From a bacterium (GTDB lineage Bacteria > Cyanobacteriota > Vampirovibrionia > Gastranaerophilales > Gastranaerophilaceae), in NCBI GenBank assembly GCA_017472545.1, contig JAFUPZ010000031.1:1-41256 (forward strand): 41,256 nucleotides of DNA. Direction: 5' to 3'. Position numbers and translations under genes: made by a program. The first letter of the stretch is position 1. Each line of letters begins with the position of its first letter. The notes beneath the pieces were generated by a model, which worked only from the letters and a program-made list of their open reading frames with translations, searched no databases and was not told the DNA's origin. This document shows, one piece after another, positions 1 to 41,256 of the stretch.

Positions 1-1
1 A

Positions 2-1393
2 GCTTTGGCTTATGGTCTTGAAAAAGAAAAAGCTGAAAAAGTTTTAGTATTCGACTTAGGTGGTGGTACATTCGACGTTTCTATTTTGGAAATTGGTGAT
101 GGTGTACACGAAGTATTGTCAACTTCTGGTGATACTCACTTAGGTGGTGATGACTTTGACCAAAAAATCATGGATTGGATGTGCGATGAGTTCAAAAAAC
201 AAGAAGGTATCGACTTAAGAGGCGACAAACAAGCTATGCAACGTATTAAAGAAGCTGCTGAAAAAGCTAAATGTGAGCTTTCTTCTATGGTTGAAACTTC
301 TATTGATTTGATGTTTATTACAGCTGATGCTAACGGTCCAAAACACATTTCTGGTTGGACTTTAACAAGAGCTAAATTTGAAGATCTTTGCTATGATTTA
401 TTGGAAAGATGTAAAAAACCTGTTGAACAAGCTATTCAAGATGCTGGTATTTCTAAATCTGAAATCAATGAAGTTGTTCTTGTTGGTGGTTCTTCAAGAA
501 TCCCTGCTGTTCAAAAATTGGTTAAAGATTACACAGGTAAAGAACCTAACCAATCAGTTAACCCTGATGAAGTTGTAGCAGTTGGTGCTGCTGTTCAAGC
601 TGGGGTATTAGCTGGTGAAGTTAAAGACATCGTATTGTTAGACGTAACTCCTCTAACATTAGGTATCGAAACATTAGGTGGTGTTATGACTCCATTAGTT
701 CCTCGTAACACAACAATTCCTGTTTATAAATCACAAGTGTTCTCAACTGCTGAAAACAACCAAACAGCTGTAGATATTCAAGTTCTTCAAGGTGAAAGAC
801 CAATGGCTAGAGATAACAAATCTTTAGGTATGTTCCGATTGGAAGGTATTGCTCCTGCAATGCGTGGTATTCCTCAAATCGAAGTTACTTTTGATATTGA
901 TGCTAACGGTATTGTAAACGTTTCAGCTAAGGATAAAGCTACTAACAAAGAACAAAAAATCACTATCACTAATTCATCTAATCTTTCTGATGATGATATT
1001 GATAAAATGGTTAAAGAAGCTGAAGCTAACGCAGCTGAAGATAAAAAGAAAAAAGAAGAAGCTGAAATTAAAAACAATGCTTCAAGTTTAATCGCTTCTG
1101 CTGAAAGAATCGTTAAAGATTTCGAAGGCAAAATCGATGCTGCTGATAAATCAAAATTAGAAGAACAAAAAGCTTCATTACAAAAAGCTCTTGATGAAAA
1201 CAAATCTACAGAAGAATTGAAAAAATTATCTGAAGAATTACAACAAACAATGTTTGGCATTTCTCAAAAAGCTTATGAAGCTGTTCAAAAAGAAGGCGAA
1301 GCTGCTCAAAGTGCAAATTCTGAAAGTGCATCTTCTGAATCATCTTCTAACAGTGATGACGATGTTATTGACGCAGAATACGTTAAAGAATAA
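2..1393 (+). CDS. dnaK: Molecular chaperone DnaK (Hsp70), 5'-truncated by window edge
   Basis: ATP-dependent Hsp70 chaperone of the cytosolic DnaK-DnaJ-GrpE system. The frame is open to the window edge and begins inside the ALAYGL motif of the nucleotide-binding domain, so roughly the first 170-180 residues are missing. Visible landmarks are the phosphate-2 loop [10 protein letters not shown], the adenosine motif [11 protein letters not shown], the interdomain linker [17 protein letters not shown], the beta substrate-binding domain, the helical lid rich in Glu/Lys, and a Ser-rich tail ending [12 protein letters not shown], the usual acidic DnaK C-terminus. The gene ends 17 nt before a strong terminator, so it is the last gene of its transcript. 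Family assignment is certain; the 5' neighbours (grpE, dnaJ) cannot be seen. Confidence 0.98.
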
Positions 1394-1410
1394 TTATTTC
1401 AATACTAAGA

Positions 1411-1440
1411 AGGCGGGAATTTATTTCCCGTCTTTTTTTA
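1411..1440 (+). terminator. Rho-independent terminator of dnaK
   Basis: A G/C-rich stem (AGGCGGGAA against TTCCCGTCT, one G-T pair, loop of five) is followed by a run of T. It starts 17 nt after the dnaK stop. Confidence 0.9.
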
Positions 1441-1443
1441 TGC

Positions 1444-1472
1444 AAATAAAAGCCCTCGATTATTCGAGGGCT
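1444..1472 (-). terminator. Terminator for the ribbon-helix-helix gene
   Basis: A perfect 9-bp stem, AGCCCTCGA / TCGAGGGCT, with a 4-nt loop. Read on the minus strand it is followed by TTTTATTT, and it lies 46 nt past the stop of the minus-strand gene ending at 1518, so it most likely ends that transcript. On the plus strand it would give a second barrier behind dnaK. Confidence 0.75.
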
Positions 1473-1517
1473 TCTATATATCGTTTCCCAAATCTTTCGC
1501 CTTTTCCTTACCACTGA

Positions 1518-1706
1518 TTAACTCAACAACGTTTCTAACAAGTTAGCATTTTGCAACGCACCTGTTGATTCTTTGATTTTTTGTTTGTAAATGTAAGTTC
1601 TTAGTGCCTCACGGATAAGTTCACTTCTTGAACGATTTTCACCGTCTGCAACTTGGTCAATTCTGTTCAAAAAGTCTTCCGGCATTGAAATCAATACTCT
1701 CGCCAT
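1518..1706 (-). CDS. Ribbon-helix-helix (CopG/Arc-type) DNA-binding protein, 62 aa
   Basis: Small putative DNA-binding regulator. Residues 1-45 fit the ribbon-helix-helix fold: a short beta strand (ARVLISMPED) followed by two helices (FLNRIDQVADGENRS, SRSELIREALRTYIY); the strand would enter the major groove of an operator as a dimer. The tail (KQKIKESTGALQNANLLETLLS) is unassigned. The start is supported by an AGGAGA Shine-Dalgarno 5 nt upstream. Such proteins are either antitoxins or stand-alone repressors; no toxin gene flanks it, the nearest upstream minus-strand gene being a prenyltransferase 165 nt away, so a stand-alone regulator is more likely. Its target is unknown. Confidence 0.85.
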   Translation of the reverse strand: MARVLISMPEDFLNRIDQVADGENRSRSELIREALRTYIYKQKIKESTGALQNANLLETLLS

Positions 1707-1871
1707 ATATTCTCCTTTTCTCTGTGATATGTCAAAATGCTTACATATATATAAAGGATTTGGTATATAAAAAAGTGCTCTTTTTTATTTAAAAAATATA
1801 TACTAATTTTGAAAAAGGTTGATTCTAGTGCGTTTTAGATATTGAATTTATGTTAATGTTTCTTAACAAAT

Positions 1872-2831
1872 CTAATCTACTAGGATTGCAATACAGATTA
1901 AAAGCATGAAATTAGTTACGATATTTCTTGAATAGAAAAATCTAAAATAGAATGGTGCATCAGGGGTTTGTGAAATTTCTTTCCAATTATCAAGTGGATA
2001 ATGCCATGGGTAAATTTTTGGGACATTAGTTTTATCTTGATTAAATTGATTTAATGATATGTATAAATCAATTATTTGTGGAATTGTTAAAAGTCCCAAA
2101 AGATACCAATAATTATTGGTTTTGTATGATAGCCACGAAATTAAAATAAAGGCTGTTATGTAGAAGAATAAGATGAAATTAAGGGCATTTGTTTTATTTC
2201 CCAAATATCTACACAATGTTTTTTTATGCGAACATTCATCTCCGTCAAAGTCCATAAGCATGTGTGCATATAAAATTGTGTTTGTAAAAAATGCACAAGC
2301 TAATGATAAAAATAAAACTTCCAAAGAAAATTTACTTGTCATAACATAATAAATTCCTTCGTATAAAAGTGGACCGTAAGCTATTATAATTGCGACTTCA
2401 CCAAGTCCTTTTAATGATAATTTTTGATAAGTTAGAGCTATTATAAGCCCAATTAATGCTAAGAGAGCAACATAATATCCAGAAGTAAAAAATAAAATTC
2501 CCCCAATTATTGCTGCAATTCCTAAGAATGTACAAATTGCGACTTTTAAATCTTTTGTGGTTGCTTGTCCTGATTTTAGGTATAGGCATTTACAGTTTTG
2601 GGCTGAGTTTATATAGTTTTCATCTTTTATCAATATCTTATAGTCAAAATAGTCATCAATTAGGTTTGTTGCCATATGAACTAAGCCACTTCCAAGTATT
2701 GCAAGCAGACCAAGATAGGGATTTCCATTTTGTTTTAATGCGAAAATAAAGATTACTAAGCAATTTAGTAATGTAATTGGTAGGGAATAAACTCTAGCAT
2801 TATTTAACCAAAATGAGATCTTGTTGAACAT
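1872..2831 (-). CDS. UbiA-family prenyltransferase (MenA-like), 319 aa
   Basis: Integral membrane enzyme of the UbiA superfamily, which transfers polyprenyl groups from isoprenoid diphosphates to aromatic or other acceptors. The first Mg-diphosphate motif is visible as N56-LI-DDYFD (Asp59, 60, 63) and the second as D194-FDGD (Asp194, Asp198), separated by several hydrophobic helices; about 8-9 membrane segments are expected. The pattern resembles MenA (1,4-dihydroxy-2-naphthoate prenyltransferase), but no other menaquinone gene is in the window, so the acceptor is not certain. It lies 5 nt downstream of the 74-residue gene and is probably the last gene of the nanE operon, an unexpected partner for amino-sugar genes. 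No convincing terminator follows. Confidence 0.8.
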   Translation of the reverse strand: MFNKISFWLNNARVYSLPITLLNCLVIFIFALKQNGNPYLGLLAILGSGLVHMATNLIDDYFDYKILIKDENYINSAQNCKCLYLKSGQATTKDLKVAICTFLGIAAIIGGILFFTSGYYVALLALIGLIIALTYQKLSLKGLGEVAIIIAYGPLLYEGIYYVMTSKFSLEVLFLSLACAFFTNTILYAHMLMDFDGDECSHKKTLCRYLGNKTNALNFILFFYITAFILISWLSYKTNNYWYLLGLLTIPQIIDLYISLNQFNQDKTNVPKIYPWHYPLDNWKEISQTPDAPFYFRFFYSRNIVTNFMLLICIAILVD

Positions 2832-2836
2832 TACCC

Positions 2837-3061
2837 TTATCCTTCGAATATGTTTTTCATTGCGACAACAGACTCGTAGCTTGCGCCTGCTTCAAGAATT
2901 TCTTCAGCAGTCAATCCAAACATTGTAATTAAATTGTGGGCTTCTGTAATATTTCTGGCCTCAAGAAATTTTGCAGTTTCTAATACTGCAGTTTCTCTAG
3001 TCATTCTAGTAAACTGATCATTGATACCTTTTCTGAATATTCTTGATTTAGATTTACCCAT
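2837..3061 (-). CDS. Conserved-looking small helical protein, 74 aa, unknown function
   Basis: I do not recognise this protein. It is short, starts basic (MGKSKSRIFRKG), then is predicted mostly helical (ETAVLETAKFLEARN, AHNLITMFGLTAEEILEAG, SYESVVAMKNIFEG), with no signal peptide, membrane segment or cysteine. It is likely real because its ATG overlaps the end of the ROK kinase gene by 8 nt (ATGGGTAA) and it is followed after 5 nt by the prenyltransferase, so it is translationally coupled inside an operon. The helical C-terminus with the GLTAEEILEAG turn could be a small protein-protein interaction or DNA-binding module; that is speculation. Confidence 0.75.
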   Translation of the reverse strand: MGKSKSRIFRKGINDQFTRMTRETAVLETAKFLEARNITEAHNLITMFGLTAEEILEAGASYESVVAMKNIFEG

Positions 3062-3932
3062 TATTTACCTCAAGAGCTAGTAATGCTGCCCCAATCATAC
3101 CTGAATAGTTTCCAGCTTGAGCTTTTACGATTTTTGTTGGAGTTGTAACAATTTGAGCATTAACTTCGGTTTCAATTTTGTTTGTATCAACAAATTCTGC
3201 CATTGAACCTGATAATACTACGCAATCTGGATCAAAAAGGTTTGCAAGTCCAATAATCCCAGCAGCTAAGTCGTTGTGCCATCTATCTAAAATTTCTAAC
3301 ATTTTAGAATCTAAATTTTGAGCACCTTCAACCACATCATAGGTTGTAATTTCTTTGTTGCCAGTCATTTCTTCTGCTGTTAATTTTAAACCTGTGCCTG
3401 ATGTATAAATTTCAAAACAGTCATAAGATCCGCAAGTGCACTTTCTGTGATTATCTGTTCGCATTTTAAAATGCATTTCACCAGCAGCTCCGTTTTGTCC
3501 TTTTAATAGATGTCCGTTTATTATTATTCCGCCACCAACACCTGTTCCAAGTGTAATCATCACGGATACTGTTGTGTTTTGGGATGCCCCAATTTTATAT
3601 TCAGCCCAAGCCGCACAATTCGCATCGTTTTCAACAAAAACTGGTTTTGTTGAAAGGCTTTGAAAATCTAATGTTGGATATTCTTTTGCAATATTACCTG
3701 TAGAGCCTACAATACCTGTGTTTTGGTTATTAACAGCACCACAAGTAGAAAATGCAATAACATCAATTTCGTTTTCGTATTTTTGGATAATTGATTTGAA
3801 TATAGATTTTATTTCATCAAAAGTTTTTGGAGTAGAATGCTTTTCGATTTCTCCAATAATATTACCTTTTTCATCAATAATGGCGTTGTAAATTTTAGTT
3901 CCGCCGACATCTATTGCTAATGCTTTTTTCAT
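3054..3932 (-). CDS. nanK: ROK-family sugar kinase, probable N-acetylmannosamine kinase
   Basis: Cytosolic sugar kinase of the ROK (repressor, ORF, kinase) family, 292 aa, without the N-terminal helix-turn-helix of ROK repressors. Visible: the phosphate-1 loop DVGGTKI at residue 8, the catalytic region ENDANCAAWAE, the glycine-rich LGTGVGGGIIING, the zinc site formed by GEMHF (His) and the CTCGSYDCFE cysteines, and the C-terminal adenosine motif. ROK specificity (glucose, ManNAc, GlcNAc, fructose) is hard to read from sequence. Assignment to ManNAc rests on its position 50 nt downstream of nanE, which uses the product ManNAc-6-phosphate. Its end overlaps the next gene by 8 nt. A glucokinase role is the main alternative. 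Confidence 0.8.
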   Translation of the reverse strand: MKKALAIDVGGTKIYNAIIDEKGNIIGEIEKHSTPKTFDEIKSIFKSIIQKYENEIDVIAFSTCGAVNNQNTGIVGSTGNIAKEYPTLDFQSLSTKPVFVENDANCAAWAEYKIGASQNTTVSVMITLGTGVGGGIIINGHLLKGQNGAAGEMHFKMRTDNHRKCTCGSYDCFEIYTSGTGLKLTAEEMTGNKEITTYDVVEGAQNLDSKMLEILDRWHNDLAAGIIGLANLFDPDCVVLSGSMAEFVDTNKIETEVNAQIVTTPTKIVKAQAGNYSGMIGAALLALEVNNG

Positions 3933-3982
3933 CTTTTTCCTTCGTTAATTTTGCAAATTACAAATCTATTGGTAATCTTCAT

Positions 3983-4678
3983 TTACCCCTTATCTCTAAA
4001 TACAAAGCGTTTTGTGATAAGTTGTGGTCTTGTTATCGCAGAACCAATTACAACACAATGAGCACCTAGTTCAAATGCTCTGTTAACTTGTTCAGGTTCC
4101 CAAATTCTTCCTTCTAAAACAACAGGCAAACCTGTTTGCTCCACGAGTTGTTTTAGTAGTTCAAAATCAGGTCCATCAGCAGGTGAATTTGCTGATTCTA
4201 AGGTGTAGCCTGCAAGTGTAGTTGATAAAATGTCTGCACCTGCATCTTTTGCTTTTAACCCTTCTTCTAAAGTTGAAATATCTGCCATTGCAACTCTTTT
4301 ATTTATATGAATATATTTAATCAAGTCTGCGAGTTTTTCGTTGTTTGGACGTTTCCTTTGGGTTCCGTCAAGTGCGATAACATCTGCGCCAGCTTCGATT
4401 AAATCAATAACATCTTTTACTGTTGGTGTGATATAGACGATTTCTTTCCAATTTTTTGGAATGACGTTTGGTTTTGTAATTCCAATTACTGGAATATGGA
4501 ATAGACGCTTAGCGTTTTTTACATCTCTAACTCCAGCCACTCGCAACGCTCCTGCTCCGCCATTTACAACGGATTTCATCATTGCGACCATACATTTTTC
4601 TAAATATAGAGGTTCAGACGGCATTGCTTGTACTGAAACCACTATCATACCCTTTAGTTTATTAACGACATTATTCAT
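3983..4678 (-). CDS. nanE: N-acetylmannosamine-6-phosphate 2-epimerase NanE
   Basis: Converts ManNAc-6-phosphate to GlcNAc-6-phosphate, linking sialic acid or ManNAc breakdown to amino-sugar metabolism; TIM-barrel enzyme of 231 aa, the usual length. Family signatures visible are LKGMIVVSVQAMPSEPL at the N-terminus, the PVIGITKPN strand carrying the catalytic lysine, the ALDGTQRKRP phosphate-side loop, VVLEGRI and the phosphate-binding VVIGSAITRP. It is first in a minus-strand run with a ROK kinase, a 74-residue protein and a UbiA enzyme. The sialate lyase nanA and a transporter are absent from the window. A TATAAT lies 7 nt before the ATG and no Shine-Dalgarno is present, so its mRNA may be leaderless. 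Confidence 0.93.
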   Translation of the reverse strand: MNNVVNKLKGMIVVSVQAMPSEPLYLEKCMVAMMKSVVNGGAGALRVAGVRDVKNAKRLFHIPVIGITKPNVIPKNWKEIVYITPTVKDVIDLIEAGADVIALDGTQRKRPNNEKLADLIKYIHINKRVAMADISTLEEGLKAKDAGADILSTTLAGYTLESANSPADGPDFELLKQLVEQTGLPVVLEGRIWEPEQVNRAFELGAHCVVIGSAITRPQLITKRFVFRDKG

Positions 4679-4685
4679 ACTTAAA

Positions 4686-4691
4686 ATTATA
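4686..4691 (-). promoter_or_regulatory. -10 element for nanE, probable leaderless start
   Basis: TATAAT on the minus strand lies 7 nt upstream of the nanE ATG. No good -35 was found, and there is no purine-rich ribosome site in the 7 nt between. Confidence 0.5.
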
Positions 4692-4715
4692 TATTAAACA
4701 AAACTTTTTGCATTA

Positions 4716-4724
4716 TGGTATAAT
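4716..4724 (+). promoter_or_regulatory. Extended -10 promoter for the M16 protease gene
   Basis: TGG-TATAAT is a consensus extended -10 element. Transcription would start near 4731, giving an mRNA leader of about 93 nt that contains the whole palindromic repeat at 4735-4797. It is back to back with the nanE promoter. Confidence 0.6.
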
Positions 4725-4734
4725 AAAATTAATC

Positions 4735-4797
4735 GTCATTCTGAACAAGAGATTCTTCGGGTTAAACCCTCAGAATGACAAAAGCGAAGAATCTTGT
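4735..4797. repeat. Composite palindromic repeat element in the M16 gene leader
   Basis: Two inverted repeats are interleaved. Arm A, GTCATTCTGA (4735-4744), pairs with TCAGAATGAC (4770-4779). Arm B, ACAAGAGATTCTTCG (4745-4759), pairs with CGAAGAATCTTGT (4785-4797) apart from two extra bases. GGGTTAAACCC (4759-4769) between them is itself a palindrome. The A-B-A'-B' order permits alternative hairpins or a pseudoknot. The wording (CATTCTGA..GATTCTTCG) resembles dispersed intergenic repeats common in many bacterial genomes; only one copy is in this window. Confidence 0.7.
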
Positions 4798-4823
4798 GCA
4801 AAAAATATGAGGAAATTAGATTT

Positions 4824-6152
4824 ATGAATAAAACATTAGTGAAATATCCGTTTCTGACAAAAGAAGTTGAAATTTATGAGAGAGAAAATGGTCATAAGAT
4901 TGTTTTGGCACATAAAGAAGGTGATATGGTTAATGTATCTTCTTGGGTTAAAACTGGTTCAATAAATGAAGATGATAAAAATAATGGAATTTCACACTTT
5001 CTTGAACATTTGATGTTTAAGGGTACAAATACCTATAAAGTTGGCGAATTTGATAGAATGTTAGAATCAAAAGGAGCAATTGTTAATGCTGCGACTTGGA
5101 AAGATTATACATTTTATTATGTAACTTTACCAAAAGGGATTGAAGGTAAAGATTTTAGACTTGCGCTTGATTTGCATGCAGATATGATGATGGATCCTGT
5201 TTTTCCTGCAGAAGAACTTGGTGCTCCATTTGATATAAATGATTCTACTGTAACGGATAAACGTGAACGACATGTCGTTATTGAAGAAATTAGAATGAGA
5301 AAAGATCAGCCTTGGACAAAGGTTTATAACGTATGTAATAGAAATATGTACACTTCTCATCCATACAAACGTGATGTAATCGGAACTCCTGAAATTATTT
5401 CACAAGTTACAAGAGAGGACATTGATGGGTATTATAGAAAATTCTATACGCCAAAGAATGTTACAACTATTGTAGTAGGTGATTTTGATCACGAAGAAGT
5501 TTTAAAAATTGTTTGTGATAATTTTCAATTCCCTAACAGAGTTGAAGCAGAAACTGAAGCTAAAGAAATTGACAGCCCAATTACTGAAACAAAATATATT
5601 GAAACAAGTGCTAATGTTCAAACTTCATATATGATGTTTGGTTGGTTAGGTCCAAGAGCGTGTGAATTAAAAGCTTCAATTTGTCTAGATTTGGTTAGTA
5701 TAATTTTTGGTGATGGCTCAAGTTCTCGTTTGCAACAGAATTTGATTGAAAAGCTTCCTGAAAAAATCTTTAATATGATAGGATCTGAACATTATCAATT
5801 TAAAGATGGTAATAACTTCTTTATTCAGGCTAACTTTAACCCTGATAGTAAGGAAAAGGCAGTTGAACTTGTTAAACAAGAGTTGGCTAATTTGCTGGAT
5901 GTAAGAATTACTGAAGAAGAATTATCAAAGGCTAAAAAACGTATAAAATCCCGTTTTGCATATGCTGCAGAAACTGTTTCGGAAATTGGAGAAACTATCG
6001 GTTATTACATGACTGTGTGTGATGATTTGGCGTTAGTTGAAGAGTATTTGGCAGATTTGGATAGTATTACGGTTGAAGATTTGAATGATGCTATTCGCAA
6101 ATATTTATCGCTAGATAATGCAGTGATTTCTGTATTAGTACCAGAGGGATAG
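4824..6152 (+). CDS. M16-family zinc metallopeptidase (processing-peptidase-like)
   Basis: Zinc protease of the pitrilysin/M16B family, 442 aa from this start, cytosolic (no signal peptide). The inverted zinc motif HFLEH is at residues 58-62, with the distal glutamate in HVVIEEIRM (about 154-155); the spacing is some 15 residues longer than usual because of an insertion around GAPFDINDSTVTDKR. A second M16 domain follows (SANVQTSYMMFGWLGPRA..., DGSSSRLQQNLIEK). The ATG at 4824 has a GAGGA Shine-Dalgarno; an upstream TTG at 4794 lies inside the repeat element and lacks one. Related bacterial proteins are YmxG/PqqL-like peptidases. Substrates are unknown. Two halves of M16 enzymes are often separate genes, but no partner is adjacent. 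Confidence 0.9.
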   Translation: MNKTLVKYPFLTKEVEIYERENGHKIVLAHKEGDMVNVSSWVKTGSINEDDKNNGISHFLEHLMFKGTNTYKVGEFDRMLESKGAIVNAATWKDYTFYYVTLPKGIEGKDFRLALDLHADMMMDPVFPAEELGAPFDINDSTVTDKRERHVVIEEIRMRKDQPWTKVYNVCNRNMYTSHPYKRDVIGTPEIISQVTREDIDGYYRKFYTPKNVTTIVVGDFDHEEVLKIVCDNFQFPNRVEAETEAKEIDSPITETKYIETSANVQTSYMMFGWLGPRACELKASICLDLVSIIFGDGSSSRLQQNLIEKLPEKIFNMIGSEHYQFKDGNNFFIQANFNPDSKEKAVELVKQELANLLDVRITEEELSKAKKRIKSRFAYAAETVSEIGETIGYYMTVCDDLALVEEYLADLDSITVEDLNDAIRKYLSLDNAVISVLVPEG

Positions 6153-6209
6153 GGGTAAATATATTAGAATCTTCGCCAGTTTGTGGTTGAGAATTATGAT
6201 GAGGATAGT

Positions 6210-6800
6210 ATGCCAACAGAATTTGATGATAAATTGAACGAAATTAAACAAAAATGTTTGAATTGTCAAAAATGTTCGCTTTGTCATTCAAAGACTAATA
6301 CGGTTTTTTCTGCAGGAGTTCCAAATGCTAAAATTATGCTTATTGGTGAGGCTCCTGGTTATTATGAAGATCAGCAGGGTGAGCCTTTTGTTGGTAAAGC
6401 AGGGAAATTGCTTGACCAAATTTTAGGTTGTGTTGGTTTTTCAAGGAAAGAAAATATTTATATTTGCAATACATTAAAATGCAGACCACCTGAAAATAGA
6501 GATCCCCTACCTGAAGAAAAAGAAGCTTGTTGGGAATATTTAAAAGCTCAGGTTGATATTTTGCAACCTCGTATAATTCTGTTATGTGGCAGAGTTGCGG
6601 TAAATTCTTTTATTGATACAAAATTGGGAATTACCAAACTTAGAGGAAAATGGTATGAAGGTCCTCATTTTTCAAAGATGATGCCAATATTTCATCCGTC
6701 TTATTTGTTGAGAAATGATAGCAAAGAAAAAGGTTCTCCAAAATGGTTGATGTGGCAAGATATTAAAGAAGTCCGCAGAGTTTACGATCAGATGAATTAA
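6210..6800 (+). CDS. Type 4 (Fe-S) uracil-DNA glycosylase
   Basis: Removes uracil from DNA at the start of base-excision repair; also annotated as SPO1 DNA polymerase-related protein. Visible: the N-terminal cysteines C-LNC-QKC-SLC, the glycosylase motif GEAPGYYEDQQGEPFVGKAGKLLD, the NTLKCRPPENRDP region with later Cys ligands, and the second active-site motif HPSYLLRN. The iron-sulfur cluster is expected from the family. I prefer the ATG at 6210, which has GAGG 5 nt upstream; a GTG at 6183 would add nine residues but lacks a ribosome site. It is 57 nt behind the M16 gene and probably cotranscribed. Confidence 0.9.
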   Translation: MPTEFDDKLNEIKQKCLNCQKCSLCHSKTNTVFSAGVPNAKIMLIGEAPGYYEDQQGEPFVGKAGKLLDQILGCVGFSRKENIYICNTLKCRPPENRDPLPEEKEACWEYLKAQVDILQPRIILLCGRVAVNSFIDTKLGITKLRGKWYEGPHFSKMMPIFHPSYLLRNDSKEKGSPKWLMWQDIKEVRRVYDQMN

Positions 6801-6813
6801 ATTTTTATAGCTA

Positions 6814-6842
6814 TTGGAAAATATTATTTGTAGTGGTATAAT
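6814..6842 (+). promoter_or_regulatory. Sigma-70 promoter of the histidine kinase, leaderless arrangement
   Basis: TTGGAA, a 17-bp spacer ending in TGG, then TATAAT (6837-6842). The ATG of the kinase begins 6 nt after the -10, exactly where transcription should start, and no Shine-Dalgarno exists. Confidence 0.75.
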
Positions 6843-6848
6843 CGACTT

Positions 6849-8654
6849 ATGAGTAATAATCAAAAGATGAGTTTTACGACTCAAAATCGTTTAATTATTT
6901 TTGGGCTGGTTCTTAGTACATTGCTGATTATGGCAATTGCTGTCTTTGCGACTGTAAATATTCAGAAAAATTTAAACGAAAGTTATCAAAATTTTGGACA
7001 AGTGATTTCTAAAATTTTGGCAATCGAAAGTGTTGAAATTACTAAAGACGCCTCTAAAACTCAAACTTTTGATATTTTAAAATCTCACTCTGATTCAATT
7101 TTGAAATCTAACGAAGATATTGTATTTATTGAATTTAGAGCAGAAGATGGTAGTTTGATTTACAAGGCAAAAAATGAAAATGATGAAAATACAAAACGTC
7201 CAAGTATTGCATTTTCTTCTCCTATGACAAATGTTATTGATAATACAAATATTGGTTCTGTAACTGTTGGTTTATCAGGCTCTGTTGTGGGTAAGGTTTC
7301 ATCAACAACTAGAGCTTCTATTTTGTTTGTATTTACTATTGTTTGGTTAGTTTTTGCTTTTGTAATTCTTATAAATACATATTTAATTACACGAGAATTG
7401 AGAATTCTTCGTGATGGAGTTCATAAGATTTCATCTGGAGAGTTTGGGTATAAAATTGAAGGGGAAAATGTTAGTGACGAAGTTCAAGAATTGTTTGACT
7501 CTTTCAATGATATGTCTGCTAGATTAAATATTTATGAAGAGCAAAATATCGAACAAATTACTCTTGAACGTAACAAATTAGAAGCTGTTTTAATGAGTAT
7601 TGTTAATGGTGTTGTTGTTTGTGACAACAATGATAATGTCGTTTTATTAAATGGGCATGCGAAAGAATTATTAGAGCTTGAAGGAGATGAACTTCTGAAT
7701 ACTAATATTCAACAATATGTTGATACAGAAGGTGAATATTGTTTTGCTGAAAAAATTGATGAATATAAAAATCTTTCTATGGAAGAAAAATCCTCTAAGC
7801 CAATTATATTTAATGTAACTATTGGTGGCAGAATTTTGAAATCAATTATTTCTCCAATGTACACAAGAAACCACGATTATGTTGGATATATTATTGTCTT
7901 AATCGATGTCACTCGTGAAACAGAAATGGATTTGATGAAATCTCAATTTATTTCAAATGTTTCTCACGAATTAAGAACACCTGTTACTGTTTTGAGAAGT
8001 TATATCGATACTTTGTATAATTATGGCGAAGAGTTTGATTTGGAAACTCAAAAAGAATTTATTGCTACTCTCAATACTGAAATTGTTCGTTTAAATAGAA
8101 TGGTTAATGATATTTTAGATTTTTCAAGATTGGATTCTAACGCAAAAATAGAAAAATCTGAAAATGATATTTCGCAACTTGTTGATTCTTGTGTTTCTCA
8201 AGTCGAAGTGTTGTTGAAAGACAATAATTTAAAAATAGATATTCAAAAAGATAATGAATTCCCATTATTGATGTTCAATTATGATGCTATTGCAAGAGCG
8301 TTAACTAATTATTTGTCTAATGCGATTAAGTATGCACCAAAAGATTCTACAATTACAGTAAAATTGTTTAATGAAATTGATAAAAACCAAGTTACTGTTA
8401 CTGTAAAAGATGAAGGTTGTGGGATTGCTCCAGAACATCAAAAGAAAGTTTTTGAAAGATTTTTCCGTGTGGAAAATAAAACACACAGCGTAAAAGGTAC
8501 TGGATTGGGATTACATTTGGTAAAAACAACTATTGAAAAACATCACTATGGTAATGTTTTTGTTCAATCTCAAGTTGGTCAAGGTTCAACCTTTGGATTT
8601 TCTCTTCCTGTGGATTTATCCAAGCTTGATTGCGTTGAAGATGACTTAGTATAA
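6849..8654 (+). CDS. Membrane sensor histidine kinase (HAMP-PAS-HisKA-HATPase)
   Basis: Two-component sensor, 601 aa. Order: transmembrane helix at about 13-36, an extracytoplasmic sensor loop of about 120 residues, second helix near 155-180, HAMP linker (RELRILRDGVHKISSGEFGYKI), coiled coil, PAS domain (RNKLEAVLMSIVNGVVVCDNNDNVV...), then HisKA with the H-box FISNVSHELRTP (phosphoacceptor His373) and HATPase_c with N-box NYLSNAIKYAP, G1 DEGCGIAPEH, F-box FERFFRVE and G2 GTGLGLHLVK. The layout matches WalK/PhoR/ResE-type kinases. No response regulator is adjacent, so it is an orphan kinase here. Its stop is 2 nt from the stop of the convergent gene, with no terminator between. Confidence 0.95.
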   Translation: MSNNQKMSFTTQNRLIIFGLVLSTLLIMAIAVFATVNIQKNLNESYQNFGQVISKILAIESVEITKDASKTQTFDILKSHSDSILKSNEDIVFIEFRAEDGSLIYKAKNENDENTKRPSIAFSSPMTNVIDNTNIGSVTVGLSGSVVGKVSSTTRASILFVFTIVWLVFAFVILINTYLITRELRILRDGVHKISSGEFGYKIEGENVSDEVQELFDSFNDMSARLNIYEEQNIEQITLERNKLEAVLMSIVNGVVVCDNNDNVVLLNGHAKELLELEGDELLNTNIQQYVDTEGEYCFAEKIDEYKNLSMEEKSSKPIIFNVTIGGRILKSIISPMYTRNHDYVGYIIVLIDVTRETEMDLMKSQFISNVSHELRTPVTVLRSYIDTLYNYGEEFDLETQKEFIATLNTEIVRLNRMVNDILDFSRLDSNAKIEKSENDISQLVDSCVSQVEVLLKDNNLKIDIQKDNEFPLLMFNYDAIARALTNYLSNAIKYAPKDSTITVKLFNEIDKNQVTVTVKDEGCGIAPEHQKKVFERFFRVENKTHSVKGTGLGLHLVKTTIEKHHYGNVFVQSQVGQGSTFGFSLPVDLSKLDCVEDDLV

Positions 8655-8656
8655 GT

Positions 8657-9112
8657 TTATCTATATCTTTTTTTAAGGCAAATGATTGATAATTCTTCTG
8701 TTTTATCGGTTGGGGTTGTTAATGCTTTTGCCGCTGTTGGGCTGTAAGCATAACCGTCTTTTTCATTAAGTGCATCACTTGTCCAGAAGAATGAAAATTT
8801 CTTGATAAGTTGTCGTGATGTGTTTTTGTATTTGTAATTGTCTGCCATCTCAATTGTGTATAATTCATCAAGATATTCTTCTATTTTTGGAAGGGTTAAT
8901 TGGTCTATTTGCTGAACTGTGTTCATATCAGGTAAAATCATGCCTTCAGCTTTGCATTTATTTGCTGCGACATCCCAAGTGTATTCCCCTGCAATCTTTT
9001 TAAAACAGCCTAATTCTTCCATGCAAACCCCATCAGTTATATCTTTTTTAGTTTGCAACAAGATTGTTGTGATTAAAATTAAAATACCCAAAATAATGAG
9101 TTTTTGTGTCAT
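8657..9112 (-). CDS. Membrane-anchored or exported lectin-like (DUF1566/FISUMP-type) protein
   Basis: Protein of 151 aa with an N-terminal hydrophobic helix (residues 4-20) followed directly by polar sequence, so a membrane anchor or signal peptide. The rest matches, by eye, the C-type-lectin-like pattern of DUF1566/FISUMP domains: YTWDVAANKCKAEGMILPD, then FFWTSDALNEKDGYAYS, and a final IICLKKR. Four cysteines (GVCMEELGC, NKC, IIC) could form disulfides outside the cytoplasm. In this kind of genome such domains often occur in pilin-like surface proteins; this one has no GFTLIE-type prepilin motif. It is 14 nt downstream of the large TPR gene. The assignment is a fold-level guess. Confidence 0.6.
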   Translation of the reverse strand: MTQKLIILGILILITTILLQTKKDITDGVCMEELGCFKKIAGEYTWDVAANKCKAEGMILPDMNTVQQIDQLTLPKIEEYLDELYTIEMADNYKYKNTSRQLIKKFSFFWTSDALNEKDGYAYSPTAAKALTTPTDKTEELSIICLKKRYR

Positions 9113-9126
9113 AATACTTCCTCTAG

Positions 9127-10728
9127 CTAGTCAAATAAAGCATTAATCTTGTCTGTAATATCTTGCGGATCTATTTCATTGGTAATTTTATTTACATCCT
9201 GCGCAATTTGGTATAATTTTGCAGCTTCAATTTTATCACCTGTAATTGCGATAGAACGAGCTAGATTGAAATGTGCAAGAGCATAGTTTGGATTACATTC
9301 AACTGATTTTTTGAACATTTCCATAGCTTTTTGAACTCTGCCAAGATCATCTAAATAAATAACACCTAAATTGTTGTATGCAATATCATAATTTTTATCA
9401 AATTGAATTGCTGCTTCATATTCTCTAATTGCTTCTTCTGTATCGCCTTTGCCCCAGTATAAAAATCCTAGGTTACAGTGGATTTTTGCGTTTTGAGGGT
9501 CAAGATCTAGGGCGTTTCTGTATACCGCAAGTGCGTTTTCATAATCCTCTTTATCATAAAATGCACTACCCAAATTGATGTAAATATCAATATCTTCAGG
9601 TGTTAGTAAATATGCGCTTTGATATGATGTAATTGCTGCATCAATATCTTGCTTTGCTTCTTGGAAAACAAATCCTAAAGTTTGGTTAACTACGCTTGTC
9701 CATTCTTTGCTTGGGTTCAAGGTAACTGCTGTTTGGAAATGTGATACAGCTCCTTCAACATCTCCTTTTATGTATAAAATGTTTGCCAAGTTTGAATGGA
9801 ATTCAGGCATGTTTGGCATAATTTGGATGAGTTTTTTGTAAACTTCAATAGCGTTATCATAATCCCCCAAATCCTCATAAGCTTTGCACAAATGACGGTA
9901 TGCAGGGATGTTTAAATTATCCAACCAAATTGCCATTTTGTATTCTGTAATTGCGTCCTCAAATTGTCCTAAAGATGAATAAATATCACCCAATAAGCAA
10001 TACAAAGGTACAAATCCAGGAGCCTTATCAACTGCATCAATGTAAATATCTATTGCTTCGTCAAGTCCTTTTGATTGAACCTGTAAATAGCCTTTCAATA
10101 AGATTGGCAAGAATTTGATATATGTCATTGATTCTTTAACTTTTTTAATTGCATCAGGGCTAAATGGTAGTGTTAAGCCTGATAAAATATATTGATAAGC
10201 TGAGCGGAGTTTGTTTTTAAAAACTCTAAATGATGAAATCTTGTACAAATTATGTAATAAAAAATGAGAGCAAGAGCTTGCTAGTGGTGCGTATTTAATC
10301 GCCAATTTTGCATTTGTTTCAGCATCAATAAACCTTGCTTTTTTTGTATAAGTTTCAGCTAACATGTGATATGCTTTGGCATATTTTGGATTTTTTGCAA
10401 TCGCATGGTCAAAATAATTGATAGCTTTATCTAAATCGCCTTTGTGGAATTGTGCCATACCTATTTTGAAATAGATTTCAGCAGAATCCATATATGTTTC
10501 TAAGGCAATTTGATATTCTGTAATTGCCTCATCAATATATTGGCAAGAAGAATAAATGTCTAAATGCCACGCCAAGTATAAATCACCTAATCTCAAGTGT
10601 AAATCAGCATTTGTGGGGTCTTTTTGTAAGCCGATTTGGCATAATTCAATCGCTGATTTTACATTTCCTGTTTTTATTTCTTTTTTAATCTTTTTATCTA
10701 AAATTTCTGTATCGTTTTTCATATTCAT
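9127..10728 (-). CDS. Large cytosolic TPR-repeat protein (533 aa)
   Basis: Made almost entirely of tetratricopeptide repeats, each about 34 residues with the W-LG-Y-A-F-A-P pattern; about twelve are visible, for instance AEIYFKIGMAQFHKGDLDKA, AKIHCNLGFLYWGKGDTEEA and DIAYNNLGVIYLDDLGRVQKA. Such arrays are scaffolds for protein-protein contacts; no catalytic domain is fused. I choose the ATG at 10728 (GAG six nt upstream); a longer frame reaching a TTG at 10824 adds a hydrophobic 32-residue stretch with no ribosome site. A central segment (about 190-240) departs from the repeat pattern. It probably forms a transcript with the lectin-like gene downstream. Partners are unknown. Confidence 0.85.
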   Translation of the reverse strand: MNMKNDTEILDKKIKKEIKTGNVKSAIELCQIGLQKDPTNADLHLRLGDLYLAWHLDIYSSCQYIDEAITEYQIALETYMDSAEIYFKIGMAQFHKGDLDKAINYFDHAIAKNPKYAKAYHMLAETYTKKARFIDAETNAKLAIKYAPLASSCSHFLLHNLYKISSFRVFKNKLRSAYQYILSGLTLPFSPDAIKKVKESMTYIKFLPILLKGYLQVQSKGLDEAIDIYIDAVDKAPGFVPLYCLLGDIYSSLGQFEDAITEYKMAIWLDNLNIPAYRHLCKAYEDLGDYDNAIEVYKKLIQIMPNMPEFHSNLANILYIKGDVEGAVSHFQTAVTLNPSKEWTSVVNQTLGFVFQEAKQDIDAAITSYQSAYLLTPEDIDIYINLGSAFYDKEDYENALAVYRNALDLDPQNAKIHCNLGFLYWGKGDTEEAIREYEAAIQFDKNYDIAYNNLGVIYLDDLGRVQKAMEMFKKSVECNPNYALAHFNLARSIAITGDKIEAAKLYQIAQDVNKITNEIDPQDITDKINALFD

Positions 10729-10958
10729 ATCAAGCTCTTTAGTAATAATTTTAATTAATTTTATGTAAAAAAGCAAGCCCATAGTATAAATGTTCATATT
10801 GTTAAAAAAATTTAAAATTTTCAATAAAAAATTATTGTTTAAAAACGTTTAGTAGTGTGGTTTTTCATCTTTGTAATAAACCTGTTATAACATTGTTAAA
10901 TATACAAGTGTTTTTTACTAAAGCATAATTAATTTGTACTTGAGTATAAGGAGAGAAT

Positions 10959-11195
10959 ATGGAAGAAGATTTGTTAACTGATTTATATATTCGTTTGAAG
11001 TCATTAGATTTATTATTAGAGTCTTTGGAGTATAAGTTACTTGAAGAATGGGATTATTCAAAGAATTCTAATAATAGAGAGGTTGGAGAAAATATCTATG
11101 CAATGCTTTATGTTGTTAGGTTAGTTGTTAAACAATTATGGAAAATTAGAAAAATTTATTATTGGCGAATGTGTAAAGAAAAATATGGTCAGTGA
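10959..11195 (+). CDS. Small helical protein, 78 aa, unknown function
   Basis: Not recognised. It is preceded by a strong AAGGAGAG Shine-Dalgarno 5-6 nt from the ATG, which is the main evidence that it is translated. The sequence is acidic at the N-terminus (MEEDLLTDLY), leucine-rich and helical through residues 8-30, and basic/aromatic at the C-terminus (LWKIRKIYYWRMCKEKYGQ). No signal peptide or domain is apparent. The -10 of the next gene lies 15-23 nt past its stop, so it is probably transcribed separately. Confidence 0.6.
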   Translation: MEEDLLTDLYIRLKSLDLLLESLEYKLLEEWDYSKNSNNREVGENIYAMLYVVRLVVKQLWKIRKIYYWRMCKEKYGQ

Positions 11196-11209
11196 TGAAT
11201 ATTTTTTCA

Positions 11210-11218
11210 TGATATAAT
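11210..11218 (+). promoter_or_regulatory. Extended -10 promoter for the homocitrate-synthase-like gene
   Basis: TGA-TATAAT, an extended -10, lies 23 nt before the ATG; a GAGGAAA ribosome site stands between, so this gene is conventionally led. Confidence 0.55.
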
Positions 11219-11241
11219 GATTTCAAAAGAGGAAATTATAA

Positions 11242-12549
11242 ATGGCAGATAACAGAATTTATTTTGTAGATGTTACAAACAGAGATGGTGTTCAAACATC
11301 AAGATTAGGATTAGCTAAATTACAGAAAACTATTATAAATATCATGTTGAATGATATGGGGATTACTCAATCAGAGTTTGGTTTTCCAACTACACAACAC
11401 GAATTGAATTATTTGAATGGTAATTTAGAACTTGTTAAACGTGGTGTTATTTCAACTACTAAATTGTCAGGTTGGATGAGAGGGATTGCTTCTGATGTTG
11501 AGCAATCATTCAAGAATGTTCCAGATTTACGTTATGTGAACTTGTCACAATCAACTTCTGAGCAGATGATTAACGGTAAATATCAAGGTAAAAAGACTCC
11601 TGATGATATTATTAGAATGACTAAAGAAGCTGTTGAATGTGCAATTGACAAGGGTGCAAAAATTGTTGGTGTTAACGCAGAAGACGCTTCTCGTAGTGAT
11701 TTAGACTATTTAATTAAGTATGCTTCTGAGGCTAAAAAATCAGGCGCGTATAGATTTAGATATTGTGATACATTGGGTTTTGAAGATCCTCAAACAACTT
11801 ATGACAGAATCTACAAGATTGCAAAAGCTACAGAAATGCCTATCGAAATGCATTTCCATAACGATTTAGGTATGGCAACTGCATGTTCTGTAATGGGTGC
11901 AAGAGCAGCTATTGATGCTGGTGTGGATGCTTATATAAATACTGCGGTTAACGGTATGGGTGAACGTGCAGGGAATGCTGATTTGGTTTCTTGCTTGTTA
12001 GCTTGTTTAAAATCTGCAGGATTTAAAGGTAAATATAAAATTGATGAAAATATCAGACTTGATAGAGCGTGGAAATTAGCAAAATACACAGCTTATGCGT
12101 TTGGTGTTGATATTCCTATCAACCAGCCTGCAGTTGGTGATAATGCTTTCGCTCACGAATCTGGAATTCATGCTGATGGTGCGTTAAAAGATAGAAGAAA
12201 TTATGAATTGTATGATTTTGAAGAACTTGGACGTGGTGAACCTGAAATCATCGAAACAGGTCGTATGATTACAACTGGTGAATATGGTGGTATTAAAGGT
12301 TTCCGTAACGTATATAACAATTTAGAACTTGAGTTCCACGATGAAGATGAAGCAAGAAACATTCTTGAACTTGCACGTTACGCTAACGTACATACTCAAA
12401 AACCATTGACAACAAGTGAATTGAAATTCTTATATTATTATCCTGATGTAGCAGCAAAAGTTATGACGGTTTCTCCATACTATGAACCAACTGGCGCATT
12501 GAAAGAAAGGGTAGAATCTCAAATTATTACAACAGCAAGTATTATATAA
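11242..12549 (+). CDS. LeuA/homocitrate-synthase-family acyltransferase (possible Re-citrate synthase)
   Basis: Acetyl-CoA-dependent condensing enzyme of the DRE-TIM family (isopropylmalate, homocitrate, citramalate and Re-citrate synthases), 435 aa. Active-site pieces are visible: DVTNRDGVQT (Arg/Asp of the DRE motif, unusual VTN in place of TTL), the RYCDTLGF strand, metal ligands in MHFHNDLGMA, and NGMGERAGNADL. The C-terminal AHESGIHADG loop is also conserved. It lacks the roughly 100-residue LeuA regulatory domain, so feedback inhibition by leucine is unlikely. No other leucine, lysine or nif gene adjoins. From memory the DVTNRDGVQT form resembles clostridial Re-citrate synthase; that substrate call is tentative. 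It ends just before a shared bidirectional terminator. Confidence 0.85.
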   Translation: MADNRIYFVDVTNRDGVQTSRLGLAKLQKTIINIMLNDMGITQSEFGFPTTQHELNYLNGNLELVKRGVISTTKLSGWMRGIASDVEQSFKNVPDLRYVNLSQSTSEQMINGKYQGKKTPDDIIRMTKEAVECAIDKGAKIVGVNAEDASRSDLDYLIKYASEAKKSGAYRFRYCDTLGFEDPQTTYDRIYKIAKATEMPIEMHFHNDLGMATACSVMGARAAIDAGVDAYINTAVNGMGERAGNADLVSCLLACLKSAGFKGKYKIDENIRLDRAWKLAKYTAYAFGVDIPINQPAVGDNAFAHESGIHADGALKDRRNYELYDFEELGRGEPEIIETGRMITTGEYGGIKGFRNVYNNLELEFHDEDEARNILELARYANVHTQKPLTTSELKFLYYYPDVAAKVMTVSPYYEPTGALKERVESQIITTASII

Positions 12550-12551
12550 TC

Positions 12552-12579
12552 AAAAAACTGGGTTTAGGCCCAGTTTTTT
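12552..12579. terminator. Bidirectional terminator between convergent genes
   Basis: An 11-bp stem (AAAAAACTGGG / CCCAGTTTTTT, loop of six) serves both strands. The mnmA stop codon (12578-12580) overlaps its edge, so the two transcripts share one hairpin. Confidence 0.9.
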
Positions 12580-13633
12580 AGTATATACAAATACCGCCAC
12601 CAATTAGATGTCCGTCATTTATGTCATAAAGAACACCTGATTGTCCTGCTGTTATTGAGTTTACTGGTTCATAGAATGTGATTTCTGCAACATCGTCAAG
12701 GATTATTACGTGAGCTTTTTTAGCTTGCATATTATATCTAATTTTTACCATCGCATCAAATTCTTTTTCTTTTAATGGGTAAGAGAAGTTTAGATTTTTT
12801 ATTGCAAGTTTTGTGCGGAAATCGTCCTCTTTTTTTCCAAGATAAACAATATTATTCTGTGCATCAATATTGATAACATACAATGGATAAGGCGCGGCAA
12901 TACCAATACCTTTGCGTTGACCGATTGTGTATTGGTAATATCCTGTGTGGGTGCCAAGTTTTTTCCCTGTTGGGATTTCTATAAAATCGCCTTTCATTTC
13001 TCCAAATTTTTCAGTCAGATATTTTTTTGTTGTGTATGGTTTTTGAATAAAGCAAATATCTTGGCTTTCTTTGGATGATTTTGGTGGTAAGTCATAATCA
13101 TAAGCAATTTTTCGAACTTGTTCTTTCTCGTATTCATATAGAGGAAAAACTGTTTTTGATAGATGCTCTTGGCTTATGCGATATAAAAAATATAATTGAT
13201 CTTTGTGTTCATCTTTGGCTGGATATAGTTTATAAACCCCATCAACCAGACGTATATCTGCATAGTGTCCTGTTGAAAAAATGTCAGCTTTTAATACGTC
13301 AAATGCATAATCAAAAATGTCGCCCCATTTGATATGTTGATTGCACATTATACAAGGGTTTGGAGTTTCTCCATTTCTGTATGATTCTTCAAAATATTCA
13401 ATAATTTCTTTATGGAATTTTTCTGAAACGTCAAGAATATGGTGTTCAATACCTAACTTGTCTGCAACATTTTTTGCGTTTTTGCAAATCTCATCAGCAG
13501 CTGGAGTATTAACCATTTTTCCAGTTAAACCAATTACCTTGTACCCTTTTTGTTTTAACAAAAGTGCTACAACAGAACTGTCTACTCCACCTGATAAGGC
13601 TACTACTGCTATTTTTTGATTTGAGTCTTCCAT
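12578..13633 (-). CDS. mnmA: tRNA-specific 2-thiouridylase MnmA
   Basis: Makes 2-thiouridine at position 34 of tRNA Lys, Glu and Gln using ATP and persulfide sulfur. The PP-loop SGGVDSS is at residues 14-20, the first catalytic cysteine is in NPCIMCNQHIKWGD (Cys96) and the second in SQDICFI (Cys193); their 97-residue spacing equals that of the E. coli enzyme. The tRNA-binding TGYYQYTIGQRKGIG segment and C-terminal beta barrel follow; 351 aa is normal. The upstream -10 GATAAT is 7 nt before the ATG and no Shine-Dalgarno is visible, so a leaderless mRNA is likely. Divergent from the TPR gene at 13719. Confidence 0.97.
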   Translation of the reverse strand: MEDSNQKIAVVALSGGVDSSVVALLLKQKGYKVIGLTGKMVNTPAADEICKNAKNVADKLGIEHHILDVSEKFHKEIIEYFEESYRNGETPNPCIMCNQHIKWGDIFDYAFDVLKADIFSTGHYADIRLVDGVYKLYPAKDEHKDQLYFLYRISQEHLSKTVFPLYEYEKEQVRKIAYDYDLPPKSSKESQDICFIQKPYTTKKYLTEKFGEMKGDFIEIPTGKKLGTHTGYYQYTIGQRKGIGIAAPYPLYVINIDAQNNIVYLGKKEDDFRTKLAIKNLNFSYPLKEKEFDAMVKIRYNMQAKKAHVIILDDVAEITFYEPVNSITAGQSGVLYDINDGHLIGGGICIY

Positions 13634-13640
13634 AGGGTTT

Positions 13641-13670
13641 ATTATCCTACAAATAGGTATAAATATTCAA
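13641..13670 (-). promoter_or_regulatory. Promoter of mnmA, leaderless arrangement
   Basis: On the minus strand TTGAAT, 18-bp spacer, GATAAT (13646-13641), then 7 nt to the ATG. It is divergent from, and close to, the promoter at 13684-13712. Confidence 0.6.
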
Positions 13671-13683
13671 GTGTTTTTGCATA

Positions 13684-13712
13684 TTTACCACATTGTCCCT
13701 TCGTGTTATAAT
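13684..13712 (+). promoter_or_regulatory. Promoter of the exported TPR gene, leaderless arrangement
   Basis: TTTACC, a 17-bp spacer ending in TGT (extended -10), TATAAT at 13707-13712, then exactly 6 nt to the ATG at 13719. No Shine-Dalgarno is present. Confidence 0.7.
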
Positions 13713-13718
13713 GCAACT

Positions 13719-14633
13719 ATGAAAAAGTTTATATTATCGGTATTTGTGAGTATGGCAGTGTGCTTTGTACCTGTATTTGCAAATGAAATTGAAGAGGATT
13801 ATTTAGATATTGCAGCCAATTACTGTGTGATTGGTGATTATCAGTCTGCAATGGATTATTTGGATAAGATTTTAGAAATAAATCCTAATAACAAACAAGT
13901 TGTTGATTTGAAAAAAGGTTTGGCACACGTTATTGCACAAGATAAAAAATCGTTCGTAACAAGTGTTAATCCAATGATTAAACAGGCTCATGAATATAAG
14001 CGTGTAGGTAATGAGAAAAAAGAAGTTGAATCTTTATTTGCAGGTGCTCAAGAAAAAAATGCGTATTTAGCTTATTATTATTTGGGTAATTTTTATAGAG
14101 ATAATAATAATTTTTTAAAGGCAATTGATTCATATAATGCAGCGTTGTCTGTTAAACCTGATTTTGCTCAAGCATATTTGGCAGCAGCTTTGACTTTATA
14201 TGATGTTGGGCGTTATCAGGCGGTTATAAACCCTATAGATAAATATTTAACATTCAATCCTAACGATGACTTAGCTTATGCAGTAAAATCTCGTGCTGAA
14301 TTCGAATTAGGTTTGTTGGAAGAGTCTAAAAAAGATAATGATAAAGCAATCGAATTGAATAATTGTCCTGAATATCAATTTGATAGAGCAAAAATTTTGT
14401 ATAAATTAGAAGATTTTAGTGGTGCAAAAACTATTTTTAGCGAATTATTACCAGATATTCAAACTTCTAAAACTTATGAATATATGGGGCTTTGCGATTT
14501 TGCTATGAAAAATTATATGAGTGCGTTGATGAATATTGATAAAGCTCTCATACTCTCTGATGATGACGTATACTTGCAAAATAAGTATAATGAAATTAAG
14601 GCAATATTAGAAAGTAATAACGATGGTACCTAG
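13719..14633 (+). CDS. Exported TPR-repeat protein (304 aa)
   Basis: Begins with a clear signal peptide (MKKFILSVFVSMAVCFVPVFA, cleavage probably after VFA at about 21), so it acts outside the cytoplasmic membrane. Seven or so TPR units follow, such as GDYQSAMDYLDKILEINPNN and AYLAYYYLGNFYRDNNNFLKA. TPR proteins of this type usually assemble envelope complexes; the exact partner is unknown. A frame extension to a TTG at 13671 is rejected because it would precede the promoter -10 and bury the signal peptide. Its stop overlaps the start of the phosphoesterase gene by 11 nt, so the two are coupled. Confidence 0.88.
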   Translation: MKKFILSVFVSMAVCFVPVFANEIEEDYLDIAANYCVIGDYQSAMDYLDKILEINPNNKQVVDLKKGLAHVIAQDKKSFVTSVNPMIKQAHEYKRVGNEKKEVESLFAGAQEKNAYLAYYYLGNFYRDNNNFLKAIDSYNAALSVKPDFAQAYLAAALTLYDVGRYQAVINPIDKYLTFNPNDDLAYAVKSRAEFELGLLEESKKDNDKAIELNNCPEYQFDRAKILYKLEDFSGAKTIFSELLPDIQTSKTYEYMGLCDFAMKNYMSALMNIDKALILSDDDVYLQNKYNEIKAILESNNDGT

Positions 14634-15636
14634 AAAAAGAATTAATAAAAAAGCTGCAAAAGGAAAAGAGAAAAAAGATTCGTTTGCAAAGAAGGTGTTT
14701 AATACTATTATCACAATTGCGTTAACTGCTGGCATGTTGTGGGGTTTGCAAGCATATTCTGGAAATTCTAATGCAGTTTTAAGATTTGCACAAGTGAGCG
14801 ATGTTCACTTTATGAAGGATGCTCCTAACACTACTTTTAAGATGATTGGAGAATCTCCAAGATTACTTGATGATGCAATTAATCAGATTAACGAATATAG
14901 TCATATGGACTTTGTAATGTTTACAGGTGACCAAATTGATAAATCTTATGACCAAGAGTTAAAAGCCTTTTTACCTCACGTTCAGAATTTAAATGCACCT
15001 TGGTATGTTGCTTTTGGAAACCATGATAGATGTATTGGCGGTTTTTTAACTACTTCAGTTTATTTAAACATTATCAATCAAGCAAATCCTGAGTTTAAAT
15101 TCAAAAAAGCATATTATTCATTCGTGCCTAAGAAAAATTATAAGGTTATCGTTCTAGATAATATTATTCAAGATGAAATAACTTCAAATGGTCGCATTGA
15201 TGATGAACAATTAAAATGGTTACGTAAAGAATTGGATTCTTCACGCAATGACGTGGTGTTGATATTTATGCATGTTCCTGTTGTTGAACCTTTTGCTAGT
15301 CCAAATCACAGAATGAGAAATGCTGAAACTTTAAAATATCTTCTTGAAAGCTATAAAAATCCTATTGCAGTTTTTCAAGGGCATTATCATGCTGCGAAAA
15401 TTACTCAACATAATAACGTGTTGTATGTAAGCTCTCCAGCGCTTGTATCATACCCAAATGCGTTTAGGGTTGTTAATGTTTCAAACCATAAAGATAAGGT
15501 TGTCTTTGATTTTGAGTGGAAGGAAACTAGAGAAACTACTATTCAAAAAATGGCAAAAATCCTAGTATTTTCTGGTTCAATCTATGCAGGTGAAGATAGA
15601 GATCAATTCGGAATTTATGAAATAAAGAAAAGATAA
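14623..15636 (+). CDS. Membrane-anchored calcineurin-like phosphoesterase
   Basis: Binuclear metallophosphoesterase, 337 aa. A very basic N-terminus (about residues 1-24) precedes a transmembrane helix (about 27-45, TIITIALTAGMLWGLQAY), placing the catalytic domain outside by the positive-inside rule. Metal-binding blocks are visible in order: SDVHF, GDQID, GNHDR, MHVPVVEP and GHYHAA. The substrate (nucleotide, phospholipid or UDP-sugar) cannot be read from sequence. It overlaps the exported TPR gene by 11 nt and is followed after 15 nt by a metallo-hydrolase, so it belongs to a four-gene transcript running to 17176. The arrangement suggests a periplasmic or surface assembly with the TPR protein. 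Confidence 0.9.
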   Translation: MVPRKRINKKAAKGKEKKDSFAKKVFNTIITIALTAGMLWGLQAYSGNSNAVLRFAQVSDVHFMKDAPNTTFKMIGESPRLLDDAINQINEYSHMDFVMFTGDQIDKSYDQELKAFLPHVQNLNAPWYVAFGNHDRCIGGFLTTSVYLNIINQANPEFKFKKAYYSFVPKKNYKVIVLDNIIQDEITSNGRIDDEQLKWLRKELDSSRNDVVLIFMHVPVVEPFASPNHRMRNAETLKYLLESYKNPIAVFQGHYHAAKITQHNNVLYVSSPALVSYPNAFRVVNVSNHKDKVVFDFEWKETRETTIQKMAKILVFSGSIYAGEDRDQFGIYEIKKR

Positions 15637-15651
15637 AAGGACAAAAAAGAG

Positions 15652-16575
15652 ATGAGCGAATTTAAAATAAAATTCAGAGGTGTTAGAGGTAGTTTCCCTG
15701 TTGCAGATAAGAATTTCTTAAAATTTGGGGGAAATACTTCTTGTGTAGAAGTTAATGTTGGTGGTCATTTGATTATTCTTGATGCTGGGACTGGTATTGT
15801 CGGTGTTGGGGATGATTTGATGCAAGATTATATAGCTTCTGCTGTTCGTCCTGAAGATAGAAAAGAAATTCATGCAACTGTTTTAATTTCGCATATCCAT
15901 CAAGATCACTTGTTAGGTTTAACTTTCTTCAAACCTATTCATATTAATAGTGCTAAATTGATGATTTTTGGAGAAGGAACTCCTGATTATCCTTTGGCAA
16001 AAAGTTTATCTGAGTTGATTTTTGGTAAAACTTTCCCACTAGATTTGGGAGATATTGCTTGTAAGTTGGAGATTCGTGACATTTGCGATGAACAAGCTAT
16101 TCTTATTAAACCTGCTCAAAAACCCGAATTGGTAAAATTGTCAGATGTAGAACAAGGTAAAGATGATATTTTAATCACGTTTTATAAATCATTTGTTCAC
16201 CCTCAAGATGGTGTAATGATTTATAAAATATCTTATAAAGGTAAATCTGTGGTTTTTGCAACAGATAAGGAATGTTATTTTGGCGGAGATAGTAAGTTTG
16301 CTAAGTTTGCAAAAGGTTGTGATATTTTGATTCATGATGCTCAATATACTACAGAAGACTATTTAAGCCCTCATTCACCAAAACAAGGTTATGGTCATTC
16401 TACTTATGATATGGCAGTTGAGGTTATGAAACAAACTAAAGCAAAAAGTTTAGTATTCTTCCACTACGACCCATCATATGATGATACGAAGCTTTCAAGA
16501 ATTAAAGAACACTATGCTTCTGGTTCTCAAAATATTCATATGGCTTATGAAGGCTTGGAATTTGACTTGTCATAA
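15652..16575 (+). CDS. Metallo-beta-lactamase-fold hydrolase
   Basis: Cytosolic MBL-fold protein of 307 aa. The metal motif HIHQDH is at residues 81-86 (third position Gln where the usual form is HxHxDH, so intact), with the N-terminal strand FRGVRGSFP and FGGNTSCVEV typical of the cyclic-nucleotide phosphodiesterase/RNase Z-like branch, later ATDKEC, a second histidine in GHST and a C-terminal FFHYDP. The substrate is unknown; phosphodiesterase activity is plausible from the branch. An approximately 30-residue insertion (KPAQKPELVKLSDVEQGKDD) sits between strands. Part of the operon with the calcineurin-like protein and followed by a TPR lipoprotein after 37 nt. Confidence 0.88.
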   Translation: MSEFKIKFRGVRGSFPVADKNFLKFGGNTSCVEVNVGGHLIILDAGTGIVGVGDDLMQDYIASAVRPEDRKEIHATVLISHIHQDHLLGLTFFKPIHINSAKLMIFGEGTPDYPLAKSLSELIFGKTFPLDLGDIACKLEIRDICDEQAILIKPAQKPELVKLSDVEQGKDDILITFYKSFVHPQDGVMIYKISYKGKSVVFATDKECYFGGDSKFAKFAKGCDILIHDAQYTTEDYLSPHSPKQGYGHSTYDMAVEVMKQTKAKSLVFFHYDPSYDDTKLSRIKEHYASGSQNIHMAYEGLEFDLS

Positions 16576-16612
16576 GTTGAAAATTCTAAATGTTTAATTA
16601 AAAAGGTAAATA

Positions 16613-17176
16613 ATGAAGAAACTTTTGGTGATATTATCAATAATTTTGTTAGGATTACCTGCTAGTTGTGCGCCAGGTACTGTAGTTTCTTATGTTATTG
16701 ATCCTGAAAAAAATGCTTATGAACATAATAATCTTGGAATTATGTACGTTGAAGAAAAGGATTATTATGCTGCAATTCAGGAGTTCAAAATTGCCATTAG
16801 CCTTTGCCCAAAAACACAGGCTACGGCAGTGTATTTTAATAATCTAGGGAAAGTCTATATGACAATTGGTTATCCAGATTTGGCGCTAGATTGTTTTAAA
16901 AATTCTATAACCCAATACAATTTGAATTTTGAATTTTATAGAAATCTTGTAGAATGTTATGCTGCGTTGGGTAAAGCTTCTGAACAATTGGAGATTTATA
17001 AGACAAAAAACGAAACCCCATATGACAAAGTTATGCTTGGGCTATTATACGAGCAAAGTGGCGATATTAGAAAAGCTATTTTTGTTTTAGATGAGTTTGC
17101 TATGGCAGAACCTCATTTGTTGATTACTCCAGCAGTAAAAATGTATATTCAAGAGCTTGTAAATAAAATTATGTAA
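16613..17176 (+). CDS. TPR-repeat lipoprotein (187 aa)
   Basis: An N-terminal signal (MKKLLVILSIILLGLPASC) ends in a lipobox-like LPASC, so Cys19 is probably lipidated by Lgt and the protein anchored to a membrane; the proline at -3 is atypical. Three to four TPR units follow (NNLGIMYVEEKDYYAAIQEFKIAI, NNLGKVYMTIGYPDLALDCFKNSI and others). It has an AAGGT ribosome site and closes the operon that begins with the exported TPR protein at 13719. Role unknown, probably an envelope scaffold. Confidence 0.85.
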   Translation: MKKLLVILSIILLGLPASCAPGTVVSYVIDPEKNAYEHNNLGIMYVEEKDYYAAIQEFKIAISLCPKTQATAVYFNNLGKVYMTIGYPDLALDCFKNSITQYNLNFEFYRNLVECYAALGKASEQLEIYKTKNETPYDKVMLGLLYEQSGDIRKAIFVLDEFAMAEPHLLITPAVKMYIQELVNKIM

Positions 17177-17193
17177 GTTTTAGCGTATAGAAA

Positions 17194-17226
17194 AAGAGCC
17201 AATCCCTATAAAGGGATTAGCTCTTC
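17194..17226. terminator. Bidirectional terminator between convergent operons
   Basis: Hairpin AGAGC-c-AATCCC / GGGATT-a-GCTCT with one internal mismatch and a 6-nt loop. On the minus strand it is followed by TTTTTC, on the plus strand by TCTCGT, so it is stronger for the minus-strand operon ending at 17248 but lies behind both. Confidence 0.8.
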
Positions 17227-17247
17227 TCGTTTGTAGATGTAAATATA

Positions 17248-18006
17248 TTATTGTTGTTTTCTATATTTGTCTAATAAGTTTGTAGAACCTGTATCAAAGT
17301 GTGTTGCAACTTGAGCAGGTTGTGCCTCTGCAACCGGTTGAGTTTCTTTCATACCACCTTGCATAGATGGTTGAGATTTGTCAGTTGCTTTGTTTTCTTC
17401 ATAAGTTCCGTTTTTCTTAGCTTCTCTTTCGTTCATCCATTTTTCAACTGAACCAGCAAGTGGAGTTGCAACAAGAGGAACTAACATACGTTTACCAACG
17501 ATAGCTGCAGATGCAAGTGACATAATACCGATAAATGCGTCTTTAACACCGTTATTAACTTTTGCAAATGCTTCGCTAAATTTAGGTCCAGAAATATCTG
17601 CAAATTCAGGTTTGTTTTTAACCATTGCGTGATAAGTTTTTCTAAGTGGTCTTTCAAACATCTTACCAACTGTTTTGTTGAATAACTTAGTTAGTAATGG
17701 TTTAGACATTTTGAATACTGCGATTTGGAATAAAATCATCAATAAACCGTTTGTCAAGTCTAATGATGCAACGAATTTACGTTTGTCATCTGGAATATTT
17801 TTGTTATTTAAACTTTGAGTTACGTACAAGTAGCAACCAAGACCGTCTTTTGCGATGATTGAAGCAACACCTAAACCATCAATGAAGTCTCTGTTATTGT
17901 TAAATACTTGTGTACCAGAGTATTTTGCAAGTCTTGAGTTTGCAACTTTGTCTAATACCCAGCCGGTAGCTCTTTTAATTGGTCCAAGTCTATTTATTGT
18001 CGCCAT
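17248..18006 (-). CDS. Lineage-type membrane protein, 252 aa, unknown function
   Basis: I do not know its function. It has two to three hydrophobic segments (about 85-102 LLMILFQIAVFKM; about 157-187 FIGIMSLASAAIVGK...VPLVATPLAG) within a basic protein, and a Gln/Ala-rich polar tail (residues 195-252). No signal peptide is present. The start is firm: AGGAGGT lies 5 nt upstream, inside the 3' end of the preceding gene, which it overlaps by 17 nt. It forms a cluster with the helical proteins encoded at 17990-19612, so these probably act together. The family resembles uncharacterised Gastranaerophilales membrane proteins (recall, not tested). Confidence 0.8.
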   Translation of the reverse strand: MATINRLGPIKRATGWVLDKVANSRLAKYSGTQVFNNNRDFIDGLGVASIIAKDGLGCYLYVTQSLNNKNIPDDKRKFVASLDLTNGLLMILFQIAVFKMSKPLLTKLFNKTVGKMFERPLRKTYHAMVKNKPEFADISGPKFSEAFAKVNNGVKDAFIGIMSLASAAIVGKRMLVPLVATPLAGSVEKWMNEREAKKNGTYEENKATDKSQPSMQGGMKETQPVAEAQPAQVATHFDTGSTNLLDKYRKQQ

Positions 18007-18538
18007 TTGCTACCTCCTGTGGTTTGTTATATTTGTTTTTCTTTGCAGAAGCAGCTTTGTTTGATAGTTCAGGGAATGCTAAATCCATGAACCAAGGATA
18101 AATTTTGTTCAATAGCCAACAAGTGAATGGTAGAATTGCTAGAGATACGCCCAAGCCTGTCCAACGTTTCATACCGTCGATGTTTGCTTTAACGTGTTTC
18201 TTTTGCTGTTCTGCTATACGTTTTGCCAATGACTTAGCTTTTTCAGTAAGTCTTGAACCTGTACATTCTATCCACTCAATAGCACTTTTGATTTCTGCTT
18301 CTGAACTACCTTTTGCTTTCAAGCTTTCAGCTACAGAGCCGAATGATTTTGCAATTTCTTCATTAACAATAGCTTGAGCTTCTTTTACTGTAAGATCTGA
18401 AGTAGCTAATTTATCTTTAATTTTTTCTAATGTTGCGATTGTGCCGTCAATAGCATCTGTTCTTCTTGTAACTGTTTCTGTTACATATTCAATGATTTCT
18501 TTTGTGTCTTTTGAACGCATTATTTCAATGTTGTTCAA
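17990..18538 (-). CDS. C-terminal half of a split helical membrane protein (after an in-frame stop)
   Basis: The reading frame is the direct continuation of the gene at 18629-19612: the same frame, uninterrupted except for one TAA at 18629-18631. From that stop, 30 sense codons lead to the TTG at 18538 and the first ATG is at 18520; neither has a Shine-Dalgarno. Content: long amphipathic helices or coiled coil (ATLEKIKDKLATSDLTVKEAQAIVNEE), then a membrane helix at about 128-150 (GLGVSLAILPFTCWLLNKIYPWF) and a lysine-rich tail. It therefore looks like the membrane-anchored end of a 539-residue protein. Either it is made by readthrough or re-initiation, or the gene is broken. It overlaps the next gene by 17 nt. 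Confidence 0.65.
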   Translation of the reverse strand: MNNIEIMRSKDTKEIIEYVTETVTRRTDAIDGTIATLEKIKDKLATSDLTVKEAQAIVNEEIAKSFGSVAESLKAKGSSEAEIKSAIEWIECTGSRLTEKAKSLAKRIAEQQKKHVKANIDGMKRWTGLGVSLAILPFTCWLLNKIYPWFMDLAFPELSNKAASAKKNKYNKPQEVANGDNK

Positions 18539-18628
18539 GATTTTTGTAATTTTTTCATCTAATAGTTTTAATGAAATAGGGTCAGAACCTGTGTTTTTAT
18601 CCCTGATTTCTTTTACTATCTTGATTAG

Positions 18629-19612
18629 TTATTTGTTTAATTTTTCTTTAGTTGAATCTTTTTTGATTTCTTCTTCTAAACCTTTTATTACAGCTTTACA
18701 TTCTTTGTTGAAGATTTTGTTTGCATTGATAATATCTTCAGAATTGTTCATGTTTGTTTGGTTGTATAGTTGGTTAATTTTTCCTTGTAATCTTTGAAGA
18801 ACAACGATTGTTTCATTAGGGTTGTCGTGAAGGAAAATACCACGTTCTATTTTCTTAGGAAGTTTCTTTTGTACGGCTTGAAGTCTTTGTTCTTTTTCTT
18901 CTTTGATGATAGCATCTAAAGTTTCTTCAAATAATTTTTTGAATTCAGCTTTTGGCATTTCTAAAGTACCATCAGTAACGCCGTTTGTTGTATTAAATAC
19001 GATTTTATCTTCTTCAATCATTTTTACGAAACGAGAGGAGTATTCTTTTTTACGAAGTTCGATAGCTTCTTTCATTTCGTCTTTTGTGAATTTTTTACCT
19101 GGATTTAATTGTTTAACTTCTTTTTTGAGGTAATTATCAGAAGGGAATAAAGATGCGTTTAATCCAGTTCTAAAGTAACCGATGTCAGAGAGTTCTTGAA
19201 TTAGTTTGTTAAACGGAATAACGATTGCTGCTTGTGTACAAACTGCTAGTACTGCAGAAACAGGTTGTCTCCATGCTGTGTATGTTCTTGTGTCCTCATC
19301 AGTTTTAGAAAATGGGTTAAACTTGATGAACATTGGAGCAACTAAACCTGTACCAATAGCGTTAATCAGTTGGTTTTGAACTTCCCCCATGCCTTCGTGA
19401 GCATTTTTCATCCATTTTACGCCACCTGGCATGATGCTTAATAAATACTCAGTAATATCGGTTGTTGCTTTAGCTGCAGCTTTCCCTGTACCAGTAAAGC
19501 TTACGCTATCTTGTGGAGAATCCAGATGCACTCTGTTCTTGACAGCTTTCGCGCTGAACAGATTAGGACCTGAAAGTGTGTCCACTTTGTTTTTAATCTT
19601 TTCGATACTCAT
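18629..19612 (-). CDS. N-terminal part of an F-T-G-T motif helical protein, 327 aa, unknown function
   Basis: Protein of unknown function, mostly helical, ending in a charged coiled-coil-like stretch (KECKAVIKGLEEEIKKDSTKEKLNK). Near the N-terminus residues 38-44 read SFTGTGK; a related F-T-G-T-K motif occurs at the start of the nucleotidase at 24199-25710. A modest hydrophobic segment lies at about 117-135 (VSAVLAVCTQAAIVIPF). The ATG has an AGGTG ribosome site. The frame continues past its TAA stop into the next gene, so the product is probably a truncated form of a longer protein. Other members of this cluster are likewise uncharacterised. Confidence 0.75.
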   Translation of the reverse strand: MSIEKIKNKVDTLSGPNLFSAKAVKNRVHLDSPQDSVSFTGTGKAAAKATTDITEYLLSIMPGGVKWMKNAHEGMGEVQNQLINAIGTGLVAPMFIKFNPFSKTDEDTRTYTAWRQPVSAVLAVCTQAAIVIPFNKLIQELSDIGYFRTGLNASLFPSDNYLKKEVKQLNPGKKFTKDEMKEAIELRKKEYSSRFVKMIEEDKIVFNTTNGVTDGTLEMPKAEFKKLFEETLDAIIKEEKEQRLQAVQKKLPKKIERGIFLHDNPNETIVVLQRLQGKINQLYNQTNMNNSEDIINANKIFNKECKAVIKGLEEEIKKDSTKEKLNK

Positions 19613-19771
19613 TTTACACCTACTATGACCTTCTATATATATAGAATCCCAAAAATTAAAAAAATTGCTAGTTATCTCCTCGTTTGTGAAGAAATATTAA
19701 CAGATTCCCCTAACTCTTTATTTATAATGCAAAGAAACGATTTTTTTTAGTTATATTCACCAATTATAACT

Positions 19772-19823
19772 TGTGTCTTTGCAATGCTTCCAGATAGGAA
19801 ACATTGCAATTATACTAGACACA
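19772..19823. other. Strong imperfect hairpin or cruciform upstream of the F-T-G-T gene
   Basis: Nested inverted repeats: TGTGTCT (19772-19778) with AGACACA (19817-19823), TTGCAATG (19779-19786) with CATTGCAA (19802-19809), and TTCC (19788-19791) with GGAA (19797-19800), with a 7-nt bulge TTATACT on one side. It is not followed by a T run on either strand, so it is not a normal terminator. A minus-strand TATAAT lies next to it at 19768-19763. The 249-nt gap 19613-19861 holds nothing else I can identify. Confidence 0.6.
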
Positions 19824-19861
19824 TACTTATTTTTAAACCCTATTATTAAGATTTATTGCTA

Positions 19862-20425
19862 TTATTTCTTAGAATCAAGGATTTTTCTGATTCTAATATA
19901 TCTATCAAGTTCAGCACTTACAGAATCAATGTTTCCTAATACGGCATTTGATAGTAATACTTTGTTATCGTATTTAGGGTCGATAATAAACACTGTTGGG
20001 AAACCTGTAAGTCCGCTAGTTCTAACGACTTTTTCATATTTTTTGTCTTCAACGTTAACTTTTGAAAAATCTAAAGTTTCGTTGTATTTGTCGTATAGAG
20101 CTTGATAAATTGGCATAAATCTTACGCAATAACCGCACCAATCTGCATAAAATAGAACAACAACTGGTTTTTTGCTTTTCATAGCTTTGTTGTATTCATC
20201 ACCAATTTGGTATTCAGAAGGTTTTTTAGGTTCTCCTGATAAATTTGGTCCAGCTTGTTCAAATGCTTGTTGAATAGCAGCTTCTGCTTGAGCTTTAACT
20301 TTTGTGTAATTGTAGTATTCATAGCCAGTTACTGCGCAAATAACTATGATTACAAGAATTGCAGTGATAATAGCAATGTTTTTTCTGTTAAGGTTTTGTA
20401 GTTTTTCTTTTAAATTGAATCCCAT
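19862..20425 (-). CDS. Membrane-anchored thioredoxin-fold protein
   Basis: Thioredoxin-like disulfide oxidoreductase of 187 aa. A transmembrane anchor spans about residues 17-34 (IAIITAILVIIVICAVTG) with a basic stretch before it, so the redox domain faces outside. The active site is WCGYC (Cys97, Cys100), and the cis-proline loop is GFPTVF. The domain carries the usual VVVLFYADWC strand and KVNVEDKKYEKVVRTSGLTGFPT helix. Gly-Tyr between the cysteines is intermediate between thioredoxin and DsbA-like types. Ribosome site GAGGAG upstream. Divergent from the sigma-factor gene, with a 225-nt shared regulatory region. A role in reducing or forming envelope disulfides is likely; partner unknown. 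Confidence 0.9.
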   Translation of the reverse strand: MGFNLKEKLQNLNRKNIAIITAILVIIVICAVTGYEYYNYTKVKAQAEAAIQQAFEQAGPNLSGEPKKPSEYQIGDEYNKAMKSKKPVVVLFYADWCGYCVRFMPIYQALYDKYNETLDFSKVNVEDKKYEKVVRTSGLTGFPTVFIIDPKYDNKVLLSNAVLGNIDSVSAELDRYIRIRKILDSKK

Positions 20426-20526
20426 TTATTTTCTCCTCTTCTACAAGTTAATTATAATACGAAAATCCCATTATATCTTATATTTAAGAATATTTAACAA
20501 AACTTTTTCTTAATATTTATTAACAT

Positions 20527-20587
20527 AATGTAACGCTCAATATATATTTGGGTATATACAAAGTATATATTTATCTCGTGTTACATT
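20527..20587. promoter_or_regulatory. Nested inverted repeats in the thioredoxin/sigma-factor divergent region
   Basis: AATGTAAC (20527-20534) is inverted as GTTACATT (20580-20587), 45 nt apart. Inside lies TATATAC-AAA-GTATATA (20553-20569), a perfect 7-bp inverted repeat typical of a dimeric regulator operator. A second small hairpin, CGACC / GGTCG (20597-20614), lies nearer the sigma-factor start. Which of the two divergent genes is controlled is not evident. Confidence 0.5.
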
Positions 20588-20650
20588 TCCCCATATCGAC
20601 CAGCCTCAGGGTCGTGCTATTTCTGATGCAAATAAGAAGGAGTTTTATCT

Positions 20651-21562
20651 ATGAACAAACCAGACGCACTAGTTGAAATGAAAATTGGTCCTCAAAATTC
20701 AAATCCAGCAAGAAATGAAGTGATTGATGCATCTAATGACAATGATTTGAAAGTTTATTTAAGAGAAATCGCAGATTATCCTCAATTAACCTTTGAAGAG
20801 GAGAAGAAATTAGCTCAGCAAATTGAATTAGGGGATGCTGAAGCTAAGAAAAAACTTATTCAAGCTAATTTGAAATTAGTTGTTACTGTAGCTAGAAAAA
20901 CTATTCATATGTCATCTTTACCGATTGTAGATTTGATTCAAGAAGGTAATTTAGGTCTAATGATTGCGGCAGAAAAATACAATTATAGACTTGGCTACAG
21001 ATTTTCAACTTATGCAACTTGGTGGGTTAAGCAATCTATGTTTAAAGCAATTTCTGAACAATCCCATTGTATGAAAATTCCTGTTTATATCCAAGAAACA
21101 TTATCTAAATTTTCAAAAGTAAAATCTCAAATGGAACAAGAAGTTAATACTCCTGTAAAAACAGAAGATGTTGCAAAAAAAATGAATATTGCTCCAGATA
21201 AAATTGAAATGTTTTTATCCGCATATACAAAAACTATTTCTATTGAAAATGGTATGGAACGAAATGATGGTAAAGAGTTAAATGTCGCAGATATTCTTGC
21301 TGATAACAAAACTGTAGTTGCTGAAAATGTTGAATATCAATCATTAAAAGATGATATTAATAACGTTATTTCAACCTTGAAAGAAAGAGAACAAGAAGTT
21401 GTAAAAATGAGATACGGTTTGGATGATTCTGAACGTTATACCCTAGAAGAAATCGGTAATCTTTATGGTGTTACAAAAGAATGTATTCGTCAAACTGAAT
21501 TGAGAGCTTTGAAAAAGATGAAACTATCTGGTGCAACTTTATTGTCTTGCTATATTGGTTAA
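20651..21562 (+). CDS. Sigma-70 family RNA polymerase sigma factor (group 2-like)
   Basis: Sigma factor of 303 aa. Region 1.2 (DLKVYLREIADYPQLTFEEE), region 2 (KLIQANLKLVVTVARK, then DLIQEGNLGLMIAAEKYNYRLGYRFSTYATWWVKQSM, which contains the -10-recognition helix), region 3 and region 4 (LKEREQEVVKMRYGL ... YTLEEIGNLYGVTKECIRQTELRALKKM) are all recognisable. It lacks the long region 1.1 and non-conserved insert of a primary RpoD, so an alternative, group 2 sigma is more likely than the housekeeping one. The helix-turn-helix reads VTKECIRQTELRALK rather than the canonical VTRERIRQIEAKALR, which may shift -35 preference. Strong AAGGAG ribosome site. Followed by a terminator. Confidence 0.93.
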   Translation: MNKPDALVEMKIGPQNSNPARNEVIDASNDNDLKVYLREIADYPQLTFEEEKKLAQQIELGDAEAKKKLIQANLKLVVTVARKTIHMSSLPIVDLIQEGNLGLMIAAEKYNYRLGYRFSTYATWWVKQSMFKAISEQSHCMKIPVYIQETLSKFSKVKSQMEQEVNTPVKTEDVAKKMNIAPDKIEMFLSAYTKTISIENGMERNDGKELNVADILADNKTVVAENVEYQSLKDDINNVISTLKEREQEVVKMRYGLDDSERYTLEEIGNLYGVTKECIRQTELRALKKMKLSGATLLSCYIG

Positions 21563-21599
21563 TATAAAATTTATTTATTTCCCTCGTGTTTATTTAGGT

Positions 21600-21627
21600 A
21601 AAAAGCCGTCTAGTACGGCTTTTTTTA
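21600..21627 (+). terminator. Terminator of the sigma-factor gene
   Basis: AAAAGCCGT / ACGGCTTTT stem with a 5-nt loop and a run of seven T. The stop codon of the convergent cobO gene begins right after it; the A run on the other side would let it work on the minus strand as well. Confidence 0.9.
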
Positions 21628-22206
21628 TTAATATTCTATACCTTTTCTTGCGGCAATACCAGTATCCCAGTAATGTTTTACAGGTTTGATTTCTGAAACA
21701 AGATGAGCAATTTCAACAATTTTCGGATGGGCATTTCGACCTGTAAGAACAATTTCCATTTCTTCAGGTTTGTTTTTCAGGGTTTTGACGACATCATCAA
21801 CATCGAGGATTCCCATATCAATAGCAATATTAGCTTCATCAAGGATAATTAGTTGATATTCGTGGTTTTGGATTGCTTTTTTAGCAAGCTCCCAACCTTT
21901 TTTGATTTCAAGTTCATCTTGTTCGTTTTGGTTTTCTTTGTAGATTACCCTATCGAGCCCTGCTTGTACAATTTGCAGATTGTCAGAAATTGTTGGAGAA
22001 AGTTCTGTGAAAGAATTAAGTTCTCCATAATCATTTCCACCTTTTGTGAACATTATAATTAGGACTTTCCAGCATCGACCAAGTGCGCGCATTGCAAGTC
22101 CTAATGATGCGGTTGTTTTTCCTTTGCCATCACCTGTGTAAACTTGGATATAGCCGTGCTGTGCCCAGTTTGGATTTATTAAGTTGTTATTGCAAGATTT
22201 AGTCAT
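21628..22206 (-). CDS. cobO: Cob(I)yrinic acid a,c-diamide adenosyltransferase
   Basis: Transfers the adenosyl group from ATP to cobalt of corrinoids, making coenzyme B12 precursors (CobO/BtuR/CobA family). The P-loop GDGKGKTT is at residues 25-32, followed by ASLGLAMRALG, the IMFTKGG strand, LIILDEANIA (Walker B) and VLTGRNAHP. Length 192 aa is normal. No other cobalamin gene is near, so it may serve corrinoid salvage. Ends directly at the sigma-factor terminator. It starts 67 nt from the divergent cyclo-ligase gene, with overlapping -10 elements. Confidence 0.94.
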   Translation of the reverse strand: MTKSCNNNLINPNWAQHGYIQVYTGDGKGKTTASLGLAMRALGRCWKVLIIMFTKGGNDYGELNSFTELSPTISDNLQIVQAGLDRVIYKENQNEQDELEIKKGWELAKKAIQNHEYQLIILDEANIAIDMGILDVDDVVKTLKNKPEEMEIVLTGRNAHPKIVEIAHLVSEIKPVKHYWDTGIAARKGIEY

Positions 22207-22257
22207 CGTTGTTAATTGTTAAGTAAAATTTTTATTAGTAGCAATATTTATCATTTT

Positions 22258-22267
22258 ATTATATATT
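22258..22267. promoter_or_regulatory. Overlapping divergent -10 elements of cobO and the cyclo-ligase gene
   Basis: TATAAT on the minus strand (22263-22258) for cobO overlaps TATATT on the plus strand (22262-22267). The plus-strand element ends 6 nt before the GTG at 22274. -35 sequences are weak on both sides, so confidence is limited. Confidence 0.4.
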
Positions 22268-22273
22268 AAAATT

Positions 22274-22792
22274 GTGGATAAGAAAACTGATTTGAGAGTC
22301 AAAGCAAAGAATATTCGAAGAAGCATAGATATTACAGATGTTTCTAAGAAACTTGTTGGGTTGATACGTAAGCATCAATCTTATTTTCGTGCAAAAAATG
22401 TATTGTTGTATTATCCAAAAGTTTATGAAGTAGATTTAAGAGATTTGCTAAAAGATAATAAAAATTTCTATTTACCTCGTGTGGAAGGTGATATTTTGGC
22501 GGTTTGTCCGTATAAATTAGGGGACAAATTGGTGGTTTCGAGATTTAACTTATTAGAACCAATTTCTGCTCCAGTAGATCCAAGAAAAATAGATTTGATA
22601 ATTACTCCAGCTTTAATGGTTAATAAAGAGGGTTATAGGCTTGGATATGGTAATGGCTATTATGATAGGTTGCTAACAAGTCTTGAGGATTCGGATGTAA
22701 AAACCTTATGCGCAATGCCAGTAGAGTTAGTTAACGAGAATTTACCGCATAATTTTTATGATGTTCCAGTAAATTATGTAGTGTATATATAA
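22274..22792 (+). CDS. 5-formyltetrahydrofolate cyclo-ligase
   Basis: Converts 5-formyl-THF with ATP to 5,10-methenyl-THF (MTHFS family), returning a storage folate to one-carbon metabolism. Length 172 aa fits. Signatures: N-terminal VKAKNIRRSIDI, the folate loop NFYLPRVEGD, and the nucleotide-binding G120-YRLGYGNGYYDR motif. It starts with GTG, has no Shine-Dalgarno and only 6 nt between a TATATT and the start, so it may be leaderless. Followed after 3 nt by a strong terminator; monocistronic. Confidence 0.92.
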   Translation: MDKKTDLRVKAKNIRRSIDITDVSKKLVGLIRKHQSYFRAKNVLLYYPKVYEVDLRDLLKDNKNFYLPRVEGDILAVCPYKLGDKLVVSRFNLLEPISAPVDPRKIDLIITPALMVNKEGYRLGYGNGYYDRLLTSLEDSDVKTLCAMPVELVNENLPHNFYDVPVNYVVYI

Positions 22793-22795
22793 TAA

Positions 22796-22826
22796 TAAAG
22801 ACCCGTCTTGGACGGGTCTTTATTTT
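22796..22826. terminator. Bidirectional terminator
   Basis: A perfect 12-bp stem, TAAAGACCCGTC / GACGGGTCTTTA, with a 3-nt loop, followed by TTTTG on plus and TTATTATT on minus. Separates the cyclo-ligase gene from the convergent Q-rich gene. Confidence 0.92.
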
Positions 22827-22862
22827 GTGGTTAGTTAGTTTATAAAAGGGGGTTATTATTTA

Positions 22863-23387
22863 CTATGCTGTATATTTTGGAGCCATATCTTGGATGCCTT
22901 TGTCTCTAGCTTCCTTAGCTGATTTCAATTCTTGTTCAACTGATTTTGCTAATGCTTCCAATTTTTCTTTTTCTTGAGTAAGTTTGTCTTCTTCGATTTT
23001 CATTCTTTTTGTTTCGAATTGCATATATTGATCTCTACCTTGATCATATAATTTTTGCATAATGAAGACACTCATCATTTGGTTTTGTTGTTGTGCTGCA
23101 CCTGAATTTTGTTGTTGTTGCATCCACATTTGTTGAATGTATGGAGCATTTTGTTGCATATAGTTCATTGCAGCATTGTTACCGTTGATTAGATAAGTCA
23201 TTGCACTACCCATCATTGATGCTGGAACTGCAGCTAATGCTTCAGGTCTAATTTCGCCACCGCTAATGATAGCTGAATACTGTTGTAAATCCATTAATCT
23301 CTTCGTGATTTTTTGTAGACGATACTGAATATTACTTCTCTGGAAAATCAGATCGTGTACACGCGCATTGAACATTAGAATACACAT
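22863..23387 (-). CDS. Gln/Met-rich helical protein, 174 aa, unknown function
   Basis: Unrecognised. An N-terminal basic amphipathic part (VHDLIFQRSNIQYRLQKITKRLMDLQQ), a central Met/Gln/Asn-rich low-complexity stretch (about residues 85-125: MQQNAPYIQQMWMQQQQNSG...), and a C-terminal coiled coil (about 122-168: KRMKIEEDKLTQEKEKLEALAKSVEQ). The Q/N-rich core flanked by helices resembles proteins that self-assemble or phase separate. No signal peptide. The start is not fixed: Met1 or Met5, with AGGTAGGG some 10 nt upstream. A terminator follows on its 3' side. Probably a lineage-restricted protein. Confidence 0.75.
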   Translation of the reverse strand: MCILMFNARVHDLIFQRSNIQYRLQKITKRLMDLQQYSAIISGGEIRPEALAAVPASMMGSAMTYLINGNNAAMNYMQQNAPYIQQMWMQQQQNSGAAQQQNQMMSVFIMQKLYDQGRDQYMQFETKRMKIEEDKLTQEKEKLEALAKSVEQELKSAKEARDKGIQDMAPKYTA

Positions 23388-23450
23388 AATACTAACCCTA
23401 CCTTTTCAATTTTTAATAACTAACCTGTTTTTATAACCTACATCTATATA

Positions 23451-23484
23451 AAAACATGCAACCGCGCGCGATTGCATGTTTTTG
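23451..23484 (-). terminator. Terminator of clpP
   Basis: Stem AAAACATGCAA / TTGCATGTTTT with a CG-rich loop, followed by TTTTTA on the minus strand and T-rich sequence on plus. It lies 29 nt behind clpP and closes the long minus-strand run. Confidence 0.85.
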
Positions 23485-23512
23485 GTCATTTATTAAGATT
23501 TGTTAACAATTG

Positions 23513-24127
23513 TTATTTTGTTCCGCGTTCGACAACCTTGTCAATCAAGCCGTATTCCATAGCTTCGTGAGCTGATAGATAGTGGTCACGTTCGCAATCT
23601 TCTTTAACTTTATCAAATGATTGTCCAGAATTTTCTGCCATAATTCCGATTAACATATCTTTCATTCTACGAATTTCTTTAGCTTCGATTTCAATATCAG
23701 TAGCTTGACCTCTTGCGCCACCTAAAGGTTGGTGAATCATAATTCTTGCACTAGGAAGAGCCATTCTTTTTCCTTTTGCGCCAGCAGAAAGTAAGAATGC
23801 ACCCATAGATGCAGCTTCGCCAAGACAGATTGTTGAAACATCTGATTTGATAAGGTTCATTGTGTCATAAATTGCCATACCTGCTGTAATAACACCACCA
23901 GGACTATTGATGTATAGCATAATGTCTTTTTCTGAATTTTCGCTATCTAACAATAGAAGTTGTGCAACTACTGAATTAGCTACTTCGTCATCAATTTCTG
24001 TACCTAAAAAGATAATTCTTTCTCTTAGTAATCTTGAAAAAATATCAAATGAGCGTTCACCGCGAGATGAAGCTTCGATAACTGTAGGTACATAACCCAT
24101 TATCTTCATGTAAGTTTCTTGATCCAT
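23513..24127 (-). CDS. clpP: ATP-dependent Clp protease proteolytic subunit ClpP
   Basis: Serine protease that forms the tetradecameric barrel used by ClpX and ClpC/ClpA unfoldases. Catalytic triad: Ser107 in GEAASMGA, His132 in IMIHQP, Asp181 in [12 protein letters not shown]; oxyanion glycines in INSPGGVI. Length 204 aa is standard; the N-terminus up to about residue 14 is the usual propeptide/axial-loop region. AAGGAG ribosome site. It is the last gene of a same-strand run that also encodes a stand-alone ClpX-type zinc finger and a triple Clp-N protein. A TTGATA..TATAAA pair with a short 15-bp spacer in the 71-nt gap upstream may give it its own promoter. No clpX follows, unlike the common clpP-clpX order. 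Confidence 0.98.
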
Positions 24128-24198
24128 TTTGGCTCTCCTTTTTTCTTAATTTTATAATAAATAAGAAATTTTATCAATTCGTTTAGATGCAGGAATTG

Positions 24199-25710
24199 TT
24201 ATAGACATTCTGCAGGAACTTCTATTTTATGGATGCGTGTGGTTTTGTAATCTTGAATTTTATAACTGCTTGTTAAATATTCATAAAGGGCATCTTGTCT
24301 AGATGCTTCAAAATATTCAATATTGTTATCGTTTTCTAAGTCTTTTTTCATTTCAGTAAGTCCAGCAACACCTGTTGCTAGGAATACATCATAAACAACT
24401 GTAAATTCTTCATCATCATCGCATTTAGTCAAATCAACTTTTATTGTTCCATCTGGATTTAGGATATGGACAGAAGTTACTTTGAGGTCTGGATTTACTG
24501 TGTATTCTAATCCTGCAACTTGCATAATACCAGGGGTAACTTTACCAAGAGAAGTTGATAATGCACACCAGTTTAGGGTGTCTATAATTTGTTTTCTAGT
24601 TAATGTTGTTTTAATTAATGTTGATGTTGTGAAAGGTACAACACTATTAATGTCAGCTTTTGTTATATATGGATCGTCGAAATTATCTCTAATTGTGCCA
24701 GGATTTACAAAAGCAAGATCAGCTGGTTCCCCCTCAGTGTATGTGTTTACGTACCATAAACTTGAATCTGCAATAATATTAGCAATCTCACTATGTTCAA
24801 ATAATGGGTTGGATTTTGTTAAGGCTCTATCTAGGGTGAATATAGTTTCTCCAGTTTGAGGGGTTCCATCATTTGATAATGTTTTGAATGTGTTTTTGCA
24901 ATTATCTTTGATAAGTACACCATTATCATCAAATTCTAGATTTAATATGCCGTACACATCAAGGTTTTCCCCAAAATGTTTCGTTGGAGTTTTCCCTGTT
25001 GCAACAATTTTTACAGGTTCGCCTCTATCTGAAACCTCCCAACGGTCCGTTTCGTTATGGTCGTGACCTCCGATAATTACATCAATTCCTCCGATTTTTG
25101 CCAATTCTTTGTAATAATCAATTTCACCAGATTTACTCTGGTTGCCAGTATGAGCAAGAAGGAATATTTTGTTAATATTATTGGCTTCAAGTTTTTTCAC
25201 TTCTTCTTTAATAATTTTTATTGTTTCATCAAGCGGTCTTACTCTGATAAAATCTGTTAGGTTATTCATAAAAGTAATATGGTTAAAATCAAATGGTGAA
25301 ACACCTATAAAACCTATTTTTTCACCTCTTTTTTCAATAACCTTGCTTCTTGGTATTTCTCTTAATTGTGTTGGTTTTGTGTATTTGAGGTTTGTACTTA
25401 TAAATTTGTTTTTTAAATTGTACTTATCGATTATTGTGGCAAGAAATTCTCCTTGTTCTAAATCGTGGTTCCCAACGCTTATGGCATCTGTTTGTGGTCC
25501 TAGTTTTTGGGCAACGATTTCGTTATTTGAATTTTCATCTAAAAACATATCCCCACCGCATAGGGTTAAGTTTAGGGTATCTTGATTTTGTCTATAAAAT
25601 TCGTCTTTTTCTTCTAAGAAAGTGTCAACATATTTTATAGAACTGTGCAAATCGTTATAATATAAGGTGTTTATCTTAGTTCCAGTAAATGCCATATTAT
25701 AAATTTTCAT
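24199..25710 (-). CDS. 5'-nucleotidase/UshA-like metallophosphoesterase, no signal peptide
   Basis: Two-domain nucleotidase of 503 aa. The N-terminal calcineurin-like domain shows NDLHSS (Asp20, His22), CGGDMF, GNHDLEQG (Asn81, His82), LLAHTG and GGHDHNE; the C-terminal 5-nucleotidase domain includes FVNPGTIRDNF and the GVAGL loop. Members normally hydrolyse nucleotides in the periplasm or at the surface and have a signal peptide; this protein has none and begins MKIYNMAFTGTK. Residues 8-12 FTGTK match the motif of the helical protein at 18629-19612. Cytoplasmic location or export by another route are both possible. Sits 48 nt behind hpt, a purine-salvage gene, which fits nucleotide turnover. 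Confidence 0.88.
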   Translation of the reverse strand: MKIYNMAFTGTKINTLYYNDLHSSIKYVDTFLEEKDEFYRQNQDTLNLTLCGGDMFLDENSNNEIVAQKLGPQTDAISVGNHDLEQGEFLATIIDKYNLKNKFISTNLKYTKPTQLREIPRSKVIEKRGEKIGFIGVSPFDFNHITFMNNLTDFIRVRPLDETIKIIKEEVKKLEANNINKIFLLAHTGNQSKSGEIDYYKELAKIGGIDVIIGGHDHNETDRWEVSDRGEPVKIVATGKTPTKHFGENLDVYGILNLEFDDNGVLIKDNCKNTFKTLSNDGTPQTGETIFTLDRALTKSNPLFEHSEIANIIADSSLWYVNTYTEGEPADLAFVNPGTIRDNFDDPYITKADINSVVPFTTSTLIKTTLTRKQIIDTLNWCALSTSLGKVTPGIMQVAGLEYTVNPDLKVTSVHILNPDGTIKVDLTKCDDDEEFTVVYDVFLATGVAGLTEMKKDLENDNNIEYFEASRQDALYEYLTSSYKIQDYKTTRIHKIEVPAECL

Positions 25711-25758
25711 ACTTGTATAAGTCTTATAAAAAATATTTTTGCTAGAAGGTGTTTATAT

Positions 25759-26292
25759 TTACCCCTCTTTATAGCCAATATATCTCAAGTTTCTGAAATA
25801 TCCGTCATAATCTAGTCCATATCCAACAACGAATTTGTCATCAACATCAAAACCGTAGTAATCAGGTTCAACTTCAACTTTTCTTGTGATTTTTTTGTCT
25901 AAAAGTGAACAAAATTTGATTGATTTTGTATGGAAATTACAGTTCATAAAGTCAATTAAAAACTTCGCGGTTAATCCTGTGTCAACAATATCTTCAATAA
26001 TTAGGACATTTTTATCGTTTAAGTCTGGAAGTTGAATATCAACAGCGTTAACTTTGCCTGATGTTGTTGTTGAAGAACCATAGCTTGAAAGTCTTATAAA
26101 CTCTAATTTTAATGGCATATTTAAGTTTTTTACGAGATCAACAGCAAACATAACAGCACCTTTTAAAACGCAAATGGCAATGACTTCTTCTCCGTTATAA
26201 AATTCATTCATTTCTTTTGCGAGTTCTTTTATTCTTGTTTGAAGTTGTTCTTCGCTAAATAAAACTTTCAATTCTTCAATTTTAATTTCCAT
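25759..26292 (-). CDS. hpt: Hypoxanthine(-guanine) phosphoribosyltransferase
   Basis: Purine salvage enzyme: hypoxanthine or guanine plus PRPP gives IMP or GMP. The PRPP loop VLIIEDIVDTGLT is at residues 95-108; LKGAVMFAVDLV, EFIRLSSYG and the C-terminal DDKFVVGYGLDY are typical. 177 aa, normal length. Its start overlaps the end of tilS by 11 nt, the conserved tilS-hpt arrangement known from Firmicutes and relatives. Confidence 0.96.
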   Translation of the reverse strand: MEIKIEELKVLFSEEQLQTRIKELAKEMNEFYNGEEVIAICVLKGAVMFAVDLVKNLNMPLKLEFIRLSSYGSSTTTSGKVNAVDIQLPDLNDKNVLIIEDIVDTGLTAKFLIDFMNCNFHTKSIKFCSLLDKKITRKVEVEPDYYGFDVDDKFVVGYGLDYDGYFRNLRYIGYKEG

Positions 26293-27631
26293 TATTTTGT
26301 CCCTTCTTATAAAATTTTAGATGATGTGTCGGTTTAGAATTAACTTTGATTTTATCGCTAATCCCTAAGCCAATTGCCCAAAAAACTTCGTTATATTGAG
26401 TCATAAAAAGTAGGTTGTCTTTTTGGTGGTTTGGGATTTTCTTTTCATTCAAATATTTTTTTAATTTTTGTGTTCCGTCAAGTCCAAAAGGTTTGATAAT
26501 GTCGCCATCTTGGCGTGTTCTTATTTCAAAGTCTAACTGTAAATTTTTAAAGTTTACGTAAGCTGAACAATCGCTGTCTTTTGGAAATTTGCGAACTTCT
26601 TTTTCGAATTTTTCTATCTCAAAAATATATCCATTATTTTCATATTTACCTTCTTTTGTAATATGGAAATATGGAGTTTGGGTTTTATCTTTATCTATAA
26701 TTTCTATGTTCTCACAACTAACAAAAATCCATAAACCTTTTGTTAGAGAGCAAGTTTTGCCTGCGCGTGAGTTGGAATTTTCTTGGATAAATTCATAGAT
26801 GTTTAAGATTTTCTTTCTATCATAATCTAAATTGTTTTGTATAAAGATGTTATAGATAAGCCTTTTTTGTACTGGCTCAGAAAGTTTTAGAAATTTTTTT
26901 GTCTTGATTTTATTGTTTTCTGTAATTTTTTCAGTCAAAATCTTTAGATATTCTTCAATAATCTCGGTTTCTTCTTTTGCAATTTCAGATAAAGAAGTGA
27001 TTGAATCTTGTGCTGTAGAGTTCACCTCCTCTAATGCAGGCATGACAGTTGCTCTGATATAATTTCTTTTATATTCGGTATTCGCATTTGAGCTATCATT
27101 GTTAGGTTTTAAGTCGTTTTCTTTGCAGTAATTTTCGATTTCTTTTCTTTGAATTGAAATTAGTGGCCTGTAATAGATTCCTCTGTTTTCTGAAATGCCT
27201 TGTAGACCTGAAATGCCTGTGCCAGAGCAAATTCGATAAACTAGTGTTTCTATGTTATCGTTTTTGTTGTGGGCTGTAAAAATAATTTTACTATTGAAAA
27301 TCTTTGCACATTTTTCAAAAAATTCATAACGGGCTTCACGAGCAGCGGTTTCTGTTTTTGGAATATTTGTATCTAAATTTTCGCTGTAGAATTCAATGTT
27401 AAGTGTTTGGCAGAAGTTTTTGCAATTTTGTTCTTCTAAATCACTTTCTTCTCCGCGCCATTTGTGGTTTAAGTGAATTGCTACGATTTTAATTTTGCAG
27501 ATTTTTTTTAATGCGTGTAGTAAACACATTGAATCAAATCCACCAGAAAAAGCTACAAGACAAGTTAAATCTGATTTGTTCAAATCGTATTTTTCTAAAA
27601 AAGATTTAATTGTTTTGTGGATTTGTTTCAA
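26282..27631 (-). CDS. tilS: tRNA(Ile)-lysidine synthase TilS
   Basis: Attaches lysine to C34 of tRNA-Ile2, changing its codon from AUG to AUA; essential in most bacteria. The PP-loop is SGGFDS (residues 29-34; the usual form is SGGxDS), followed by HLNHKWRGEESD, AREARYEFFE, TAHNKNDNIETL and the RNYIRATVMP helix of the N-domain, then a C-terminal substrate-binding domain with TRQDGDIIKPFGLDGTQKLKKYLNEKKIP. 449 aa. Initiation is at TTG: no in-frame ATG/GTG lies between the upstream TGA stop and it. The only ribosome site is GAGGGGGA, which belongs to the adjacent palindromic repeat. Confidence 0.95.
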   Translation of the reverse strand: MKQIHKTIKSFLEKYDLNKSDLTCLVAFSGGFDSMCLLHALKKICKIKIVAIHLNHKWRGEESDLEEQNCKNFCQTLNIEFYSENLDTNIPKTETAAREARYEFFEKCAKIFNSKIIFTAHNKNDNIETLVYRICSGTGISGLQGISENRGIYYRPLISIQRKEIENYCKENDLKPNNDSSNANTEYKRNYIRATVMPALEEVNSTAQDSITSLSEIAKEETEIIEEYLKILTEKITENNKIKTKKFLKLSEPVQKRLIYNIFIQNNLDYDRKKILNIYEFIQENSNSRAGKTCSLTKGLWIFVSCENIEIIDKDKTQTPYFHITKEGKYENNGYIFEIEKFEKEVRKFPKDSDCSAYVNFKNLQLDFEIRTRQDGDIIKPFGLDGTQKLKKYLNEKKIPNHQKDNLLFMTQYNEVFWAIGLGISDKIKVNSKPTHHLKFYKKGQNNGN

Positions 27632-27635
27632 AGTT

Positions 27636-27681
27636 CCCCCTCACCCTTGCCCTCTCCAACTAAAGGTGGCGAGGGGATGAG
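27636..27681. repeat. Imperfect palindromic intergenic repeat, supplies the tilS ribosome site
   Basis: C-rich arm CCCCCTCACCCTTGCCCTC, short A/T-rich loop, and G-rich arm GGTGGCGAGGGGATGAG. It pairs imperfectly (CCCTC-t-CCA against TGG-c-GAGGG, outer CTCA against TGAG) and matches the general style of dispersed CCCTCACCCT repeats. Its base composition stands out from the AT-rich surroundings. It fills the 54-nt gap between the Clp-N gene and tilS and ends 5 nt from the tilS TTG. Confidence 0.65.
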
Positions 27682-27685
27682 CCTC

Positions 27686-29050
27686 TTAATTGTTATTTCG
27701 CGTGTGCTTTTTAATGCCTTCTCTGATTTCTACAACGTCTGTACCTAGCTGCTCTAGGGCTTGCATTGCAAGAGAATCAGGTTCTGTTGTGATTGCCCAA
27801 AGTAGGTCTGCTGATTCAATTTTTGTTTTATGTTGTTTTTTAGCGTATTCCCAAGCTGTTTCTAGAACGCGTTTTGCACGTTTTGTAAATACCATTTCGT
27901 TGTCAAAATACTCATTACCGTAACCGATAATTTTTTCAACGATAATTCTTGCATCACGAATATTGATTTCTAGTTCGTTTAATACAGTTGCGCCAATTCC
28001 TGCTGCTTCACCAATAATACCAAGCAAGAACATTTCTGTACCAACAACACCACGACCAATTCTGCGAGCTTCTTGTTTTGCTAGTCTTAGGATTGTTAGA
28101 GTTTCTGGCATTTGTTTTTCAATTGGTTTAATAATTCCGTGAGCCAAATCATCATCATTGATATTTAATTCTTTGAAGATGTTATACGCTACACCTTTTT
28201 TAGTTTTTAACAATCCTAAAATCATGTGCTCTGGTAAAACCTCTGAAGAACCAAGCTCTTTTGCAGTTTGTAGAGCTAAACTCATTGCAATAAATGCGTT
28301 TGGTGTAAATACGATTTGACGACCTTCGTATTCAGCTTGTCGAGAATTGATGTGTGATAATTTCTCTTCAAAAACTTCTTCGGTAATACCAAACTGTTCA
28401 AGAATTTTTGTTAAATCAGATTCTTTATCTTCCAATATTGATGAAATAATTTGTTCAGTACCTAAGATTTCATAATTTGATGTAGAAAGCTTGGAAACTG
28501 CACGTTCAAACACTTTAGATGACTGTTCATTGTCAAATAAAGAGTCTGTTTCTTGAGTTAAATTAACTTCTTTTTCTTTGTTTTCATCAAGTTCTGGGTG
28601 AAAATCTTTTTTAACTTTTCTTTGTACAAGTTTTTCGATTAGTGGACGAGATTTTTCAATATCAAATCCAATATTTTCTAAATATTGTGGGATTTTTGAA
28701 TGAGTATCATTGATTGCCGCAAGAACCAAATGTTCATAGTGAACAGTGGGGTTTCCTGATTTTTCAATCAAGTCCATTGTGTTGGTTAAGATTCGTTTGA
28801 AGTCTTCACTGAAAGGGATTGCTGAATTCATGTCAGCTTCTTCGATATTTAGGCTCAAATAAATTTCTTGTGCCAATCTTTCGTAAGTTAGATCATAAGT
28901 TTTGAAGATTTTTGCACAAAACCCTTTTGTTTCTTTAACTAAAGCTAAGAGCAAATGTTCTGCCAAAACTTTGTCAGAATGGTCATAAATTGCAATATTT
29001 TGAGCTTCTACGATTACGTTAACCGCTTTTTCAGTAAATTTTTCAAACAA
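27686..29050 (-). CDS. Triple Clp-N-domain protein without ATPase (454 aa)
   Basis: The N-terminus reads like ClpC (MFEKFTEKAVNVIVEAQNIA), but no Walker A, Walker B or AAA module follows. Instead three Clp-N repeat pairs can be aligned: about residues 1-145, 175-315 and 318-450; the third, QEARRIGRGVVGTEMFLLGIIGEAAGIG then DARIIVEKIIGYG and VFTKRAKRVLETAWEYA, is the closest to genuine ClpC. Linkers of charged residues join them. In ClpC/ClpA this domain docks adaptors and substrates, so the protein could compete for adaptors or recruit substrates to ClpC. It is downstream of a DUF1292 gene by 14 nt, in a run that ends in clpP. Confidence 0.88.
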   Translation of the reverse strand: MFEKFTEKAVNVIVEAQNIAIYDHSDKVLAEHLLLALVKETKGFCAKIFKTYDLTYERLAQEIYLSLNIEEADMNSAIPFSEDFKRILTNTMDLIEKSGNPTVHYEHLVLAAINDTHSKIPQYLENIGFDIEKSRPLIEKLVQRKVKKDFHPELDENKEKEVNLTQETDSLFDNEQSSKVFERAVSKLSTSNYEILGTEQIISSILEDKESDLTKILEQFGITEEVFEEKLSHINSRQAEYEGRQIVFTPNAFIAMSLALQTAKELGSSEVLPEHMILGLLKTKKGVAYNIFKELNINDDDLAHGIIKPIEKQMPETLTILRLAKQEARRIGRGVVGTEMFLLGIIGEAAGIGATVLNELEINIRDARIIVEKIIGYGNEYFDNEMVFTKRAKRVLETAWEYAKKQHKTKIESADLLWAITTEPDSLAMQALEQLGTDVVEIREGIKKHTRNNN

Positions 29051-29064
29051 GATTCTTTTCCTTA

Positions 29065-29343
29065 TTATTCTTCTTCGTCTTCGTCAACTGGTTCAAGTGT
29101 TTCGATGTAAGCTTGAACTTTTTCAAATTCTTCATCGTCATCAATTGTTTCAAAGAAAACTTCTTCGCCTTCTTCAACGTATTTCATTAGAACAACTTCA
29201 GGATCTTCTGAATCTGCGCTGTTTTCTTCTAATAATAATGCGTATGATTTTCCTTCGTATTCAATGATGTCATATAATTCGCATCTTAATACTGTACCGT
29301 CATCATCTGTAATTTCAATTACGTTTTCTTCATCAAATGCCAT
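29065..29343 (-). CDS. DUF1292 family acidic protein (YrzB-like), 92 aa
   Basis: Small, very acidic protein of the DUF1292/YrzB family. MAFDEENVIEITDDDGTVLRCELYDIIEYEGKSYALL is the family core; it ends in a DEDEEE tail. Function unknown in all organisms I can recall. The ATG at 29343 has AAGGAG 9 nt upstream. It follows ruvX by 11 nt, matching the conserved yqgF-yrzB order of Firmicutes and other bacteria. Confidence 0.88.
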   Translation of the reverse strand: MAFDEENVIEITDDDGTVLRCELYDIIEYEGKSYALLLEENSADSEDPEVVLMKYVEEGEEVFFETIDDDEEFEKVQAYIETLEPVDEDEEE

Positions 29344-29354
29344 AATTTTTCTCC

Positions 29355-29759
29355 TTATATTTTTCGAGCAAGGTATTGTTCTAGTATAATACAAGCACTT
29401 TCTATATCAACTAGACCCTTGTCTTTTCTAAAATCTATTTTCTTATTGCGAAGATTTTCTTCAGCTGCATCTGAGGTTAATCTTTCATCCTCAAAAATAA
29501 TTTCATATCCCTGAATTTTTGCTGCAAATTGTTCGCAATTTTCTGCCTGAAAACCTTTGGTCCCATCCATATTTAAAGGAATTCCAACTACGATTTTTTT
29601 TACATTGTTTTCTTTTGCAATTTTTTGGATTGTTTCAAGAGCTTTGTTTTCAGGTTCTCTTTGAATGTACGAGTGTCCATTAGCAAGCATTAATAAATAG
29701 TCGCTAAGGGCTATTCCGATACGTTTGGTACCAATGTCTAGAGCCATAACTTTATACAT
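29355..29759 (-). CDS. ruvX: Holliday junction resolvase-like / pre-16S rRNA nuclease RuvX (YqgF)
   Basis: RNase H-fold nuclease, 134 aa, of the YqgF/RuvX family, which matures the 5' end of 16S rRNA and was first described as an alternative Holliday-junction resolvase. Catalytic acidic residues are in MALDIGTKRIGIALSD (Asp8), FEDERLTS and VDIESAC. VGIPLNMDGTKG is the conserved loop. Its start overlaps the end of the preceding gene by 8 nt, and DUF1292 follows. Confidence 0.93.
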   Translation of the reverse strand: MYKVMALDIGTKRIGIALSDYLLMLANGHSYIQREPENKALETIQKIAKENNVKKIVVGIPLNMDGTKGFQAENCEQFAAKIQGYEIIFEDERLTSDAAEENLRNKKIDFRKDKGLVDIESACIILEQYLARKI

Positions 29760-31353
29760 TATGCACCCACTTATCTTCGATGTACTTGATTTTATCGTTT
29801 ATCTCATCGATAGTCAAGCTGTAGTGTTCTATGTCTTTGTTGTATTTTACAACCATTAAATATTCGTAAATACTTTGTTGCAAGATTGTTTTATATAGCT
29901 CATTCATTAAATCTTCATTTTGTGAAAGTCCATAAACTTCAGCTGCTTCCCCATCTTTTCCAATTGCAAGTTTAATGTATGCTGCCATGATTATTTTTAA
30001 GTACCAAGAATATTTTTCTTGCTCATAAAATACCTTTTCAAGATTTTCTTCAACTAGTTTGTCGAGGTTTTGTTCAGATTTAAGAGCTTTTAGTACATTT
30101 TGGAATTCGTCGCTGTATTCATAATCCATAAACCAGTGTGCAGAAATTTTCATTTCTGCTAATCTTTCAAAGATAGTTGAGTCTACTTTAGCTGGAACGA
30201 GTTGTTCTTTTACGATTTGTTCCAAAGTTTGTTCATCATAATCAATATCGATTAGCAAGTTTTTCCAACATACGTATTCGTAAGGAAGCTTCCAGTTGTT
30301 GTGATTACTTTTGATAGTTGTCATTTCTGCGTTGTATAGAATTGTTTTAAATGATTCTGGATCAATATCAACGGTTTTTTCATCACGCAAGAATCTTTCT
30401 AAGATTTTGCTACATTCAAATTTTGAAATATCAAAAAATCCGAAACAATCGCGAATACCTGTCTCTACGTTTACAACAATAGAAACAAAACGAATTCTTT
30501 CATCTTCAGTAATTCTTGTAAATATCATTGCCTGATCGCCATGTCCATCTGGGTAGGTTACGTAGAATTTGTAAGGTTTGCTGTTTGATAAGACTTCTTT
30601 ATAGAAATCTTTTGTATTGTCCTCTCTCATTCCTGAGATTTTGATTGTCGAAAGGCTTCGTTTGACTTCTTGCAATAATTCTCCTGATGCAAGAGGTACC
30701 ATTTCTTCTAATACGTGTAGAGCAAGTTGAGATTTTGTATTTCCAAGAAGTTTAAGTGCTTCTTTCCCAGTTGCGCTGCTTGGATCTGATACGAAAACTG
30801 GTATCAAAATATTTGCAAGAACATCTGATGTAAAATCATCTGCAAATGAATTTAACAGTGTGATTTTATCCTGCACTCTTATTGATGCTAAAAAGTCCAT
30901 AAAATCAATTTGGATTTCAGGATTGATTACCGCAGAATTCAATAATTGTTTGGTGTTTGCATCTAAAAGTTCATTAGCATCATCAAGATATTCTTCACAT
31001 GATTCGTAAGACCAATCTGCATCTAATTCTCTCAAGAGGTTTAAAATAGTTATCTTTACTTCAGTTTGAAGCTCTTGATTTTTTAAGGTTTCCCAAAGTT
31101 TATTTACAAGTTCTTCTTTTGGAACAAAATGTTCTAAAAGAAAACAAATAATTGGAATTTTTTCTTCGCTAGAGTTTACAAGCTCTTTAAACAAAACTTT
31201 TGAAATAAGTTTTTTATCATCTTGTGCATCAAGTAGATCAAAATCAGCAAGGCAATTTTGTATATCATTAACAGAATTTATCTTTGATAACAAACTTGCG
31301 ATTGCACTTTTTAATTCAAAAGGATTCAATTGTTTAAATTTAGCGCTTGTCAT
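29752..31353 (-). CDS. Helical-repeat (HEAT-like) protein, 533 aa, unknown function
   Basis: Not assigned to a family I can name. The first half (about residues 1-245) is a string of amphipathic helix pairs like HEAT/ARM repeats (for example ITLLNSFADDFTSDVLANILIPVF, GKEALKLLGNTKSQLALHVLEEMV). A beta-rich middle (about 255-320, PYKFYVTYPDGHGDQAMIFTRIT...RFVSIVVNVETGIRDCFGFF) and a helical C-terminus follow. No signal peptide or membrane segment. It sits 6 nt after the ClpX-type zinc-finger gene and overlaps ruvX by 8 nt, so it is firmly in the operon. A protein-protein scaffold working with the zinc finger is a reasonable guess. Confidence 0.8.
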   Translation of the reverse strand: MTSAKFKQLNPFELKSAIASLLSKINSVNDIQNCLADFDLLDAQDDKKLISKVLFKELVNSSEEKIPIICFLLEHFVPKEELVNKLWETLKNQELQTEVKITILNLLRELDADWSYESCEEYLDDANELLDANTKQLLNSAVINPEIQIDFMDFLASIRVQDKITLLNSFADDFTSDVLANILIPVFVSDPSSATGKEALKLLGNTKSQLALHVLEEMVPLASGELLQEVKRSLSTIKISGMREDNTKDFYKEVLSNSKPYKFYVTYPDGHGDQAMIFTRITEDERIRFVSIVVNVETGIRDCFGFFDISKFECSKILERFLRDEKTVDIDPESFKTILYNAEMTTIKSNHNNWKLPYEYVCWKNLLIDIDYDEQTLEQIVKEQLVPAKVDSTIFERLAEMKISAHWFMDYEYSDEFQNVLKALKSEQNLDKLVEENLEKVFYEQEKYSWYLKIIMAAYIKLAIGKDGEAAEVYGLSQNEDLMNELYKTILQQSIYEYLMVVKYNKDIEHYSLTIDEINDKIKYIEDKWVHNV

Positions 31354-31359
31354 TTTAGG

Positions 31360-31626
31360 TTATCTCGCTTTCCCCCAAAATGCATCTAAGATGTGTTGAG
31401 CTTCTGCTGAAGGCATTCTATCTTGTAAAATCAAGTATTGAACGGCAATCATTGCACACTCAGAACAAATATTAACACCAGGACCTTTTACCATTTTTAT
31501 AACTTGTGTATTTGGTCTTTTGCAAAAACTACAATAGACAGGTTCAGAAACGATATTATCTTCTTGAGATTTTTCTTCACTAGATTTCTTTTTAGAGCCT
31601 AGGCTGACTACTTTGTCATCTGACAT
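31360..31626 (-). CDS. Stand-alone ClpX-type C4 zinc-finger protein (88 aa)
   Basis: Residues 30-72 match the ClpX N-terminal zinc-binding domain: Cys32-x2-Cys35 and Cys54-x2-Cys57 (VYCSFCKRPN ... KMVKGPGVNICSECA). In ClpX this domain dimerises and binds adaptors such as SspB, UmuD and lambda O. Here the protein stops after a helix (HILDAFWGKAR), with no AAA+ module. The first 28 residues are polar, probably disordered. AAGGAG ribosome site. First gene of the run leading through ruvX to clpP. A regulator that binds ClpX adaptors or substrates is inferred; a general RNA/DNA-binding role is possible. Confidence 0.85.
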   Translation of the reverse strand: MSDDKVVSLGSKKKSSEEKSQEDNIVSEPVYCSFCKRPNTQVIKMVKGPGVNICSECAMIAVQYLILQDRMPSAEAQHILDAFWGKAR

Positions 31627-31674
31627 ATAAATTCTCCTTTTTTACTCCACTATTGTAACTTAAATTTATGAAAT

Positions 31675-31703
31675 TTGCCATATCTTTATGCTTAATTTAT
31701 AAT
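31675..31703 (+). promoter_or_regulatory. Sigma-70 promoter of the TPR lipoprotein-lgt operon
   Basis: TTGCCA, 17-bp spacer, TATAAT (31698-31703), with about 33 nt from the expected start to the ATG and a conventional AGAGGGG ribosome site. Confidence 0.65.
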
Positions 31704-31743
31704 TAGTTTAACATCAGCTTAACATGTTTGAAGAGGGGTATAA

Positions 31744-32328
31744 ATGAAAAAAGTTATTTTGATTGCAAGTATACTTTTTGTGGCAGTTGCTTCTACCGCT
31801 TGTATTAACAATTTAGCAGTTCAGGATTTGAACAATAAAGCAAAAGTATATGCAGATAAAGGTGACTACACTCAAGCGATTGAAAGATTAAAATCAAGTA
31901 TAGATTTAGACCCTTCTATTTTTGAAACTCATTATAATTTGGCGGTTGTGTATACCCAAGCTGAAGATTATGTTAATGCAACAGAAGAGTTTAAAAAAGT
32001 TATATCTATGAAGCCAAATATGGCTGATTCATATTATTCCTTAGCAACAGCGCAGAATAATCTTGCGGTTGATATGAAACAAGGTAAGGTTAGATTGAAT
32101 TCGGATGGATCCTTGTATACACAGAAAAATGATGATGTTTTTGAAGAAAAGATTAAACTAACTGAAAACGAAGAAGAATATATTGAAGATTTATACGAAG
32201 CATCTTTAGAAAATTATGAAAAATATTTGGAATTGAATCCAAATGCCTCTGATAAAGCTGATGTTGAAGCTCAGATTGAAAAGATTAAAGAGGCAACAAA
32301 CCCTGAAAGTGAGTCAGATAACGACTAA
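31744..32328 (+). CDS. TPR-repeat lipoprotein (194 aa)
   Basis: Signal sequence MKKVILIASILFVAVASTAC ends in a lipobox-like STAC, so Cys20 should be lipidated. Two clear TPR units (AKVYADKGDYTQAIERLKSSIDLDPS, HYNLAVVYTQAEDYVNATEEFKKVISMKPN) and a third partial one are followed by an acidic, Glu/Asn-rich tail. Its stop overlaps the start of lgt by one base (TAATG), so it is cotranslated with the very enzyme that would lipidate it. Role unknown, probably an envelope scaffold. Confidence 0.85.
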   Translation: MKKVILIASILFVAVASTACINNLAVQDLNNKAKVYADKGDYTQAIERLKSSIDLDPSIFETHYNLAVVYTQAEDYVNATEEFKKVISMKPNMADSYYSLATAQNNLAVDMKQGKVRLNSDGSLYTQKNDDVFEEKIKLTENEEEYIEDLYEASLENYEKYLELNPNASDKADVEAQIEKIKEATNPESESDND

Positions 32329-33137
32329 TGTTTGTAATTCCCGCACCTGACCCAATTGCTTTTAGCGTGTTTAATTTCCCAATATATTGGTATGGGATAA
32401 CTATGGCTTTCGCAATTTTGGTTGCGATGTTGGCTGGGAATAAATTATATAATCTTACAAACCCTTCTTTTCATCAGGATGTAATTATTGAATATGCCCC
32501 AGTGCTAATCATTGCTGGTATAATCGGTGCAAGATTATATTTTTGCCTATTAAATTCTAGTTATTATTTTGCAAATCCTTTGCAGATTTTAGATATAAGA
32601 CAAGGTGGGCTATCGATACATGGCGCAATTATTGGTGGTGTTCTTGCAATGATTTGGACTGCAAAAAGAATTAAAATTCCAATAATGAGTATTATGGATT
32701 CTATGTCTTGTGGTATGCTTTTGGGGCAAGTTGTTGGTCGTTGGGGTAATTATTTTAATTCAGAAGCTTATGGATTACCTGTTTCAGGTCAACATTGGGG
32801 GCTTTTTATCCCAGAAGCAAGACGTGTTGCTGAGTATGCGAATTATTCGCTATTTCACCCAACCTTCTTATATGAGAGTATTCTGAATTTGATTGGGTTT
32901 GGTTTGTTATGTTATTTGGTATTAAATTTTGGTAAAAAATATCGTGGGATTCCGTTTTTTGCATATTTGTGTGTTTATTCTCTAATAAGATTTTTTGTTG
33001 AACAAATTAGAGTTGATAGTGCTTTGAATATTGCTGGAAATGTTCCAATAGCTGTTTTAATTTCTGTAATTTTGTTGGTAATAGGTGTTATTGGTATTGT
33101 TTGTACTATTTTGCAAAATCTTAGAAAATCCAACTGA
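32328..33137 (+). CDS. lgt: Prolipoprotein diacylglyceryl transferase Lgt
   Basis: First enzyme of lipoprotein maturation: transfers diacylglycerol from phosphatidylglycerol to the lipobox cysteine. Seven-helix membrane protein of 269 aa. Signatures are PIYWYGITMA, the essential GGLSIHGA (His98) and GRWGNYFNSEAYG (137-149). The single-base overlap with the preceding lipoprotein gene indicates cotranscription. It serves the lipoproteins in this window among others. Confidence 0.96.
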   Translation: MFVIPAPDPIAFSVFNFPIYWYGITMAFAILVAMLAGNKLYNLTNPSFHQDVIIEYAPVLIIAGIIGARLYFCLLNSSYYFANPLQILDIRQGGLSIHGAIIGGVLAMIWTAKRIKIPIMSIMDSMSCGMLLGQVVGRWGNYFNSEAYGLPVSGQHWGLFIPEARRVAEYANYSLFHPTFLYESILNLIGFGLLCYLVLNFGKKYRGIPFFAYLCVYSLIRFFVEQIRVDSALNIAGNVPIAVLISVILLVIGVIGIVCTILQNLRKSN

Positions 33138-33144
33138 TATATGA

Positions 33145-33172
33145 TTGAGGATGGGGATATTGTCTTTATAAT
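33145..33172 (+). promoter_or_regulatory. Promoter of the 198-residue membrane protein gene, leaderless arrangement
   Basis: TTGAGG, 16-bp spacer, TATAAT (33167-33172), then exactly 6 nt to the ATG at 33179. No Shine-Dalgarno. Confidence 0.65.
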
Positions 33173-33178
33173 GAAGAT

Positions 33179-33775
33179 ATGAAACAATCTTGGAAACCAC
33201 AATATCGATCAAGTTTATTCGCTAATCCATTAGTTTGGGTTTCAGTGGGTATTGTTTTGGGGCTTGTGCTTTTTGGGTTTTATATTGTAACAAAAAGCCC
33301 TAAGGTGTGGGTTATACTTGGTGGTTATGCTTTTGTTGTTTATGCGTTGTGGGAAGAAGCAAGACGCTGGGAAACATATGGATACCAAAAAATCACTATA
33401 GATTCTGATAATTATAAATTAATTTTTGATGATTCTGTTGAGGTGCCTTTTATGGCAATTTCAAGTGTGTATTTGGAATCTGAACCAGTTCCGCCTAAGC
33501 CTTGGTGGTTGCGTTCTAGGAATGATTTTGCAACTCGTTTACAGGAGTTTAACGGCCTTTTTGTATTTAATTTATCCTCAGGTGAAGTTATTAATTTTTC
33601 TGTTCAAAATAAATATAGTGCTAACGAAATTAATAGAGCCTTAAAGAAATCCAATATCAATACCTGTATGTCCGATGTGACAGAGTGTCATTTGAATGGA
33701 ACTTATCAATTAGCGTGGATTATTGGTATTGTTATTGTGATTGCAATTGGTATTCTTTTTAATTACCTTAAATAA
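33179..33775 (+). CDS. Membrane protein with two N-terminal and one C-terminal helix, unknown function
   Basis: 198 aa. Two adjacent hydrophobic segments (about 18-38 and 45-60) and one at the C-terminus (about 178-195) frame a soluble beta-rich portion (GYQKITIDSDNYKLIFDDSVEVPFMAISSVYLE ... FNGLFVFNLSSGEVINFSVQNKYSANEINRAL). That layout is like small bacterial PH-like (YcxB/DUF304-type) membrane proteins; the match is only in shape. Starts 41 nt after lgt, but with its own promoter. Function unknown. Confidence 0.75.
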   Translation: MKQSWKPQYRSSLFANPLVWVSVGIVLGLVLFGFYIVTKSPKVWVILGGYAFVVYALWEEARRWETYGYQKITIDSDNYKLIFDDSVEVPFMAISSVYLESEPVPPKPWWLRSRNDFATRLQEFNGLFVFNLSSGEVINFSVQNKYSANEINRALKKSNINTCMSDVTECHLNGTYQLAWIIGIVIVIAIGILFNYLK

Positions 33776-33878
33776 TTTTTATATACTCTTTACATAAGTT
33801 TATATTTTTGGGCTTTTAGGCAATTAGGTGTTTAAAAAATTTTTTATATATACGTGAAGTATATGAGGAGATTTGAGA

Positions 33879-34070
33879 ATGCCTGAAATTAGTTTATTTT
33901 TATTTGATTTAGAACAATTAATGAAATTGTTTCCAAAACAAGATAGACAACTAAGGGATAAAATCTTAGAATACGAACAAAAAACTCAAGAAGATATGGC
34001 TCAAAATAGGATTAAATTATTTTCTGAATTTGGCTATGAAAGTGAGTTTGATAAGGTTGTTACTTGGTAA
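33879..34070 (+). CDS. Small protein, 63 aa, unknown function
   Basis: ATG preceded by GGAG at 8 nt spacing and followed by a strong terminator, so it is a complete small transcription unit. Sequence begins MPEISLFLFDLEQLMKLFP, then charged helices (KQDRQLRDKILEYEQKTQEDMAQNRIKLF). An in-frame TTG at 33873 is less likely. No known family. Confidence 0.65.
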   Translation: MPEISLFLFDLEQLMKLFPKQDRQLRDKILEYEQKTQEDMAQNRIKLFSEFGYESEFDKVVTW

Positions 34071-34078
34071 CAAAAAGA

Positions 34079-34110
34079 AAAGACAAGGTTCCCGCCTTGT
34101 CTTTATTTTA
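34079..34110. terminator. Bidirectional terminator
   Basis: AAAGACAAGG / CCTTGTCTTT stem, 6-nt loop. T-rich sequence on both sides (TTTATTTTA on plus; TTTTCTTTTT on minus). Confidence 0.88.
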
Positions 34111-34132
34111 TTAGACTCAATTAATAAAACTT

Positions 34133-34681
34133 TTATCTCACTTCTGTTTTTAATACATCATTGATGAGTGCTATAACCGCCCCAACTACAGCACCTGTAA
34201 CTAGGAAAAATCCAGTAGGTCTGATGTGTTTGGTTACTAAGTTATAAGCATCCATACATTGTTTAGCTGTTGAGTTAACAACTTCTGATGTAGCTTTACA
34301 TACTCTCTTGAACTCTCTTAATTCTGCAGGATTATCCTGTAGATTTTTGATGGCTTTGCGAAGATTAGCTGATTTTACGTGATCGCCGTCTTTCATTCCA
34401 TCGAACATTTTTATAAACTCGTCTTCAGCCAAAGATCTTTTTTCTTTGCTTTTCATTTCGTTGATAACTTTAGCTGTTCTGAAGTTGTATTCAGATTTTT
34501 GTGAATTAATTTTGTTTCTAACTTTGATATACTCATCAGTTGATTTTTCTTCCGGAGTTAGTGGAAGAATGTATTTTGTAGCGTAACCAGCCACAGTGCC
34601 AAGTGCCGCACCTTCTGCTACTGGTACGAAACAACTACGTCTTCTATCATTTGATTGTATTGCATGTACTGTCATTGTCAT
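34133..34681 (-). CDS. Lineage-type membrane protein, 182 aa, unknown function
   Basis: Unrecognised. A polar N-terminus (MTMTVHAIQSNDRRRSCF), a weakly hydrophobic Ala/Gly segment (about 20-40, VAEGAALGTVAGYATKYIL), a long charged helical middle and a membrane helix near the C-terminus (about 155-175, GFFLVTGAVVGAVIALI). The overall plan, long helices with Gly/Ala-rich ends, resembles the proteins at 17248-19612. GAAGGG ribosome site 9 nt upstream. Driven by a perfect-consensus promoter at 34841-34869 with a leader of about 150 nt. Confidence 0.75.
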   Translation of the reverse strand: MTMTVHAIQSNDRRRSCFVPVAEGAALGTVAGYATKYILPLTPEEKSTDEYIKVRNKINSQKSEYNFRTAKVINEMKSKEKRSLAEDEFIKMFDGMKDGDHVKSANLRKAIKNLQDNPAELREFKRVCKATSEVVNSTAKQCMDAYNLVTKHIRPTGFFLVTGAVVGAVIALINDVLKTEVR

Positions 34682-34840
34682 TGTCTTAACCCTTCTACGT
34701 CTAGTTACAATACACCCATCAGTTAAGCCTTATTTTTATGCTTAATTGACATCTATGATAAGAACTTGCACTTAAATATTCTATTCGGCTTATATATCCG
34801 TCTAAAACTGAGTAATCAAATTCTCATTTTTAATGTATGC

Positions 34841-34869
34841 ATTATAAACGAAAGTTATTTTTTTGTCAA
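34841..34869 (-). promoter_or_regulatory. Perfect-consensus sigma-70 promoter with a long leader
   Basis: On the minus strand TTGACA (34869-34864), 17-bp spacer, TATAAT (34846-34841): exact consensus. It lies across the stop codon of the upstream wecA-like gene. The expected start near 34834 gives about 150 nt of leader before the ATG at 34681. Within the leader a 10-bp stem with one mismatch (TCAATTAAGC / GCTTAACTGA, about 34720-34750) is visible. Confidence 0.85.
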
Positions 34870-35892
34870 GACCCTTACTAAATTTAAGAAAATCATAACG
34901 GATACTAATGCAATTGTTAGATAGAAATAATATTTTATAGCGTGATGACTTGCGAACAAACACGCCAAGCCACCAGCTAGGATTGCTACTGAAGTTAGGA
35001 TAACAACAGTTTTCTTTTGTGAAAATCCTGCGTGTAATAATTTATGGTGAATGTGTTCAGCGTCTGCAACAAATGGAGATTTTCCTTTGCAAATTCTTCT
35101 TAAACTTGCGTATGTAATATCAATGATTGGAACTGCTAATACTACAAATGGTAATAATAGTGATAAAGTTGCAACCTTCATTACTCCAGTGATTGAGATT
35201 GTTGCAAGTAGAAAACCTGCAAATAATGCACCGCTATCTCCCATAAATATTTTTGCTGGGTTAAAGTTGAATGTTAGAAATGCCAACATTGAACCTGCTA
35301 AAATAAATCCAATCAATGCGCTTATTGGGTTTGGCGGGCTTAGGGTAATTGCTAGGATTGCAAGAGTTAATGCGTTTACTGTTACAACTGAACCTGCAAG
35401 TCCGTCTACTCCATCGATAAAGTTAACAGCATTTGAAATTCCGACAATCCACAACAATGTTATTGGATATGACAACCACCAAGCTAAATCTAGGTTCAAG
35501 AATGGAATTGTGTTGATTTGAACACCTAGCAAATATACAATTGTTGCAATTGAAACTTGAATGAGTAGTTTGAATTTTGCTCCTAATCCGTAAATATCAT
35601 CAATTAAACCCAATAGGAACATTAGTGAACTACCTAATAAAATCCCAGACATCAATTTGCCGTATGGATAATAACTCATTAGTACCAAGCATAAGAATGT
35701 GAGCATTGTACTTGCCCAAATTGCGACTCCACCAATTCTTGAAATCGGTTTTGTGTGGATTTTTCGTTCATTTGGTACGTCAACAAGCCCCTCTTTTTTA
35801 GAATAACTAATAACCATTGGCACAATAAATACCCCAAAAATGTAGGCTATTATTGTTCCGATAATATGAGAGTGTCCTAACTTGATAATAAT
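34855..35892 (-). CDS. wecA: WecA/TagO-type undecaprenyl-phosphate sugar-1-phosphate transferase, probable AUU start
   Basis: Polytopic enzyme of the MraY/WecA/TagO family that transfers GlcNAc-1-P (or similar) to undecaprenyl phosphate, starting a surface glycan. Motifs: GLVDVPNERKIHTKPISRIGG, LIDDIYGL (the DDxx Asp pair), NFIDGVDGLAG, FMGDSGALF and the WecA-type AEHIHHKLLHAG. MraY itself has a different C-terminal His motif, so this is the polysaccharide branch. The only canonical start is a GTG at 35823, which removes most of membrane helix 1; the frame upstream encodes GTIIAYIFGVFIVPMVISY. An AAGGAG stands 8 nt before an ATT at 35892, directly behind the glyA stop, so I start there. Confidence 0.85.
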   Translation of the reverse strand: MIIKLGHSHIIGTIIAYIFGVFIVPMVISYSKKEGLVDVPNERKIHTKPISRIGGVAIWASTMLTFLCLVLMSYYPYGKLMSGILLGSSLMFLLGLIDDIYGLGAKFKLLIQVSIATIVYLLGVQINTIPFLNLDLAWWLSYPITLLWIVGISNAVNFIDGVDGLAGSVVTVNALTLAILAITLSPPNPISALIGFILAGSMLAFLTFNFNPAKIFMGDSGALFAGFLLATISITGVMKVATLSLLLPFVVLAVPIIDITYASLRRICKGKSPFVADAEHIHHKLLHAGFSQKKTVVILTSVAILAGGLACLFASHHAIKYYFYLTIALVSVMIFLNLVRVLTKK

Positions 35893-35907
35893 GGTATTTG
35901 CTCCTTT

Positions 35908-37146
35908 TTAGCTATAAAGTGGGTGTTTTTGGCAAAGTTTAAGAGATCTTTCTCTTAAATTCTTAAGCGCAATTTCATTATCTGATGAAAATACTGCAGA
36001 TGCAATAATTTTTGCAACTTCAATCATATCTTCTTCTTTGAAGCCTCTTGTTGTAACTGCTGGTGTACCTAGCCTGATACCGCTAGTTACAAATGGGCTT
36101 TGAGGGTCGTTTGGTACGGTATTTTTGTTTGCTGTGATACCAACAACTTCAAGTACATTAGCCATATCTTTTCCTGTTTTTCCAGTTCTTCTAAGGTCTA
36201 ATGTCATTAAGTGGTTTTCTGTCATTCCACCAACGATGTCCATACCTTCATCAATCAAGCCTTGAGCAAGAGCTTTTGCGTTCTTAACGATTTGTTCTGC
36301 ATAAGCTTTGAATTCAGGTTTTGAAGCTTCTAATAATGCAACAGCTTTACCTGCAATAATGTGTTCTAAAGGTCCACCTTGTAAACCTGGAAATACTGCT
36401 TTATCAATAGCCGCAGCGAATTCTTCTTTGCACATAATAATACCGCCACGAGGACCTCTTAACGATTTGTGAGTTGTTGTTGTAACAAAATCACAATATG
36501 GCGCTGGTGATGGGTGTACTCCTGCTGCTACCAAGCCTGCAATGTGTGCAATGTCAGCTAATAATAATGCTCCAACTTCATCAGCAATTTCTCTGAATTT
36601 TTTGAAATCAATTATTTTTGAATAATTACTTGCACCACAGATGATAAGTTTTGGTTTATGTTCAAGAGCCATTTTTCTAACATCTTCATAGTCAATTTCG
36701 CCGTATTCGTTGATGCCGTAGCTTTTTACGTCAAAATATAAGCCTGAGAAGTTTACAGGAGAACCGTGTGATAAGTGTCCGCCATTTGATAAATCCATAC
36801 TCAAAACTCTATCGCCAGGTTTCATAGTTGCCATAAAGACTGCCATATTTGCTTGAGCACCACTATGTGGTTGAACGTTCGCGTGGTCCATGCCAAATAA
36901 TTCGCATGCTCTTTTTTGAGCGATTGATTCGATTACGTCGATATGTTCACAACCGTTGTAATATCTTTTGTTAGGTTTTCCTTCTGCGTATTTGTTTGTT
37001 AAAACACTTCCGCAAGCTTCCATTACCGCTTTTGAAGTAAAGTTTTCACTTGCGATAAGTTCAATATTATTTTGTTGTCTTTGTAATTCTAATTCAATTT
37101 GTTCCGCAACTTGTGGGTCAACTTTTTTTATATTTTCTAGATTCAT
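35908..37146 (-). CDS. glyA: Serine hydroxymethyltransferase GlyA
   Basis: PLP enzyme that converts serine and THF to glycine and 5,10-methylene-THF, the main one-carbon source. The PLP lysine is Lys227 in [14 protein letters not shown]; other conserved parts are [56 protein letters not shown] and [16 protein letters not shown]-like [15 protein letters not shown]. 412 aa. Start is the ATG at 37146 (GGAGAG close upstream) rather than the GTG one codon earlier. Its stop overlaps the region giving the next gene its ribosome site. Confidence 0.98.
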
Positions 37147-37169
37147 CACACTCTCCCCTTTTTAAGTTA

Positions 37170-37197
37170 ATTATACTTTTAAATTAGATTAACGCAA
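37170..37197 (-). promoter_or_regulatory. Promoter of glyA
   Basis: Minus strand TTGCGT, 16-bp spacer, TATAAT (37175-37170), about 17 nt before the likely mRNA start-to-ATG interval, with a normal GGGGAGAG ribosome site. No riboswitch-like structure is visible in the 53-nt gap. Confidence 0.6.
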
Positions 37198-37202
37198 GTT
37201 TG

Positions 37203-37781
37203 TTAATCAAGTTCTCTTATAATGTTTTGTTCCCCTTTTAATACTTCTAGAATATATTCAGCGTCACGGCTGATTACGACTACACGTTTTTTTGTTGTGT
37301 TGATTATACAAGCGTATGTCATACATTCTTCTACGAAGTCTAGGTATTCTACAATTCTATCTATTTCTTCTGTTTCTAGGGTGCAAGTTTCAAGATTGTC
37401 TGTGTAGTCAATCTCAAGTTTTCTTTTTTCTTTATCCCAATCTTTGTATTGAATAATTTCATAGTCTAGATTCTCATTTTTTAGCAAATTATTCATCTCA
37501 TTATGAAAGTGCTCATTTTGAGTTTTGTTAAATGAAGTTGTTGAATATCCGTATACGAAAGTCTTTTTATCATGATTAAATATGGTTTTAAAGGCATCAT
37601 ATTTTTTTGCAATAGAGATATAATAGCTAGGGATACGTTTTTCTGTAGCTGAATTTGGTATTTTAAATTCTATTGCTGTTGTGGTTTTTAATTTAATATT
37701 TTTATGTCCTGAGATGATTGCAGTTAAAACTAATATTGCAAGTATAAAAAGTATGATAATTTTAGGCCTGTCCAATTTCAT
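37203..37781 (-). CDS. Membrane-anchored or exported protein, 192 aa, unknown function
   Basis: One N-terminal hydrophobic helix (residues 8-24, IIILFILAILVLTAIIS) after a short basic start, then a soluble domain. The soluble part alternates strands and helices: KKTFVYGYSTTSFNKTQNEHFHNEMNN, ENLDYEIIQYKDWD, and the C-terminal KKRVVVISRDAEYILEVLKGE. That outline resembles a degenerate thioredoxin fold without a CxxC, but I cannot confirm it. The ATG abuts the nagZ stop (TAGATG), so it is cotranscribed with nagZ. Last gene of the operon from 40550. Confidence 0.7.
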   Translation of the reverse strand: MKLDRPKIIILFILAILVLTAIISGHKNIKLKTTTAIEFKIPNSATEKRIPSYYISIAKKYDAFKTIFNHDKKTFVYGYSTTSFNKTQNEHFHNEMNNLLKNENLDYEIIQYKDWDKEKRKLEIDYTDNLETCTLETEEIDRIVEYLDFVEECMTYACIINTTKKRVVVISRDAEYILEVLKGEQNIIRELD

Positions 37782-38759
37782 CTATATTTCTCCTAAGTAT
37801 TTTTTCTTGACCTGTATAATTTTTTTGTGCGAAGCTTCAATATTTTCTTGAAGCTCTTTGTCGATTATAGCTTTTTGATAGATTTTTTCAATTATGTTAA
37901 TTGTTGAATCATCGCAGTTTCTGTAGATGAACATATTCAACCCTGCACGAATTCCCATTTCGCAGGCTTCAACTTCGCCAAATTCAGCAACCCCTTTCAT
38001 TATCATATCATCCGAAATGGCTATCCCTTGAAAATTTAGTTTTTCTCTCAGGTAAGTTAGTGTATTTTTGCTGAGCGAAGTTGGGATTTTTTCCATTTCA
38101 AAACATGTGCAATGCAGGTGGGCAACCATAATCATATCAATTCCATTTTCAATAGATTTTTTGAATGGTTTTATATGAGTTTGTTCCATTACCTCTAGTG
38201 ATAAATCAATTTGTGGTAATGTTAAGTGGCTGTCTGCGTTTGCATCTCCGTGTCCTGGAAAGTGTTTTGCGCATGGAATAATTCCAAAATTTTTATAAGT
38301 TGAAGATACAATTTTTTCAGCCTCTATAACCTCGTTAGGATTAGAGGAAAATGCTCGTTCTCCGATTATTGGGTTGTTTGGGTTTGTATTTGTATCAATA
38401 CAAGGTGCAAAGTTTAGGTTTATCCCATAAGATTTTAATTCTTTTGCAATTTCACTGGTTTGTTGTTTTAAAAACTCAGTTCCTTTTTCGTACGCGAATT
38501 TTGCTGATAGGTATTTTTTACCATTGTGAATATTTTCTGTTCTCTCAACTCTTCCGCCTTCTTGGTCAATTGATAAAAATGGAGGAGTTTTACATTTTTG
38601 TTTTATTTTGAATGTAAGGTTTTTAAATTGGTCGGCAGATTGAATATCTTTAGTGAAAAAGATAACTCCGCCGACATTATTTAATAATGCTTCTTCAAGA
38701 TGTCCACCTTCTGTTCCTATAATGAACATTTGGTATAATTTATCTTTAAGATTTTCCAT
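37782..38759 (-). CDS. nagZ: Beta-N-acetylhexosaminidase NagZ (GH3)
   Basis: Glycoside hydrolase family 3 enzyme that removes GlcNAc from peptidoglycan turnover fragments. Characteristic blocks: SIDQEGGRVERT, the KHFPGHGDANADSHLTLP His-Asp dyad loop, and the nucleophile Asp in FQGIAISDDMIMKGV. 325 aa, single-domain, typical of cytosolic NagZ. No signal peptide. In an operon with an exported hydrolase-like protein and two unknown proteins. GlcNAc released here and GlcNAc-6-P made by NanE could feed the same amino-sugar pool. Confidence 0.95.
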   Translation of the reverse strand: MENLKDKLYQMFIIGTEGGHLEEALLNNVGGVIFFTKDIQSADQFKNLTFKIKQKCKTPPFLSIDQEGGRVERTENIHNGKKYLSAKFAYEKGTEFLKQQTSEIAKELKSYGINLNFAPCIDTNTNPNNPIIGERAFSSNPNEVIEAEKIVSSTYKNFGIIPCAKHFPGHGDANADSHLTLPQIDLSLEVMEQTHIKPFKKSIENGIDMIMVAHLHCTCFEMEKIPTSLSKNTLTYLREKLNFQGIAISDDMIMKGVAEFGEVEACEMGIRAGLNMFIYRNCDDSTINIIEKIYQKAIIDKELQENIEASHKKIIQVKKKYLGEI

Positions 38760-38760
38760 T

Positions 38761-39357
38761 TTATCCTTTGTATGCTAATTCAAATACTTCTAACAAATCT
38801 AGTAAGTTTCCAGTTTGAATAACCTCTTGAATTTTTGAATGAATTTTTTCTGCATCTTCTTTTGCTTGTGTTTGGAAACCTTGTGGTAAAATTACGTCTA
38901 CTGTGGTTTTTGTACTAACAAATCCTGAGTTTAATGTTAAAAACTCTTTGTATAATTCCAAAATTTTTATGTGAATTGGATTAATTGTGTAATCTGTTCC
39001 AAGATAATATTTAATATCTTTTTTAAGGCGTTCAAAAAATTCTATAGAGTAATCTACTTCTTCTACTGTTTCGTCCCTGTCATATGTTCCGCCAAGACAA
39101 GGGTTTCTATCAATTTTTACATCTCCTAATGTTTTAATGTATGTTGCCCAAAGTAAGCTTCCCAAGCAAAAACCAACATTGTTATCGACCATTCTTGTAA
39201 TTTGAGGATAAAGCATTTTGAATTTCATTTTGCGTTGTCCAAGATTTTTGAATTGGTTGATACTTGAATATAAATATTCAGCACTAATTGATAAAATTGT
39301 TGTGTGTTGAGCATAACCTGGATCGAATAATACATTTTGTGTGGTTGAATTTGTCAT
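38761..39357 (-). CDS. Unknown protein, 198 aa, in nagZ operon
   Basis: No family recognised. No signal peptide or membrane segment; a mixed alpha/beta globular protein with possible helix-rich C-terminal half (DAEKIHSKIQEVIQTGNLLDLLEVFELAYKG). It has four Cys but no motif. Its stop is 1 nt from the nagZ start, and its start overlaps the end of the hydrolase gene by one base, so it is coupled on both sides. Confidence 0.75.
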   Translation of the reverse strand: MTNSTTQNVLFDPGYAQHTTILSISAEYLYSSINQFKNLGQRKMKFKMLYPQITRMVDNNVGFCLGSLLWATYIKTLGDVKIDRNPCLGGTYDRDETVEEVDYSIEFFERLKKDIKYYLGTDYTINPIHIKILELYKEFLTLNSGFVSTKTTVDVILPQGFQTQAKEDAEKIHSKIQEVIQTGNLLDLLEVFELAYKG

Positions 39358-40550
39358 TATAATACCTCTGATTTTTTACTTTTCTTTTTTAAAACTTTTT
39401 CTTGATATTCTTTGTTGTAATGGAATTTTGTTCCATTAACAAAGCTTTTTACAACTCCATTGGCAAAAGTCCCTCTAGCAGACCAATATGATGTGTGAGC
39501 CAAGAAAGCTGGACGTTTTGACCATACGCTAGAATAGTCGTAAACAACCCCTGTTGGATTTTCTATTTCTATACCAATTCTTTCTTCAAGTTGTTGGTGT
39601 GTGAGGTTTCTATTAGATGGAAAACCTAATGGATCTTCTCTAAAGTTCACGGTTAGGAAATAGATTCCGTTTTCTAAAACGTATTTAAACATTCTTTTGT
39701 TGTAGTGATTAAAGTCGTAATTTTTATCCCCTAAATCTGAATAAAATAATGGTATTGGACTAGCAAAATTTACCACCCCTTTTACATAACCTTCAGGAGC
39801 GCAGTATTTTTCTGTTGCTTCATCCATATTCAGATAATTTGTTTTTAGCTCTTCTTTGTTCTGGTTTAAAATTAGATTTCCAGTGTTAGAAATTGTACCT
39901 ATTCCACCTTTGTTGTGTGATAGAGCTGACAGGCATGTTGATTTTCTTGGATTTTGTTTTACAAGTTCAAGAGTTGATTCATCTTTTTCGATTGCAGTAA
40001 ATAGTTCTTCCATTTTTATATATGGGAGTTTATATAGCAAATACTGATATGTAACAAATGAACCTGCCGAATATCCGTAAAGAATTACTTTTTGCCCATT
40101 GTCAGCTTGTGCTTTTACGGTATCGTTTAGGTTGTCCAAAATTGGTAACATATTGTGTGTTTTTTGAACCCATATTGCGTCGTGCATAAATTGGGTTAAT
40201 AGGCTTCTTATTTCGTAGGCAAGGATTGAACTGAATGCTTTTGAAATATTTAATCTATCTTTTACAAAATCTAAGTCTGTTTTGCTTTCATATCCCCAGA
40301 AAAATATCTGTGGAGTTGGGTTTATAACAAGATTATTTTCTTTTGACCATTTTTTTATTTCAGAATTTTTTTCAAATTTCTTTTTCATTACAGGGTGAAG
40401 TTTGTTTACCCCTTTAATGTACCAGTCCTTCATTTTTGTATCGTTGTTGTTAGAACCATTTATGTACAAAAATGTTAAATTTGTTTGGGCAGGTGTTGCG
40501 ATTTGTAATGCTAGACCTGCGATAATTGTTAATAAAATCTTTTTCATCAT
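39357..40550 (-). CDS. Exported alpha/beta-hydrolase-like (lipase-type) protein, 397 aa
   Basis: N-terminal signal peptide (MMKKILLTIIAGLALQIATPAQT, cleavage probably near residue 21). The GxSxG elbow is GYSAGSF with Ser161; an early TFLYINGSNNN strand-loop could form the oxyanion part and a late AHTSYW is a candidate catalytic histidine. The C-terminus is very basic (EKVLKKKSKKSEVL). Probable lipase or esterase at the cell surface; substrate unknown. First gene of the four-gene operon ending at 37203. No clear ribosome site precedes either of the two tandem ATGs. Confidence 0.75.
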   Translation of the reverse strand: MMKKILLTIIAGLALQIATPAQTNLTFLYINGSNNNDTKMKDWYIKGVNKLHPVMKKKFEKNSEIKKWSKENNLVINPTPQIFFWGYESKTDLDFVKDRLNISKAFSSILAYEIRSLLTQFMHDAIWVQKTHNMLPILDNLNDTVKAQADNGQKVILYGYSAGSFVTYQYLLYKLPYIKMEELFTAIEKDESTLELVKQNPRKSTCLSALSHNKGGIGTISNTGNLILNQNKEELKTNYLNMDEATEKYCAPEGYVKGVVNFASPIPLFYSDLGDKNYDFNHYNKRMFKYVLENGIYFLTVNFREDPLGFPSNRNLTHQQLEERIGIEIENPTGVVYDYSSVWSKRPAFLAHTSYWSARGTFANGVVKSFVNGTKFHYNKEYQEKVLKKKSKKSEVL

Positions 40551-40609
40551 AATTTGAGTTTATCACAATATGTTCGATTGAACTATATTTTTACAATATT
40601 TCAATTATA

Positions 40610-40618
40610 TGTTATCTT
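40610..40618 (+). promoter_or_regulatory. Extended -10 of comF, leaderless arrangement
   Basis: TGT-TATCTT; the hexamer at 40613-40618 ends exactly 6 nt before the ATG at 40625, as at 6849, 13719 and 33179. No Shine-Dalgarno is visible. Confidence 0.5.
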
Positions 40619-40624
40619 TTTAAT

Positions 40625-41256
40625 ATGAAGGACTTTTTGTTAGGTTTATTAGATTGGATTTATAAGAAAAAATGCTACTTTTGCAAATCTTCAAAAGAGT
40701 CAGTTAGAATGTGTTCAAAATGTTTTGATGAGCTGGAATTTTTGCCAGTTGGGTTAAATAGAAAAGTTTTGAATTCAGAAGTTTATTGCGCAGGAGTTTA
40801 TGATAAAAATCTTCAAAAAATGATTAGAGGTCTTAAGTATCATAAACAATCTGATTTGGCATATTATCAAGCAAAATTTATGTGGCAATATTGGCAAAGG
40901 TTGGATATGTTAGAAGATGATTTTCAAATTGTTCCTGTTCCGATATTTGCCAAACGTAAAAAGCAAAGAAAATATAATCACATGGAGCTTGTGGCGATAG
41001 AATTTGCCAAAATGTCAGGGTATGATGTTAATTTCGATTTAATAAAACGTGTTAAAGATACAAAACCTCAATATAAATTAAATAAAGCTCAGCGAATGAT
41101 GAATTTGTCAAAAGCTTTTGAGGTTAATTTTGATAAATTGATTAAAGATAAGAAAATACTGATTATTGATGATATTTGTACAACAGGTTCAACTTTTGAA
41201 GAAATGATAAATGAGTTTAATAAAGTTGGTATTTATGATATAACTTGTTTTGCGAC
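40625..41256 (+). CDS. comF: ComF family phosphoribosyltransferase-like protein, 3'-truncated by window edge
   Basis: Translated from the raw sequence (start ATG at 40625, open to the window end, 210 complete codons). The N-terminus has a zinc-finger pair CYFC ... CSKC, then LQKMIRGLKYHKQ, VPVPIFAKRKKQRKYNHMELVA, the RVKDTKPQYKLNKAQRMMNLSKAF stretch typical of ComF, and the PRPP-binding loop ILIIDDICTTGST. ComF proteins act in DNA uptake/competence and recombination; the biochemical role is not settled. Probably only some 15-20 residues are missing. Confidence 0.92.
   Translation, partial: MKDFLLGLLDWIYKKKCYFCKSSKESVRMCSKCFDELEFLPVGLNRKVLNSEVYCAGVYDKNLQKMIRGLKYHKQSDLAYYQAKFMWQYWQRLDMLEDDFQIVPVPIFAKRKKQRKYNHMELVAIEFAKMSGYDVNFDLIKRVKDTKPQYKLNKAQRMMNLSKAFEVNFDKLIKDKKILIIDDICTTGSTFEEMINEFNKVGIYDITCFA

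Follow-up and report, generated by a model that had tools for sequence, protein, structure and literature searches.

The lone in-frame stop that divides a conserved gene in the window (the whole stretch of 41,256 nucleotides analysed, contig C103 of the draft metagenome-assembled genome G000) most likely does not reflect a new way of reading genes, but either a base error or a very young mutation. Judged from the sequence, an error is the likeliest status of this base, ahead of a true young mutation. We give somewhat better than even chances to the consensus of this fragmented metagenome assembly (1.51 Mb in 148 contigs, 82.4% complete and 4.2% contaminated) having taken up a base error, or else a minor or unfixed variant. 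This reading was absent from an earlier note on the window, which had listed a broken gene, readthrough or phase variation; it takes the lead once the fate of another gene of the same assembly, pheT, is considered.

On the minus strand, positions 19612 to 17990 form a single frame of 541 codons, exactly as the earlier note had described it: 327 sense codons, a TAA at 18629-18631 as the sole interruption, 212 sense codons and a TAG at 17990-17992 (Table 1). Continuation of the frame past the TAA is not due to chance, since the 212 codons show coding-like usage and match the orthologues column by column. The relatives end the gene with a stop directly next to the following ATG or overlapping it. 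This stop is absent here; the frame is thereby extended by five codons (NGDNK) and overlaps the next gene by 17 bases. That gene, the third in the numbering of the earlier note, starts at ATG 18006 and has the strong AGGAGGT upstream that had been attributed to it. The first in-frame ATG past the stop lies, as had been claimed, at 18520 (the first TTG is at 18538), and neither codon has a Shine-Dalgarno sequence, the duplex energy being +0.4 kcal/mol there versus -11.4 for the third gene.

Table 1. Features of the interrupted locus and other in-frame TAA codons of the same draft genome
Feature	Position	Strand	Remarks
Interrupted gene, first part	window 18629..19612	-	ATG, 327 codons, then in-frame TAA; orthologues L003-L017
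In-frame TAA (codon 328)	window 18629..18631	-	Sense codon in relatives: GAA in 12/15, AAT, GGT and CAA in the others
Second part, same frame	window 17990..18628	-	212 codons and TAG; conserved block KRWTGLGVSLAILP..TCWLLNKIYPWFMD; no ribosome site
Short C-terminal extension NGDNK	window 17990..18007	-	Ends of 16 genes compared
Next gene, 252 aa, intact	window 17248..18006	-	Own AGGAGGT; syntenic in relatives
pheT, in-frame TAA, codon 721	G000 contig C32, 19188-19190	-	Locus L195; GAA in 11/11 relatives
truB, in-frame TAA	G000 contig C55, 2924-2926	-	Locus L196; TAT in five relatives
SBD_N/NBD_C (four-carbon sugar kinase-like) gene, in-frame TAA	G000 contig C96, 17351-17353	+	Locus L170

Comparison with orthologues from 15 genomes of the same genus (48-68% identity, with synteny holding where checked) revealed an uninterrupted frame of 531-544 codons in every one of them. 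The alignment to homologues that the earlier note had called for thus gives a sense codon at the stop position throughout and a protein of about 540 codons, and its view of the locus as one gene stands, as no homologue is split in two. Among all matches in the genus, distant ones included, the internal stop occurs in this genome alone. Since 12 of the 15 orthologues have a Glu codon, GAA, in the stop column and no gap is found at the site, the stop amounts to one G to T change at a Glu codon.

The locus is a single gene for a helical and probably membrane-associated protein that is present throughout this Gastranaerophilales-type (Melainabacteria) gut genus. A membrane anchor had been assigned to the second part only, which the Kyte-Doolittle scale does not bear out: the stronger hydrophobic stretch (residues 120-138, 1.74) is in the first part and another (residues 486-504, 1.43) in the second. 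Neither part matched a Pfam or NCBIfam family above the cut-off, and a structure model of an intact relative (L032; mean pLDDT 69, built from 7 sequences) had no match in the PDB at E<=0.001. Near its N-terminus (residues 37-41, window positions 19490-19504) the protein carries a [VT][SN]F[TSGK]G motif. The motif is also found near the N-terminus of ORFs on contigs C33, C34, C36, C106 and C120 of this genome, which makes six otherwise different-looking ORFs, most of them with VSFTG, while it occurs at positions 60-115 in none of 837 ORFs; it is possibly a shared, lineage-specific N-terminal signal.

What lies behind the stop has been kept under selection. None of the 46 columns that are invariant in the relatives is changed here downstream of the stop, versus 3 of 81 upstream; the terminal branch of this lineage in the tree measures 0.273 for the downstream part and 0.341 for the upstream one; and pairwise dN/dS values against the two nearest relatives, obtained from Nei-Gojobori counts, are about 0.17-0.22 downstream and 0.23-0.24 upstream. 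Constraint is therefore undiminished in the substitution pattern past the stop, a check that had been proposed at the outset. Bootstrapping gave a neutral fraction of -0.06 for this lineage's branch (97.5% bound, 0.064), so that at most about 6% of the branch can have been neutral behind the stop. The 3′ half shows no decay and thus has not long been free of selection. Of the marks of a pseudogene, the gene bears a premature stop where its orthologues are intact, and neither relaxed selection nor further lesions.

A coding-potential screen, covering 1.117 of 1.513 Mb, looked for frames that continue in phase beyond a stop with no start close by, and gave nine hits. On inspection five had an antisense-like composition and four were real genes with a lone in-frame TAA: the window gene, pheT, truB and an SBD_N/NBD_C kinase-like gene. 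Other hits of the ab initio screen were rejected on inspection as antisense frames or normal gene junctions. In pheT, which is present in a single copy and otherwise intact, the stop cuts off the FDX-ACB domain (residues 730-817); in truB, also single-copy, it hits the conserved Tyr of the PP.YSA.K motif; and the kinase-like gene is uninterrupted in all the 45 other genomes of the genus. Identity to the relative G036 is 97.9% downstream versus 96.3% upstream of the pheT stop, and 87.1% versus 88.5% for truB, and constraint past these two stops is also intact. In a second draft genome, G010, pheT is likewise interrupted by a lone TAA (locus L209), here at codon 332, where the others have GCN or GAA; as the two positions differ, stops of this kind have independent origins in draft genomes. 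No such stop was seen in rpoB among about 150 matches listed across the order, and no frameshifted genes were found in G000 by a screen of low power. The original codons at three of the stops were Glu, Glu and Tyr. Two of these three changes are GAA to TAA, i.e. G to T, which is too small a number to establish an error spectrum of the oxidation type. That all four stops are TAA is unremarkable, because codon usage predicts a TAA share of 55% among random nonsense changes and hence a chance of about 0.09 for four out of four.

Bacteria studied to date cannot live without PheT. If this knowledge, which comes from other bacteria and is applied here by analogy, holds for the present organism, a living cell should not be without pheT, and yet the same assembly breaks it; for pheT, at least, a genuine loss through the stop is improbable. 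This is why we favour a base error or an unfixed variant in the window gene too: in the draft genome a single G to T substitution would have turned the Glu codon into TAA, entering the consensus of a fragmented metagenome assembly as an error or as a minor or unfixed variant, and it would not be fixed in the organism. Counting against an error, the remaining genes of the window are intact when compared with G036, so that errors are not rampant. With four in-frame stops in 1.12 Mb, those in the three genes besides pheT could also be true mutations.

Another possibility, to which we give a substantial chance though one short of even, is a very recent true nonsense mutation in the sampled strain. 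The gene would then be inactivated or truncated to a 327-aa product and its 3′ half left untranslated, while the next gene would retain its own strong ribosome site. One altered base in a Glu codon, with all else intact, is indeed the appearance expected of a very young nonsense mutation. Furthermore, the gene evolves fast for the window (67% identity to its G036 counterpart, compared with 80-99% for most neighbours) and has also lost its terminal stop. In this lineage it is not unusually accelerated against its neighbours. Against such a mutation, single-copy pheT has a stop of the same type, which could not be tolerated as a genuine loss should that gene be essential in this organism, and the reality of at least one stop in the assembly is therefore doubtful; in addition, the window gene has neither a second inactivating lesion nor relaxed constraint. 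Of the recent inactivation suggested in the earlier note, what is retained is a single gene whose stop is very young (at a codon that is GAA in most relatives), and the inactivation itself ranks below a base error.

The earlier note had also proposed that readthrough of UAA makes two forms of the protein. Readthrough, either programmed or due to a natural ochre suppressor, would give proteins of 327 and 540 aa and make the pheT stop tolerable, and it would account for the undiminished constraint downstream and for in-frame TAA being the only interruption in four genes, pheT among them. A modest hairpin lies 3′ of the stop, with a z of -2.1 that is unremarkable by itself, next to a stop that the relatives do not have. 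We nevertheless consider this very unlikely, because at each of the four genes the stop is found in this genome only, and in the window gene all 15 orthologues have a sense codon there. The residues replaced differ (see above), as do the following bases (C, A, T and A), and the exclusive use of TAA at these stops is what chance alone could well give. Moreover, UAA is an ordinary stop codon here, neither depleted nor backed by a second stop: TAA terminates 459 of 621 long frames (74%), versus 70 of 89 (79%) in relatives, and second in-frame stops are equally common after TAA and TAG. RF1 is encoded in the genome, and no UAA-reading tRNA is present among the 12 tRNAs with named anticodons, in an assembly that is incomplete and recovers tRNAs poorly. 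More improbable still is that the species tolerates in-frame UAA in several genes, pheT included, through partial decoding by a suppressor located outside the incomplete assembly, with UAA remaining the main stop. Our literature search brought up nothing specific to this lineage.

Two genuine genes, the second starting from TTG 18538 or ATG 18520, are scarcely credible: an ORF from the TTG does exist, but every in-frame start past the stop lacks a ribosome site, the 15 relatives have one gene, and the 30 codons from the stop to the TTG are conserved as protein. Just as little credit can be given to reversible phase variation through slippage or inversion, suggested in the earlier note and favoured by nothing more than the interruption itself, as the relatives align across the site without indel, no slippage tract or inverted repeat is found, and the short direct repeats within 100 bases of the stop are chance-like.

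These results mainly call for caution. In a metagenome-derived draft whose quality is nothing out of the ordinary, about 1.1 Mb contained at least four lone in-frame TAAs, and an essential gene was among those hit; one interrupted reading frame in a genome of this sort therefore argues only weakly for readthrough, recoding or gene loss. Should all four stops prove real, it would have to be asked in earnest whether UAA is decoded in this group.

When compared with known systems, the locus resembles programmed readthrough or natural UAA suppression in that conserved coding sequence runs on in frame past the stop, but it differs from them by the unconserved position of the stop, the lack of a shared context and the role of UAA as main terminator. 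With young bacterial pseudogenes arising by nonsense mutation, it has in common a lone premature stop against intact orthologues; unlike these, it shows neither further lesions nor a relaxation of constraint, so that a pseudogene would have to be extremely young. What it shares with nonsense base errors or unfixed variants in draft genomes assembled from metagenomes is a lone substitution stop with the frame intact on both sides, unshared by relatives, and of a kind that also strikes a normally essential single-copy gene.
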